Source: Gammaproteobacteria bacterium
Lineage (GTDB): Bacteria; Pseudomonadota; Gammaproteobacteria; JADZEE01
Assembly (NCBI GenBank): GCA_020850735.1
Contig: JADZEE010000136.1
Span: 90,117 to 154,116 of the forward strand
Length of the DNA stretch: 64,000 nucleotides
Direction: 5' to 3'
Under the pieces are notes generated by a model. The model did no database searches. It saw only the letters and a program-made list of their open reading frames with translations, and had not been told where the DNA came from. The stretch's first letter is position 1. Each line of letters begins with the position of its first letter. Positions 1-64,000 of the stretch are shown here, piece by piece. A program made the position numbers and the translations under genes.

Positions 1-478
1 CAGGCCTTGAGGACCACGTCCGGGCTCGGCCCCGTGCGTCCCGGCAACTCGGTCCGCGCCGTGGCGCCGGTTTCGACGACCGCGCGCGCGATGGAGCGCA
101 GCAGCGCGAGATCCTCGCGGCCGAGGTGGGCGAGCTGGACGCCGACGCCATGTTCGTGCCGGCGCATGATCTGCGCGGACAGGGTGCTCGCGCGGCGCGT
201 TCCGGCCGCCCGGCCGGCCAGGAAGGTGATGCTGACCCGGGTGCCGACCGACAGCGGCTGCGGTCCGGACTCCGGTACCGGCAGACGGAAACGCAGGTAC
301 ATCCCTTCGCGCGAGATGTCCTGGATCTCGCAGTCGATCGGTTCGGTCTTTTCCGCCGTCAGGCGCGCCGGAATACGGACCTTGTGGCGGATACGGGTCC
401 GTTTGACGGTCCGTTCCCGCTCCTCCACGCCACCGATGACTATGGATCGCTCGTCCACCCTCAGTGCCCTCGCCACGG
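1..478 (-). CDS. PilZ-like domain protein (partial, runs off left edge; possible GTG start)
   Basis: Minus-strand translation VARALRVDERSIVIGGVEERERTVKRTRIRHKVRIPARLTAEKTEPIDCEIQDISREGMYLRFRLP...GTRVSITFL resembles the PilZ pattern (R...R, D.S..G); the supplied + ORFs here are antisense. Confidence 0.55.
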
Positions 479-692
479 ATGCTAGTCCTCTTTAGCGTTA
501 TGTTCCAATGCGTTGTAAATCGGCCCGGTGGGGCGGGACTTGAGCGCACGGTCACGGTCGTGACCGCTGCCCACGGGCGGGGCCCGCCGGGCCGGCGGTT
601 ACGGTGCCAGCGACCGGCTGGCGGGAAGCGCGGGATCGAAGCGGAATGTGGACGGGCGCGGCGGATGAAACGCCGGCCGCGACGTGACTGGT

Positions 693-1277
693 CTAGAGTA
701 CGGGCGCCGCGTGCAGTTGCGCGACCGCCGGGGTCCCGCTGCCGGCGAGCTTGCGGCCGGCGCTGAAGGCGGCGAGGTTCAGGTCCCGGAACGCGGCCGG
801 GCTCTGTGCGAGCAGGGCTTGTTCCAATACCGCCACCGGCAGGGAGCCGGCCAACGCCGCCCAGGCGCCGAGCGCGACCACGTTGGCGATCCGCTCGCTG
901 CCCAGATCGAGCGCGGTGCGGGTGAGCGCGAGCTCGTGCAGCACGTACGGTCCCACCGGTGGATCCGGGACCAGCCGCAGGTCGGCGAGCACCAGGGCGC
1001 CCTCGACCAGCAGCGGGACCGAGCGCGCGACGGCGTTCTGGTCCAGCAGCACCAGCGCGTCCAGCCGGGTGGCCAGCGGGTAGTCCACGGGCGCGTCCGC
1101 GACCACCAGATCCGCATGGCAGAATCCGCCGCGCGAGGTCGGTTCGTAGCCCTGCGACTGCGCGACATGGCGGCCGATCCCGCCGAACGCGGCACCCAGC
1201 ACGGTCGCGGCGAGGATCAGGCCCTGGCCGCCGGTACCGGCGAAGCGGATCTCGTGCCGGTACGGGAGACCGCTCAC
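693..1277 (-). CDS. korC: 2-oxoacid:ferredoxin oxidoreductase gamma subunit (KorC-like), GTG start
   Basis: Translation VSGLPYRHEIRFAGTGGQGLILAATVLG...; GTGA overlap with upstream gene stop. Confidence 0.85.
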   Translation of the reverse strand: MSGLPYRHEIRFAGTGGQGLILAATVLGAAFGGIGRHVAQSQGYEPTSRGGFCHADLVVADAPVDYPLATRLDALVLLDQNAVARSVPLLVEGALVLADLRLVPDPPVGPYVLHELALTRTALDLGSERIANVVALGAWAALAGSLPVAVLEQALLAQSPAAFRDLNLAAFSAGRKLAGSGTPAVAQLHAAPVL

Positions 1278-2128
1278 GATTGCCGGTTTCCCGTCGCGCC
1301 GCCCGGCTGCGCCGCGGCGACGACTTCGCGCCAGGCGGCGCCGTACTCGGCGCGATCGGTACGCGCCAGCAGCCCGGTCGGCAGGGTGTTGGGACGAAAC
1401 GGCGTCGCCACCGTGTCGCGGTAGGCATCGGGCCGCACGCCGCTCTTCTGCCGCAACACCATCTCGGGCGCGCTGCCCAGATCGTTCTTGCGGCCGTAGA
1501 CCTCGGTGCAGTCGGATATGACTTCGACGAAGGCGAAGCCGGGGTGCGCCAGGCCGTCGCGGAACAACTCCTTGAGCCTGGGCACGTGGTGCGTGACCTC
1601 GCGGGCGACGTAGCCGGCGCCGGCCGCGGTCGCGAGGGCGCAGGCGTCGAAGGCGGGCTCGACGTTGCCGCCGGGCGTGGTGGTCGTCAGCCGGCTCTCG
1701 GCGGTGGTCGGCGATACCTGTCCGCCGGTCATGCCGTAGACCTCGTTGTTCAGCAGCACGCAGGTCAGATCGAGGTTGCGCCGGCAGGCGTGGATGAGGT
1801 GATTGCCGCCGATCGCCAGGCAGTCGCCGTCGCCGGTGATGACGATGACCGTCAGATCGGGGCGGGCGAGCTTCAGGCCGGTGGCAAAGGCGAGCGGGCG
1901 GCCGTGGGTCACGTGGAAGGTACTGGCGTCGATGTAGGCGGACAGGCGCCCCGCGCAGCCGATCCCGGACACCACGGCGAGGCGGTCCCGGTCGATGCCG
2001 AGCTCGTGTACGGCCCACAGCAGGGCGCGCAGGGCGATGCCGTGGCCGCAGCCCGGACACAGGAAGTGCGGCATCAGCTCCTCGCGCAGGTAGCTGCGGA
2101 CGTCGAATGCGGACGCGCTATCGAGCAT
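1274..2128 (-). CDS. korB: 2-oxoacid:ferredoxin oxidoreductase beta subunit (TPP-binding, KorB-like)
   Basis: CPGCGHGIALRALLWAV...GIGCAGRLSAYI...HGRPLAFATGLKLARPDLTVIVITGDGDCLAIGGNHLIHACRRN: KorB/PorB TPP motif GDGD. Confidence 0.9.
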   Translation of the reverse strand: MLDSASAFDVRSYLREELMPHFLCPGCGHGIALRALLWAVHELGIDRDRLAVVSGIGCAGRLSAYIDASTFHVTHGRPLAFATGLKLARPDLTVIVITGDGDCLAIGGNHLIHACRRNLDLTCVLLNNEVYGMTGGQVSPTTAESRLTTTTPGGNVEPAFDACALATAAGAGYVAREVTHHVPRLKELFRDGLAHPGFAFVEVISDCTEVYGRKNDLGSAPEMVLRQKSGVRPDAYRDTVATPFRPNTLPTGLLARTDRAEYGAAWREVVAAAQPGGATGNRQS

Positions 2129-3278
2129 GGACCAGTTCCTCGATCCGGGTGGCGATGGTGGCCGGCGTGATCGGCTCGCCGTTGAGCCGGTTGATCCCCG
2201 TCACGCGCGGCCCGCTCCGGCACACGCGTTCGACCTCCAGGCGCAGCTGGCCGGCGTTGAGCTCCGGCACCAGCACTGCGCGGGCAGCGGCGGCGGCCAC
2301 CGCCAGTTGCCGTTCCGGAAACGGCCACAGCGTGATCGGCCGGAACAATCCGGCGCGGATGCCGCGTGCCCGCGCCTCGGTCACGGCGCGGCGCGCCGCG
2401 CGCGCACACACGCCGATCGCGACGACCAGCACTTCGGCGTCGTCCGCGTGCACCGTCTCGAAGGCGTCGACGGTATCGCGATGGTGGTCGATCTTGCCGA
2501 GCAGCCGGCCGAGCACGCGATCGGCCGTGTCCGGATCCTGGGTCGGGAAGCCGTGCTCGGCATGCACCAGACCGGTGGTATGACAGCGCAGCCCGTCACC
2601 GGGTCGCGGCATGGCCGGTACACCGTCAGCGCCGGCTGCGTAGGGAGCGAAGCCGGGCGTAGCCCCCGCCGCGCTGCGGCGATCGATCGTGACCAACTCG
2701 TGCGCAGCGGGGAGCAACACCGATTCGGACAGCTGCGCAATGGCCTGGTCGTAGAGCACGAGCACGGGAGTGCGACACAGCTCGGCCAGATTGAAGGCGC
2801 GCACGGTCTGCGCGAAGATCTCACCGACCGAGGCCGGCGCGAGCGCGATGGTCGGATAGTCCCCGTGGCTGCCCCAGCGTGCCTGCATGAGATCGCCCTG
2901 CGACGGGCGCGTCGGCATGCCGGTCGACGGACCGCCGCGCATCACGTCGACGATCACGCAGGGGATCTCGGCGCCGGCGGCGTAGCCGAGATTCTCCTGT
3001 TTCAGCGAAAAGCCCGGTCCGCTGGTCGCGGTCATCGCCTTGACGCCACCCATGGATGCACCGATGACCGCGGCCATCGACGCGATCTCGTCTTCCATCT
3101 GGATGAACACGCCGCCCACCTTCGGCAGCTCGCGCGCCAGCACTTCGGCGATCTCCGACGACGGCGTGATCGGGTAGCCGGCGAAAAATCGACAGCCCGC
3201 GGCAATCGCGCCGAGCGCGCAGGCACGGTTGCCCGACAGCAGCCGGGCCGGTGCCGGCTCGGCAACGACCGCGCTCAC
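2118..3278 (-). CDS. korA: 2-oxoacid:ferredoxin oxidoreductase alpha subunit (KorA-like), GTG start
   Basis: GYPITPSSEIAEVLARELPKVGGVFIQMEDEIASMAAVIGASMGGVKAMTATSGPGFSLKQENLGYA. Confidence 0.9.
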   Translation of the reverse strand: MSAVVAEPAPARLLSGNRACALGAIAAGCRFFAGYPITPSSEIAEVLARELPKVGGVFIQMEDEIASMAAVIGASMGGVKAMTATSGPGFSLKQENLGYAAGAEIPCVIVDVMRGGPSTGMPTRPSQGDLMQARWGSHGDYPTIALAPASVGEIFAQTVRAFNLAELCRTPVLVLYDQAIAQLSESVLLPAAHELVTIDRRSAAGATPGFAPYAAGADGVPAMPRPGDGLRCHTTGLVHAEHGFPTQDPDTADRVLGRLLGKIDHHRDTVDAFETVHADDAEVLVVAIGVCARAARRAVTEARARGIRAGLFRPITLWPFPERQLAVAAAAARAVLVPELNAGQLRLEVERVCRSGPRVTGINRLNGEPITPATIATRIEELVHAR

Positions 3279-4198
3279 GTGGTGGCCTCCACGTGCACGC
3301 GGATGGCGAAATCCGGGCACAGCCATTCGCACAGCCGGCAGCCGGTGCAGGCCGCCGGATCGCTGAGCTCGACGATACGGTCGGCGTTCAGACTCAGGCA
3401 GCGTTCCGGACACAGCTTCACGCAGATGTCGCAGCTCTTGCACCATGCCGGCGTGATTTCGACGCGGATGGCGGGCGGCGCCTGCGGCTGCGCGGCCGCT
3501 ACGGGCGCCGCCGGCTCAGGCCGGTGCCCGCGCACGCGTTCCTCCTCCACGTGGGCGCGGCCGCGGCGGAACGCCTCGAGGTTGACCGCAACCGTTTTCG
3601 GTGGCACGGCGGCCGCGATGACGGCTTCCCAGTCGGCGGCGGCGAAGTCGAGCGCGGTGGACAGTGCGCCCAGCAGCACCGTGTTGGCGGCGCGATCATT
3701 GCCCAGCGCGGCGGCCACACTGGTCGCGTCGAAAGCGTAGCCCTCGCCGACGTGTGCGAGCGCTTCGGGGAGTGACTCGCCGGAGTAGCGCAGCGACGCG
3801 CCGGGGCGGCGATCCAGACACGCGAACGGCGGCACGATGCGCCTGGTGTCGCAGATGAAGATGCCGTGCACCGGCTTCAGGTGGCCCAGCCAGCGCAGGC
3901 CCTCCGCCCACTCCAGCGCGACCAGTACGTCGGCCTCGCCGCGCGGGATGGTCGGCGACCAGACTTCGCGCCCGTAGCGCACGTGGCTGAAGACCGGGCC
4001 GCCGCGCTTGGCCATGCCGTGGACTTCGCTCTGTTTCACGGCGTCGCCGCGTTGCCGGCACAACTCCGCCAGCACCTTGGAGATCATGATGACACCCTGG
4101 CCGCCCACGCCGGCGATCAGCACGTTCACCGTTGCGCGCGCCGTGTCCGGGCGCGGCGCCGGCGCAGTCGCTTCGGCAAGGCCCGGTGCACTGTTCAC
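3275..4198 (-). CDS. Indolepyruvate ferredoxin oxidoreductase beta-like subunit fused to a C-terminal 2x[4Fe-4S] ferredoxin domain, GTG start
   Basis: VNVLIAGVGGQGVIMISKVLAELCRQRGDAVKQSEVHGMAKRGGPVFSHVRYG (IorB) followed by CKSCDICVKLCP and CTGCRLCEWLCP in one ORF. Confidence 0.88.
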   Translation of the reverse strand: MNSAPGLAEATAPAPRPDTARATVNVLIAGVGGQGVIMISKVLAELCRQRGDAVKQSEVHGMAKRGGPVFSHVRYGREVWSPTIPRGEADVLVALEWAEGLRWLGHLKPVHGIFICDTRRIVPPFACLDRRPGASLRYSGESLPEALAHVGEGYAFDATSVAAALGNDRAANTVLLGALSTALDFAAADWEAVIAAAVPPKTVAVNLEAFRRGRAHVEEERVRGHRPEPAAPVAAAQPQAPPAIRVEITPAWCKSCDICVKLCPERCLSLNADRIVELSDPAACTGCRLCEWLCPDFAIRVHVEATT

Positions 4199-6006
4199 TG
4201 GACCACCGGCACGATGCAGTCCATGGCGCAGACCTGCGCGCACAGGGTGCAGCCTATGCACGCCGAGGCATCGATGTGAACTTTGTGGCGGCCCTCGAAG
4301 CGGGCATCGCTCCAGGTCAGCGCGGGGCAACCGAGATTCATGCATGCCTGGCAGGCGTTACAGTTCGCTTCCTGTACGGCCAGGGCGGGGCCTTTGATCT
4401 TCACGGGGTCCAGCACGCACGGGCGGTTGGAAATGATCACGGCGACGCCCTTGTGGGTCGTGGCTTCGCGCAGCGACTGAAACATCGCCGCGACGTCGTA
4501 GGAATCGACCGTCCGCACCCAGTCCACGCCCAGCGCCCGCACCAGCGGTTCGTACTCCACGCGCCGGGTCGTTTCGCCGCGCAGCGTGCGGCCGGTGCCG
4601 GGGTGATCCTGGCCGCCGGTCATGGCCGTGATCTGGTTGTCGAGCAGTACCACGGTGATGTCGGCCTGGTTGTAGACGGCGTCGAGCAATGCGGGTATGC
4701 CGCTGTGCAGAAACGTGGAGTCACCGATGGTCGCGACGACCGGACGCGGCTCGCCGGCTTTGGCCATACCGATCGCGTTGCCGATGGACGAACCCATGGA
4801 TACGACGGTGTCGATTGCCCGCAACGGCGGCAGGCAGGCCAGGGTGTAGCAACCGATGTCGCCCGCGATGCGCGCGTCGACGCCGCGCAGCGCCATGTAA
4901 CTCGTCATGTGCGGGCAGCCGGCACACAGCACCGGTGGTCGCACCAGCGGTTCCGGAGCCCAGCCGGGCGCGGCGCCCGGAGCGTCCAGCACACCCGCCC
5001 GCGCGAGTCCGTCGCGCAGCAGCTCGGTGGACAGCTCGCCCACGCGCGGGAACCACGCCTTGCCCTCGACCGCGAGACCGAGCGCACGGACTTCCTTTTC
5101 GATGACCGGTTCGAGCTCCTCGACCACGAATACCCGCTCGACCGACTCGCAGAACGCCCGGATGGCGCCGGCCGGCAGCGGCCAGGTCGCGCCCAGCTTC
5201 AGCACGCTCGCCCGCGGCAGCACCTCCTTCACGTAGGCATAACAGGTGCCCGCGGTGATCACGCCGATCTTTGCGTCGCCGGGTTCGCGGCGCGTCAGCT
5301 CGGCGTCTTCCAGCCACGCCTGCAGCTTGCTTTCGCGTTCGATCATGAGCGGATGACGGGTCCGGGCGTTGGCGGGGATCATCACGTTCTTGCGCACGTC
5401 GTCGACGAAGCCGCGTGACTGCGGTTCGATCCGCGTGCCGGTGCGCACGGGGCTGCGCGTATGCGACAGGCGCGTGGTGCCGCGGACGATCACGGGTGTG
5501 TCGAAGCGCTCGGACAGCTCGAACGCGAGCCGGGTGTAGTGCAGCGCCTCCTGCGCGTCGGCCGGCTCGAGCACCGGGACACAGGCGAGCTGTGCGAACA
5601 GCCGCGTATCCTGCTCGTTCTGCGAGCTGTGTATGCCGGGATCGTCGCACACGACCAGCACCAGGCCGGCGTTGACGCCGATGTAGGTCTGCGACATGAG
5701 AGCGTCGGCCGCGACGTTGAGACCGACGTGCTTCATGGCCGCGAGCGCGCGCCGCCCGGCGAACGACGCGCCGATGGCCACGTCCAGCGCCACCTTTTCG
5801 TTGGTGGACCACTGCGCGTGCAGATCGTCGGCCGGATAACGGGCCAGGCTCTCGAGGATCTCGGTGCTCGGGGTGCCCGGATAGGCGGCGGCAACGCGCA
5901 CGCCTGCCTCCCAGGCGCCCCGCGCGATCGCCTCGTTGCCGGTCAAGGACCGCAAGTCCTCCCTGGCCCGACCGCGCGGGCGCAGTGTCTCCGGTTCCGC
6001 TTGCAT
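4195..6006 (-). CDS. iorA: Indolepyruvate ferredoxin oxidoreductase alpha subunit
   Basis: 603 aa; LTGNEAIARGAWEAGVRVAAAYPGTPSTEILE...CAGCPHMTSYMALRG...GDIGCYTL...; C-terminal CNACQACMNLGCP and CIGCTLCAQVC. Confidence 0.92.
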   Translation of the reverse strand: MQAEPETLRPRGRAREDLRSLTGNEAIARGAWEAGVRVAAAYPGTPSTEILESLARYPADDLHAQWSTNEKVALDVAIGASFAGRRALAAMKHVGLNVAADALMSQTYIGVNAGLVLVVCDDPGIHSSQNEQDTRLFAQLACVPVLEPADAQEALHYTRLAFELSERFDTPVIVRGTTRLSHTRSPVRTGTRIEPQSRGFVDDVRKNVMIPANARTRHPLMIERESKLQAWLEDAELTRREPGDAKIGVITAGTCYAYVKEVLPRASVLKLGATWPLPAGAIRAFCESVERVFVVEELEPVIEKEVRALGLAVEGKAWFPRVGELSTELLRDGLARAGVLDAPGAAPGWAPEPLVRPPVLCAGCPHMTSYMALRGVDARIAGDIGCYTLACLPPLRAIDTVVSMGSSIGNAIGMAKAGEPRPVVATIGDSTFLHSGIPALLDAVYNQADITVVLLDNQITAMTGGQDHPGTGRTLRGETTRRVEYEPLVRALGVDWVRTVDSYDVAAMFQSLREATTHKGVAVIISNRPCVLDPVKIKGPALAVQEANCNACQACMNLGCPALTWSDARFEGRHKVHIDASACIGCTLCAQVCAMDCIVPVVQ

Positions 6007-6069
6007 TCAGCCCCCGTCGCCTGCGTGAATCAACTGCGCGCAGGCGCCCGCTCAGGGATCCCGCACATG

Positions 6070-6118
6070 AATCGCGATCTTAGTCCGGGCGATCCCCGCG
6101 TCTTTGATGCAAATCAAA
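6070..6118 (-). promoter_or_regulatory. Candidate FNR/ANR-dependent promoter for iorA: palindrome TTGATGCAAATCAA at 6104-6117 and -10-like TAAGAT (minus strand, 6082-6077)
   Basis: Exact TTGAT-N4-ATCAA; centre at 6110.5 lies about 41 bp from a TSS expected near 6069-6070. Confidence 0.7.
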
Positions 6119-6230
6119 CGCTTCGGGCACCGGTGGCGCGCGCGGCACGGGCCCTGCCCGGGTCCGGATCGCCGGTCCCGGCGGTCGCTCCGACAGAACT
6201 CCCCGGGGCGGCCGGGCGACACGACCGGAC

Positions 6231-6260
6231 TTGCCGCCCGCAGGTCGGACCGGCTATAAT
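6231..6260 (+). promoter_or_regulatory. Sigma70-type promoter for tetR operon (TTGCCG-N18-TATAAT)
   Basis: -10 TATAAT at 6255-6260 exact consensus; -35 TTGCCG at 6231-6236. Confidence 0.65.
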
Positions 6261-6261
6261 T

Positions 6262-6296
6262 TCGAACGATGGTTCAAACTTTGAACGAAAATTCGA
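6262..6296. promoter_or_regulatory. 35-bp two-tier palindrome TCGAA-N5-GTTCAAA-C-TTTGAAC-N5-TTCGA, putative TetR operator overlapping the tetR start codon
   Basis: Perfect 7-1-7 inner palindrome with symmetric outer TCGAA/TTCGA arms. Confidence 0.7.
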
Positions 6297-6946
6297 CCAG
6301 ATTCGCCTCGGCTCGTGTACAGCGACGCAACGAGGAGCGCCGGCTGGGTATCCTCCGGGCGGCCTCGCGGGTCTTTCGGAGACGGGGCTTTATCGCCGCA
6401 GGTATGCGCGAGATCGCCGAAGAAGCCGGTATTTCACCGGGAAATCTCTACCATTATTTCAAGGGTAAGGATGCCATCCTGTATTTCTGCCAGGACCGTA
6501 CCCTGGTGCGCATGCAGGCCGCGCTCGACGCTGCGCCGGCGGCCGGCGGCACCGTCGCCGACCAGGTGGCAGCGGTGATCCGCGCGCACGTGCAGTGCAT
6601 GCTCGACGAGTTCGAGGGCGCGACTGCGCATCTGGAGCTGGACGCGCTGCCCGAAGCGCTGCGTCTGCCCCTGGTCGAGCGCCGCGACCGCTACGAGCGA
6701 TCCCTGCGAGCCCTCATCGCCGGCGGTGTCGCCAGCGGTGAGCTCCCGCCATGCGACGCCGCGCTCGTGACCCGGGCGATGCTGGGCGCCATCAACTGGA
6801 GCGCCCGCTGGTACCGTTCCGACGGCCCGCAGACGGTCGACGACGTCGCCGCCGGACTCGCGGATTATCTGGTGCGCGGCCTCGTCGCGCCGGCCAGGAT
6901 CACGGCCACGCCCGCGCGCGTGGCGCATTCAGGAGGTCGTTCATGA
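6269..6946 (+). CDS. TetR/AcrR family transcriptional regulator
   Basis: RNEERRLGILRAASRVFRRRGFIAAGMREIAEEAGISPGNLYHYFKGKDAILYF HTH. Confidence 0.93.
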   Translation: MVQTLNENSTRFASARVQRRNEERRLGILRAASRVFRRRGFIAAGMREIAEEAGISPGNLYHYFKGKDAILYFCQDRTLVRMQAALDAAPAAGGTVADQVAAVIRAHVQCMLDEFEGATAHLELDALPEALRLPLVERRDRYERSLRALIAGGVASGELPPCDAALVTRAMLGAINWSARWYRSDGPQTVDDVAAGLADYLVRGLVAPARITATPARVAHSGGRS

Positions 6947-7464
6947 GTGAATCCACGTCCGCGGCGCCGTCGCGCAGCAATGTCCACAGGGTGCTGCGGG
7001 TCAACGGCGAAGACCTGCCGGTATCGTTCGCGCCCTACAAGACCCTGCTCGAGGTTCTGCGCGAAGACCTCGCGCTGACCGGCACCAAGCACGGCTGCGA
7101 GCTCGGCGAATGCGGTGCCTGTGCGGTGCTGGTCGATGGTCAGCCCCTGCTCGCCTGCCTGCTGCTGGCGATCGAGTGCGAGGGCCGCGACATCGCCACC
7201 GTGGAGGGTCTTGCCGACGGTCCCGATCTGCACCCGCTGCAGACAGCCTTCGCCGATCTCGGCGGCGCGCAGTGCGGTTACTGCACACCCGGCATCCTCA
7301 TGACCGCCAAGGCGCTGCTCGACGACGATCCGGATCCGGACCGCGAGCGCATACGTGAAGCGCTGTCGGGGAATCTGTGCCGCTGCACCGGCTACCAGCA
7401 GATCTTCGAGTCGGTCGAACGGGCGGCACAGGAGCTGCGCGAGACCGGGGAGGCAGGCCGATGA
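6943..7464 (+). CDS. Xanthine dehydrogenase-family [2Fe-2S] subunit (4-hydroxybenzoyl-CoA reductase gamma-like)
   Basis: [20 protein letters not shown] and [16 protein letters not shown]...[16 protein letters not shown] overlap with tetR. Confidence 0.92.
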
Positions 7465-9899
7465 GCAAGCGACGTCTGGAAGTGATCGGCCAGCCGCGCC
7501 GGCGGGTCGACGGCCCGGCCAAGGTCACCGGTCGCACGCAGTTCGCCGACGATCTCGTGCTGCCGCGCATGTTGCACTGCAAGCTGCTGCGCTCACACCT
7601 GCCGCACGCCGAGATCGTGTCGATCGACGTCGGCCGAGCCGCTGCCCACCCCGGCGTGCACCGGGTGCTGACGGGTGCGGATTTCCCGATCACCTTCGGC
7701 ATCATGCCGGTCAGCCAGGACGAGCACGCCCTGTGTCCGCAGCGCGTGCGCTACGTCGGCGATCCGGTCGCCGCGGTCATCGCCCGCGACGAGCAAACGG
7801 CCACCGAGGCGCTCGATCTCATCGCGGTCGAGTACCGGCCGCTGCCGACCATCGCCTCGCCCGAGGAGGCGCTCGCCAATCCCGACGCGCGCATCCACGA
7901 CTACAACCCGCACGGTAACGTGCATCGCCAGCTCGCGTTCGAGTTTGGTGACATCGAGGAAGCGCTCGCGGGCTCGGATCACGTCTTCGAGGACGTGTTT
8001 TTCTTCGAGGGCAACACCCACCTGCCGCTGGAGCAGCACGCGGCGCTGGCGGCGGTCGACCCGGACGGCAAGCTGACGCTCTGGTCGAGCACGCAGTGTC
8101 CGCACTACGTGCATCGCGCGCTCGCAAAGGTGCTGGAGATGCCCGCCGCGCACATTCGCGTCATCGCCTGCCCGAACGGTGGCGGTTTCGGCGGCAAGAC
8201 CGACATCTGCAATCACGAGATGGTGGTCTGCAAGGCGGCGCGCCTGCTCGGCCGGCCGGTGAAGATCTGCCTGACGCGCGAGGAAGTGTTCTACCTGCAT
8301 CGGGGCCGCCACCCGGTGCTGATGAAGTTCCGCACCGGCGTGACCCGGGACGGCCGGCTGACCGGCACGCACCTGCAGACCCTGGTCGACGGTGGCGCCT
8401 ACGGTTCCTACGGTGCCGCGAGCACCATCTACACCGGTGTGCTGACCCCGGTGACCTACGAGTTGCCCCGCTTCAAGTTCGAGGCGGTGCGGACCTTCAC
8501 CAACAAGCCGGCGTGCGGTCCCAAGCGCGGCCACGGCACCGTGCAGCCACGCTTCGGCCAGGAGATCCAGCTCGACAAGATCGCCGACAAGCTCGGCATG
8601 GATCCGGCCGAGCTGCGCCTCGGCATCGTCGCCAAACCGAATTCGCTCACCGCGAGCTGGATCCGGATCGGCACCATTGGTCTGGCCGAGTGCATCCGTG
8701 AAGTCACGCGCATGTCGGACTGGACTGGCCGCTACCGCAAGCTGCCCGAAGGACGCGGGATCGGTCTGGCCTGTTCGACCTACATGTGCGGTGCGGGCCT
8801 GCCGATCTACTGGAACAAGATGCCGCACTCGGGCGTGCAGGTGCTGCTCGACCGCAGCGGCCAGGTCACCGTGTATTGCGGTGCCACCGAAGTCGGTCAG
8901 GGCTCGGACGACGTGCTGGTTGCCTGCGTCGCCGAGGTCCTGGGCATCAACCCGTACGACGTGCGCTGCGTTACCGGCGATACCGGCATCACGCCGATCG
9001 ATCTCGGTTCGTACTCGAGCCGCGTCACCGTGATGATGGGCAACGCCGCCATCCAGGCGGCGGAGCGAGCCCGCGAGTTGATCGCCGACGCCGTCGCCGA
9101 CGCCCTGGAAGTGCCGCCCGATCTGCTGGTGTTCGCCGGCGGCCAGGTGTTCGTGTCCGAAGACCCGCAACGCGCCATGAGCTTTCGCGAAGCGGTCGTG
9201 TGCGCCGAGGAAAAGCATGGCACGCTCGGTGCGACCGGCTCCTACGCGCCGCCGAGGATCCCGGCGAAGTACAAGGGGGCGGGCGCCGGTCCGTCGCCCG
9301 CGTATTCCTACACGGCATGCGTCGTCGAGGTCGACGTGGACGTGAACACGGGCTGGATCACCGTGCCCAAGGTCTGGATCGCGCACGACATCGGCCAGAC
9401 CATGAATCCGGTGCTCGCGCGCGGCCAGGTCGAGGGCAGCGTATACATGGGGCTGGGCGAGGCGCTGATGGAGGAACAGGTTTTCCGCCGGCTGCCGCCC
9501 AAGCTCTCCGGTGCCCTGGTCCACAAGATCCCGTCGCTGCTCGAATACAAGAGCCTCACCTCGCTGGATATGCCGCAGGTCGAGAGCGTACTGCTCGGGA
9601 CCCCCGATCCGAACTGCCCCTTCGGTGCCAAGGAAGTCGGCCAGGGGCCGCTGCTTCCGGTCATGCCCGCCGTCGCCAACGCCGTCTATGACGCGGTCGG
9701 TGTGCGCATCGACGAGGTGCCCATCACGCCCGACAAGATCCTGCGCGCGCTCGAGCTCAAGGCGAAGGGCAAGGATCCGCGCGTCGGACCGGCAGGATTC
9801 CCCGACGTACCCTACCCGGAGCCGCTGTTCGTGCTGCCGCCGTGGGAGGGTGGCGACGGCGACGCTGCCGAACATCCGCGCCGCAAGTCCGTCGCATGA
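7461..9899 (+). CDS. Molybdopterin-binding large subunit, xanthine dehydrogenase family (4-hydroxybenzoyl-CoA reductase alpha-like)
   Basis: GRTQFADDLVLPRMLHCKLLRS...PNGGGFGGKTDICNHEMVVCKAARLLGRPVKICLTREEVFYLHRGRHPVLMKFRTGV...GAKEVGQGPLLP. Confidence 0.92.
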   Translation: MSKRRLEVIGQPRRRVDGPAKVTGRTQFADDLVLPRMLHCKLLRSHLPHAEIVSIDVGRAAAHPGVHRVLTGADFPITFGIMPVSQDEHALCPQRVRYVGDPVAAVIARDEQTATEALDLIAVEYRPLPTIASPEEALANPDARIHDYNPHGNVHRQLAFEFGDIEEALAGSDHVFEDVFFFEGNTHLPLEQHAALAAVDPDGKLTLWSSTQCPHYVHRALAKVLEMPAAHIRVIACPNGGGFGGKTDICNHEMVVCKAARLLGRPVKICLTREEVFYLHRGRHPVLMKFRTGVTRDGRLTGTHLQTLVDGGAYGSYGAASTIYTGVLTPVTYELPRFKFEAVRTFTNKPACGPKRGHGTVQPRFGQEIQLDKIADKLGMDPAELRLGIVAKPNSLTASWIRIGTIGLAECIREVTRMSDWTGRYRKLPEGRGIGLACSTYMCGAGLPIYWNKMPHSGVQVLLDRSGQVTVYCGATEVGQGSDDVLVACVAEVLGINPYDVRCVTGDTGITPIDLGSYSSRVTVMMGNAAIQAAERARELIADAVADALEVPPDLLVFAGGQVFVSEDPQRAMSFREAVVCAEEKHGTLGATGSYAPPRIPAKYKGAGAGPSPAYSYTACVVEVDVDVNTGWITVPKVWIAHDIGQTMNPVLARGQVEGSVYMGLGEALMEEQVFRRLPPKLSGALVHKIPSLLEYKSLTSLDMPQVESVLLGTPDPNCPFGAKEVGQGPLLPVMPAVANAVYDAVGVRIDEVPITPDKILRALELKAKGKDPRVGPAGFPDVPYPEPLFVLPPWEGGDGDAAEHPRRKSVA

Positions 9900-9954
9900 A
9901 CCTGCCGGCAATCGCAATGAACGATGCGGGCCACGGCCCGAAGGCGACGCAACC

Positions 9955-10974
9955 ATGATGAGACTGCCCTGGTTCCACCATTACACTCCGCGCACCGTGG
10001 CGGAGACCGCGAACATCCTCGCCGGCGAAGGCCCGAGCGCCATGCTGATCGCCGGTGGCACCGATCTGCTGCCGAACATGAAACGCCGCCAGCAAATGCC
10101 GCAGACGCTGGTCAGCCTGCGCGCAGTGGACGAGCTCAAGCGCCTGAGCAACGGCAGCGGGCTCACGCTCGGCGCCGGTCTCACCCTGACCGAAGTCGTG
10201 CGCGCCGACGCGGTGCGCAATCATTACCGCGGCCTGTGGCAGGCGGCCCACCAGGTGGCCAGCCCGCACCTGCGCAATATGGGTACACTCGGCGGCAATA
10301 TCTGTCTGGACACGCGCTGCCACTATTACGATCAGAATTACGAGTGGCGCCGGGCCATCGACTTCTGCATGAAGAAAGACGGCGTCACCTGCTGGGTCGC
10401 CACGGCCAGCCGGCGCTGCCTGGCGGTGTCCTCGACCGATACCGCGCCGGCACTGATCGCGCTCGATGCGAAAGTGCGGCTCGTTTCCAGCCGCGGCGAA
10501 CGCGAGCTCGCTCTCGCCGAGCTCTACAACAACGATGGCATCGATTATCTCACCCGCTGCGCCGACGAGGTGCTCACCGCGGTGACGCTGCCCGACAGAC
10601 GCGGCTGGCGCAGCTGTTACTGGAAGCTGCGCCGGCGCGGTTCTTTCGATTTCCCGGTGCTCGGTGTCGCCGCGGCCGCGAAGCTGGCCGCCGACGGCAC
10701 CGTCGAGGACGCACGTCTGGTGCTCGGCGCGGTCGCCTCGCAGCCGCTGCTGAGCGACGCCGCCGGCCGCCTGGCCGGTCGCAGGCTCGACGACGAAGCG
10801 ATCGCCGCGGCGGGCGCCAGAGCCGCGGCGATCGCCAAGCCCATGGATAACGCCGACTTCACCCTGTCCTGGCGCAAGAAGGTCGTCGCCGAGCTCGTTG
10901 GCTATGCGCTGCGGGAGATCCGTGGCGATGACATGCGCGCCCAGCGCATGAAAATCGCGCACCAGGCGCTGTGA
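9955..10974 (+). CDS. FAD-binding subunit, xanthine dehydrogenase family with additional 4-Cys loop (4-hydroxybenzoyl-CoA reductase beta-like)
   Basis: LIAGGTDLLPNMKRR...NMGTLGGNICLDTRCHYYDQNYEWRRAIDFCMKKDGVTCWVATASRRCLAVSSTDTAPALIAL. Confidence 0.92.
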   Translation: MMRLPWFHHYTPRTVAETANILAGEGPSAMLIAGGTDLLPNMKRRQQMPQTLVSLRAVDELKRLSNGSGLTLGAGLTLTEVVRADAVRNHYRGLWQAAHQVASPHLRNMGTLGGNICLDTRCHYYDQNYEWRRAIDFCMKKDGVTCWVATASRRCLAVSSTDTAPALIALDAKVRLVSSRGERELALAELYNNDGIDYLTRCADEVLTAVTLPDRRGWRSCYWKLRRRGSFDFPVLGVAAAAKLAADGTVEDARLVLGAVASQPLLSDAAGRLAGRRLDDEAIAAAGARAAAIAKPMDNADFTLSWRKKVVAELVGYALREIRGDDMRAQRMKIAHQAL

Positions 10975-11207
10975 TCCGGGCGGCGAGCGCGCGGTCGGCG
11001 GGCGATACGCGCCGGTAGGTCGCCGCGCTGCCGGCATTCCTGAACCGCGGTGCGGGTGAACCCGTCCCGGTGTCGCGGTGCCGCATCCCCGGCGTACACG
11101 GCCGGGACCTCGACGCCGGTCCGGACAACCGCGAACTGCCGGGCCTTGACGGCCCGGCCGGCGCCCCGCTACCGTCATTGGCCCTCGCCGCCGGAGGCGT
11201 TGCCCCG

Positions 11208-11972
11208 ATGACCTACTGTCTTGCTGCCCGACCCGACGCCGGACTCGTGTTCTGCTCGGATTCACGGACCAATGCCGGGGTGGACCACGTCAGCACCTAC
11301 AGCAAGATGTACCGTTTCGGGATCGACGGCGAACGCCAGTTCGTCATCCTCACCGCCGGCAATCTCGCCACGACGCAGGGCGTCATCCAGCAGGTCAAGC
11401 GCGACATGGACGAACGCGCCGAGCGCAGTCTGCGCACGCTGCCCAGCCTGATCGCGGCAGCCGACTATCTCGGCGAGCTGAGCCTGGCACAGCAGAGCAA
11501 GCACGGCAGCAACGCGGCCGCCGGCGGTTTCGGTGCGAACTTCATCATCGGCGGGCAGGTACATGGCGGCAAGCCGGAGATCCATCTCGTGTACCCCGAG
11601 GGTAACCACATCACCTCGTCCAAGGACACACCGTATCTGCAGATCGGCGAGAGCAAGTACGGCAAGCCCATCCTCGACCGGATCCTCGCCCGCGACACCT
11701 CGCTCGAGACCGCGGCCCTGTGCACGCTCGTGTCCATGGACTCGACCATGCGCAGCAACCTGACCGTGGGACCGCCGATCGAGGTGCTGATCTACCAGCG
11801 CGACAGTTTCGTGCTCAAGGATTACCACCGCTTCGAGGACGGCAGCGAATACCTGCGGGAGCTGAACAAGGCCTGGGACGAGCAGGTCAAGCTCGCGTTT
11901 CACCGCCTGCCGCCGCTAGCCTGGGCCTTTTCCTGGGACCGACCGCGCGACGCACAAAGTGAGGTTTCCTGA
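11208..11972 (+). CDS. Anbu, ancestral proteasome beta-subunit-like peptidase
   Basis: MTYCLAARPDAGLVFCSDSRTNAGVDHVSTYSKMYRF; neighbourhood of alpha-E/ATP-grasp/transglutaminase. Confidence 0.9.
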   Translation: MTYCLAARPDAGLVFCSDSRTNAGVDHVSTYSKMYRFGIDGERQFVILTAGNLATTQGVIQQVKRDMDERAERSLRTLPSLIAAADYLGELSLAQQSKHGSNAAAGGFGANFIIGGQVHGGKPEIHLVYPEGNHITSSKDTPYLQIGESKYGKPILDRILARDTSLETAALCTLVSMDSTMRSNLTVGPPIEVLIYQRDSFVLKDYHRFEDGSEYLRELNKAWDEQVKLAFHRLPPLAWAFSWDRPRDAQSEVS

Positions 11973-12026
11973 GCACCGGACCGATCGGCACGGCCGGACG
12001 GGCGTCTCGTGTCGCGCCGCTGCCGT

Positions 12027-12980
12027 TCAGCGCGTGACCGGCAGGAACCAGGTGGCGGCGATCTGATCGTGGATGGCGGCGTAACCCAGCTCGAGGTCGT
12101 CGATGAACTCGTGCAGGCCGGATTCGAGCAGCGCCGGTATCGCGGCGCTGTGCACCCGCCGCTCGATGGCGACGGTCTGGCGCAGCGCCTCCTCGTGGCG
12201 CGGCAGCTCGCCGAGGTACGATTCGATCTCCTTCAGACAATACGCAACCGCGCGCGGGAACCTGCGGTTTTGCAGCAGGTAGATGAGCACGTCCTCGGCA
12301 TTGACCCGGTCCTGCACGTGCTGGCGGTACATCTGATATGCGCTCAATGAGCGCAGCACGCTCATCCACAGCACGTTGGTATAGGGCGCCTGCTCCTCGG
12401 GCCTGAGCTCCGTGCCGGCGTGCCCGGACAGCAATCTGGCCGAGCCCACGTCGAGGATGCGTGTGCTCATGTCCGCGCGCTCGAGATTCTGGCCCAGACT
12501 GACAAAGGTGTAGGCGCTCTCGTGGCTCATGCAGCCCTCGAGAAAGCCCGTGAATGCCTGACAGCCCGTGATGATCTGCTGCAGTATCCGGGGCCGCTCG
12601 CTGCGGCCGACACCCGCCGCCGTCTTGTCCCTGAGCAGCAGGTAGATGTCGTTGATGCGCTCCCAGGCCTCGAAGGGAAGGATCTCGCGCGCCGTGCGCG
12701 CATTTTCCCGCGCCATGTTGATGGCGCTCAGCACCGAGCCCGGATTCGACAGATCGCCGAGCAGATAGCGAACGACGTTGCGCTCGTCGCAGTTCTGGAA
12801 GCGCGCATCGAACTGCTCCGCACTGCCCGTGATCTCCACCAGCGTGCGCCAGCCCAGACGCACGTTGCGCGGCAGATCGAGCAGCAGATTGGTGCTGACA
12901 TTGAGGATCCGCGCGGTGTTCTCGGCACGTTCGACGTAGCGGCCGAGCCAGTAAATGCGTTCTGCGACGCGCGAGAGCAT
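12027..12980 (-). CDS. Alpha-E domain-containing protein
   Basis: MLSRVAERIYWLGRYVERAENTARILNVSTNLLLDLPRN. Confidence 0.92.
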   Translation of the reverse strand: MLSRVAERIYWLGRYVERAENTARILNVSTNLLLDLPRNVRLGWRTLVEITGSAEQFDARFQNCDERNVVRYLLGDLSNPGSVLSAINMARENARTAREILPFEAWERINDIYLLLRDKTAAGVGRSERPRILQQIITGCQAFTGFLEGCMSHESAYTFVSLGQNLERADMSTRILDVGSARLLSGHAGTELRPEEQAPYTNVLWMSVLRSLSAYQMYRQHVQDRVNAEDVLIYLLQNRRFPRAVAYCLKEIESYLGELPRHEEALRQTVAIERRVHSAAIPALLESGLHEFIDDLELGYAAIHDQIAATWFLPVTR

Positions 12981-12985
12981 CGGCG

Positions 12986-14434
12986 CTATTTCCTTTCACC
13001 GACGATCCACGTGTCCTTGCTGCCGCCGCCCTGCGAGGAATTGACCACGTAGGAGCCCTTGACCAGCGCCACGCGGGTCAGTCCGCCCGCGGTCACGTAC
13101 TGCTGCTGGCCGTGCAGCACGAAGGGACGCAGGTCGAGGTGACGGGGCTCGACGCCGCCGTCGCACAGCGTCGGCGCGGTGGACAGCGAGATCAGCGGCT
13201 GCGCCATGTAATTGCGCGGATCGGCCCGGATGCGCCGCGCGAACTCCTCGCGCTCGCGCCGGCTGGACATCGGTCCGACCAGCATGCCATAGCCGCCGGA
13301 CTCGTTCGCCGGCTTGACGACCATCTTGTCGAGGTTCGCGAGCACGTGTTTACGCTGACTGTCGTCCATGCACAGGTAGCTCTCGACGTTGGGCAGGATC
13401 GGTTCCTCGTCCAGGTAGTAACGGATCATCTTCGGCACGTAGGTGTACACCACCTTGTCGTCGGCAACTCCCGCACCCGGCGCGTTCGCGAGCCCGACCC
13501 TGCCTTTTCGCCAGGCGCGCATCAGCCCCGGCACGCCGAGCATGGAATCCGGGTTGAAAACCTGCGGGTCGATGAACAGATCGTCGATGCGCCGGTAGAT
13601 CACGTCCACGCGCGCCAGACCGTCGATGGTACGCATGTACACGCAGTCGTCGTCGTCGACGACGAGGTCGCTTCCCTCCACGAGCTCGGCGCCCATTTCC
13701 CTGGCGAGAAACGAATGCTCGAAATAGGCGGAATTGTAGATCCCCGGCGTGAGGACCACGACTTCCGGGTAGTCGACCGGCCGTGGCGAGATGGACGCCA
13801 GCGTGTCGAACAGCTGTGTCGTGTAGTCACCGATGTGGAGAATGTCCTGGTCGTCGAACAGCTCCGGCAGCACGAGCTTGGTGACCTTGCGGTTCTCGAG
13901 CATGTACGAGACGCCGGAAGGCACGCGCAGGTTGTCCTCGAGCACGTAGAAGCGGCCGTCGGCATCGCGGACGAGATCCGTGCCGCAGATGTGGGCCCAG
14001 ACTCCGTACACCGGCCGCATACCGAGGCACTGGCTGCGGAAGTTGCGCGAATCGAGGATGAGATCCCCGGGTACGACGCCGTCCTTGAGGATTTTCTGAT
14101 CGTTATAGACGTCGTTGATGAAGTGATTCAGCGCCAGCAAACGCTGTTTCAGGCCCGCCTCCGTGCGTCGCCACTCCTTTTCGGGGATGATGCGGGGGAT
14201 GATGTCGTAGGGCCACTCGCGGTCTATGTTGCCCGCCTGAGAGTAAATGGTGAAGGTGATACCCATGCTCTTGATGGCGACCGAGGCCGACGCCCGGCGT
14301 TCGGCGATCTCTTGCTCGCTGAGCGACTTCAGGTACCGTACGAGGGCGCGCGCGGCCTTGCGCGGATGACCCGGCGAGCTCATGAGCTCGTCGTAGACCG
14401 CTCCGCAGTCGTAGTGTTGCCAGTCGAGTGCCAT
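12986..14434 (-). CDS. Circularly permuted ATP-grasp type 2 protein
   Basis: MALDWQHYDCGAVYDELMSSPGHPRKAARALVRYLKSLSEQEIAERRASASVAIKSMGITFTIYSQ...VLTPGIYNSAYFEHSFLAREMGAELVEGSDLVV. Confidence 0.92.
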   Translation of the reverse strand: MALDWQHYDCGAVYDELMSSPGHPRKAARALVRYLKSLSEQEIAERRASASVAIKSMGITFTIYSQAGNIDREWPYDIIPRIIPEKEWRRTEAGLKQRLLALNHFINDVYNDQKILKDGVVPGDLILDSRNFRSQCLGMRPVYGVWAHICGTDLVRDADGRFYVLEDNLRVPSGVSYMLENRKVTKLVLPELFDDQDILHIGDYTTQLFDTLASISPRPVDYPEVVVLTPGIYNSAYFEHSFLAREMGAELVEGSDLVVDDDDCVYMRTIDGLARVDVIYRRIDDLFIDPQVFNPDSMLGVPGLMRAWRKGRVGLANAPGAGVADDKVVYTYVPKMIRYYLDEEPILPNVESYLCMDDSQRKHVLANLDKMVVKPANESGGYGMLVGPMSSRREREEFARRIRADPRNYMAQPLISLSTAPTLCDGGVEPRHLDLRPFVLHGQQQYVTAGGLTRVALVKGSYVVNSSQGGGSKDTWIVGERK

Positions 14435-14556
14435 GTGCTGGTACGTCAGTCGCAGGTCATGGGTTCGCGAGTGCGTGCATCCGGTGCACGCAGGCTGCAG
14501 GTTTATCCGGTCGTCGTCACCGCGGCGCCCGGAGCGGGTACAGGAGTCAGACAACG

Positions 14557-17500
14557 ATGACGATCAAGGTCGCTATCGATCACAGAACGGAATATCGCTT
14601 CGATCGGCTGGTGAACGCAGCGCCTCATGTCGTGCGCCTGCGCCCTGCGCCACATTGTCGCACTCCGGTTCAATCCTACTCGCTGCGGGTAGAGCCGGGC
14701 AAACATTTCATCAACTGGCAGCAGGATCCGTTCGGAAACTTTCTCGCGCGCCTGGTGTTTCCCGAGCCGACGCGTTTCCTGTCCTTCGAGGTGTCGCTGG
14801 TCGCGGACATGACCGTGATCAATCCGTTCGACTTCTTCATCGAGGACTACGCCGAAGCATTTCCGTTCGCCTACGAAGCGAGACTGGCCAGGGATCTGGC
14901 CCCTTACCTGGAGATCCGCGAGAACGGCCCGCGCATCGAGGCGTGGCTCGACGGTGTGGATCGCACGCCGCGGCCCACGGTCGGATTTTTCGTCGACCTC
15001 AATCTGCGGCTGCAGCAGACGATTGCCTACGTGATCCGCATGGAACCCGGCGTGCAGAGTTGCGAGGAAACGCTCGAGCTGCAACGCGGTTCGTGCCGCG
15101 ACAGTGCGTGGCTGCTGGTGCAGTGCCTGCGCCGGCTCGGGTTCGCCGCGCGGTTCGCGTCGGGCTATCTGGTGCAGATTGCACCGGACGTGAAACCGCT
15201 CGACGGACCGGCCGGCCCGAGCCAGGACTTCACCGACCTGCACGCCTGGGCGGAGGTTTTCATCCCCGGCGCAGGCTGGGTCGGTATGGATCCGACCTCC
15301 GGGCTGTTCGCCGGCGAGGGGCACATCCCGCTGTCGTGCACGCCGGATCCGGTCAGCGCCGCGCCGATCACCGGTGCGACCGATCCCTGCGCCGTGGAGT
15401 TTTACTTTCACAACAAGGTCGAACGGATCCACGAGGATCCGCGCGTCACGCGCCCGTACACGGCCACGCAGTGGCGCTCCGTCTGTGCGCTGGGCGAGCA
15501 GGTCGAAGCGGCGCTCACCGCGGCGGACGTGCGCCTGACCCAGGGGGGCGAACCGACCTTCGTCTCGATCGACGACATGGAATCCGCGCAGTGGAACACC
15601 GCCGCCCTCGGCACGCAGAAGCGCACACTGGCCGAGCAGTTGCTGCGCCGGCTGCAGGGCGCGTTCGCACCGGGTGGGGTGCTGCAATTCGGACAGGGCA
15701 AGTGGTATCCGGGCGAGCCGGTGCCGCGCTGGGCGCTGTCGATATTCTGGCGCCGCGACGGCGTGCCGTTGTGGCGCAACCTCGCGTTGCTCGAAAGTGC
15801 ATCGAGCGCGCCCGCACGCGATGACGGCGATGCGCAGCGCTTCATCGCCGCCCTCGCCGCACGGCTCGGCGTCGATCCGGGCTGCGCCGTGGCCGGCTAC
15901 GAGGACGCCTACCACTACCTGCTGGCGGAGGGCAGGCTGCCGGCGAACGTCGAACCGCTGGACAGCCGCCTTGCCGATCCGCTCGAGCGCGCGCGCCTGC
16001 GGCGCCTGTTCAGCCGCGGCCTGGACAAGGTCGTCGGCTACGCGCTGCCGCTCGCGGCGATCGAAGCCGCGGACGGCAGCCACGGCTGGCGGTCCTGCCG
16101 CTGGACATTCCGGCGCGAACGCATGTACCTGTTGCCGGGTGACTCGCCCATGGGTCTGCGGCTGCCGCTCGCCTCGCTCCCCTGGACACCGCCCGAGGCG
16201 CGCGACGTCAACCCGGAACGCGATCCCTTCGCGCCGCGCCCGCAGCTGTCCATGCCGTCGCCAGCGGCCGCGGACGGCGTCCCCGCGGACGCGCGCGCAC
16301 AGATACCGGGGCCCGAAACGGACGCCGTCGCTGCGCCCCTGCACACGGCGCTGGTGATCGAACCGCGCGACGGGACACTGCACGTGTTTGTGCCGCCCTG
16401 CACCCATCTCGAGCACTATCTGGACCTGGTCACGGCGATCGAGGCCGTGGCGACCGAGCTCGGCGTGCGCCTGGTGCTCGAAGGCTACGATCCGCCGCAC
16501 GATCCGCGCGTGGAACGCCTGCAGATCACGCCCGATCCGGGCGTGATCGAGGTGAACGTGCACCCCGCGCGATCGTGGTCCGAACTCGTCGCCGTCACCG
16601 AGCGCCTTTACGAGGAGGCACGCCTCACCCGGCTCGGCACCGAGAAGTTCATGCTCGACGGTCGTCACAACGGCACGGGCGGCGGCAACCACGTCACCCT
16701 CGGTGGCGTCACGGCGGCCGACAGCCCGTTTCTGCGCCGGCCGGAGCTGCTGCGCAGCCTCGTCGCCTACTGGCAGAACCACCCGAGCCTGTCGTATCTG
16801 TTCTCCGGACAGTTCATCGGTCCGACCAGCCAGGCACCGCGCGTGGACGAGGCGCGTGACGACAACCTCTACGAGCTCGGCATCGCTTTTCAGCAGATCC
16901 CTGCCGGCGACGTCGAGCAACCGTGGCTCGTCGATCGCCTGCTGCGTCACCTGCTCGTGGACGTCACCGGCAACACGCACCGGGCAGAGTTCTGCATCGA
17001 CAAGCTCTATTCACCGGACAGCGCCTCGGGGCGCCGCGGCCTGGTAGAGTTCCGCGGTTTCGAGATGCCGCCGCATCCGCGCATGAGCCTGGTGCAGATG
17101 CTGCTCCTGCGTGCACTGGTCGCGCAGTTCTGGAACCGACCCTATCGCGGCGCGCTCATCCGCTGGCATACCGAGCTGCACGATCGCTTCATGCTGCCGG
17201 CGTTCCTGTGGCAGGACCTCAAGCAGGTGCTCGCGGATCTGCGCGACAGCGGCTACGCGTTCGACAACGAATGGTTCAGGATTTTTCTCGAATTCCGCTG
17301 TCCGGCGTACGGCAGTATCGACGCCGAGGGCATACACCTGGAGCTGCGCGGCGCGCTCGAACCCTGGCACGTGCTCGGCGAGGAGGTGACCGGGCAGGGC
17401 ACGGCGCGTTACGTCGATTCGTCCGTCGAACGGCTGCAGGTGCGCGTGCAGGGGATCACCGGCCATCGCTATACGGTGGCCTGCAACGGCCGCATCCTGC

Positions 17501-17841
17501 CGCTGCGTTCGAGCGGCACCCGCGGTGAGTACATCGCCGGCGTACGCTTCAAGGCCTGGCAGCCGCCCTCGGGACTGCATCCGGCCATCGGCGTGCACAC
17601 GCCGCTGGTGATCGACGTCGTCGACACCGCCAACCGGCGCGCGATCGCGGGCTGCACCTATCACGTGTCGCACCCGGGCGGGCGCAACTACGAGACCTTC
17701 CCGGTCAATGCCAACGAGGCCGAGGCGCGCCGCATCGCGCGTTTCTTCCATCACGGCCACAGCCCGGGGCCGCTGGAGCTGTCGGCGCCGGATCCCAATC
17801 CGGACCATCCCTACACCCTGGATCTGCGCTTTCGCGCCTGA
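14557..17841 (+). CDS. Transglutaminase-like / DUF2126 family protein
   Basis: [41 protein letters not shown]...[30 protein letters not shown]...[24 protein letters not shown]; DUF2126-like C-terminal half. Confidence 0.92.
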   Translation: [1094 protein letters not shown]

Positions 17842-18297
17842 GACGCCCGGGTCGGCAGGCGGGGTGCGCGGCTGAACCTGCCGCGGCCGTTGCGGCCGTT
17901 TGTCAGGGTTTATAGCGTAAAACACAACAGCCAGGGATCTGCCGGGAACGTCCCGGGTCGAGCGCGGCAGCGGCGACCGGCAGCTCGGGAGCGCGCCATT
18001 TATCACGTTGTTATTACGAGAATTTCAGGAATTTCATGGGGTGTGCGAGCGCGCTCGCTGGTGCAGGCTTTAGAGCAGTCCGTGGCCGTGCGCGCGTCTG
18101 GGTGCATCGTTTCCTGGACACAAAGCGTATCGTAGGTGCCACGCGTCGCTTGCCTGCTGCCCGCGCTTAGCGGACAATTCGATCTCTGCCCGGGCGCAGG
18201 ACGGAGCGCGCTCCGCCGCAGGCCGTCATTTTTTTGATGCGCTGCAATACGAGAGGACGCCGTGCGTTGCCGGGTGAACAGCAAGGGGTTTCAAACC

Positions 18298-19011
18298 ATG
18301 ATGACAAGAAATGTTGCGCTTACGTTGGTGACTCTCGCACTGGCCGGGTGCGCGACCACCGGCAGCGCGCCGAACCAGTTGCTGTGCACCGCGGCCGGGG
18401 CGCTCGCGGCCGGCGGTGCGGCATACGTGATCGCAGACGACGATAACGAAGACGAGGGCGCCGCCATCGGTGCGGCCATCGGCGCGCTGGTCGGCTATGC
18501 GGCCTGCTCACCGAAAGCCGAACCGCCGCCACCGGCGCCGGAGCCGAAACCCGCACCACCCCCGAAGCCCGAACCGGAGAAGGATTCCGACGGCGACGGC
18601 GTGGTCGACAGCCGCGACGATTGCCCGGATACCCCGCGCGGCACGCCTGTGGACGCCCGTGGCTGTCCGGAGATCCCCGATCTCGAAGGCGTGCATTTCG
18701 ATTTCGACAAGGCGACCCTGACACCCGCCGCCACGCAGATACTCGACGGCGCGGCGACGACGCTCGAGCGCAACCCGCACGTGCGGATTGAAATCGTCGG
18801 TCACACCGACAGCGTCGGTTCGGACAGCTACAACCAGGGTCTGTCCGAACGCCGCGCCGAGTCCGTGCGCAGCTACCTGCTCGACAAGGGTGTCGCGCCG
18901 GGCAGGATCACTGCCGAGGGCCGTGGCGAGAGCGCACCGGTTACGGACAACGATACGTCCGAGGGACGGGCGCGTAACCGCCGCGTGGAGTTGACGGCAA
19001 GACCGCGCTGA
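18298..19011 (+). CDS. OmpA-family lipoprotein with thrombospondin type-3-like repeat and OmpA C-terminal domain
   Basis: Lipobox LALAGCATT; DSDGDGVVDSRDDCPDTPRGTPVDARGCP; VEIVGHTDSVGSDSYNQGLSERRAESVRSYL-type peptidoglycan-binding motif. Confidence 0.9.
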   Translation: MMTRNVALTLVTLALAGCATTGSAPNQLLCTAAGALAAGGAAYVIADDDNEDEGAAIGAAIGALVGYAACSPKAEPPPPAPEPKPAPPPKPEPEKDSDGDGVVDSRDDCPDTPRGTPVDARGCPEIPDLEGVHFDFDKATLTPAATQILDGAATTLERNPHVRIEIVGHTDSVGSDSYNQGLSERRAESVRSYLLDKGVAPGRITAEGRGESAPVTDNDTSEGRARNRRVELTARPR

Positions 19012-19024
19012 GCCGGGCCCATGC

Positions 19025-19062
19025 AGGGCCGGCGCGCACGCGCGCGCCGGCCCTGTTTTTTT
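19025..19062 (+). terminator. Rho-independent terminator of the OmpA-type lipoprotein gene
   Basis: AGGGCCGGCGCGC-ACGC-GCGCGCCGGCCCT: 13-bp perfect stem, 4-nt loop, followed by GTTTTTTT. Confidence 0.9.
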
Positions 19063-19176
19063 CCCGGCGATACGAGTGGCCGCACGGCGTGATGGCGTCG
19101 GCCCGGCGGGGCACACTTTCTTGAGCTACCCCCGGCACCTGCCACGCGACGACGGGCCCGCCCGTGACGCCTGTTC

Positions 19177-20292
19177 CTATGGCATGCCGGTCCGCGGGCA
19201 CGCCGGGCGAGGCTGCGCATGAGCATGTAAGTTCTCTCCCAGGTCGGCTCCGGTGCCGGCGAGCTCGCGATAGCCTTGCCGATCCGCCAAGTCGAACGAT
19301 GTATCTGCGGCACGTTCGCCGGCTGAAGACATCGGCTGCGCACCAATCGTGATCGTGGCGCCGAGGCCCGCATACAGATAACGGGCACCGAAGGTGTTCT
19401 GGAGGATCTCGAAAGCCGGTTCGCCCGTGCAATGACCGGGCGCCATCCACGCGACCCGCCACGTGTCGCGCAGGGCGGTAGCGATGCGTCGCGTCTGCTC
19501 GTCGGTGGCGGGCAGCAGGTGCAGTCCGCCGAGTACGAGGTGGATCGGCTGCTTGAATGCGGCCGCCGCCGCGACGATCTTCTCGATTTCGGGGTGGCCG
19601 CAGCCGACGACCAGCACGATACCTTGCGGTGTATCGATGGCCAGGGACATTTCCATCACCTCCAGGTCGACGCCCCACGTACCCTTCAGCACGATCAGGT
19701 GCAGGCCGGGCGCGACCTCGGTGGTCGTCGCGACCCACCGGAAGTCGGCCTCGGGCCACGGCGTACCGAAACGCAGAGTCTCGGGCGGTTTGCCGTCAAA
19801 ATAGCGCATGGCGGCGGGCAGCGATTCGTTGCGCCGGTAGAAATCACCCGGAAAACTCGCCCCGAACACGCCGAAGTTTTCCCTGGGGGCGTAGATCGGC
19901 ACGTGCGGGTTGACGCTGAGCAGGTAATTGAGACCGCCCATGTGATCGCCGTGGCGATGCGACAGGACGACGAAATCCAGTCTGGCGAGGTCGACCCCCT
20001 TGGCCTTTACGTTGCGGGCGAAAATCTCCGCGTTGTTTCCGGTGTCGAACAGGATGCGCTTGTCACCCACCTCGATCAGCGCAGCAAAGCCCCAATCCTT
20101 CGTCATCGAGGCATCGCGCCCGAACGCGTCGTACAGCACGGTGATCCGGTTGCGCGCTGCCGCAGGCCGGGCGCTGTCTGGCTGCTCGCCGTCCTGCGCG
20201 GCGCCGGCGCTGCCGATGCAGGCGGCCAGGGCGAGCGCGACGACGCTCCGGCGCGGGCCTTTGCACGGCCTGGTGGTTGGCGTGGACATCAT
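19177..20292 (-). CDS. MBL-fold metallo-hydrolase with signal peptide
   Basis: ILFDTGNNAEIFARN...DFVVLSHRHGDHMGGLNYLL; MMSTPTTR start chosen; HxHxDH motif. Confidence 0.85.
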   Translation of the reverse strand: MMSTPTTRPCKGPRRSVVALALAACIGSAGAAQDGEQPDSARPAAARNRITVLYDAFGRDASMTKDWGFAALIEVGDKRILFDTGNNAEIFARNVKAKGVDLARLDFVVLSHRHGDHMGGLNYLLSVNPHVPIYAPRENFGVFGASFPGDFYRRNESLPAAMRYFDGKPPETLRFGTPWPEADFRWVATTTEVAPGLHLIVLKGTWGVDLEVMEMSLAIDTPQGIVLVVGCGHPEIEKIVAAAAAFKQPIHLVLGGLHLLPATDEQTRRIATALRDTWRVAWMAPGHCTGEPAFEILQNTFGARYLYAGLGATITIGAQPMSSAGERAADTSFDLADRQGYRELAGTGADLGENLHAHAQPRPACPRTGMP

Positions 20293-20509
20293 CGCTGCTG
20301 CTCCTGTGGGTGTCGGTGCGGAACACGGCATGGTTCCGTGCGCCGATGAACGATCGCGACTTTGAACGCGAAGACGCGAGCCGGCTTTTCGGCCCCGCGC
20401 GATCGGCCGATCACGAAGCGACGCCGGCCGCCCCGGTACGCGACGAACCGGCGCCCGCGCGCTGCTCAGGCGGGGACGGCGATGCGGATGCCTTGCCGGC
20501 GAGACGACG

Positions 20510-21190
20510 TCACGGGCGACCGCGTGCGGCGGTCCGGCGCGGCGCCAGCCCGATGCCGCCCAGCCCGGCGAGCAGCAGCGCCCACGCGGCCGGCAGCGGG
20601 ATGGTGGAGATCGTGTCGATCACCACTTGGTTCACGAACGTGGTGTTCGGCAGGAACAGCAGCAAGGTCTCGAAATCCGGGTTGGGAAAGATGTCCCACC
20701 ACTCGACCCGGTGGAAGCCGGGGAAGGTCTCCTCGCTGCCGGCGAATACGCCGGGTGGAAAGGTGGGACCGAAAAAGCCGGTCACGCTCGTCAGGACCGG
20801 CTCGAGCCCCGGTGTCCACACGCCGTTGATCTGGATCTGGATGTGTTTGACCGGCCGGTTGTCCGGAATGTTGGGGATCTCGAACAGCAGGTAGCTGAAT
20901 TCGAGGTCACCCGTGCCCGTGTAGCCGCCCAGACCGGATGGCCCCGTGCCCTCGGGCACGAATACCACACCCGGGAAGATGGTCGCGAACGGCGGTCCGT
21001 TCGGATTGAACAGCAGGCCCCCGTCGGCCGACGTATCGCCCGGAGCCACGAACTCCCATTCCTGCACCGTGCTGAAGGGATCGAAACGCAGCCACGGCGG
21101 CGCGACGATATCGTCGCCCGACGCCGCGGTTCCGATACCCAGCAGCAAAGCCGCACACAGTGCCCGGCACGCATTGCGTGGATCCACCAT
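20510..21190 (-). CDS. Exported protein with VPLPA/PEP-CTERM-like C-terminal sorting signal
   Basis: N-terminal signal ALCAALLLGIGTAASG; C-terminus IPLPAAWALLLAGLGGIGLAPRRTAARGRP. Confidence 0.8.
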   Translation of the reverse strand: MVDPRNACRALCAALLLGIGTAASGDDIVAPPWLRFDPFSTVQEWEFVAPGDTSADGGLLFNPNGPPFATIFPGVVFVPEGTGPSGLGGYTGTGDLEFSYLLFEIPNIPDNRPVKHIQIQINGVWTPGLEPVLTSVTGFFGPTFPPGVFAGSEETFPGFHRVEWWDIFPNPDFETLLLFLPNTTFVNQVVIDTISTIPLPAAWALLLAGLGGIGLAPRRTAARGRP

Positions 21191-21552
21191 GATGACTCTC
21201 CTCTCCCTGGCGACCGGCGGCGGGGTGACGCGCGGATCCTGCCGCCCAACCGAACCGTTTCAGATCCTATAGTCAAGCGCGACCGGATTTGCCAGTGCCA
21301 TGCAGCCGGCCGGGCGCCAGTGAGACTGTGAACTTTCGTCAATCGCGCCGGCTAACGGATTGGTAGCATTGCGATTCGGTTGCGAGCGGCACTGGCATAT
21401 CGAGCGCGTGGCAGCGCTACCGTCACGCACCGCAGCATCGCCGCTCATGCGTGACGGGCGCGGTGAATCAACCGTGACGCCGTTGCGAGGCACACAGGAC
21501 GTGACCCGCCCGATCTGTCTGCGGGGATGTCCGCGCCGGCACGGAACCCGGG

Positions 21553-22866
21553 TCAGGCCGGCGCCGCGCGAGGCAGGCGTACCGTCACGCGCAGACCGCC
21601 CAGCGCAGGGCTGCGGTCCAGTGCGATCTCGCCGCCGTGGGCGGTGACGATGTCGCGCACGATGGCGAGCCCGAGACCGTGGCCTTCGCGCGTTTCGTCC
21701 AGACGGACACCACGCGCGCCGACCCGCTCGATCTGATCCGCCGCAAGGCCCGGTCCGTCGTCGCTGACCCGCACGACCACCGTCGGCCCGTCCGCGACCT
21801 CGACATGCACGTGGCCGCGCGCCCACTTGCAGGCATTGTCGAGCAGGTTGCCGAACAGCTCGAGCATGTCCTCGCGTTCCGCGAACGGCGCAAACTGTTC
21901 CGTGCCCGCGCAATCGACCACCGCCGCGCGCCGTGCGTGCATCTTGCGTACCGCCTCGAGCAGGTCGTCGAGATCGGCGCGGGCAAAACGCTGGCCGGCC
22001 TGGCCGCTGCCTGCAACCCGTGCCCGCTTGAGCTCGCGACCGGCGAGCGCCCGCACCCGCTCGGCCTGGGCGCGGGCATCGGCGATGGCCGCCGGCGTGG
22101 CCTCGTCGAGATCCTGGAGCAGCAGTTGCAACGGCGTCTTCAGCGCGTGGGCGAGATCGGCGGTCGCCGCGCGCGAGCGCTCCAGTCGCTTGACCAGCGA
22201 GGCGAGCAGGTGATTGACCTCGCGCACGAAGGGCTGCACCTCGGCCACCACGTTCTCGCTCAGACGCTCCCGCCGGCCCGCGTCGAGCTCGCGCAGCTCC
22301 CGGGCTGCGCCGGTCAGGGACCGGAAAGCCCGCCGCAGCACGACGCGCTGCGCCAGCGCGAGCAGAACGACCCCGCCAACGGCGAAGCCGAGGATCCCCC
22401 AGTGCAGGCGCGTGCGATACAGGGCAATCGCAGCGATGTTCTCCGCCACGGCGACGGTGACGTCGTTTCCGCTCTTGCGAAAACCGGCCGCGTGCACGAG
22501 CAGCGTCTGCTGCGCCGGTCCGCGTGTTCGCCACTGCCGGTTGCTGCCGGCGGGCAGGGGCTCGACGTCGATGTGCTCGTCCCACAGCGAGCGCGAGGTG
22601 TAACTGCCAGCGGCGGTCACGACCACGAAGTAATGCCCCGAGAATGGCCGCTCGAAGATGGCGTCGACGCGCTTCCAGCGGGGCGTGCCGTCCGGATTGA
22701 ACTCGAGTGCCGCGAGCAGAGCCTCGGTGTCGTGCGCAAGGCGTTCGTTGATCAGGTCGGTGGCGAGCGAGTCGAGTAATCGGGTGGCGCCGGCCCACAG
22801 CAGCAAGGCAAACAGCGCGAGGCATAGTCCGAGCGCGAGCTGCAGGCGCCGCTCGATCGATTTCAC
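21553..22866 (-). CDS. Two-component sensor histidine kinase
   Basis: [20 protein letters not shown] (H-box), [12 protein letters not shown] (N-box), [27 protein letters not shown]. Confidence 0.93.
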
Positions 22867-23534
22867 GGCGCCGGATCGTCCGCGAACACGTAGCCCTGTC
22901 CGCGACGGGTGCGGATCCGGTCCACCCCGATACGCTCCCGCAGCCGTCGCACGTAGACTTCGATGAGATTGCTGTCGCGATCGAAATCCTGGTCGTAGAC
23001 CGCCTCGGTCAGGCGCGTCTTCGACAGCAGCTGGCCGGGGTGCAGCATGAAGTAGCGCAGCAGCCGGAATTCCGTGGCCGTGAGCGCAACGGCTGGACCC
23101 CCATCGACGCTGACTTCCTGCCGGTCCTCGTCGAGCATGAGACCGGCGCGGTCGACGCGGGCGCGGCTCTCGCCATGCGCGCGGCGCAGCACCGCCTGGA
23201 TCCGCGCCGCCAGCTCCTCGACGTGAAACGGTTTGCCGACGTAGTCGTCGGCGCCGGCCTTGAACCCCTCGACGCGTTCGTGCCAGGCGTCACGGGCGGT
23301 GAGGATCACCACCGGTGTGGCAATACCGTCCGCGCGCCAGTGTTGCAGCACCGTGAGGCCCGGCCGGCCGGGCAGGCCGAGATCGAGCACGATCAGGTCG
23401 TAAGGCTCGACGCGACCCAGATGTTCGGCGTCGATGCCGTTCGCGGCGTGATCGACAGCGTAGCCGAGCTGCGTCAGGGCCGGCGCGAGGCGCCCGGCCA
23501 GATCCGTATCGTCCTCTACCAGCAAAAGGCGCAT
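22863..23534 (-). CDS. OmpR/PhoP-family response regulator
   Basis: [16 protein letters not shown]...[16 protein letters not shown]...[11 protein letters not shown]-terminal winged helix; overlaps kinase start by 4 nt. Confidence 0.94.
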
Positions 23535-23554
23535 GCGACGGGATTCACGGGCTC

Positions 23555-23872
23555 TCAGTCATTTTCGTCGACTTCGATCTCGAGCAGGGCACCGGTGACC
23601 GCGTCGAACTCGTACTCGCGCACGATTCCATCGTCATCGAGCATCTCCACTTCGTAAATCAACCGGCCGTGTTCGCGCTCCAGTTCGGTGTCGAGAACCC
23701 GCCCGGTTGCGCGCTTGCGCGCCTTGGCCAGCACCTGCTCGAGCGGCATGATTGTCCCGGCCTCGCGCAGCCGCTTCGCTTCGGCATGGGAGTCGCCGGC
23801 GGCTGCGGGGCCGGGTCCGGCCAGCAGCGCAAGCCACCCCGACAGAATCAGCAGCAGACAATGGCGCGGCAT
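23555..23872 (-). CDS. PepSY domain-containing periplasmic protein
   Basis: Signal peptide; [42 protein letters not shown]. Confidence 0.88.
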
Positions 23873-23955
23873 GACATGGTTTCCGGCTCGCGGCGCTGGC
23901 GCATCGGCCGCATTGTGCGTGCCGGCGCGCCAGCGTCCAAGCGCAGCTACTGTCG

Positions 23956-24516
23956 TCAGGCCCGCTTCATGCCCGTGAACATCGCGCGTACGAGGTTCTC
24001 ACGGTGCAGAAAGCTCGACAGCACGACACCGGCGACGTGGAAGAACACCAGCATCACGGTCGCGTTGGCGAAAAACTCATGCACTTCCTCGATCTGGTGA
24101 CGCGTGTGCCGGGTGGTGAGATCGTGCAGCAGCGCGAGCGGGCCGTGACCCTGGGCGCCGTAGAGCGTCATCCCGAGCACGCAGGACAGGGTCAGCATGA
24201 CGAGCAGGGCGACGACCATCGCCCCCCCGGCCGGATTGTGGCCGACATGGCGCGCCGCACGTTGCCTGATCTCGTCCCGCAGGTAGGCCAGCACCGTGCC
24301 CGGGGGGCGGACGAAATTCCGGAAACGCGCGTGCGGCGAGCCGACGAATCCCCACAGGACGCGCACCAGGATGAGAGCCAATATCAAGTAACCCGCGAAT
24401 ACGTGGACCTGCTCGAGCTCCTCACCGGTGAAATAGGCTGTCGCGAAAGCCGCGACCAGCGTCCAGTGGAAAAAACGTACCAGCGGGTCCCAGACTTTGA
24501 TTTGCGTAGTGTCCAT
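23956..24516 (-). CDS. Cytochrome b561 family membrane protein
   Basis: KVWDPLVRFFHWTLVAAFATAYFTGEE...GYLILALILVRVLWGFVGSPHARFRNF...EVHEFFANATVMLVFFHVAGVVLSSFLHRENLVRAMFTG. Confidence 0.93.
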   Translation of the reverse strand: MDTTQIKVWDPLVRFFHWTLVAAFATAYFTGEELEQVHVFAGYLILALILVRVLWGFVGSPHARFRNFVRPPGTVLAYLRDEIRQRAARHVGHNPAGGAMVVALLVMLTLSCVLGMTLYGAQGHGPLALLHDLTTRHTRHQIEEVHEFFANATVMLVFFHVAGVVLSSFLHRENLVRAMFTGMKRA

Positions 24517-24817
24517 GGCAGTCGGTTCTCCAGTTCAACCAGGTTCGAGACGAGCCTACGCGGCCAGGATGAAATCAAGCTGAAAGCCCGGGCGCTGCGG
24601 TGCCGGCGCCCGCGCCTGGCCGGGCCGCCACCCCGGCACCGCTTCCGTAAATATCCATATAATATCAATTGACATTCAATTCTCATGTCCTGATGATGGG
24701 CCCGCACCGGCTGGCGGCCGGACCCCGGACCGCAGCATCGGCTGCGGCGCGCGGGTCGCTTCCAACCGCGCATAATGCACGGACCCGGGACATCCAGCCC
24801 CAACGGAGGCCAGCACC

Positions 24818-26920
24818 ATGGGTTATCGCGTCGGTGTCGACATCGGCGGCACGTTCACCGACTTCCTCGTCACCGACGAGCAGGGCGCGGCACGTATCTA
24901 CAAGACCTCGACGACCCCCCAGGATCCGACCATCGGTCTGTTCCGCGGGCTGGACAAGGCCGCGACCGATCTGGAGCTGTCACTGGACCAGTTCCTCGCC
25001 CGGGTCGAAACCGTCGTGCACGGCACGACCATTACCACCAACGCCACGCTCACGGGCGAAGGCGCACGCACCGGGTTTGTCACCACCAAGGGTTTTCGCG
25101 ACGTACTGAACATGCGCCGCGGCATGAAGGAGCGCCAGTTCGAGAAATACCCGGCGCCGCCCCACCTGGTGCCGCGCCACCTCATCCGCACCGTCGAAGA
25201 GCGTGTGCTCGTGAGCGGTGCGGTGGAAACGCCGTTGAACGAGCGCGACGTGCGTGATGCCGCGAAGTATTTCCGGGACCACGGCGTGGAGGCCGTGGCG
25301 GTGTCTTACCTGTGGTCTTTCCGCAATCCGGCTCACGAGCTGCGCACGCGCGAGATCCTCGAATCCGAGCTGCCCGGTACCTACATTTCCATCTCGACCG
25401 AGATCCTGCCGCAGATCCGTGTCTACGAGCGCCATTCGACCACGGCGCTGAACGCCTACGTCGGCCCGGTGCTCACACGCTATCTGAAGCGCCTCGAGGA
25501 GGAACTCGAGCAACGCAGGTTCACCGGTACGCTGCTCATCATGCAGTCGAACGGCGGGGTCATGTCACCGCAGGTGGCCCAGCGCTTCGCGTCGAACACC
25601 TTGCTTTCGGGACCGGCCGGGGCACCGCAGGCGGGCGTGTTCTACGGCGGTACGCACGCGTTCCAAAACGTCATCACGGTCGACATGGGCGGCACCTCGT
25701 TCGACGTGGCGCTGATCAAGGATGGTGTGCCCGCGGTAACGACCGACGGCGTCATCGGCGAATATCGAATCGCATCGCCGATCCTCGACATTCACACCAT
25801 CGGCGCCGGCGGCGGCTCGATCGCCTGGATCACCAGCGGTGGTCTGCTGGCGGTGGGTCCCAAGAGCGCCGGCGCCCAACCGGGACCGGCCTGCTACGGT
25901 CGTGGCGGCACGCAGCCCACCGTCACCGATGCCCAGGTCGTGCTCGGTTATCTCACCGCCGAGAGCTTTTCCGGTGGTGAGCTCGATTTCGACGGCGAGG
26001 CGGCCAAACGGGCCATCGACGGCCATATCGCCACGCCGCTGCGGATGTCGCTGGTGGAAGCCGCGAGCGGTATCTACGAGATCGTCAATGCCAACATGGC
26101 CGCGGCGCTGAGCGTGGTTTCCGTGCAGCGCGGTTACGATCCGCGCGAATTCGTGCTGGTCGTCGCCGGTGGTGCCGGCCCCATCCATGCCGCGCCCATC
26201 GCGCGCGAGCTCCAGATCCCGCTCATTCTGATCCCGCGCGAGTCCTCGGTGTTCTGCGCCGCCGGCATGCTGATCTCCGATCTCAAGCACGACTACGTGC
26301 GCACCTACGCACGGGAAATGGACCAGGTCGACCTCGGGGAGCTCGATCGCCTGTATCTGGAGATGGCCCGCAGCGCGCTCGAGACCATTGGCAGCGAAGG
26401 CGTGGCGGCGGAGCGCGCCGAGCTCGCCTACTCCGCCGATCTGCGCTACGTCGGCCAGTTCAACGAGGTCGAGGTGTTCGCGTTCGAGGGCGGGATGCTG
26501 TCGGCGCCGCATCTGGAGCGAATGGTCGAGGCTTTCCATGATCGCCACGACCAGCTCTACGGCTACTCCATGCGTGGTGCCCCGGTCGAGCTCATCAACC
26601 TGCGGGTCACCGTGACCGGCCGAACCGACAAGCCGACGCTGCAGACCGTGCCATTCGGCGGCGAAGACGCCTCGGCGGCCCGCAAGAACACGCGCCTGGC
26701 CTGCTTCGACGGCGAGTTCCGGGAGATCCCGGTCTACGATGGCCTCGTTCTGACCAATGGCAATCTCGTGCCGGGACCGGCCATCGTGGTGCAGCCGACG
26801 ACGACCATCGTCGTGCCGCCGGACTTTGATCTGCTGTGCGACGAGTTCAATAATTACCTCATGTATCCCAAAGGCAGGCAGGTGCACGACCTGCGGGAAG
26901 AGCTGCGACGAGGGCTGTGA
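24818..26920 (+). CDS. Hydantoinase/oxoprolinase family protein, subunit A
   Basis: MGYRVGVDIGGTFTDFLVTDEQG...VVHGTTITTNATLTGEGARTGFVTTKGFRDVLNMRRG. Confidence 0.93.
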   Translation: MGYRVGVDIGGTFTDFLVTDEQGAARIYKTSTTPQDPTIGLFRGLDKAATDLELSLDQFLARVETVVHGTTITTNATLTGEGARTGFVTTKGFRDVLNMRRGMKERQFEKYPAPPHLVPRHLIRTVEERVLVSGAVETPLNERDVRDAAKYFRDHGVEAVAVSYLWSFRNPAHELRTREILESELPGTYISISTEILPQIRVYERHSTTALNAYVGPVLTRYLKRLEEELEQRRFTGTLLIMQSNGGVMSPQVAQRFASNTLLSGPAGAPQAGVFYGGTHAFQNVITVDMGGTSFDVALIKDGVPAVTTDGVIGEYRIASPILDIHTIGAGGGSIAWITSGGLLAVGPKSAGAQPGPACYGRGGTQPTVTDAQVVLGYLTAESFSGGELDFDGEAAKRAIDGHIATPLRMSLVEAASGIYEIVNANMAAALSVVSVQRGYDPREFVLVVAGGAGPIHAAPIARELQIPLILIPRESSVFCAAGMLISDLKHDYVRTYAREMDQVDLGELDRLYLEMARSALETIGSEGVAAERAELAYSADLRYVGQFNEVEVFAFEGGMLSAPHLERMVEAFHDRHDQLYGYSMRGAPVELINLRVTVTGRTDKPTLQTVPFGGEDASAARKNTRLACFDGEFREIPVYDGLVLTNGNLVPGPAIVVQPTTTIVVPPDFDLLCDEFNNYLMYPKGRQVHDLREELRRGL

Positions 26921-28674
26921 CGATGGACGCGAGAGTGAAGGCTGACGTCGACCCCATCAAGGTGTCCGTTATCGGCAACCGGCTCGACGCCATCAGCAAG
27001 GAGATCGGGCAGACGATGCTGCGTACGTCGCGCTCGCCGATCTTCTCCGAGGCGCGCGATTTCGTGACCGCCATCTTCGACGACGAGCTGCGCCTGGTCG
27101 CACAGACTGCGTACATCCCGGTGCTGATGGGAGCGCTGCCCTACGCCCTGCGATCGATCGCCCGGACCTACGAGGGCGATGTCCGCGACGGCGACGTGTT
27201 CATCCTCAACGATCCCTACCGCGGCAACAATCATCCGCCGGATATCACCATCGCCAAACCGGTATTCTGGCGCGGCGCTCTGATCTTCTGGTCCGTGGCC
27301 AAGGGGCACCATGCCGACGTCGGTGGGCGCGGCGTGGCCGGTTACAACCCCGGCGCAACCAGCATCTACGACGAATGCATCCGTATCCCGCCGGCGAAGC
27401 TGTACATCGAAGGCAGGCCGAACCGCGCGTTGCTCGACGTGATCCTCGCCAACGTTCACCTGCCTTTCCTGGTCGAGGGTGATCTGCACTGCCAGGTGGG
27501 TGCCGCCACCATCGGATCACGCAGCCTCGTCGCGCTCGCGGACAAGTACGGCGCCGAAGTTCTCAAGAGCGCCATCGACCAGATCTTCGATGCCACCGAG
27601 ATCGAGATGCGCGAAGCCATCCGCGAGGTGCCGAACGGTGTCTACGTCGCGGAACGTGTCATCGACAGCGACGGTATCGACAAGGATCGGCTCATCGCCG
27701 TGCGCGTCGCGCTCCAGGTGCTGGACGACGAGATCACCTTCGACTTCACCAAAAGCGATTCGCAGGCCAAGGGTTACGTCAACAGCACCGTGCCGAATAC
27801 GACGTCCTCGTGCTTCCTGGCCCTGTTCACTTCGATTGGTTCGGAAGTGGGTTTCAACGAGGGCGCGCTGCGCGCGCTGCACGTGGTTGCACCGGAGGGC
27901 TCGATCGTCAACGCACGCGAGCCGGCGCCGGTCGCGGGCTGCACGATCGCCGCTGCCCAGGCCATCATCGAGGCGGTGTGGCTGGCCCTCAGCCAGGCCG
28001 TGCCGGACCGCGTCGACGCCTGCTGGGCGCGTTGGTGCGCCCCGGCGACGATGGGATTCAACCCGCGCACGGGACGTCCCTTCGGCGACATCCACTTCAT
28101 GTGCAAGGGCGGCGCCGGCGCGTCCAAGGGGATCGACGGCTGGGATCATCTCGGCACGGTCGTATGCTCCGGCGGACTGCGCGCGCCGGACCCCGAGCTG
28201 CACGAGCTCGTCAATCCCTATACCGTGCTCCAGTACGAGCTGTGGCCGGACTCCGCTGGTGCCGGCCAGTGGCGCGGGGGTATGGGCACGATCTACCGCT
28301 GGCGCGTCGATACCGACAATATCGCCGCCGCGAATTTCGGCGGTGGCGTGCACGAGGAGACCAGGCCGTTCGGGCTCGCGGGGGGACACGCGGCACCGAA
28401 GCACCAGCTGTACCTGAGGAAGCGCTCCGGCGAGACCATCGACGTCGATGCGGAAAGCTTCTATCACTTCGACCAGGGCGATGTGTTCGAGATCTATCAA
28501 AGCGGCGGTGGCGGTTACGGTGATCCGCGGGAACGGGACGTCACACTGGTGCGCGACGACGTCCACAATGGCATCGTCTCCGTCGCGCAGGCGCGAGCGC
28601 AGTACGGCGTAGTGATCGATCCGCTCAGCTTCGAGATCGACGAAACGGCGACGCGGGCGCTGCGCGCGGCCTGA
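26917..28674 (+). CDS. Hydantoinase/oxoprolinase family protein, subunit B
   Basis: DPIKVSVIGNRLDAISKEIGQTMLRTSRSPIFSEARDFVTAIFDDELRLVAQ...DVFILNDPYRGNNHPPDITI. Confidence 0.93.
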   Translation: MTMDARVKADVDPIKVSVIGNRLDAISKEIGQTMLRTSRSPIFSEARDFVTAIFDDELRLVAQTAYIPVLMGALPYALRSIARTYEGDVRDGDVFILNDPYRGNNHPPDITIAKPVFWRGALIFWSVAKGHHADVGGRGVAGYNPGATSIYDECIRIPPAKLYIEGRPNRALLDVILANVHLPFLVEGDLHCQVGAATIGSRSLVALADKYGAEVLKSAIDQIFDATEIEMREAIREVPNGVYVAERVIDSDGIDKDRLIAVRVALQVLDDEITFDFTKSDSQAKGYVNSTVPNTTSSCFLALFTSIGSEVGFNEGALRALHVVAPEGSIVNAREPAPVAGCTIAAAQAIIEAVWLALSQAVPDRVDACWARWCAPATMGFNPRTGRPFGDIHFMCKGGAGASKGIDGWDHLGTVVCSGGLRAPDPELHELVNPYTVLQYELWPDSAGAGQWRGGMGTIYRWRVDTDNIAAANFGGGVHEETRPFGLAGGHAAPKHQLYLRKRSGETIDVDAESFYHFDQGDVFEIYQSGGGGYGDPRERDVTLVRDDVHNGIVSVAQARAQYGVVIDPLSFEIDETATRALRAA

Positions 28675-28937
28675 TGCCCGGCGCCCGCACCGTCGCCGCG
28701 GGTGGATCGGGCGCGATTCGGCGTCGCCCCGGCAGCGGATCGTGACGTTCACGCCGCCGCGGTTGATGCGGTACAACGACCACGCGGCGTTCGTGTACTC
28801 ATAGAAACGGTCCGGCTCGTGCACGAGGGGATCGCAGCCGGCACCGATCGCTCCGGCGTTTGCGCCGGGGCCGCCTCGCCGGCGGGAGCGCGGTCGTTGT
28901 TTCAGCCCGGAGCGAGACGGTGATTCGAACGTGGGCG

Positions 28938-29918
28938 ATGGTCGTGCACCGCTACGGCGGCCCGGACGTGCTGCGGTGGGAGGAGATCGCCGTCGAAGCG
29001 CCCGGTCCCGGACAGGCGCTGGTGGACAACGCCGCAATCGGCATGAACCTGTCGGAGATCGGCTTCCGATCCGGGACTTTTCACGCGCACGAGTTCGACG
29101 CCCCGAAGCCTCCTTTTGTCCTCGGCGTCGAGAGCGTGGGCACGGTGCGGGCCGTGGGCCCGGGCGTCACCGAGGTCGCGGTTGGCGAGCGGGTGGGCTG
29201 CCCCGGGCTACCCAACGGCGCCTATGCCGGTTGCCGCGTCTATCCCGCCGACCGCCTGGTACCGGTTCCCGCGGACATCGCCGACGAGGTCGCCGCCGCG
29301 GTCATGGTCAAGGGCATGACGGCCCAGTACCTGTGTCGACGCACCTGTCCCGTAGGACCGGGAACGACATTGTTGATCCACGCCGCCGCGGGCGCGACCG
29401 GCCAGTTCGTCTGCGAGCTTGCCGACCACCTCGGCGCGACCGTCATCGGCACGGTGAGCAGCGACGCCAAGGCCGAGTACGCACGGGCCCACGGCTGCCA
29501 CCATCCAATCGTCTACACGCGCGAGAACTTCGCCGATCGCGTCCTGCAGATCACCGCGGGTCGCGGTGCGGACGTGATCTACGATTCCGTGGGTCGCGAC
29601 ACCTTCGCCGATTCGCTGCGCTGCCTGTCGCGTTTCGGAACGCTCGGTCTGTTCGGCGTCAGCAGCGGCTTACCCGAGCCGCTGCAGCTGATGGGCCTGC
29701 ATCTGCTCACTGAGCAGAAGTTCTGCCGGCCGTCGTTTTACGCGCAGACCGCGCAGCGCCAGGATCTGCTGGCGATCGCGGCGCACACCTTCGATGATCT
29801 GCGCCGGGGCGTGTTCAGGCCGCACATCGATCTGCGCCTGCCGCTGCGCGATGCCGCCGCGGGACATCGCGCCGTCGAAGCCCGCCGCACCACGGGGGCC
29901 GTCGTCTACCTGCCCTGA
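28938..29918 (+). CDS. Zinc-type alcohol dehydrogenase / quinone oxidoreductase family (MDR superfamily); GTG start at 28920 also possible
   Basis: MVVHRYGGPDVLRWEEIAVEAPGPGQALVDNAAIGMNLSEIG...LLIHAAAGATGQFVCELADHLGATVIGTVSSDAKAEYARAHG. Confidence 0.9.
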   Translation: MVVHRYGGPDVLRWEEIAVEAPGPGQALVDNAAIGMNLSEIGFRSGTFHAHEFDAPKPPFVLGVESVGTVRAVGPGVTEVAVGERVGCPGLPNGAYAGCRVYPADRLVPVPADIADEVAAAVMVKGMTAQYLCRRTCPVGPGTTLLIHAAAGATGQFVCELADHLGATVIGTVSSDAKAEYARAHGCHHPIVYTRENFADRVLQITAGRGADVIYDSVGRDTFADSLRCLSRFGTLGLFGVSSGLPEPLQLMGLHLLTEQKFCRPSFYAQTAQRQDLLAIAAHTFDDLRRGVFRPHIDLRLPLRDAAAGHRAVEARRTTGAVVYLP

Positions 29919-30068
29919 TCGCGAACGGGGCGGGCTGTCGTTGCGCCTCGCCCGGGCTCGCGGGCCGGGCGCGCGCCGCCGGTCGCGGCCGGTTTTCCGG
30001 TATCCGCCGCACGGGCGTATTCTGCGCCCCGGGGAGCCGGCGGCCGCCGGCCACACGCGGAGGGAACG

Positions 30069-31025
30069 ATGGCACACGATTCCGTCGCCCGGCTGCTCGA
30101 CGGTCTGCCCAGCAACTGGGGCCGGTGGGGCAGCGATGACGAAATAGGCGGTTTGAATTTTCTGACCCCGGACGAGGTCGCCCGTGGTCTGTCGCTCATT
30201 CGCCGCCACGAGCCCTACGCGCTCGCGATCACCATCAACTCGCCCCGGGGAGACCCCGTGTGGCCGGGTCGCTCGCCGGCAGTCAAGCTCATGACCCAGG
30301 ACAAGGGTCACTACCAGGCCGGCAAGCTGGTGCCGCTCGGGGGTGGGCTCGAGTACGCGGACGACTACCTGACCATGTTTCTCCAGGGCAGCACGCAATT
30401 CGACGCCCTCGGACACATCTGGTACGGCGACCAGCTCTACAACGGCTTCGACGCGAGCACGACGATCGGCGGGTTGGACCGCGCGAGCGTGTTGCCGCTC
30501 GCCGAACGCACCGCTTGCGGTGCCGCGGTGCTGATCGACATGCCGCGCTTTCGCGGCAAGGCGCACCTCGACAAGGGCGAGACCTTCGGTCTCGCCGATC
30601 TGCTCGCCTGTGCCCAAGCCCAGGGTACGGCGATAGAAAAACACGACATCGTGCTCATCCGCACCGGCTGGTTGACGGTGTTCTACGACCAGGGTCCGGC
30701 AGTGTTCTATGCCGAACCGTTCCTGGAGCCCGGGCTCACGTTCTCCCGTGAGCTGGTCGAGTGGTTCCACGACATGGAGATCCCGCTGCTCGGTACCGAC
30801 ACCATCGCCAATGAGGTTACCGTCGATCCCGAGTCCGGTCTCATCCTGCCGCTGCACAGTGCGCTAATGCGCAATCTCGGCGTCATTTTCAACGAGATCC
30901 TCTGGCTCGAAGATCTGGCGGGTGCCTGCGCCGCGGACGGGCAGTACAAGTTCTTCTATACGGCGGCGCCGCTGAAGGTCTTCCGCGGCACCGGCGCGCC
31001 GGTGAACCCGATCGCCATCCGCTGA
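30069..31025 (+). CDS. Cyclase family protein (kynurenine formamidase-like fold)
   Basis: LPSNWGRWGSDDEIGGLNFLTPDEV...GSTQFDALGHIWYGDQLYNG...VLIRTGW. Confidence 0.88.
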   Translation: MAHDSVARLLDGLPSNWGRWGSDDEIGGLNFLTPDEVARGLSLIRRHEPYALAITINSPRGDPVWPGRSPAVKLMTQDKGHYQAGKLVPLGGGLEYADDYLTMFLQGSTQFDALGHIWYGDQLYNGFDASTTIGGLDRASVLPLAERTACGAAVLIDMPRFRGKAHLDKGETFGLADLLACAQAQGTAIEKHDIVLIRTGWLTVFYDQGPAVFYAEPFLEPGLTFSRELVEWFHDMEIPLLGTDTIANEVTVDPESGLILPLHSALMRNLGVIFNEILWLEDLAGACAADGQYKFFYTAAPLKVFRGTGAPVNPIAIR

Positions 31026-31034
31026 GTAGCGACC

Positions 31035-32714
31035 GTGTCCCTGGAGGACTGCGTAGCGCACGTCTGGTACCGGCAGTACCCGCCGTGGGTACCCCGCACG
31101 CTGCCGCTTCCGGAGCGCAGCATGGTGGAGGTGTTCGCCGAAGCCGTCGCGAGCCGGGCGGACGCGCCGGCCATCGTGTATTTCGACACCCGGATCAGCT
31201 GGGCGACGCTCGACGATCTGTCCACGCGCTTCGCCAGCGCGCTCGCCGGCTGGGGCGTCGGGCACGGCGACCGTGTCGCGCTGTTCCTGCAGAACGTTCC
31301 ACAATACCTCGTCGTTCTGTACGGGAGCTGGAAGCGCGGCGCGATCGCGGTGCCGCTGAATCCGATGCTGAAGCACCGGGAACTGCGCTATCACCTCGAT
31401 GATTCGGGCGCGCGGGTGCTGGTCGTGCTCGAGTCCCTGTACGCCGACGTTGCCAGGGAGGCCGCGAAGCGTTCCCGGATCGAGCGCGTGGTGACCACTC
31501 ACGAGCGCGACATGCTGGCCGCAGAGCCAGTGCCCGACATGCCCGCCGGCGGGCCGAAGCAGGTTTTCGCCGACACCGACGATTTGCTGGAACTGCTTGC
31601 CCGAACCGCGCCGCAACAGCGACGCCTGCGGCCGGTCGCCCCCGACGACGTGTGCGCGCTCGGCTATACCTCCGGGACCACCGGCGAGCCCAAGGGCGCG
31701 ATGTCCACCCACGCGAACTTCGTCTACAACGCGGACTTCTACCGCACCTGGATGCGCCTGGACGCCGGCGACGCAATCCTCGGGGTTGCGCCGCTGTTCC
31801 ACATCACCGGCATGGTCGCCCACATCGCGGCTGCGGCCATGGCGCAATGTCCGCTCATCCTGGCCTGCCGCTTCGATGCCGGCGTGACGCTGCGGCTGAT
31901 CGAGCGCCTCAGACCGACGATGACGGTCGCCTCGATTACCGTGTTCCTCGCGCTCATGAACCATCCGGACGCGGACCGCCGCGATCTGAAGTCGCTGCAA
32001 AAGTGCTACAGCGGCGGCGCGCCGATCGCGCCCGGCGTAGCGGACGAATTCGAGCGCCGCTGCGGGATCTACATTCACAACATCTACGGCTTGACTGAAT
32101 CGACCTCGCCGACGCACGCCGTGCCGCTCGGCGCGCGTGCGCCGGTGGACCCGGCGACCGGCGCCCTGTCGGTGGGCGTACCCATTCCGGGCTGCGATTC
32201 GAAGCTCGTCTCGCTCGAGGACCCCGCGCACGACGCGCCGCCGGGCGAAGCCGGTGAGATCGCCGATCGGGGTCCGATGCTGTTCGCGGGGTACTGGAAC
32301 CGGCCGCAGGCGACGGCGGCTGCTTTCCACGACGGCTGGTTTCTGACCGGCGATGTCGCCACCGTGGATGGTGACGGCTACTTCTATGTCGTCGATCGCA
32401 AGAAGGACATGATCAACGTGTCCGGCTACAAGGTCTGGCCGCGCGAGGTCGAGGACGTGCTCTACCAGCATCCGGCGGTGCGCGAGGTCGCGGTGATCGG
32501 CGTGCCGGATGAGTACCGCGGCGAAACGGTCAAGGCGTGCATCGCGCTGAAACCCGGGGCCGGCGCCAGCGCGGACGAGATGGTGGCTTTCTGTCGCGAG
32601 CGGCTCGCCGCATACAAGTACCCGCGTCTGATCGAATTCGTCGACGAGCTGCCCAAGACCGCCACCGGGAAATTTCTCCGGCGTGCGCTGCGGGACAAGA
32701 ACGCGCCGGCATGA
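31035..32714 (+). CDS. AMP-dependent acyl-CoA synthetase/ligase
   Basis: LGYTSGTTGEPKGAMSTHANFVYN...NIYGLTESTSPTHAV...DRKKDMINVSGYKVWPREVEDVLYQHPAV...PKTATGKFLRRALR. Confidence 0.94.
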   Translation: MSLEDCVAHVWYRQYPPWVPRTLPLPERSMVEVFAEAVASRADAPAIVYFDTRISWATLDDLSTRFASALAGWGVGHGDRVALFLQNVPQYLVVLYGSWKRGAIAVPLNPMLKHRELRYHLDDSGARVLVVLESLYADVAREAAKRSRIERVVTTHERDMLAAEPVPDMPAGGPKQVFADTDDLLELLARTAPQQRRLRPVAPDDVCALGYTSGTTGEPKGAMSTHANFVYNADFYRTWMRLDAGDAILGVAPLFHITGMVAHIAAAAMAQCPLILACRFDAGVTLRLIERLRPTMTVASITVFLALMNHPDADRRDLKSLQKCYSGGAPIAPGVADEFERRCGIYIHNIYGLTESTSPTHAVPLGARAPVDPATGALSVGVPIPGCDSKLVSLEDPAHDAPPGEAGEIADRGPMLFAGYWNRPQATAAAFHDGWFLTGDVATVDGDGYFYVVDRKKDMINVSGYKVWPREVEDVLYQHPAVREVAVIGVPDEYRGETVKACIALKPGAGASADEMVAFCRERLAAYKYPRLIEFVDELPKTATGKFLRRALRDKNAPA

Positions 32715-32753
32715 CGCGGGGCCGGCTCCCGGCAGCTCGTACGGCGTCCGCGC

Positions 32754-34151
32754 TCAACCGGCGTCGCGCGCGATCCTGAACAGGTGGTCCGACAGCTCCG
32801 TCGCTCGTACCCGCCCGAACCGGCCGAGCAGGGGCGCGAAGCGCGCGATGCGCGCATTGAGCTCGGCGGCGGTGATGTCCGGGAACCGGTGTGCGTGGTA
32901 CTCGGCGCTGTTCCAGTGTTCCCGCCGGCGCGCATTGATGCGCTTGAGCAGCGCGCGTCCCGCGGCCGTGGCGCGCGCGCGCAGGTATCTCCACGGTCCC
33001 GGCCGCGGCGGCGGATCCAGCAGGTAACCCGCTCGTTCGAGCACGTCGATGATCCGATCGGACGCGAGCGGGCCCGACAACGCGGACAGATGGCGTGCGA
33101 AAATCGCCTGCCGCGCGTGCTCGTCGATGAGACCGGCGTCGCCGGCGACGATCGCGCTCAGCAGATCGCGGATTTGCTCGCGCGTGTTGGCGCAATGGCT
33201 GAGCGAGTTCGGCAGGTGAAAGTCGTAGCAATCGGTCGTGATCGGCTGGTAGGCAACCGCCGGGCGTTCCAGCGCGGCCGCTTCGACCGCGGTGGTGCAG
33301 CCGTTGTGCACGAGCACGCTCGCCGCCATCAGCCAGGGTACGACATTGCCCTCGTGAACCACCTGCACATTGGGTTGGTCCGCCACCAGTCGTCGCCACA
33401 GATCGTGGTCCTCGGAGGGATGCGGGCGCACGATGATGCTGCGATCGGGAAACCAGCTGCCGAGCTGCGGCACCAGGATCCGGAAGGCATCGAAGATCGC
33501 CTGCTGGTGCGCGGCCATGCCGGCGGCGAACCCCGCGCTCATACCGCCCGAGGTGCGGGTCACCTTCGGCGCGCCGGCCCGCGCCGACGGTTGCACCAGT
33601 GCCAGCTGGTCGACGAAGGGATTGACGAATGCGAAATTGGTGTTGACCAGCACGAATTCACCGTGCCGGTCGCGCAAGGCATCGACCTCGGCGCGGAAGA
33701 ACTCCCGGACGTCGCGGCGCAGCAGATCGGCACGCGGGTTACCCGTCACGTGCACGGGTACACCGGGATTGCCCGTGTAGCTCGCGAACAGCTCGGCGTC
33801 GTCATCGCCCCACGCGAACAGCTGGCTGAGCGGGCGGAAGGTGTCGGGGGAGAAGCGCCAGTCGCAATATTCCGCCGAGCGGTAGCGCACCAGGCTCTCC
33901 TCGTCCCAGGCGACCAGCCGGTGGCCCAGGCCGAGAATGATGTTGAACATGAGCCGGCTGCGCGCGCGCATGCTCTTGGCGACGTAGGTACCCGGCGGCA
34001 ACGACGGCAAGGCGAAATTCACGTAGGGGCGCGAGCCGATCACGACGTCGAAGCCCCGCTCGGCGGCGACGCAGGCGAACAGCAGTTTGGCGTCGAGCTC
34101 GCGAACCTGGTTTTCGACCGGGACGATGAGCAGAGGCGTGGCAGGCTTCAT
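32754..34151 (-). CDS. Surface carbohydrate biosynthesis-like protein (glycosyl/glycerophosphotransferase-like)
   Basis: MKPATPLLIVPVENQVRELDAKLLFACVAAERGFDVVIGSR...VTGNPRADLLR...IIVRPHPSEDHDLWRR...VLVHNGCTTAVEAAALERPAVAYQP. Confidence 0.75.
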   Translation of the reverse strand: MKPATPLLIVPVENQVRELDAKLLFACVAAERGFDVVIGSRPYVNFALPSLPPGTYVAKSMRARSRLMFNIILGLGHRLVAWDEESLVRYRSAEYCDWRFSPDTFRPLSQLFAWGDDDAELFASYTGNPGVPVHVTGNPRADLLRRDVREFFRAEVDALRDRHGEFVLVNTNFAFVNPFVDQLALVQPSARAGAPKVTRTSGGMSAGFAAGMAAHQQAIFDAFRILVPQLGSWFPDRSIIVRPHPSEDHDLWRRLVADQPNVQVVHEGNVVPWLMAASVLVHNGCTTAVEAAALERPAVAYQPITTDCYDFHLPNSLSHCANTREQIRDLLSAIVAGDAGLIDEHARQAIFARHLSALSGPLASDRIIDVLERAGYLLDPPPRPGPWRYLRARATAAGRALLKRINARRREHWNSAEYHAHRFPDITAAELNARIARFAPLLGRFGRVRATELSDHLFRIARDAG

Positions 34152-34418
34152 CCTGTCAGTCGCTGGCGTGGTACGAGGGCCGGCAAGACGTTCATCCGTT
34201 GCGACGGGAACGATCCGGGGCGCGGACGTTGAATCGGCTCGGCGCCCCACGGGCCGGCCCCGGTTCGACCGCCGCCCGCAAGGGGCGCTACTCTAACCCG
34301 TTCATTCGCCGCAGGACCAGCGCGCCGGCGCGAACGCGGGGTGGTTCCCCGTGTCAAAGCCGCTATCGTGGGGCGGTGCAGCGGGCGTGTGTCGCGAACG
34401 GCAGGGACGATTCTGGTC

Positions 34419-36695
34419 ATGGTTGCAGAACATCGGCGGGCACAGCGAGACTCGCGTCCGCTCGAATTCCGGCTGCCGGCCGTCCGGGACTCCGGCGTGC
34501 CCGAGGTGGTCATCGTGCTCGTGTCCGAGGCGCCGCACTACGACGCCGAGCGCGTGTTCATGCGTTCCGTGGCCCTGCATCGGGACCCTGCACGGGCGTA
34601 CCGCGTGTCGATCGTACGTCCCGAGCACGCGTGCTCCTGGCTGGACGTGCTGCCGGCGCGGGGGCGGGTGATCTGCAACACGGTCGGCCAGGTCTATCTG
34701 GACGATCCGGGTGCGCTGTCCGACCTGCCACTGGGCACCCACGCCGCTCTGGCGGCACCCGCACCGGCGGCCGTGCTGCTCGCGGACTGCACGCAACTCG
34801 CCGCGCAGGTGCGCCACGCCAGGCAACGGCCGGCGGACATATCCACGCTCGCGATGCTGGCGGACGAGGTGCCGGGCGGGTGTGGCGCGCTGCCGCTGTC
34901 CTGGTGTCATCGCGATCGGCAGTTCCGGCCCGGGCTCACGCATTTGCTGCATTTCGCCGCGCCGCGGTGCCAGCCCTGGCGACCGTTCCCGCAGGCCATC
35001 GCCTACGACGCGCATCCCTATGCGGAAATATTCGCGCGCCTGCTGCGAGTGGCGGACGCCGAGGATCTGCAGCTGTGCGCGGGTCGGTCACCCGGTCCGC
35101 GGCTGCGCCCCGACGGCTGCCCGTTCACACCGCCCTGGGCCCGTCTCGAGGAAATCGCGCCGCCCGCACGGGCGGGTGAATCGCGTCTCGTGCTGCATCT
35201 GGACGCCTCGCCTGCGGTGCCACCGCCGGGGTGTACCGTCATGGACATCCGCCGGATCGATCGGCAGATCGCGCTGGCCGACTGCTGCGTCGCGCTCGCA
35301 CTGCTCGAGGACGCGCCCGTGGAAGAGATTGCCTGGCTGGTAGATACGGTGTTCGCCGCGGCGCGTGCGCGGGCGGTCTTCGTCATCGATCTCCCCGCGC
35401 GGACGGGCCGCGATGGCGACTGGTACGCTGAGCGGATCGCGCGCCGTGCCGGCCGGTTTGCGAACGTGGACTGGCAGTTGCGCGTGCTGCCCGAGGGACG
35501 GATCGTGCGCGCCGGTGGACCCGCGGTGCGTGCGCGCAGCGCCTGGCTGCTGCTCGGCGCCAAGGCGGGTGACAATGCACAGGTGCGCATGCTCGGTACC
35601 GGCCTGGGCGTGCCGGCGATCGAGCGCCCGCTCGAGTTCAATCCGCTGCACGTTCTGCCGAACTGGCTGTTGCCGGAATCGCTCACGAGCCTGCGGCGCG
35701 CGACCCGCGCGATGCTCGTCGCGTCCCCGCCGCCCGATCTCGTCTTGAGCGTCGGCAAGCGTTCCTACCGTGCCGCGCGCTGGCTCAAACGCCGCAGCCG
35801 CGGCCGCACGCGCTGGATCCATCTGGGCAGGCCGTGGGGCCGCCTGCGTGACATCGATCTGATCGTGACCACGCCCCAGTACCGGCTGCCCCCCCTGCCG
35901 AACGTACTGATGCTGCCCGAGCCGATCAGCGCGATACCGCCGGAGGTGCTAGCCCGCGCGCGCGCCACGCAACCCCTGGCGTCGCCGGCGGCTGAGCGAC
36001 CACGCGTGGCGCTGCTCGTCGGTGGCGACAGTGTCATTCACAAGCTGACCCGGACCGACTGCCAGCGCCTGCTCGGCCAGGTGCAAGCACACGCGCGGAC
36101 CCGCGGCGCGCGCATCGAGATCGTGAGCTCGCGCAGGACGCCGGCGCGGGTCCTGCCCCTGCTCGAGCAGACCCGCGGCGCCGACTGCGTGCTGCATGCC
36201 TGGTCGCCGGTGAGTCGAACCGATTACCTGACCGTGCTCGCGCGCGCCGATGAGCTGTTCGTCACCGCTGACAGCGCCAGCATGATTGCCGACGCACTGG
36301 CGACCGGCCGTCCGGTGACCGTCCTCGCGGTGAGCCTGCGCGTTCCGGCGCGCCTGGTCGCGGCGCTGGAAAAGCTCATCGGCCGACTCGTCGCCGGGCC
36401 CGGGGGCGACGCGTGCGGATCGCCGTGGGCCCCGCTGCTGAAACGTGCCGTCACCGCGGGATGGTTCACACCGCCGCGCGAGATGCAACGTCTGATCGGG
36501 GCCCTCGTCGCCACGGGCCGGATCCATGTGCCGGGCGAGCGCGCGCCCACCCTGCAGCCACGGGTGCACGAGCCGACGCCACTCGAAATCGCCACGGCCG
36601 CCGCCCGGCAGGTCGCGAGCGTCACGACACGCGGGCAGACCGGGGTGGTGGAAGGCGGCCCGGGCAGCCACGACGGAAGCTGGCGGGCATCATGA
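34419..36695 (+). CDS. Multidomain protein: GT8-like N-terminal region, degenerate methyltransferase-like middle, C-terminal ELM1/GtrOC1-like domain
   Basis: C-terminal LLLGAKAGDNAQVRMLGTGLGVPAIERPLEF...LVLSVGKRSYRAARWLKRRSRGRTRWIHLGRPWGRLRDIDLIVTTPQYRLPPLPNVL...DELFVTADSASMIADALATGRPV. Confidence 0.75.
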   Translation: MVAEHRRAQRDSRPLEFRLPAVRDSGVPEVVIVLVSEAPHYDAERVFMRSVALHRDPARAYRVSIVRPEHACSWLDVLPARGRVICNTVGQVYLDDPGALSDLPLGTHAALAAPAPAAVLLADCTQLAAQVRHARQRPADISTLAMLADEVPGGCGALPLSWCHRDRQFRPGLTHLLHFAAPRCQPWRPFPQAIAYDAHPYAEIFARLLRVADAEDLQLCAGRSPGPRLRPDGCPFTPPWARLEEIAPPARAGESRLVLHLDASPAVPPPGCTVMDIRRIDRQIALADCCVALALLEDAPVEEIAWLVDTVFAAARARAVFVIDLPARTGRDGDWYAERIARRAGRFANVDWQLRVLPEGRIVRAGGPAVRARSAWLLLGAKAGDNAQVRMLGTGLGVPAIERPLEFNPLHVLPNWLLPESLTSLRRATRAMLVASPPPDLVLSVGKRSYRAARWLKRRSRGRTRWIHLGRPWGRLRDIDLIVTTPQYRLPPLPNVLMLPEPISAIPPEVLARARATQPLASPAAERPRVALLVGGDSVIHKLTRTDCQRLLGQVQAHARTRGARIEIVSSRRTPARVLPLLEQTRGADCVLHAWSPVSRTDYLTVLARADELFVTADSASMIADALATGRPVTVLAVSLRVPARLVAALEKLIGRLVAGPGGDACGSPWAPLLKRAVTAGWFTPPREMQRLIGALVATGRIHVPGERAPTLQPRVHEPTPLEIATAAARQVASVTTRGQTGVVEGGPGSHDGSWRAS

Positions 36696-36721
36696 ACCGG
36701 CGCGCCGGCGCCGCGACATCG

Positions 36722-37702
36722 TCACAGCGGCAAGACAAACTCCATCCAGACGAGATTGCCACGCGGGCCATTCTCGACGCCGAACTCGCGCTGCCACTTG
36801 AACAGCAACGCGACCGCCGGCGACGGCCAGAAGGTCAGCTGTGGTCCCAGCGCGTATTTCTGCAGCCGGAATCCGCCCGGAATCTTCGCACCGTTCATGC
36901 GGTCGTCGCTGAGTTGCTTGGCGAAATAGCCGTTCAGACCCAGCTGCCAGCGCGGATCGGATGCAAACGGCTTGTAGCTGATCCCGCCGGTGAGGCCGAA
37001 CAAGGTTCCGGAGCGGTATTTCGTGGCCGAATTACGGAAATTGAAGGAAATATTCGGATTGAGCGAGATGTCCCAGCGAGGCGTGAGCCAGGTGATACCG
37101 GCTTGCTGCGTGATGGTCGCGTAATGGGTGCTGCTGTTCGCCAGCGCACCGCGGTCGTAGTCGCCGACGGGAACGTAGAACAGCGTTCCGCTCAGGAAGT
37201 GCAGCTTGCCGATGGACGCCGTGATGTTCAGCGGTTCCAGCCCCAATAAATTCATGCCCGCCATGTCGTCGCGGGCAGCGCCGGCCCTGGTCTTGAGATA
37301 GACCGGCTCCAGAACCGCGGCGACCCCGAGATTCAGCCCTTTGAAACGACCCCAGGTATGCACCACCCGGGCGGCGACGGCGAAGACGTCGGCCTCGAAG
37401 CCCGGGATGGCGGAGCTCCCCCGGTCATCGCGGAAGCTGCCGGCATGGTAGTAGAGGAAATACCCGAAAAAAGCCGTCGAACCCGGCGGCGGCATGAGCC
37501 CCGCGGCAACCGTCTGTGCCCCGAGCGGGAAATTGCTGCTGCCGAGCTCCGTCGCCATCGCGGTCATCGGCAAAGCCGCCAGCGCCAGGATCATGGCTGC
37601 GAGGCGGCGACGGAGTTGCCGCCCCACGGACGAACGGCAAGCCGCGCCAGCACCCGCGGGGGTGCAGGCGCATCCTTCGAGCGGCAATTGCATTTTGTCC
37701 AT
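36722..37702 (-). CDS. Outer-membrane/transporter-like protein of the phenol MetA degradation (SphA-like) family
   Basis: ATELGSSNFPLGAQTVAAGLMPPPGSTAFFGYFLYYHAGSFRDDRG...; beta-rich, ends VWMEFVLPL; start uncertain (MQLPLEG... assumed). Confidence 0.75.
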   Translation of the reverse strand: MDKMQLPLEGCACTPAGAGAACRSSVGRQLRRRLAAMILALAALPMTAMATELGSSNFPLGAQTVAAGLMPPPGSTAFFGYFLYYHAGSFRDDRGSSAIPGFEADVFAVAARVVHTWGRFKGLNLGVAAVLEPVYLKTRAGAARDDMAGMNLLGLEPLNITASIGKLHFLSGTLFYVPVGDYDRGALANSSTHYATITQQAGITWLTPRWDISLNPNISFNFRNSATKYRSGTLFGLTGGISYKPFASDPRWQLGLNGYFAKQLSDDRMNGAKIPGGFRLQKYALGPQLTFWPSPAVALLFKWQREFGVENGPRGNLVWMEFVLPL

Positions 37703-37807
37703 GAGGCTCCATCCGTGAACGATCAAGACCCTGGCCACGTGGGACCGGCAGGCGCGAGCCGCCGGGACAGGCCGAGAACACGTCCTTTTGGGCGCGCTCG
37801 TCGCTGC

Positions 37808-38974
37808 TCAGCTCGCGCCGAAGTCGCGGCTCGCCTGCACGAAAGCCTCCATGTTCTGCGGCCTGGCGTTGATAGGCGCGTCGCAGCCGGGGCACAGGAT
37901 GAGGCCCGTCGGTCCGACGTCGCGGATCAGGTCACGCACGTACGTACGCACCTGCTCCGGTGTGCCCGCCGCGAGCAGAGTGGACGGCACATCGCCCATG
38001 AGCGCCATGTGCTCGCCCAGCACCGCTTTGGCCTTGCGGATGTCGGTCATGCCGTCGAGGTTGAGCAGGCACATCCTGGCGGGCAGCTCGAGCAGGCGCG
38101 GCAGATCCCGCGTCCAGTCCTGGTCAAAGTGCAGCACCGACACGATCCCCTGCGCGGCGAGGGCATTGACCAGCTCCAGCAGGTAGGGAAACACGAACCG
38201 GTCCCACAGCTTCGGCGAGATCAGCGCGCTCGCCGTGCGCCAGCCGCCCACCCAGACCGCCTGGATGCCCGACAGCTGGGCCGAGGCGAGCCCCATGCCG
38301 ATCATGTGCGGCTGCATGACGTCCATCGCCGCCTGCACCTTGTCCGGGATCCGGTACAGATCGACGAAAAAGCGCTGCATGGAACGCGCGCCGCACAGCG
38401 CCTCGAAAGGAACGGCGGCGCCGCCGAACGAGATCGGTACGTAACCCCGGTCACGGAAGCGCTGCACCACACCCGCGACATGGGTGATGCACCAGTCGCG
38501 GTTGGCGGCCAGCTCGGCCGGATCGATGACCCGCGGCATGTACTGCCGGACGAAGGCCGGCCAGCCCTGGTCGATGATGGTGTCGTAGTCCTCGACGGTC
38601 ATGATCTCGGCTTCCTGCACCTGCCACAGGCTGTCGTCGGGCAGCTCGCGTCCGGGCACGGCGACGCGCGACAGCCACAGGCTGCTGAGGCCGGCGGTGA
38701 TCGATCCGGCGGGCAGGCTGTTGATGCCGTCGAGCAGATCGCTGCCGAGTCGATCCATGGCGGCCAGTGTGACGTCGATGCGGTCCTGCGGACTGCGGCA
38801 GAACTGGGCCATGCTCATGCCCATGTACCGCGGGGCGAAGGCAATACCCATGTAGGCCGTGGGCACCTGCTCGACCGGTTGCAGGCGGATGGCGCGCTGG
38901 ATGCGTTCCTGACGTTGCGCGAGACGGGGGTTCGCGGCGGGGGCGGTGTCGGTCACGTCGGTCACGTCGGGCTC
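37808..38974 (-). CDS. Uroporphyrinogen decarboxylase (URO-D)-family protein
   Basis: VTDVTDTAPAANPRLAQRQERIQRAIRLQPVEQVPTAYMG...VLHFDQDWTRDLPRLLEL...GLILCPGCDAPINARPQNMEAFVQA; GTG start approximate. Confidence 0.8.
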   Translation of the reverse strand, partial: EPDVTDVTDTAPAANPRLAQRQERIQRAIRLQPVEQVPTAYMGIAFAPRYMGMSMAQFCRSPQDRIDVTLAAMDRLGSDLLDGINSLPAGSITAGLSSLWLSRVAVPGRELPDDSLWQVQEAEIMTVEDYDTIIDQGWPAFVRQYMPRVIDPAELAANRDWCITHVAGVVQRFRDRGYVPISFGGAAVPFEALCGARSMQRFFVDLYRIPDKVQAAMDVMQPHMIGMGLASAQLSGIQAVWVGGWRTASALISPKLWDRFVFPYLLELVNALAAQGIVSVLHFDQDWTRDLPRLLELPARMCLLNLDGMTDIRKAKAVLGEHMALMGDVPSTLLAAGTPEQVRTYVRDLIRDVGPTGLILCPGCDAPINARPQNMEAFVQASRDFGAS

Positions 38975-39382
38975 GCGTCCTGCTGCAGGGTCGATATTGC
39001 CGCCGCAGCGTGCGCTCAGCGGCGGCGCCGGTGACGGGCGGACGCGGGCAAGGTAGCCCAAACTGCGGGCACGATCCAGCGACCCGGCCGCGTCGACACC
39101 GTGGCGTTCGGTGCCGGCGCTCGCCGCGTTGCGATCCGGCGCCTCGAGGAGCGGCGGGCGAGGTAGCGCAGCCGCAGCCTCGGGGCACCTGCTCAGTGTC
39201 AACGGATCCGCCGGTCTGCCGCCTTGCAGCGCTGATGCGCTCGTCGCGACCTGCTCGCCGGCGCCGGTGTGAGCGGCGCGCGGGCCGTGCCGGCGTTCAA
39301 GCAGTGACCGGAGGTGCCGCTATAGATCGCAATCGAGAGCGCCTGCCTGCACCCGCGGCCCACGATCACCGAGGACGACTTC

Positions 39383-40273
39383 ATGCGCACCCACGCCGCG
39401 GCGCCGGGCCAGGGCGTCGCTGCTCAACAGCACAGCGCGGCACTCGATTTCGTCGAGGCGCTCGGCCACGACGTATCGAGCGGCCAACTGGCGCTGCCCT
39501 CGTTCCCGGATGCGCTGCTGCGCATCCGGGACGTTGTAAGCAACCCTGGCACGCCGATGGACCGCGTGGTACAGGCCGCCCAGACCGAGCCGGTATTTAC
39601 GGCGCGCCTCATCAGGATGGCGAACTCGGTGCTGTACAGTCGCGGCGAGAACCACATCGCCGATGTGGGTGCCGCGGTCGCGCGCCTCGGATGCGACACC
39701 ATTCGCAACGTCGCGGTCGCCGAGGCGACGCGCCAGCTGCTGTTCTCAGAGGGCCATCGCGCACTGCGGCCCTACCTGCGGGACTTGTGGGAGCACAGCG
39801 TGCGGGTGGCGGCGCTCGCGGCGGTGTTGGCACGCCGCCTGCGTCCGGCCCTTGCCGAGCAGGCGCTCATCGGCGGCCTGCTGCACGACATCGGCAAGCT
39901 CTATATCCTCACGCGCGCCAAGCTTCATCCGGAGCTGTTCGCCGACCCCCTGGCCCTCGGGGACCTGCTCGCGGAGTGGCATCCGGTGGTGGGCCGGATC
40001 ATCCTCGAGGGCTGGGACATGCCGGAACAGGTCGCGCTCGCGGCCGAGGAACATGAGACGGTGGATCGCGAGATGACCGGCCGGGTCGACGTCGTCGAGA
40101 TCGTGACGGCGGCCAACCTGATCGCCAATCGCGGGGTGGGCCGCGCAGGCGGCGACGACGCGGCAGTACGGGCCGCCTGCGTGCGCCTCGGGATCGACAT
40201 CGCCGAGGTCGCCCGCCTCGTGCACGACGACCGCAGCGGCGCGCAGGTGGTCGCCGACGCCCTGCGCCTGTAG
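39383..40273 (+). CDS. HDOD domain protein with intact HD motif
   Basis: LALPSFPDALLRIRDVVSNPGTPMDRVVQAAQTEPVFTARLIRMANS...LIGGLLHDIGKLYILT. Confidence 0.9.
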   Translation: MRTHAAAPGQGVAAQQHSAALDFVEALGHDVSSGQLALPSFPDALLRIRDVVSNPGTPMDRVVQAAQTEPVFTARLIRMANSVLYSRGENHIADVGAAVARLGCDTIRNVAVAEATRQLLFSEGHRALRPYLRDLWEHSVRVAALAAVLARRLRPALAEQALIGGLLHDIGKLYILTRAKLHPELFADPLALGDLLAEWHPVVGRIILEGWDMPEQVALAAEEHETVDREMTGRVDVVEIVTAANLIANRGVGRAGGDDAAVRAACVRLGIDIAEVARLVHDDRSGAQVVADALRL

Positions 40274-40419
40274 GCGCTTACCGGCGGCATTCCCGCCGGG
40301 TCGTCACTAGCGCTATCCTCCCCGGGCGGGCAGCGGCCGTGTAAGCCGCGCGCAGGACGGGTAGGATCGAGCTCCCATCCGGCGTTCGTGCGCGTGCACG
40401 AGAGGGGAGCGGTATACCG

Positions 40420-41268
40420 ATGCATCACTCGATCCTGAACTTTCCGACCGACTACTCCATGCCGCTGCCGGAACTCGCGCGCGAGGCCGAGGCACGCGGG
40501 CTCGAGTCGATCTGGCTCGCCGAGCACTCGCACATCCCGGTCGCGCGCACGACGCCGTATCCGCTGGGCGGCGATCTGCCGAAGATGTACTACGGCACGC
40601 TCGACCCTTTCGTCGCCCTTGCGGCGGCGGCGTCGGTCACCTCCCGCATCCGGCTCGCGACCGGGATCTGCCTGGTGGTCCAGCGCGATCCCATACACAC
40701 CGCCAAGCAGGTCGCGTCACTCGACCAGCTGTGCGGCGGCCGCTTCCTGTTCGGCGTCGGTGCCGGCTGGAACCTCGAGGAGATGGCGGACCACGGTACC
40801 GATCCGGCAACCCGCTTCGCGTTGATGCGCGAGCGCATCGAGGCCATGCAGGCCATCTGGACGCAGGACAAGGCCGAGTACCACGGCCGTTTCGTCGACT
40901 TCGATCCCATCTTCCAGTGGCCCAAACCCGCGCAGCAGCCGTACCCGCCGATTCACGTCGGCGGCAGTTGGCCGGGAGCGGCGAAACGCGCCGTGCAGTA
41001 CGGCAACGGCTGGATGCCGATCCTCGGCGCCGACGGCAGCGGTGTGCTGGAACACCTGGGCGAGCTGCGCGAAATGGTCGCCGCGGCGGGTCGGGATCCG
41101 GCCGCAATCGAGATCTCGATCTATTTCGCGCCCCCGGATCCGGCACTGCTGGAAAAGCTTCGCGACGCCGGTATCGCCCGGGTCATCTACGGCGTGCCGT
41201 CGTCGCCACGCGAGGAGGTGTTGCCGATCCTCGATCAGTACACCGCGCTGATGCACCGGCTCGGCTGA
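40420..41268 (+). CDS. LLM-class (F420-dependent-like) oxidoreductase
   Basis: LPELAREAEARGLESIWLAEHSHIPVARTTPYPLGGDLPKMYYGTLDPFVALAAAASVTSRIRLATGICLVVQRDPIHTAKQVASLDQLCGGRFLFGVGAGWN. Confidence 0.92.
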   Translation: MHHSILNFPTDYSMPLPELAREAEARGLESIWLAEHSHIPVARTTPYPLGGDLPKMYYGTLDPFVALAAAASVTSRIRLATGICLVVQRDPIHTAKQVASLDQLCGGRFLFGVGAGWNLEEMADHGTDPATRFALMRERIEAMQAIWTQDKAEYHGRFVDFDPIFQWPKPAQQPYPPIHVGGSWPGAAKRAVQYGNGWMPILGADGSGVLEHLGELREMVAAAGRDPAAIEISIYFAPPDPALLEKLRDAGIARVIYGVPSSPREEVLPILDQYTALMHRLG

Positions 41269-41348
41269 ATCACGGCAGCGGCACGCGAGAATCGCTCCCG
41301 GGGTATCCCGGCCGGCGAGATACGAATAACCCCGGACTGATCCCGCGT

Positions 41349-42131
41349 TCAGCGTCGCTGCACGGCCCGTTCGGGTGTCGACGGGGCCGGCAGCGGTGGT
41401 GAGTTCGGCCACAAGGGTGCGCGGTCGGCGCCGGCGCCGGTCAGCGGGAACCACACCGTGAACACGAAGCTCGTGCGCTCGTACAGTTTCCGTGCGCCGC
41501 CCGCCTCGTAGCGCGTACCGAGGGACGGCGTGTCCGCCAGCGCTTCGAGACTGGCCAGATCGGGCCCCGCCGTCGCCGGCCCGTCCACGCGTGGTCCCGC
41601 GCTGACCAGGCCGATCTCGCCGCGCGCCTCGCTGCCGAGCAGCCACGCCGCGCTCAGCCCCCGCGTGCGAGCCTGCGCGCGCAATTCCGGCCAGTCATGG
41701 CGCAGATCCCGCAGGTGCACGCCGGCGGGCACGCGCCACTCCTCGACGCGCATGACCACCTGCTGTCCCGCGACCGCGGCGAAGTTTTCGGCCCCGGCCA
41801 CCCGCCACACCTTCGACGTGCGCGACAGCAACGCGGGCATCTGCACGAACGGTACGCCGTCGACGACGAATTCGTTGGCCGTCCAGTGATCGAAAGCCTC
41901 GGCCTGCGCGTAGCGGTCGAACAGGTAGGCGCCACCGGTGAGCACGTTGCCGTTCGCCGGGTCGCGCAGCACCGGCAGCAGCTTGATGTACAGGCCCGGC
42001 CGCGCCGCCATGTGCAGGCGGTCACGCTCAATCACGTCCGGCACCGCCTCGGGCGGCAGATCGCCGCGCAGCACCATCGCACTGGTGACGCAGCCCTCGA
42101 CGTCGATCGGTCCGACTCCGTAATCACGCAT
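41349..42131 (-). CDS. Hypothetical protein
   Basis: Long ORF from MRDYGVGPIDVEGCVTSAMVLRGDLPPEAVPDVIERDR with codon-consistent protein; no family recognised with confidence. Confidence 0.6.
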   Translation of the reverse strand: MRDYGVGPIDVEGCVTSAMVLRGDLPPEAVPDVIERDRLHMAARPGLYIKLLPVLRDPANGNVLTGGAYLFDRYAQAEAFDHWTANEFVVDGVPFVQMPALLSRTSKVWRVAGAENFAAVAGQQVVMRVEEWRVPAGVHLRDLRHDWPELRAQARTRGLSAAWLLGSEARGEIGLVSAGPRVDGPATAGPDLASLEALADTPSLGTRYEAGGARKLYERTSFVFTVWFPLTGAGADRAPLWPNSPPLPAPSTPERAVQRR

Positions 42132-42463
42132 GGGACACATCCTATTCCGGTTCGTGGTTCGTTCACGCCCGCACGCAGCGCCGGCGGCCGTTCGCGGCCG
42201 TGCCGGCGCAACAGATAGTGCCCAACAGCGTGCCGTGCGCGCAATGGCGGCGCGGCGCCGGCGCCGCGCGTGCCCGGACGTCTCATCCCGGCTATATTGC
42301 CGGAGCGCGCCGGCGCAAGTGCCGGTTGTGCGGGTATACACGAAGGTGCTCTGCGCTCGCCGGCACCCGCATCGCAGGGGTGGTCGCGATGCGTGCTGCC
42401 ACGACAGCCCGGGTCTGCTTTGCGGATGCCACGACCGCCACGCGGTCGCAAAGGGGGGGACGT

Positions 42464-42874
42464 ATGAGTGCAAGTGCAATGGCCCTGATCGGGCTGGTGA
42501 TCTGGTCGGCCGTACTCACCTTCGTGCTGCTGGGCGCGCGGATCGCGGCGCTTCGGGGCGGCGCGAAGGAGCTCAACAGCTTCGCGCCGGAGGGCACGGA
42601 TCTCGGCCCGGCCGGACGCCGGATCACCCGTGCGCACGCCAACTCGCTGGAATATCTCGCCTGCGCGGCGGCGCTGCTGCTGTACGCGATCGCCAGCGGG
42701 CAGACGGCGGTGACCGACGGTCTGGCGATGGTGCTGCTCGGCGCGCGGATCGCGCAGTCCGTGACGCACATCGTGTCGACGAGCAAACCGGCCGTGCTGC
42801 TGCGGGCGACGCTGTTCGGCGTGCAGGTGCTGATCTGGCTGTGCTGGGCCTGGCGTTTCGTCGCCGCGGCCTGA
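42464..42874 (+). CDS. MAPEG family membrane protein
   Basis: 136 aa, four hydrophobic segments; ALRGGAKELNSFAPEGTDLGPAGRRITRAHANSLEYLACAAALLLYA. Confidence 0.85.
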   Translation: MSASAMALIGLVIWSAVLTFVLLGARIAALRGGAKELNSFAPEGTDLGPAGRRITRAHANSLEYLACAAALLLYAIASGQTAVTDGLAMVLLGARIAQSVTHIVSTSKPAVLLRATLFGVQVLIWLCWAWRFVAAA

Positions 42875-42907
42875 TCGCCCGCGGTACTGCGCCCCGGGAC
42901 GGGGAGG

Positions 42908-43096
42908 TCAGCGCTCGTGAAACATTCGTCCGCCGTCGCGAGACGGTTCCCGGGCGTTCCTGGCCAGGCGCGGGGGTGCGCAAAATCGCGCGCGTAGCCG
43001 GGCCTGCGGAAACCGATCCGGGGGTCCCCGCAACGCCGCCAGGGGCGCCCAGGAGCCGTCGCAACAGGCGCGGCGATCGTTTCACAAGCTTCTCAG
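42908..43096. repeat. Intergenic repeat copy 1 (MITE-like, inverted ends)
   Basis: TCAGCGCTCGTGAAACATTC...GTTTCACAAGCTTCTCAG; about 80% identical by eye to copy at 49146-49274 over the first ~97 bp, with ~60 bp extra near the 3' end. Confidence 0.75.
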
Positions 43097-44394
43097 CCCA
43101 CCGTGAGGTCGTCGAGCTCGTAGAAGGTGCGCAGCGCCCGGTGCAGCAGAAAGGCGTCGTCGCTGCCGGCAAGCTCGCGGATCGAGTGCATGGCGAAGGT
43201 CGGCACGCCGACGTCGACAGTGCGCACGCCGAGGATGGAGGCGGTGTGCGGGCCGATCGTGCTGCCGCAACGCACGTCGCCACGCGACACGAAGCTCTGC
43301 ACCGGCACCCCGGCCAGCGCGCAGGCGTGCCGGAAAACGGCCACCGTCTCGCTGTTGGAGGCATAGGCCTGGCCGGCGTTGACCTTGATCGCCGGTCCGC
43401 CGTTGAGCAAGGGGCCATGGTTCGGGTCGTGGCGGTCGGGGAAGTTGGGATGCACACCGTGGGCGTTGTCGGTCGAAACGAATACCGACGCGGCGATCGC
43501 TCTCGTGCAGGCTTCGCCGGTGCCGGCGATCCGCTCGACGACGCTGCGCACGAACGTTCCGCGCGCACCGGCGGCGCTCGCGCTGCCGACCTCCTCATGA
43601 TCGTTGCACACCAGCATCTGTACCCCGACGGGTCGGGCGGTGAGCAGGGCCTCGAGGCCGGTGTAGCAGCTGAGCAGGTTGTCGAGGCGCGCCGAGGCGA
43701 TGAACTCGCGACGCAGGCCCACGTGTGCGGCCTTCTGGCTGTCGTAGAAAGCGAGCTCGGCGTCCAGGATCTCGGCGCCGGCGAGCGCGGGTTCCCCGGC
43801 CGCCAGCCGGGTGAGGACTTCCTGTCGCAGATCGAGCGTACCGCTGCCGGCCAGCGCCAGCACCGGTGGCAAATAGGTCTGTTTGTTGATCGCGCGATTG
43901 TCGTTCGCCTCCCGGTCGAGGTGTATGGCCAGACTCGGGATGGTGGCGATGGGCGTGCCGAAATCCACCAGCCGGTTCTCGAGCGTACCCTCGGCGGTGC
44001 GCAGTGTGACCCGGCCGGCGAGCGACAGGTCCCGATCGAACCACGGATTGAGCAGCGCGCCGCCGTACACCTCGACACCCGCCTGCCAGTAACCCTTGGC
44101 CTCGATCTCGGGTCGCGGTTTGACCTTCAGGCACGGACTGTCGGTATGGGCGCCGACGATGCGCAGTCCGCGCGCCGTCGCCGCGCGCCGGGCGAGCGTG
44201 AACGCGATGATCGCGGAGCCGTTGCGGGTGACGAAATACCGGCCGCCGCCCGCGAGCTTCCAGACGGCGGTCTCGACCAGCTCCCGGAAGCCGGCCGCGG
44301 CGAGGGCCGCGCGCAGGTTCGCCACCGCGTGGAACGGGGTCGGCGAACCGTCGAGGAACTGCAACAGGCCGCGATTGAAAGTCTCGTTCCGCAT
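43093..44394 (-). CDS. apeB: M18 family aminopeptidase
   Basis: MRNETFNRGLLQFLDGSPTPFHAVANL...IVGAHTDSPCLKVKPRPE...MLVCNDHEEVGSASAAGARGTFV. Confidence 0.93.
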   Translation of the reverse strand: MRNETFNRGLLQFLDGSPTPFHAVANLRAALAAAGFRELVETAVWKLAGGGRYFVTRNGSAIIAFTLARRAATARGLRIVGAHTDSPCLKVKPRPEIEAKGYWQAGVEVYGGALLNPWFDRDLSLAGRVTLRTAEGTLENRLVDFGTPIATIPSLAIHLDREANDNRAINKQTYLPPVLALAGSGTLDLRQEVLTRLAAGEPALAGAEILDAELAFYDSQKAAHVGLRREFIASARLDNLLSCYTGLEALLTARPVGVQMLVCNDHEEVGSASAAGARGTFVRSVVERIAGTGEACTRAIAASVFVSTDNAHGVHPNFPDRHDPNHGPLLNGGPAIKVNAGQAYASNSETVAVFRHACALAGVPVQSFVSRGDVRCGSTIGPHTASILGVRTVDVGVPTFAMHSIRELAGSDDAFLLHRALRTFYELDDLTVG

Positions 44395-44495
44395 CTGCCA
44401 CACCCGCTGCTGACCCGCAGGCCGAAGACCGGCATTATCCCCAAACCATGGCATCCACGGCGACCGCCGCCGGTCGTTGCCGGCAGCCGGGCGAG

Positions 44496-45194
44496 CTAGC
44501 GCTGGCTGGTCTGAATGATGCCGCGCGCCTGTGCGGCGAAGGCCTCGCCGTCACCGCTGCCGCCGCTGATGAGATCCCAGCCCTCGGCATTGGGGATCCG
44601 TACCCCCTTGCGGACCGCCGGCCGCGCCTCGATGGCTGCCAGCCAGCGGCGCAGGTGCTCGAAGTCCTCGACACCGACACCGGACCAGCCATGGGTGGCG
44701 ACCCAGGACCAGTTCGCGATGTCGGCGATGGAGTACTCGCCGGCGAGGTACTCGTGCCGGGCGAGCTGACCATCGAGGACGCCGAACAGGCGCCGGACCT
44801 CGCCTTGATATCGGTCGATCGCCGCTTGGATTTTTTCCGGGAAATAGCGGTAGAACACGTTCGCCTGGCCCATCATCGGGCCGATGCCGCCCATCTGGAA
44901 CATGAGCCACGAGAGCGTGTGCGCGCGCGGGGCGCGCGCGGTGGGCAGCAGGCGGCCCGTCATTTCAGCGAGGTAGATGAGTATGGCGCCGGACTCGAAG
45001 ATGGCAAGCCGGTCCGCATCCGTATCGACGATCGCGGGAATGCGCCCGTTGGGATTGATCCGCAGGAATTCGGGACGCTTCTGCTCGCCCTTCATGATGT
45101 CCACGTGATGCAGCTCGTAGGGCACCTCCATCTCCTCCAGCGCAATGGAGGCCTTCCAGCCGTTCGGCGTACCTGCGGTGTACAGTTCGATCAT
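44496..45194 (-). CDS. Glutathione S-transferase family protein
   Basis: [57 protein letters not shown]...[12 protein letters not shown]. Confidence 0.93.
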
Positions 45195-45478
45195 CGCGCG
45201 CTCCGGGGTCGTTGACGGGGACAGCCGGCCGCCCGTGCGGCTCGGATCACGACGGTCGCCACCCGGCCGGTCTGTGCGGCCGGGTGCGCCGACGGTCGCT
45301 GATGCTACCCCGGGCGCCGGTCTGCCGGAACCGTTCTGCGCCGGCACGAATGCGCCCGGCGCATGCACGAACGCCGGGAACTTCCCGGTGCCGCGGCGAC
45401 GGCGACCGCGGTCGCGCGCGCCGTCGCGCCCGGTTACTCTAGCGCACGGTCCGCTGGTGCCCCGGGGAGGCGTGCTCT

Positions 45479-46663
45479 ATGGACATCACTTATTCCGCCC
45501 AGGAGCTCGCCTTCCGAGACGAAGTGCGAGCCTGGATCGGCGCGAATCTGCCGCCGGATCTGCGCGAGCGGGTCGAGAGCTATGCGCATTTGGGTCGCGA
45601 GGACCTGCTGCGCTGGCACCGGATCCTCGCGGACAAAGGCTGGGTCGCGCCACACTGGCCCGAGCAGTGGGGCGGCACCGGCTGGAACGTCGTGCAGCGA
45701 TACCTGTTCGAGGAAGAGTGCGGCTACGCGGGCGCACCCCCGATCGTGCCCTTCGGTGTGGCGATGTGCGCGCCGGTACTGCTGCGCTTCGGCACCGAGG
45801 CGCAGCAGCGGCGCTTTCTGCCGCGCATCTACCATGGCGAGGATTTCTGGTGCCAGGGTTACTCGGAGCCGGGTTCCGGCTCGGACCTGGCGTCGCTGAA
45901 GACGCGCGCCGTGCGCGATGGCGATGGCTACCTCGTCAACGGCCAGAAGATCTGGACGACCATGGCGCAGTTCGCCGACTGGATCTTCTGCCTGGTGCGC
46001 ACGGATCCGGCGGCTGCCAGAAAACAGGACGGGATCTCGTTCCTGCTCATCGACATGAAGAGCCCGGGCGTGAGCGTGCGCCCGCTCATGCTGATGGACG
46101 GTCGCCAGGAGGTGAACGAGGTGTTCTTCGACGACGTCCGCGTGCCGGTCGAAAACCTCGTGCACGAGCAGGATCAGGGCTGGACCGTCGCCAAGTACCT
46201 GCTCGGCCACGAGCGCATGAACACCGGTCGCATCGGCGAATCCAAACGCGAGCTGGAAAAGCTCAAGGCGCTGGCCGCCCGGGAGCGGCGCGACGGCCAG
46301 CCGCTCCTGCGGGACGTGCGTTTTCGCGACCGGCTCTCGCGCCTGGAAATCGAGCTGACGGCGCTGGAGCTCACCAACCTGAGGTTTCTCGATCGCATGC
46401 GTCGCAGCGGCGAGCCGCCGGGCGCCGACGTGTCGATGCTCAAGATCAAGGGGACCGAGATCCAGCAGGGCCTGACCGAGCTGATGATGCAGGCGGTCGG
46501 TCCGCTCGCGCAGCCGCTCGCGCCGACCGAGCCGTACAACGACTTCGACACCCGCACGGCCGCGCTCGTGCCGCGTTACTGCAACTACCGCAAGACGACG
46601 ATCTACGCGGGATCGAACGAGATCCAGCGCAACATCATCGCCAAGGCGTGGCTCGGCCTGTAG
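45479..46663 (+). CDS. Acyl-CoA dehydrogenase
   Basis: MDITYSAQELAFRDEVRAWIGANLP...WCQGYSEPGSGSDLASLKTRAVRDGDGYLVNGQKIWTT...YAGSNEIQRNIIAKAWLGL. Confidence 0.95.
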   Translation: MDITYSAQELAFRDEVRAWIGANLPPDLRERVESYAHLGREDLLRWHRILADKGWVAPHWPEQWGGTGWNVVQRYLFEEECGYAGAPPIVPFGVAMCAPVLLRFGTEAQQRRFLPRIYHGEDFWCQGYSEPGSGSDLASLKTRAVRDGDGYLVNGQKIWTTMAQFADWIFCLVRTDPAAARKQDGISFLLIDMKSPGVSVRPLMLMDGRQEVNEVFFDDVRVPVENLVHEQDQGWTVAKYLLGHERMNTGRIGESKRELEKLKALAARERRDGQPLLRDVRFRDRLSRLEIELTALELTNLRFLDRMRRSGEPPGADVSMLKIKGTEIQQGLTELMMQAVGPLAQPLAPTEPYNDFDTRTAALVPRYCNYRKTTIYAGSNEIQRNIIAKAWLGL

Positions 46664-46672
46664 GAGACGGCC

Positions 46673-47809
46673 ATGGATTTCGAGTACACACAGGAGCAGC
46701 GGATCCTCGCCGACGCCGTCGCGCGCTTCGCGCAGCGGGACTACGGTTTCGAGGCGCGGCGGCGCATCCTCGAATCGGAGTCCGGCTGCAGCGACGAGGT
46801 CTGGCGTACGTTCGCGGACATGGGGCTGCTCGGCTTGTCGCTGCCGTCGGCCTGGGGCGGTTTCGACGGCGGCGCGGTCGACCTGTTCGCCGTGATGGAG
46901 ACCATCGGCGAGGCGCTCGTGATCGAACCATTCGTGCCGACGGTCGGTCTGGGCGCGCGGCTGCTCGCGCGCGGCGCCAGCCCGGACCTGTGCGGGCGCG
47001 TGTTGCCCGCCGTGGTCGAGGGCCGGTGCAAGCTCGCCTTCGCACACGCCGAGCGCGGTGCGCGTTACGATCTCGCGCAAGTGGCGACCCGTGCGCAGCG
47101 TAACGAGGATCGCTGGCGGCTCGATGGCAGCAAATGCGTGGTGCTCGGCGCCCCGCTGGCCGATTACCTCCTCGTGTCCGCGCGGACCGGCTCGGATACC
47201 TGCGCCGCTGACGGGATCAGTGTGTTTCTCGTCGATCGCGACGCCCCCGGGCTCGGTATCAAGCCCTACCGGACGGTGGATGCGCAGCGCGCCGCCGATC
47301 TCGAGCTCGAGGGCGTGATGGTGGATGCCGGCAGCATCGTGGGTCCGACGGGCGGTGCCCACGCGCTCATCGAAGAGGCCGTGGATTTCGCCACCGCGCT
47401 CGTGTGCGCGGAAGCCGTGGGCGCGATGCGCCATGCGAACGCGGCGACTCTCGAGTACCTCAAGACGCGCCGGCAGTTCGGGGTGCCCATCGGCAGCTTC
47501 CAGGCCCTGCAGCACCGCATGGTCGACATGGTGATCAGCGTCGAGCAGTCGCGGTCGATGGCCTGTCTCGCCTGTGCGCAGGTCGACGGTGCGGTGGACG
47601 CAAGCGCCCGTGCGCGCGCGGTGTCGGCGGCCAAGGTAAAGATCGCCGACGCCTGCCGGCACGTGAGCCAGGAAGCGGTGCAGCTGCACGGCGGCATGGG
47701 CATGACCGAGGAACTGAAGGTGTCACACACCTTCCGCCGCCTGACGATGATCGCCCAGCAGTTCGGTGACGCCGACCACCATCTCGATCGTCTCGCCCGG
47801 CTCGATTGA
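46673..47809 (+). CDS. Acyl-CoA dehydrogenase (second subunit/paralogue)
   Basis: MDFEYTQEQRILADAVARFAQRDYGFEARRRI...TRRQFGVPIGSFQALQHRMVDM...AVQLHGGMGMTEELKVSHTFRRL. Confidence 0.93.
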   Translation: MDFEYTQEQRILADAVARFAQRDYGFEARRRILESESGCSDEVWRTFADMGLLGLSLPSAWGGFDGGAVDLFAVMETIGEALVIEPFVPTVGLGARLLARGASPDLCGRVLPAVVEGRCKLAFAHAERGARYDLAQVATRAQRNEDRWRLDGSKCVVLGAPLADYLLVSARTGSDTCAADGISVFLVDRDAPGLGIKPYRTVDAQRAADLELEGVMVDAGSIVGPTGGAHALIEEAVDFATALVCAEAVGAMRHANAATLEYLKTRRQFGVPIGSFQALQHRMVDMVISVEQSRSMACLACAQVDGAVDASARARAVSAAKVKIADACRHVSQEAVQLHGGMGMTEELKVSHTFRRLTMIAQQFGDADHHLDRLARLD

Positions 47810-47882
47810 TCCTCACCGCCCGCACGGCGGGGCGCACGCCCGCACGGCCGGCCAGCGGCGCGGGCGCCGGCGCGGCGGCACG

Positions 47883-49031
47883 TTGCTGAACGAGCGCCAG
47901 CGCACGCTGACGGCGGTGATCGCCTGCATCGCCGTCTATGGTCTCACGCTCGGTTTCTCCACACCGCTGCTGTCGCTGATCCTCGAGTCGCGTGGCGTCG
48001 GCCGGACGTGGATCGGGCTCAACGCGGTGATGCCGTCGCTGTCACTGGTGCTGTTCTCGCCCTACATCCCGCGGCTGGTGGCGGCGTTCGGGCTGCGGCG
48101 CCTGCTCGTGGCCTGCCTGGGCATCGATCTCGTGCTGCTGCTCGCGCTGCCGCTGTTCGATCATCTCGGTGCCTGGTTCGCGATCCGCCTGCTGATGGGC
48201 ATGACCCTCGGCGGTCTGTTCGTCGCCGCCGAGACCTGGATCAATGCCATCACCGCGGATGCCGTGCGCGGCCGGGTCATCGCCACCTACAACTCGGTCT
48301 TTTACCTCACGGCCGCGGTCGGCCCGGCGTTGATCGCGCTCACGGGCACGGCCGGGTATACCCCGTTTTTGATCGCCGGGGCGTTCATTCTGCTGGCCGG
48401 CGTGCCCCTGCGCTGGGCCACCGACGGCGGCGGTTTCGATACCGGATCCGAGATCCGCTTCAGCCTGCGGGGTTTTCTCGCCGCCGCACCGGTGCTCGCG
48501 CTGGCCGTGGGCCTGTTCGCGCTCATCGACTTCGTGCTCGCGGCACTGTTGCCGGTGTACGGCGTACGCAACGGGCTGACGCCCGGCGCAGCCGCGTTGC
48601 TGCTCACCGTCGTTGCCCTCGGTCGCATCGTTCTGCAGCTGCCCATCGGTTGGATCGCCGATCGCAGCGACCGCGTGCGTACCCTGTACACCTGTATCGC
48701 GGTGACCGGCATCGGCATGCTCGCTTTGCCCTGGGCCGTGACGGCACCGCCATGGGGACCCGCGGTGATTTTCGTCTGGGGCGGTGTCGCCGGCGGCATC
48801 TACACCGTGGCCCTGACCCTGGTGGGCGATCGCTTCCATGGCGCCGGGCTGGTGGTCGCCAATGCGGCGATCGGCGTCATCTGGGGCATCGGCGGCATCC
48901 TCGGACCCGCTGCCACGGGCGTCGCAATGGACGTGTGGGATCCACACGGTTTCGTGCTCGTACCGGCGCTGGCCTGCGCCGCGACACTCGTCGCCGCCGG
49001 CCGCCTCGAGCCGGCCCGGCGCACGGGCTGA
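47883..49031 (+). CDS. MFS transporter (YcaD-like); start uncertain (TTG)
   Basis: LLNERQRTLTAVIACIAVYGLTLGFSTPLLSLILESRGVGRTWIGLNAVMPSLSLVLFSPYIPRL; 12 hydrophobic segments. Confidence 0.88.
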   Translation: MLNERQRTLTAVIACIAVYGLTLGFSTPLLSLILESRGVGRTWIGLNAVMPSLSLVLFSPYIPRLVAAFGLRRLLVACLGIDLVLLLALPLFDHLGAWFAIRLLMGMTLGGLFVAAETWINAITADAVRGRVIATYNSVFYLTAAVGPALIALTGTAGYTPFLIAGAFILLAGVPLRWATDGGGFDTGSEIRFSLRGFLAAAPVLALAVGLFALIDFVLAALLPVYGVRNGLTPGAAALLLTVVALGRIVLQLPIGWIADRSDRVRTLYTCIAVTGIGMLALPWAVTAPPWGPAVIFVWGGVAGGIYTVALTLVGDRFHGAGLVVANAAIGVIWGIGGILGPAATGVAMDVWDPHGFVLVPALACAATLVAAGRLEPARRTG

Positions 49032-49145
49032 GCGCGGCGAGCGTGTAGAATCGGGACCGGTAGCCTCGCCGCCCGGCCGCGCAGTACCGGGGCGCGGTCC
49101 GAACGTTCCGACAGCCGCTGGCCCGACATGATGCGCTCCTGCAAG

Positions 49146-49274
49146 CTCAGAGCTCGCGAAACATTCACCGGCCGCAGCAAGACCGTTCCCGGGCGTTTCT
49201 GGCCAGGTGCGGGGGCGCACGAAATCGCGCGCCTGGCGGGCCTAAGGCGCGGTGATGGTTTCACGAGCTCTCAG
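49146..49274. repeat. Intergenic repeat copy 2 (MITE-like, ~28-bp imperfect terminal inverted repeats)
   Basis: CTCAGAGCTCGCGAAACATTCACCGGCC ... reverse complement of 3' end CTGAGAGCTCGTGAAACCATCACCGCGCC. Confidence 0.8.
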
Positions 49275-49363
49275 TGTTCCCGATCCGTCGCCGATTCGCG
49301 TTGCCGGCCGCGCGCTCGACACGCCGGCAACGCGCGCGGCCGGCGCCTGAGACCGTGATCGGC

Positions 49364-50308
49364 GTGAGCACCGCCCGCGTATCCGGACCGCGCATCGGCA
49401 TCGCACTTGGCAGCGGCGCAGCCCGCGGCTGGGCGCACATCGGTGTGTTGCAGGCGCTCGAGGAGACCGGTATCCGGCCGGCCGTGGTGTGCGGCACGTC
49501 GATCGGGGCGCTGGTCGGCGGTGCTTACGTCCTCGGTAACCTGGGCGCGCTCGAGCGCTGGGTGCGCGAGCTCAACTGGGGGCGTTTCCTGCGCCTGTTC
49601 GACGTGCACCTGGTCGGCGGCGGGTTCATCGAGGGGGAACGCTTCGTCGATGCCGTGCGCGGCGACACGGCGGACGTCGATATCGACACCCTGGCGTTGC
49701 CGTTCGCCGCAATCGCGACCGACTTTCACACCGGGCAGGAGATCTGGCTGCAGCGCGGCTCGCTGTTCGACGCCATCCGGGCCTCGATCGCCCTGCCGGG
49801 ATTGTTCACACCGGTCGCGCGTGATGCGGCGTTGCTCGTGGACGGCGGGCTGGTCAATCCGGTGCCGGTGTCCGTGTGCCGGGCGCTGGGTGCCGAGCGC
49901 GTAATCGCGGTGAATCTCAACGGCGACATCGTCGGTCGCCACGGCGCCACGCGCCGGGTCGAGCCGCCGGCTTGCGTCGACGGCGCGACCGACGAAACCG
50001 ATCTGGTCGGCCGGCTTTCACAGCAGATCGTGTCGACCCTGCGCAGCCTGCCCGGCGCCGAGAACATGCTCAAGGCACGCCCGCGCGACGCGCGTCCCGG
50101 TCTGCTCGACGTCGTCGCGGGTGCATTGAACATCATGCAGGACAGGATCACCCGCAGTCGCATGGCCGGCGATCCGCCCGACGTCCTGCTGGCGCCGCGC
50201 CTGGCGCAGATCGGCCTGCTGGAGTTCGCGCGTGCCGCGGAAGCCATCGAGGAGGGCCGGCGCTGCGTGCGCGCGATGCGCCCGGCGCTGGAGGACATGC
50301 TGCGATGA
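49364..50308 (+). CDS. Patatin-like phospholipase family protein (GTG start approximate)
   Basis: IGIALGSGAARGWAHIGVLQALEETGIRPAVVCGTSIGALVGGAYV (GxSxG) ... VDGGLVNPVPV. Confidence 0.92.
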   Translation: MSTARVSGPRIGIALGSGAARGWAHIGVLQALEETGIRPAVVCGTSIGALVGGAYVLGNLGALERWVRELNWGRFLRLFDVHLVGGGFIEGERFVDAVRGDTADVDIDTLALPFAAIATDFHTGQEIWLQRGSLFDAIRASIALPGLFTPVARDAALLVDGGLVNPVPVSVCRALGAERVIAVNLNGDIVGRHGATRRVEPPACVDGATDETDLVGRLSQQIVSTLRSLPGAENMLKARPRDARPGLLDVVAGALNIMQDRITRSRMAGDPPDVLLAPRLAQIGLLEFARAAEAIEEGRRCVRAMRPALEDMLR

Positions 50309-50330
50309 GCGGCGCCGGGCGTCACGGCGC

Positions 50331-51635
50331 ATGCTGACGCGGGCGGCCGCGCGCCGGCGCTGCGGCAATCCGGCCGTGATCGTGCTCGTCGCCGTGCCGG
50401 TGCTCGCCGCCCTGCCGGCCGTGAACGGCGCCTCCGTCGCGACTCTGTTGCACGGTGCCGGCGAGGTCGCCGGCGTTGCCGGCCTCGCGCTGATGCTGCT
50501 CGCGGGTGCGCTGAGCGTGCGGATCCCGGGGTTCGACCGCCACTTCGGTGGTCTGACCCGCCTGTGGCGCACGCATCACCTGCTCGGCGCGGGCGCGTTG
50601 CTGCTGGTGTTCGCGCACCCGCTGCTGCTGGCCTTCGCCGCGGCGGACGATTCGCTCGCCGGCGCCGCGCGCACGCTGCTGCCGGGGCCGCAGCTCGTCG
50701 CGGTCTGGCTCGGCTGGGCCGCGCTGGGTGCGATGCTGGTGTTCCTGGCACCGACGTTCGCGTTCTTCGGGGCGCCGGAATACCAGCGCTGGAAGCGCCT
50801 GCACGGTCTTGCCGGCCTCGCCCTGTTCCTCGGTCTCGCGCACGGTCTGGCGCTCGGCCGTGGCGAGCTGCGCTGGCTCTGGGCCGCCTACGGCCTGCTC
50901 GCACTGGCTGCGTACGCCTATCGTCGCGTGCTCGCGCGCCGCTTCGGGCGCCTGCCGTTTGGCGTGCGCGAGCTCGTGCGGCGCTCGAGCGCCGTCGTCG
51001 AGATCGCTCTCGTGCCGCGCGAGCGCGCGCTGCGCTATCGCCCTGGCCAGTTCATCTACCTGACCCCGCTCGATCCCGGGCTCGCCGCCGGCCTTGGCGA
51101 GGAGCATCCGTACACGCTGACGTCGGCGCCGGCGGAAACGGGGCTGCGTGTCGCGGTGAAAGGACTTGGCGATGCCAGCCGCGCCCTGCAACGCATCGCG
51201 CCCGGCAGCGCGGTGCAGGTGGAAGGTCCGTACGGAGACTTTTTTCCGACCGCCGGGGACACGGTGCCGGAGCTGTGGATCGCCGGCGGCATCGGCATCG
51301 CGCCATTCATCGGTCGCCTGCGTGACCTGGCGGCCGGCGGTGCGTCCGCGGACGTCGTGCTCATCTACTGCGTGCAGGATGAGGCTCGGGCGGATTTTGC
51401 CGGCGAGCTGCGCGATCTCGCCGCGCGTGTCACCGGGGTGCGCCTGTCGCTGCATCTGTACTGCCGCGAGGGCGCGCTAGACGGCCGCTACATCGACGCC
51501 TGCTGCCCGGATGCCCGCCATCGCGAGGTTTACATCTGCGGCCCGGCCGCGCTGGCCGGCGTCGCCCGCAAGGCGCTGCGCGCCCGCGGCGTGCGGCGCG
51601 CGCGGATCCATACCGAGGAGTTCACACTGCTGTGA
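50331..51635 (+). CDS. Ferric reductase-like transmembrane FAD/NAD(P) oxidoreductase
   Basis: N-terminal TM helices with LWRTHHLLGAGALLLVFAHPLLL; FAD motif LRYRPGQFIYLTP, EEHPYTLTSAP; NAD motif WIAGGIGIAPFIGRL. Confidence 0.92.
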   Translation: MLTRAAARRRCGNPAVIVLVAVPVLAALPAVNGASVATLLHGAGEVAGVAGLALMLLAGALSVRIPGFDRHFGGLTRLWRTHHLLGAGALLLVFAHPLLLAFAAADDSLAGAARTLLPGPQLVAVWLGWAALGAMLVFLAPTFAFFGAPEYQRWKRLHGLAGLALFLGLAHGLALGRGELRWLWAAYGLLALAAYAYRRVLARRFGRLPFGVRELVRRSSAVVEIALVPRERALRYRPGQFIYLTPLDPGLAAGLGEEHPYTLTSAPAETGLRVAVKGLGDASRALQRIAPGSAVQVEGPYGDFFPTAGDTVPELWIAGGIGIAPFIGRLRDLAAGGASADVVLIYCVQDEARADFAGELRDLAARVTGVRLSLHLYCREGALDGRYIDACCPDARHREVYICGPAALAGVARKALRARGVRRARIHTEEFTLL

Positions 51636-51991
51636 AAAAGCTCATGTACTCGGCGTTCATCGCCTTCTGCGCGAGTGTCGCGACCATCGTCGCCCTCGAT
51701 CTGCTCGTGCCCGCCGCCGGCCGGGCGCAGTCGTCCGGCGCTGCGCGGCGTATAGACGCTGCCGAACTCGCCCGCCATGGTGAGCCGGGCGATTGCTGGC
51801 TGGCGATCGACGGCAAGGTCTATGCCGTCACCGACTACGTTCCCTCGCATCCCTCGGCGCCCGAGGTCGTAACCCGCTGGTGCGGCCGCGAGGCGAGCGA
51901 GGCGTTCGCCACCAAGGGCACCGGGCGCCCGCACAGTGCGTCCGCACGCGCAAGCCTCGAACCGCTCTACGTCGGCGACTACATACCCTGA
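51632..51991 (+). CDS. Cytochrome b5-like heme-binding domain protein, exported
   Basis: Signal/anchor MKKLMYSAFIAFCASVATIVALDLL; AELARHGEPGDCWLAIDGKVYAVTDYVPSHPSAPEVV...GRPHSASA. Confidence 0.88.
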   Translation: MKKLMYSAFIAFCASVATIVALDLLVPAAGRAQSSGAARRIDAAELARHGEPGDCWLAIDGKVYAVTDYVPSHPSAPEVVTRWCGREASEAFATKGTGRPHSASARASLEPLYVGDYIP

Positions 51992-52082
51992 CCGCGGCGC
52001 AACGTCGGCTGCGGCACGACAGTGTCCCCACGGCGCGGCGTGCGCGCGAACTGCCGTGACAGCGACCTTCGGCTCCGGCACG

Positions 52083-52811
52083 ATGTCGCCTGTCATGACT
52101 CCCGAGCGCTTTCGGAAATTGCGCCGCACGCTGGAGTGCCGGCAGCCGGATCTTGCCGTCATCGTCGACGATGTGCACAAGCCGCACAATCTGGCGGCCA
52201 TCGTCAGAACCTGCGACGCCGTCGGCGTCGGGCTGATCCACGCCGTCGCCCGGCGGGAGTCGATACGCGTGGCGCAGAAGACCGCCGGCGGCAGTGGCAA
52301 GTGGGTCGAAGTGCGCGCGCACGCGGATGTCGATGCGGCCTGTGCCAGCGCGCGGGACGCCGGCCAGCGGATCCTGCTCGCCCATCTCGGCCCGGGCAGT
52401 GTGCCGTTCCGCGACATCGACTGGACACGTGCCACGGCGCTCGTGCTCGGTGCGGAGCTCACCGGTCCGTCCGACGCGGCGCGCCGTTGCGCGGATGCGT
52501 CCGTGCACGTGCCGATGATGGGCATGGTCGAGTCCCTGAACGTCTCCGTCGCCTGCGCGCTGCTGCTGTTCGAAGCCGAACGCCAGCGGCGCGCGGCGGG
52601 CCTGTACGCCTCGCCCCGACTGGATGCCGGCGCGCTCGAGCGGCGCCTGTTCGAATGGGCGTATCCGCGCGTGGCCGCCTATTGCGCGACACGCGCGCTG
52701 GTCTACCCGCGGTTGAGCGACAGCGGCGAGATCATCGAGCCACTCGCCGATGGCCGACTGGCAAGCGATCCGGCGGTGGCCATCAGCCGCCCGCGCGAAA
52801 AAACTTCGTGA
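52083..52811 (+). CDS. trmH: tRNA (guanosine(18)-2'-O)-methyltransferase
   Basis: MTPERFRKLRRTLECRQPDLAVIVDDVHKPHNLAAIVRTCDAVGVGLIHAV...LVLGAELTGPSDAARRCADASVHVPMMGMVESLNVSVACALLLFEAERQR. Confidence 0.93.
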   Translation: MSPVMTPERFRKLRRTLECRQPDLAVIVDDVHKPHNLAAIVRTCDAVGVGLIHAVARRESIRVAQKTAGGSGKWVEVRAHADVDAACASARDAGQRILLAHLGPGSVPFRDIDWTRATALVLGAELTGPSDAARRCADASVHVPMMGMVESLNVSVACALLLFEAERQRRAAGLYASPRLDAGALERRLFEWAYPRVAAYCATRALVYPRLSDSGEIIEPLADGRLASDPAVAISRPREKTS

Positions 52812-52839
52812 CGATCGGCGCGGCGCCGCACGCGCGGGA

Positions 52840-53775
52840 CTATTCGGCCCCCGTCCCGGCGGGCGACGGACCCTGCCAATCGAAGCCCGTTGCCCGCGCG
52901 AGCCGGTGCGGTTCCAGCACCTCCTCGATACGGCGCGCGCCGATGATCCAGGTCGGATAGCCGCTGATCTGCGCGGTCTCGCAGGCCGCCGCCCGCGGCG
53001 CGCCTCGCCCGTTCGGTGAGCACTCTACGTACGGCAGCCGGTGTGCGGAGGCGCCGAACAGTTGTTTCTGTTCCTGGCAGTGGGGACACCAGTAGGCACC
53101 GTAGAACTTCACCCCGGCGGCGCTGAGATGTTCGGCGAGCGCGCGCAGGTACGGGCGCTCGGGCCCGGCGGCCGGATCGAACACGCCGCGGTAGTGCATG
53201 TGCACGAGGGTGAGCATGGCCACGGCGAGCACGATCCCGGTCGGTAGCCACGTGCGCCAGCGAAAACCGGTCAATGCCGGCGGCCGGGAAACACTCGTGC
53301 CGGCGAGCAGGACGATGAGCAGCGCCAGCGACACCATGCACCAGGGGCAGTAGGCGTTGATCTCGATGGCGGTCGCGACGGTGAAGTACACGCTCGCGGA
53401 CACGCCGAGCCACGCGACCAGCCACGCGGCCGCCCATGCACCGGCCACGGCGCGGGCGCGCAGCAGCAGGGCAGCGAGCACCGCATACATCGCCACGCCC
53501 CATACGGCCAGGGGTATGCCCAGCAGGACCGCGTAGCGGCTGTGCTGCACGAGATCACAACCCGAGCCCTCCGTGCAGAAGGGGAGATCGGCGTCGAGCC
53601 AGTGCTGCACGGCGAGGTACAGCGACAACAGCAGGCCCAGCCCGGCGATGCCGGCGAGCCCGCGTACGCGCGCTCCCGGTGCCGGCGTTCGCGCCAGGGT
53701 GCCGTCGCGCTGCGCTTTGCGCGCAAGCTTGCGTTCGGTACGGCTAGCCGGCGTGGCGGGACTGTCGTCGGTCAT
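52840..53775 (-). CDS. Vitamin K epoxide reductase (VKOR) fused to thioredoxin-like domain
   Basis: CTEGSGCDLVQHSRYAVLLGIPLAVWGVAMY...NAYCPWCMVSLA + KFYGAYWCPHCQEQKQLFGASA...SGYPTWII. Confidence 0.92.
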   Translation of the reverse strand: MTDDSPATPASRTERKLARKAQRDGTLARTPAPGARVRGLAGIAGLGLLLSLYLAVQHWLDADLPFCTEGSGCDLVQHSRYAVLLGIPLAVWGVAMYAVLAALLLRARAVAGAWAAAWLVAWLGVSASVYFTVATAIEINAYCPWCMVSLALLIVLLAGTSVSRPPALTGFRWRTWLPTGIVLAVAMLTLVHMHYRGVFDPAAGPERPYLRALAEHLSAAGVKFYGAYWCPHCQEQKQLFGASAHRLPYVECSPNGRGAPRAAACETAQISGYPTWIIGARRIEEVLEPHRLARATGFDWQGPSPAGTGAE

Positions 53776-53824
53776 GTACGCGCAAGAATACCGAACGTAC
53801 GCATCGCGAGCGACCGCTATTCCG

Positions 53825-55072
53825 TCAGGTGCTCACGCGATTGCGGCCCTGGTCCTTGGCACGGTAGAGCGCCTGGTCGGCCGCTTTCACGACGTCCTCG
53901 GATGCGCCGCCGCCGGCGGGCGGTACGGCGGCACCGATGCTGATCGTGACCGTCACCGTGTGCTGGCCGGCGCCGCGGGCCGGGCTGCGCCGGCGGTGCC
54001 GATCGCGGGCCGCCCGCGCCGGTGAGCGCAGCGCCAGCGCGTATTCCTGGACCGCGGCGCGCAAGGCTTGCAGGTGCGGCAGCGCGCGTTCCATGCGCTG
54101 GCCGTCGAAAACGATGGCGAACTCCTCGCCGCCGTAACGGAACACGCGCCCGCCGCCGCCGATCCGGCGCAGCCGGGTGGCGATCATTTTCAGCACCTGG
54201 TCGCCGACGTCGTGACCCCAGGTGTCGTTGAGCTTCTTGAAGTGGTCGATGTCGAGCATGGCAATGACGTATTGGCGGCCGAGACGCGCGATCTGATCGT
54301 TGAACGCGCGTCTGCCCGGCAGTCCGGTCAGCTCGTCGCGATACGCCAGATGCAGCGAGCGGTGCAGCATCGCGAACACGAGCACCAGGGCGGCTGCGGC
54401 AACGTAGGCGCCAGCGGCCGCGGTCGTTGCCGCGCCGCAGGCGAGCGCCATGGCCAGCGCACAGCCAAGGAACCCGCCGGCGTCCGGCCCGGGCGCGCGC
54501 AGCAGCGCGGCCAGTGGAATGAGAACGGCCACCGCGAATGCCAGCAACGCGAGATCCGGCAGCGTCGTGACCGGCAGTTGCGGGACGAAGGGCACCTCGA
54601 TGTGCAGCCACGCCGCGAGCGCCTGCGGCCGGGTGGCGAGCAGGCCGGCGGCGAGCGCGATCTGCGTGCCGAGCAGCAGCCAGCGCCACAGGGCCGGCCG
54701 TGACAGCACGCCCCGTTCGCGCGCGAGAAACACGATCGCCAGATTGAGCGGTGCGAGCGTGGCGGCCAGCGCCCGCGCCGCCTCGGCGACCGGCGCCTGG
54801 GCCGCCGGCACATTGAGCGCCAGCCACGCCGCCGCCACGATGGCCAGGACGAACACCATGCGCCCGTGCCGGTATGCGAGGGCGAGCGCGGCGGCGACGA
54901 TGATCAGCACGGCCGGCAGCGCTACGAACACGGTGTGGGGAAGCAGCAGCCGCGCGTAGGGCAAGCCCAGCCATACAGCCGCGATCACCGCGCACGGCGC
55001 TGCCAGCGCGGCGAACACACCGCCGGCGTCGAACGCCAGCGTCGGGTACGCGGGACGTGGACGTGCTTTCAT
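53825..55072 (-). CDS. Membrane-anchored GGDEF diguanylate cyclase
   Basis: HLAYRDELTGLPGRRAFNDQIARLGRQYVIAMLDIDHFKKLNDTWGHDVGDQVLK...VFRYGGEEFAIVFDG. Confidence 0.93.
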   Translation of the reverse strand: MKARPRPAYPTLAFDAGGVFAALAAPCAVIAAVWLGLPYARLLLPHTVFVALPAVLIIVAAALALAYRHGRMVFVLAIVAAAWLALNVPAAQAPVAEAARALAATLAPLNLAIVFLARERGVLSRPALWRWLLLGTQIALAAGLLATRPQALAAWLHIEVPFVPQLPVTTLPDLALLAFAVAVLIPLAALLRAPGPDAGGFLGCALAMALACGAATTAAAGAYVAAAALVLVFAMLHRSLHLAYRDELTGLPGRRAFNDQIARLGRQYVIAMLDIDHFKKLNDTWGHDVGDQVLKMIATRLRRIGGGGRVFRYGGEEFAIVFDGQRMERALPHLQALRAAVQEYALALRSPARAARDRHRRRSPARGAGQHTVTVTISIGAAVPPAGGGASEDVVKAADQALYRAKDQGRNRVST

Positions 55073-55815
55073 CACCGGGCGCGCGGCACTGCGTCCAGCC
55101 GCGCACTGACCCGCCACAGCGCATGTCCGCTCGCGCGGTACTTGCGTTCGAACGGTGACAGGGGCTCGCCCTGCAGGCGCTCGATCCACGGCTCGCGAAC
55201 GCCCGAGTCGAGCAGCGCCTGCGCGAATTCGGCCGCGAACACGGCCCAGTTGGTGTGCAGCTCGAGCCACCCGCCGAGCGCGATGGCGACGGGAAACACG
55301 GGGTGGGCGTGCCAGCGGCGCTTGAGGTGACGCGCCTTGGGCCAGGGGTTGGGGTAGAGCAGGTAATGGCGTGCGAGCTGCCATCCCGCCGCCGCCGCCA
55401 GTCGCCAGAAGTCGGCAAGATCGCAGCAGGCGAGCACCGGGCCGCGGTCGCCGCCGCTCACGCCGTCGCGGTACGGGCCGTACCGCAGCCGCCGCCGGTT
55501 ACGATCGATTCCGACGACGAAGGCGTCGGGGTAGCGGCGCGCGAGCGCCTGCGTGCTGGTGCCGGTGCCGCAGCCCGCGTCGAGCACGATCGGACCGTTG
55601 CGGGCGCGCCGGAGCACCTCGATGCGTTCGAACACCTGCCGGCTGGCAGCCGCGATCGGGCGCCGGTAAGCGCCGTGCCGGTAGCGCGCGATCACCGCGC
55701 ACAGTCGGACGTGGGGGGCCGCCTGCGAACTGTCGACCGGACGACTGTTGCCCGGCACGTGCTTGTCAACGGCCGAAGCGGACGCTGGCCGCCTCGAAGA
55801 CCGGCCCGTCGACAC
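55072..55815 (-). CDS. tRNA (guanine-N7)-methyltransferase-like SAM-dependent methyltransferase (TrmB family)
   Basis: IVLDAGCGTGTSTQALARRYPDAFVVGIDRNRRRL...HYLLYPNPWPKARHLKRRWHAHPVFP; start uncertain, overlaps next gene. Confidence 0.85.
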   Translation of the reverse strand: MSTGRSSRRPASASAVDKHVPGNSRPVDSSQAAPHVRLCAVIARYRHGAYRRPIAAASRQVFERIEVLRRARNGPIVLDAGCGTGTSTQALARRYPDAFVVGIDRNRRRLRYGPYRDGVSGGDRGPVLACCDLADFWRLAAAAGWQLARHYLLYPNPWPKARHLKRRWHAHPVFPVAIALGGWLELHTNWAVFAAEFAQALLDSGVREPWIERLQGEPLSPFERKYRASGHALWRVSARLDAVPRAR

Positions 55816-56695
55816 AGACCCGCTTCATGGCCGGGCCGGCGGGTGTTTCGATCCGGACCGCGCAACCGGCACAGCCCCCGACTGCGCATGCCATGTATTC
55901 CTCCAGCGAGATCTGGCACGGCAGCCGGTACTCGGCGGCGAGCTGTTGCACGGCGACGAGCATCGCGGTCGGTCCGCAGGCGTAGAGCTCCACTTCGGCA
56001 TGCGCGGCGGGTGGCAGGGCGTCCAGCCAGCAGCGGGCGAGTTCGGTCACGAATCCCTCGTGGCAGCCGCTGTAGCCTGCGGCGCTCGCCAGCCGGCTCG
56101 CGATGCCCCAGTCGTCCAGCAGCGGCATCGCCGCGATGACAGCGGCGGGCAAGCCGGGGACGAGCAGGCGCGAGGGGCGCGGCGTGAAGGGAAACGGCAC
56201 CTCCGAGCCCATCAGCACCAGGGGCACGGGCGCCGGGTGCGCGCGACGCATGTGCTCCGCCAGGAACAGCATCGGCGGTATGCCGACGCCGCCGCCGAGC
56301 AGCACGGGTCGCGGGCGGTAGCCTTCGAGACGAAAGGGCACCCCGATCGGACCGATGAGGCTCAGGTGCTCGCCGACCGTACGCGCAGCCAGCAGCCGTG
56401 TGCCCCGACCGTGCACCTTGTACAGGATTTCGATGCTGCCACGCGCGGGGTGGGCGCGCATGATCGACATGGGCCGGCGCATCGCCAGCGCCGGGTCGCA
56501 GGACAGGTGCACGAACTGGCCTGGCAGCGCCCGGGCGGCAGTTTCCGGGGCTTCGAGCACGAGCACGTGCTGGTGGCCGGGGTGCGCGTCGTGCGCGAGG
56601 ATGCGGGTTCGTTCGACGAACAGCGTCCCGCGCGACGGCGGATGCGCGCCTGCCTGCCGGGTGGCGCCCGCAGCGCCCGCCAGGGCGACTGTCAC
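55766..56695 (-). CDS. Dihydroorotate dehydrogenase electron-transfer subunit-like (PyrK family) FAD/[2Fe-2S] protein
   Basis: ALPGQFVHLSCDPALAMRRPMSIMRAHPARGSIEILYKVHGRGTRLL...LLGGGVGIPPMLFLAEH...CQISLEEYMACAVGGCAGCAVRIETPAG...VCVDGPVFEA. Confidence 0.88.
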   Translation of the reverse strand: MTVALAGAAGATRQAGAHPPSRGTLFVERTRILAHDAHPGHQHVLVLEAPETAARALPGQFVHLSCDPALAMRRPMSIMRAHPARGSIEILYKVHGRGTRLLAARTVGEHLSLIGPIGVPFRLEGYRPRPVLLGGGVGIPPMLFLAEHMRRAHPAPVPLVLMGSEVPFPFTPRPSRLLVPGLPAAVIAAMPLLDDWGIASRLASAAGYSGCHEGFVTELARCWLDALPPAAHAEVELYACGPTAMLVAVQQLAAEYRLPCQISLEEYMACAVGGCAGCAVRIETPAGPAMKRVCVDGPVFEAASVRFGR

Positions 56696-57990
56696 GGCCG
56701 CCCGCCGTGGGCGGACGGCAGCTCGTACACCAGCCGGCCGGCGACGAGCGTATGCGTGACCCGACCCGTCAGGGTGCGCCCGAGAAACGGGCTGTTCTTG
56801 CCGGCGCTCACCAGCGTGGCCGCAACCGGCGTCCAACTCGCGTCCAGGTCGAATACACACACGTCCGCGCGGGCGCCCACACCGAGGTGGCCGCAGTCGA
56901 GGCCGAGGATCCCGGCCGGACCGCAGGTCAGGGCTTCGAGCGCGCGCACGAGCGCGAGCTCGCCGTCGCGCACGAGCGCGAGGCTCAGCGGCAACAGCGT
57001 CTCGAGCGCCGAGATCCCGGGCATGGTGGCACTGAACGGCGCGGACTTGGCGTCGTGATCGTGCGGCTGGTGGTCCGAGCACACCGCCGCAATGACACCG
57101 CGCGCTAGCCCCTGCCGCAGCCCCGTGCGATCGCGCCGGCTGCGCAGCGGCGGCTGCACGTGGCACATGGCATCGTACTGGCCGACGTCCTCGTCGATGA
57201 GGTGCAGGTGGTGCGCGCTGACGTCGGCACTGACCGCCAGGCCACGCCGGCGCGCTTCGCCGATCATGCGCGCCCCGCGTGCGGTCGATATGCGGCCGAA
57301 GTGCGCCCGCACGCCGCTGTGCTCCACCAGCAGCAGATCGCGTGCGAGGGCGACGGTCTCGGCGCTCTGCGGTATCGCCGGGATACCCAGACGTGTGCTG
57401 GTCACGCCCTCGTGCATGCAGCCGTGACGGCCGAGCCAGTAATCCTGCGGCTGTATGAACACCGCCAGCCCGCAGGTCGCCGCGTACTCGAACGCGCGGC
57501 GCAGCACTTCGGTGCTGGCAATGGGTTGGGCCGCGTTACTCACGCCGACGCAGCCGACCTGCTTCAGGGCGTGCATTTCCGCCAGTACCTCGCCGGCGAG
57601 CCCGCGGGTCAAGGCGCCCAGGCACACCACCCGGGCGCGCCCTGCGGCGGCCGCGCGCTGATGAATGAGCTCGGCGACGGCGGGCGTATCCACCACCGGC
57701 GCGGTGTCGGGCGGACAGCACAGCGTCGTGATGCCGCCGGCGACGGCAGCCAGCGTTTCGGTCGCGACCGTGGCTTTGTGCTCCGCGCCGGGCTCGCGCA
57801 CCCGCGCCGCGAGATCGACCAGGCCCGGGCAGACGATGCGCCCGCGGGCGTCGATCGTGCGCCGTGCCTCGAATCCCGCGGGTGCCCGCCCGAGCCCGAC
57901 CACCTGCCCCTGGGCGATGTACAGATCGCGCCGGGCGTCGATGCCGTGCGCCGGATCGATGAGCCGGCCGCCGCTGATGCGGATCTGCAT
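56692..57990 (-). CDS. Dihydroorotase-like protein, probably non-catalytic (PyrC')
   Basis: GRIVCPGLVDLAARVREPGAEHKATVATETLAAVAGGITTLCCPPDTAPVVDTPAVAELI; HxH metal motif absent. Confidence 0.9.
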   Translation of the reverse strand: MQIRISGGRLIDPAHGIDARRDLYIAQGQVVGLGRAPAGFEARRTIDARGRIVCPGLVDLAARVREPGAEHKATVATETLAAVAGGITTLCCPPDTAPVVDTPAVAELIHQRAAAAGRARVVCLGALTRGLAGEVLAEMHALKQVGCVGVSNAAQPIASTEVLRRAFEYAATCGLAVFIQPQDYWLGRHGCMHEGVTSTRLGIPAIPQSAETVALARDLLLVEHSGVRAHFGRISTARGARMIGEARRRGLAVSADVSAHHLHLIDEDVGQYDAMCHVQPPLRSRRDRTGLRQGLARGVIAAVCSDHQPHDHDAKSAPFSATMPGISALETLLPLSLALVRDGELALVRALEALTCGPAGILGLDCGHLGVGARADVCVFDLDASWTPVAATLVSAGKNSPFLGRTLTGRVTHTLVAGRLVYELPSAHGGRP

Positions 57991-58968
57991 TCAGTCGCTC
58001 CGCTCGCCGCCGGCGAGGCTGCCCATCGCCATCGCCATGACCGCCATGCGAATGGCGATGCCGTGGCTGACCTGCTGCAGGATGACCGACCGGCCGCCGT
58101 CGGCCACCGCCGAATCGATCTCGATGCCGCGGTTGATCGGCCCGGGATGCATGACGATGACGTCCGGCCGGGCGGCCGCGAGCCGTGCCTCCGTCAGGCC
58201 GTAGAGGCGGAAATACTCCTGTCCGCTCGGCAGCAGCGCGCCGGCCATGCGCTCCTGCTGCAGGCGCAGCATGACGACGACGTCACAATCGGCCAGGCCG
58301 GCGTCGAGCTCGTGGAAAACGCGTACCCCGAGTGCCTCGATGCCGTCCGGCACGAGGGTGCGCGGGCCGACGACGCGGATGTCCCGGGTGCCGAGCGCGC
58401 GCAGCGCGTGGATTTCCGAACGCGCCACGCGCGAGTGCAGGATGTCGCCGACGATGGCGACCGCGAGGCCGCTGAAACCCGGTTTGTGTCTGCGAATGGT
58501 GAACACGTCGAGCAAAGCCTGGGTCGGGTGCGCGTGGCGGCCGTCACCGGCGTTGATCACGCGGATGTGCGGGGCGACGTTGCGGGCGATGAAATGGGCC
58601 GCGCCGGAGGTCTCGTGCCGGACCACGAACATGTCGCAGTGCATCGCCTCGAGCGTGCGCAGGGTGTCGAGCAGGGTTTCGCCCTTTTTCGTCGCCGAAG
58701 CCTCGATGTTCAGATTGAGGACGTCGGCGGACAGGCGCTTGGCGGCCAGCTCGAAGGTGGTGCGCGTGCGGGTGCTCGGTTCGAAGAACAGGTTGACGAT
58801 GGTCTTGCCGCGCAGCAACGGGACCTTCTTGACCGCCCGGTCACCGACGCCGGCGAACTGTTCGGCCGCGTCGAGGATGCGCGCGAGCAGGGCCCGCGGC
58901 AAACCGTCGATATCGAGAAAATGCTTCAGCCGGCCCTGCTCATCGAGCTGCAGATCGCGCGTCGTCAT
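57991..58968 (-). CDS. pyrB: Aspartate carbamoyltransferase catalytic subunit
   Basis: [56 protein letters not shown]...[15 protein letters not shown]. Confidence 0.97.
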
Positions 58969-59009
58969 CGAGCATCGGGCAGGCAGTGCCGGCACCTTCA
59001 GGTCTTGGC

Positions 59010-59531
59010 TCAGCCCCGTCTGTGGATCACGAGCTCCAGCGGTTCGGGGCCCGAAAGTTTAACATGCTCGCCCTCGCCCAGACGCATGCGCGTGCCGGCC
59101 ACGGCGGCCTCGATGGGCAGCTCCCGTCCGCCGCGGTCGGCGAGCACGACGAGCGTGATGCTCGCGGGGCGGCCATAATCGAAGATCTCGTTCATGGCCG
59201 CGCGGATGGTGCGGCCGGTGTAGAGAATGTCGTCCACGAGGACGATGTGGCGATCCTCCACCGTAAACGGCAGGTGCGACGGGGTCACCGTCGGGTGCAT
59301 GCCGACGCGGCTGAAGTCGTCGCGATAGAAGGCGATGTTCAGCTCACCGATCGGTCCGGTATGCGCGAGCAGGCGGCGCAGCTCGTGCGCCACCCACACG
59401 CCGCCCGTGTGGATGCCGATCATGTTCCACTCGGCGATACCGCGTTCGGCGTTCAGGGCCGACAGGGTCTTCGCCATGGTGTCCATCCAGGCGCCGACTT
59501 CGGTCGCGCCGATGCGCTTCTTCGCGCTCAC
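59010..59531 (-). CDS. pyrR: Bifunctional pyr regulator / uracil phosphoribosyltransferase PyrR
   Basis: [19 protein letters not shown]...[48 protein letters not shown]. Confidence 0.95.
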
Positions 59532-60019
59532 CGCCGCCGTTCGCCACCTCTGGCGTGCGCGAGTTCGTGCAGCCAGGATTCCAGGATCACCTGGGCGGCG
59601 ACCGCATCCACACCGGCCCGCCGGCCGGGACGCGCCACCGCTTCCACGCTGGACAGCCGTTCATCGACGGTGGCCACCGGCAGACGGAAACGGCGCTCCA
59701 GCGCGCGCACGAAGCGCGCAATCGGCGCCGCGAGCTCGTGTTCGCCGGCGTCGGCGTGCCGGGGCAGGCCGACCACGATGAGATCCGGCGACCAGGCCTC
59801 GACCAGGGACGCGATGGCTTGCCAGTCGGGGGCGCCACGGCGCGTGTCGACGACCGCCAGCGGGCTTGCCGCCCCGGTGAGCGTGTCGCCCACGGCGACG
59901 CCGATCCGCCTGCTGCCGTAGTCGAACGCGAGCACCGTAGCGGGTTCGCGGTCGGCGCCGCCCGGATCGCGACCGACCGCACGCGCCGGGGCGGCCGGCG
60001 CGGGGCCGTCGCCGTTCAT
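59528..60019 (-). CDS. ruvX: Holliday junction resolvase-like YqgF/RuvX
   Basis: TVLAFDYGSRRIGVAVGDTLTGAASPLAVV...LIVVGLPRHADAGEHELAAPIARFVRALERRFRLPVATVDERLSSVEA. Confidence 0.94.
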   Translation of the reverse strand: MNGDGPAPAAPARAVGRDPGGADREPATVLAFDYGSRRIGVAVGDTLTGAASPLAVVDTRRGAPDWQAIASLVEAWSPDLIVVGLPRHADAGEHELAAPIARFVRALERRFRLPVATVDERLSSVEAVARPGRRAGVDAVAAQVILESWLHELAHARGGERRR

Positions 60020-60576
60020 GCGTGTCCGACCTGGTGCGAAATACTGGCGAGATCGACGCCGAGCACGCGCGCCGCCGCCCGCCACCGTGCTTCCGGCGCG
60101 GTCCGAAACATGATGTCCGGGTCCGCCGGACCGCTCAGCCAGGCGTTCTCGGCGATCTCGCGTTCGAGCTGGCCCGCGCCCCAGCCGGCGTAGCCCAGGG
60201 CGATGAGCATGTCCTGCGGGCCCTGGCCGTGCGCAATGGCCTCGAGAATGTCGCGTGAGGTGGACACGCCGATTTCGCCGGTGACCTCGATGGTCGAGCC
60301 CCAGTCGTGCGTCGGCCGGTGCAGGATGAATCCCCGGTCCGGCTGTACCGGGCCCCCTTCGAACACCGGACAGTCCCGGATCGCGTTCGTGGCCGGCGCC
60401 AGCTCCATTTGCGAGAGCACTTCGCCCAGGCCGATCGCCATGCGCCGGTTGATGACGATGCCCATGGCGCCTTCCTCGTTGTGGGCGCAGATATAAGTCA
60501 CCGTCTGATGGAAATTCGGATCCATCAGGGTGGGCATGGCGATGAGAAAGTGGTTGGTCAGATCGAGTTGGGCCAT
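60016..60576 (-). CDS. yqgE: YqgE/AlgH family protein
   Basis: MAQLDLTNHFLIAMPTLMDPNFHQTVTYICAHNEEGAMGIVINRRMAIGLGEVL...GYAGWGAGQLEREIAENAWL. Confidence 0.95.
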   Translation of the reverse strand: MAQLDLTNHFLIAMPTLMDPNFHQTVTYICAHNEEGAMGIVINRRMAIGLGEVLSQMELAPATNAIRDCPVFEGGPVQPDRGFILHRPTHDWGSTIEVTGEIGVSTSRDILEAIAHGQGPQDMLIALGYAGWGAGQLEREIAENAWLSGPADPDIMFRTAPEARWRAAARVLGVDLASISHQVGHA

Positions 60577-60815
60577 GACCCTAGTATCCGTAGAGCCCTG
60601 CGGGCTGACAAGGGCGCGGTCCAATACAGCCAGGGGCTGCACCTCATTGGTTGATAGCGACCAGATTGGCTATCGCCCGTGCCGGGATACAGGCTTTCTT
60701 CCCTATGATATTCCGCAAGTTAGTGTATCCACGCAGGTACGGCATGGCGCTTGCTAACGGTCTGTTCCCCACCGGCGTGATACGTCGTCAACCAGCATCA
60801 GGGAGTCAGGCTTCG

Positions 60816-62885
60816 ATGATCCAACGGATTGCCACGGGCACGACCGTCGCCCTGCTCGCCCTCGGCGCGGCGCCGGTGCCGGCAGCCGGCACACGCGATT
60901 ACCTCGACGAGATCGTCGTCACCTCCACCCGGGTCGATAAGGATCGGCTCAAAGTCCCCATGGCGATCAGCGCGGTCGGCCAGGACGAGGTGCAGAACAC
61001 GCAGCAGCTCGGCATCGACGAGTCTCTGAACAGGCTCCCGGGCGTGTTCTTCCAGAACCGCTACAACTTTGCCCAGGACCTGCGGGTGTCCATCCGCGGC
61101 TTCGGTGCGCGCGCCAATTTCGGTATCCGCGGCATCAAGATCTTCACCGACGGCATACCCGCGACGGTGACTGACGGCCAGGGCGGTGTGGACGACATCG
61201 ACATCGGCTCGACCCGGCGAATCGAGGTGATCCGCGGCCCGTCTTCGGCACTGTACGGATCCGCCGCCGGGGGGGTCATCAGTCTGTTCACCGAGGACGG
61301 CCCGCCGACGCCTTTCGTCCAGCTCGGCCTGTCGGCCGGCGAGTACGATTTCCAGAAGTACCAGGCCAAGGCCGGCGGCCAGACCGGTGCGCTGAACTGG
61401 CTGGTCAATTCCTCCTACCTGAACATGGAGGGCTATCGCGGTCATTCCTGGGTACAGCACGGGCAGGCAACGGGCAAATTCCGCTACGACATCGACGAGA
61501 GCTCCACCTTCACCACCATCGTCAGCGCCTTCGATTCACCCCGTGCCGACGATCCGGGCGGCCTGCGCGCCGCGGATGTCGCCACCGACCGCAAGCAGGC
61601 CTTCTGCGGCCTGAGCGCCTTCAACGACTCCTGCGCGTTCCAGTCGGGCGAGGCGATCGATCAGCAGAAGATCGGCTTCGTGTACAACAAGTCGTTCGGC
61701 GCTGCGCACTCGATCATGCTGCGCAACTACTATATCTGGCGCAATTTCGAGAGCAACCAGCCGTTCATGGATTCGGGGACTATCGCCTTCGATCGCTTCT
61801 TCTTCGGTGGCGGCGGCCAGTACACCTGGACCGGGCAGTTGTTCGGACACCCGAACCGCGTCGTGGTGGGCTTCGACGCCGAATCGCAGCAGGACGACCG
61901 CGAGCGCTGGGACAATCTGTTCGGCGTCAAGGGGCCGCTGACGCTGCACCAGGCCGAGCAGGCCGACGCGGTCGGTGTGTTCATCCAGAACGAGTTCACG
62001 ATCACGGACAACCTCGAGCTCACCGTCGGCGGCCGCTACGACAGGATCGACCTGACCGTGGACGACAGCTTTCTCAGCAACGGTGACGAATCGGGCGACC
62101 TGGATTTCGACGAGTTCAGCCCGATGGTCGGACTGCTGTGGAGCCCGCTCACGCAGATCAACATGTATTTCAATTACTCGACCGCGTTCGAGACGCCGAC
62201 CTTCACCGAGCTTTCCAATCCGGCGGCGGCCGGCACGGCCGGCGGTTTCAACCCCGATCTCACCGCGCAGAAAGCCGACAATATCGAAATCGGTATCAAG
62301 GGCCTCATCGGATCGCGCATCGGCTACGACGCGGCGGCATTCCGCATCGACGTCGCCGACGAAATCACCAACACCGTCACCGTCGGCAGCCGTGCGTTTT
62401 TCAACAACGCCGACACCACCCGTGAGGGCGTCGAAGCCGCGCTGACGGTCAATGTGTTCGAGGGCCTGGATGCGACCTTCACCTATACCTGGTCGGATTT
62501 CACGTTCGATTCGTTCAGCCTCGATCCCGGCGCCGAAGGCAACAACCTCCCCGGCATCCCCGAGAACCAGTTCTACGCCGCGCTCGCCTACGAGCACCGC
62601 TCAGGCCTGTACGTGACCTGGGATTTCCTGCACGTCGACAACTACTACGGCGACAACGCCAACACGGTCGAGAACAGCGCCTACCAGGTGTCCAATCTGC
62701 GCTTCGGCCGGCCGTTCCGCTTCGATCGCCTGCGTGTGGATCCCTATTTCGGCATCAACAACATGTTCGACGAGGAGTACATCGGCAACGTCCGCCTCAA
62801 TGCCTTCGGCGGCCGCTACTTCGAGCCCGCGCCGAAGAAAAACGTCTACGGCGGCGTGACGGTGCGCTACGAGTTCGGCAGCTGA
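60816..62885 (+). CDS. TonB-dependent outer-membrane receptor
   Basis: DEIVVTSTRVDKDRLKVPMAISAVGQDEVQNTQQLGIDESLNRLPGVFFQNRYNFAQDLRVSIRGFGARANFGIRGIKIFTDGIPATVTDGQG plug; ends VYGGVTVRYEFGS. Confidence 0.94.
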   Translation: MIQRIATGTTVALLALGAAPVPAAGTRDYLDEIVVTSTRVDKDRLKVPMAISAVGQDEVQNTQQLGIDESLNRLPGVFFQNRYNFAQDLRVSIRGFGARANFGIRGIKIFTDGIPATVTDGQGGVDDIDIGSTRRIEVIRGPSSALYGSAAGGVISLFTEDGPPTPFVQLGLSAGEYDFQKYQAKAGGQTGALNWLVNSSYLNMEGYRGHSWVQHGQATGKFRYDIDESSTFTTIVSAFDSPRADDPGGLRAADVATDRKQAFCGLSAFNDSCAFQSGEAIDQQKIGFVYNKSFGAAHSIMLRNYYIWRNFESNQPFMDSGTIAFDRFFFGGGGQYTWTGQLFGHPNRVVVGFDAESQQDDRERWDNLFGVKGPLTLHQAEQADAVGVFIQNEFTITDNLELTVGGRYDRIDLTVDDSFLSNGDESGDLDFDEFSPMVGLLWSPLTQINMYFNYSTAFETPTFTELSNPAAAGTAGGFNPDLTAQKADNIEIGIKGLIGSRIGYDAAAFRIDVADEITNTVTVGSRAFFNNADTTREGVEAALTVNVFEGLDATFTYTWSDFTFDSFSLDPGAEGNNLPGIPENQFYAALAYEHRSGLYVTWDFLHVDNYYGDNANTVENSAYQVSNLRFGRPFRFDRLRVDPYFGINNMFDEEYIGNVRLNAFGGRYFEPAPKKNVYGGVTVRYEFGS

Positions 62886-63053
62886 GCGCCGGCGCCGCAA
62901 TCACCGCGCCCGCGTCGACGGACCGCGGACACGCACCCCGGACGACTCCCGCCGGTCGTTGCGCGGCGAGCGCGTCGCGGGGGACGGACCTGTGACTGAT
63001 CTGCGTGCGCCACGGGCCACATACATGGCCCACCGGTCGCCGTGCGACGCGCC

Positions 63054-64000
63054 TCAGCGGCCGGAGAAGCGGTCGCTGTCGAGGAACTGCCAGGTGCGGG
63101 TGACGTGCAGCAGGTCGACGTCTTTGGCGATGTCGATGGGAAAAGGCGCGAACGGCGACGCCAGCTCGACGATGCGCTGCGCGGCGTCGTCGAGCAGCTG
63201 GTGCCCGGAGGATCGCCGTACGATCATCTCCTTGACCGAGCCGTCCGGCTTGATCACCACTTCCAGGATCAGATTGCCCGAAAGGTGCATGCGGCGCGCC
63301 TCGTCGGGGTAGTTCAGGTTGCCCACGCGCTCGACCTTGGCGCGCCAGGATTCCATGTAAGCAGCATACCGGTACTCGCGCGTGCTCGCGGAGATGAATT
63401 TGCGCCGCGGCCGCTCCGATCGCGCGTCCAGGCGTTGCTGGATCTCGGCGGACAGGCTGGCGATCGCGAAGCTCGATGCGATCAGCTCGCTCGCGGTCGG
63501 TACCGCACGGCTCGGGCGCGTCTGTACGGCGGTGTGTTCCGCGGGGATGTCCGGTGCGGGTGCCGCCGCAGGCGGAGCGGGGAGTGGCTGCTCGGGCGTG
63601 TCGGTCTCGGCGGCGATGATCGGTGGGGCCTGCGCCGCCGGCGGGGCGGGCGGCGCAGCTTCGGCCACGGCCTGCGGCGCCGGTGCCGCTTGTTCGACGA
63701 TTTGCTCGAATTGCACCGGATCGTCGGCCGGCACAGGCTGGGTAGCCGCTGCGGCAGCCACCTCGGGCATGGGCGTGGACAAGGGTGTTGCCGGCCGTTC
63801 CGGTGTCGGGCTGTCGCCGCCGCCCTCGAGGTTCGCCTGGGCGAGCAGCTGCGGATCCTCGGGCGCGTCGCTGGACTGCTGCACGAGCACGATTTCCATG
63901 GCGTCGAAGCGCGGTTGCAGCGGATCCTCGGGCGCGAAGCCGACGCCGAGGATGATGATGGCGTGAAACAGGATGGCGAGGCACAGCGCCATCCCGAAGC
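63054..64000 (-). CDS. TonB-family energy transducer (5' end truncated by window)
   Basis: Pro/Ala-rich linker and C-terminal NLNYPDEARRMHLSGNLILEVVIKPDGSVKEMIVRRSSGHQLLDDAAQRIVELASPFAPFP. Confidence 0.9.
   Translation of the reverse strand, partial: FGMALCLAILFHAIIILGVGFAPEDPLQPRFDAMEIVLVQQSSDAPEDPQLLAQANLEGGGDSPTPERPATPLSTPMPEVAAAAATQPVPADDPVQFEQIVEQAAPAPQAVAEAAPPAPPAAQAPPIIAAETDTPEQPLPAPPAAAPAPDIPAEHTAVQTRPSRAVPTASELIASSFAIASLSAEIQQRLDARSERPRRKFISASTREYRYAAYMESWRAKVERVGNLNYPDEARRMHLSGNLILEVVIKPDGSVKEMIVRRSSGHQLLDDAAQRIVELASPFAPFPIDIAKDVDLLHVTRTWQFLDSDRFSGR

Follow-up and report, generated by a model that had tools for sequence, protein, structure and literature searches.

We examined a 64-kb stretch of DNA, here called the window, in which a predicted operon for two ferredoxin oxidoreductases lies on the minus strand, beginning with iorA and running leftwards. 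The iorA gene (4195..6006, -) encodes the alpha subunit of indolepyruvate ferredoxin oxidoreductase and scores above the cut-off of the assigned model (TIGR03336, 697 bits, cut-off 651). It is followed by iorB (3275..4210, -), which carries a C-terminal ferredoxin-type domain. The top IorB model gives 183 bits against a cut-off of 237, and judged by its sequence the product is a clear IorB homologue that falls short of an assigned equivalog. Next come korA (2118..3278, -), encoding a 2-oxoacid:acceptor oxidoreductase alpha subunit (NF006412, 552 bits, cut-off 411), and korB (1274..2128, -), encoding a 2-oxoacid ferredoxin oxidoreductase beta subunit (295 bits, under the equivalog cut-off of 364). 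The last gene, korC (693..1277, -), was named as a gamma subunit from its position and its similarity to orthologous gamma genes. The start codons of iorB, korA and korC are uncertain. This order, iorA, iorB-ferredoxin, korA, korB, korC, is kept in all 14 of the other close loci that have enough flanking DNA (L021, L023-L028, L038 and L162-L167), which belong to alpha- and beta/gammaproteobacteria and a SAR324 MAG.

Divergent from iorA and 262 bp away from it is a gene for a TetR-family regulator (6269-6946). Its own sigma-70 promoter, TTGCCG-18-TATAAT, lies at 6231-6260, and GTTCAAACTTTGAAC (6272-6286), a near-perfect palindrome, spans its start region. This arrangement suggests autoregulation, and the gene perhaps gives a leaderless transcript or uses a later start codon. 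Behind tetR, and likewise divergent to ior-kor, are molybdenum hydroxylase genes (6943-10974, +) related to those of 4-hydroxybenzoyl-CoA reductase, with the alpha subunit at 787 bits, under the cut-off of 995.

Upstream of iorA lies the sequence TTTGATGCAAATCAAA (6103..6118), a palindromic FNR/ANR-type box with no strand of its own, whose core TTGATGCAAATCAA occupies 6104-6117 with its centre at 6110.5, 104.5 bp from the iorA start at 6006. A sequence-only reading of this DNA had reported a perfect TTGAT-N4-ATCAA here together with a minus-strand TAAGAT at 6082-6077, and both are present as described: the forward-strand letters at 6077-6082 are ATCTTA. The box is the sole exact TTGAT-N4-ATCAA in the window, and none arose in 100 dinucleotide shuffles of the window. 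A CRP site was considered as the identity of the box and ruled out, as the TGTGA/TCACA half-sites are absent.

The hexamer TAAGAT (6077..6082, -) agrees with the -10 consensus at four of six positions and lies at class II spacing from the box, making it the candidate -10 element of an ior promoter. Counting TAAGAT as -12 to -7 puts the predicted start at about 6070 and the box centre at -40.5, or at -41.5 if transcription begins one base further. Escherichia coli FNR sites centred at -40.5 to -42.5 activate focA-pflB, yfiD, dmsA, narG and other promoters (PMC3688515). No -35 hexamer is found at spacers of 16-18 bp, where the letters are AAGACG, AAAGAC and CAAAGA. Similarly, a sigma-70 scan of 5950-6340 returned no minus-strand promoter, the divergent tetR promoter being the sole sigma-70-like match.

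Searches at the level of the family and the order returned no genome but the window's own, which stands alone in its order among the genomes searched, and we therefore examined conservation of the box in more distant orthologues. The close set comprised 16 IorA orthologues with upstream DNA, the window included, the others being 64-73% identical. An exact box precedes iorA in the window, in L021 (a betaproteobacterial MAG) and in L038 (an alphaproteobacterial MAG), and a box with one mismatch does so in L023, L026 and L114. Leaving the window aside, five of the 15 close orthologues thus have a box within one mismatch, against 0.29 expected, a count reached in none of 2000 resamplings. A -10 sequence at the class II offset accompanies the iorA upstream region in L021, L038 and L162 (TACGAT, TAGGTT and TATTAT). 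About six of the 16 close orthologues have no convincing box upstream of iorA, and therefore the control is not universal. Among some 76 distant IorA relatives there were no exact boxes and two within one mismatch.

The recurrence of the box bears on the role of the neighbouring regulator. With its divergent position 262 bp from iorA, its strong promoter and its palindrome, the TetR-family protein might be thought to rule the operon, leaving the FNR-like box a minor part. However, GTTCAAACTTTGAAC covers the start region of tetR itself, roughly 170 bp away from the box, and we saw no further copy of it at the ior promoter. Furthermore, we detected no TetR homologue in the orthologous loci but did see the box again among them. 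We consider it very improbable that the TetR-family protein is the main regulator of ior-kor.

To see the box in its genomic setting, we carried out the genome-wide FNR motif scan that the sequence-only reading had proposed. The source genome is a MAG of 4.99 Mb in 170 contigs, 95% complete with an estimated contamination of 5.9%. A pattern search found 13 exact boxes in the 4.99 Mb, where Markov models of order 0-3, built on 151 kb of the genome, predict 0.2-0.9 by chance. Ten of these lie outside called genes. Their targets include a bacteriohemerythrin, a small HIG_1_N membrane protein, an XylR/V4R-type sigma-54 activator, a cytochrome c, a CoxB-like oxidase operon, the start of a type II DMSO-reductase-family alpha subunit gene and iorA. 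Another exact box (L170 13049; G000:C51:67048), accompanied by TACCAT at the class II distance, stands 93 bp upstream of the gene for benzoyl-CoA reductase subunit C (bcrC; TIGR02263, 636 bits), which is followed by more bcr-like genes. Two further boxed loci, near pqqD and near a flavocytochrome c gene, are less clear. Where the direction of the target gene was clear, as judged from the nearest gene downstream, we searched offsets of 19-45 below the box centre with a -10 matrix approximated from published E. coli frequencies. The best -10 fell at offset 28-31 in eight of nine orientable sites (p 1.8e-6). The scan thus revealed a low-oxygen regulon that is coherent and shows class II spacing.

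The remaining three exact boxes lie inside genes, namely rplN, coq7 and a hydantoinase B gene (L004, L010 and L012, 1501-1514). Their presence indicates that some exact sites in this genome are accidental, and the box before iorA could on that ground be read as a functionless chance match. None of the three, which serve as internal negative controls, has a class II -10, whereas TTTGATGCAAATCAAA is intergenic, is accompanied by a candidate -10 at the class II distance and recurs before iorA in other genomes. A chance match is accordingly the least probable of the readings that we weighed, and we give it almost no credence.

A lack of any FNR-family regulator in the genome would have counted against the proposed control. 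Instead, six CRP/FNR-family proteins score above the Pfam cut-off, and two of them are FNR-type, encoded on G000:C160 (L171) and G000:C1 (L172). The C160 protein has the cysteine motifs SCDECSLNRFC and MVCMLPW, and the C1 protein has TCPDCRLRDLC and SVCELPY. In both, all four [4Fe-4S] cluster cysteines align with those of solved FNR (5CVR and variants), and both share the recognition helix ETVSR. Against the NCBIfam Fnr model the two score 225 and 207 bits, slightly under the cut-off of 228. Their genes are on contigs other than that of the window, with similar G+C content. Each is adjoined by genes that by inspection resemble a sensor kinase and a FixJ-type response regulator, and a FixI-like copper ATPase gene, also named by inspection, is near the C160 gene. 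The pairing of fnr-type genes with kinase- and FixJ-like genes hints at a FixLJ-FNR oxygen cascade.

A third member of the family, encoded on G000:C92, is DNR-like, with solved DNR as its top match (E 6.7e-43) and the recognition helix ETFSR. This helix is of the same type as that of the FNR-type proteins, and the TTGAT-N4-ATCAA core alone does not tell FNR sites from DNR sites. The box might then be read mainly by the DNR-like protein, in which case the operon would answer to nitric oxide or denitrification and not to oxygen directly. Yet the other exact boxes precede aromatic-degradation, hemerythrin and oxidase genes and not denitrification genes alone, and two FNR-type proteins are available in the genome. 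We regard a primary role for the DNR-like protein as unlikely.

We consider it highly probable, from these sequence features, that TTTGATGCAAATCAAA serves as operator for an oxygen-sensing FNR/ANR-type class II activator that drives ior-kor when oxygen is absent. In the proposed mechanism, an FNR-type dimer carrying its [4Fe-4S] cluster would bind 6103-6118 without oxygen. Sitting at the predicted class II position, where the -35 element is missing, the bound dimer would recruit RNA polymerase to the TAAGAT -10, and iorA-iorB-korA-korB-korC would be transcribed leftwards as one unit. With oxygen the cluster would be lost and the promoter would be nearly off. The box stands at about the standard distance from the predicted start, FNR proteins are encoded in the genome and similar sites precede other low-oxygen genes, so that loss of oxygen very probably turns the operon on. 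The oxygen-controlled, FNR/ANR-dependent expression put forward in the sequence-only reading is in this way supported by the FNR-type proteins, the low-oxygen regulon and the recurrence of the box.

The predicted arrangement is that of E. coli class II FNR promoters such as narG, dmsA, focA-pflB and yfiD, which like ior combine a TTGAT-N4-ATCAA-type site with no good -35 and a [4Fe-4S] regulator. The target genes differ from ior-kor, and the ior start is predicted from sequence. A further parallel is the bzd PN promoter of Azoarcus sp. CIB, where a site for the FNR-family protein AcpR at -41.5 overlaps the -35 and precedes genes for anaerobic benzoate degradation (PMC6678401). As with AcpR at PN, an exact box in the source genome also precedes bcrCBAD. 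PN differs in having a specific repressor, BzdR, where the present locus has a divergent tetR and ior-kor as the target. The regulatory mechanism itself is textbook, and ior-kor is a well-supported, ordinary example of it; we found no prior report of FNR control of ior-kor in the open-access literature. What the boxes provide is a concrete FNR regulon for an aromatic-degrading bacterium whose order had no other member among the genomes searched.

The predicted shared control of bcr and ior-kor raises the matter of the operon's function. Twelve of the 15 ior-kor genomes, the source genome among them, have a class I benzoyl-CoA reductase that scores above the TIGR02263 cut-off, as do nine of the 369 genomes of a class-wide sample. 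Within that sample, three of the four ior-kor genomes have the reductase (Fisher p 4e-5, or 1e-3 without the source genome). The predicted shared control and this co-occurrence together tie the conserved ior-kor operon to anaerobic aromatic metabolism. In L166 the operon is adjoined by a phenylacetate-CoA ligase gene (TIGR02155, 699 bits) and by a three-gene molybdoenzyme set that is PadBCD-like by inspection only, and in L021 by a phenylacetate-CoA ligase gene and an ABC transporter.

Characterized relatives point in the same direction. IorAB of Aromatoleum aromaticum EbN1, an enzyme of the same type, has been described as forming phenylacetyl-CoA from phenylpyruvate (PMC9765128); in the present operon iorB is fused to a ferredoxin-type domain and is followed by korABC. 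KorAB of Thauera aromatica is described, in work cited in PMC9973337, as a 2-oxoacid:ferredoxin oxidoreductase that feeds electrons to benzoyl-CoA reductase. In contrast to the Thauera case, kor is here joined to ior and is on another contig than bcr, and the bcr cluster of the source genome has a korAB-like pair of its own. Because the operon is conserved among other proteobacteria and class I benzoyl-CoA reductase occurs in 12 of the 15 genomes that have it, and given the neighbouring genes in L166 and L021 and the roles of Aromatoleum IorAB and Thauera KorAB, we infer that ior-kor probably serves anaerobic aromatic metabolism. A more specific proposal, which we offer tentatively and hold to be possible rather than probable, is that the FNR-controlled operon represents a conserved and hitherto unassigned part of the class I benzoyl-CoA pathway in proteobacteria. 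It might form aryl-CoA from aryl 2-oxoacids, re-reduce ferredoxin for benzoyl-CoA reductase, or both, and be co-induced with this reductase through a common oxygen switch.

We also used PadG to probe the idea that ior-kor replaces the phenylglyoxylate dehydrogenase PadEFGHI. No PadG above cut-off was found in any of the 15 ior-kor genomes, and strong relatives below the cut-off occur in several of them, the source genome included. The contig that holds the window also has a second 2-oxoacid oxidoreductase cluster (L173 5620-9876; G000:C137), which encodes a PadG-like subunit (C137:35849) that scores 301 bits against a cut-off of 700.
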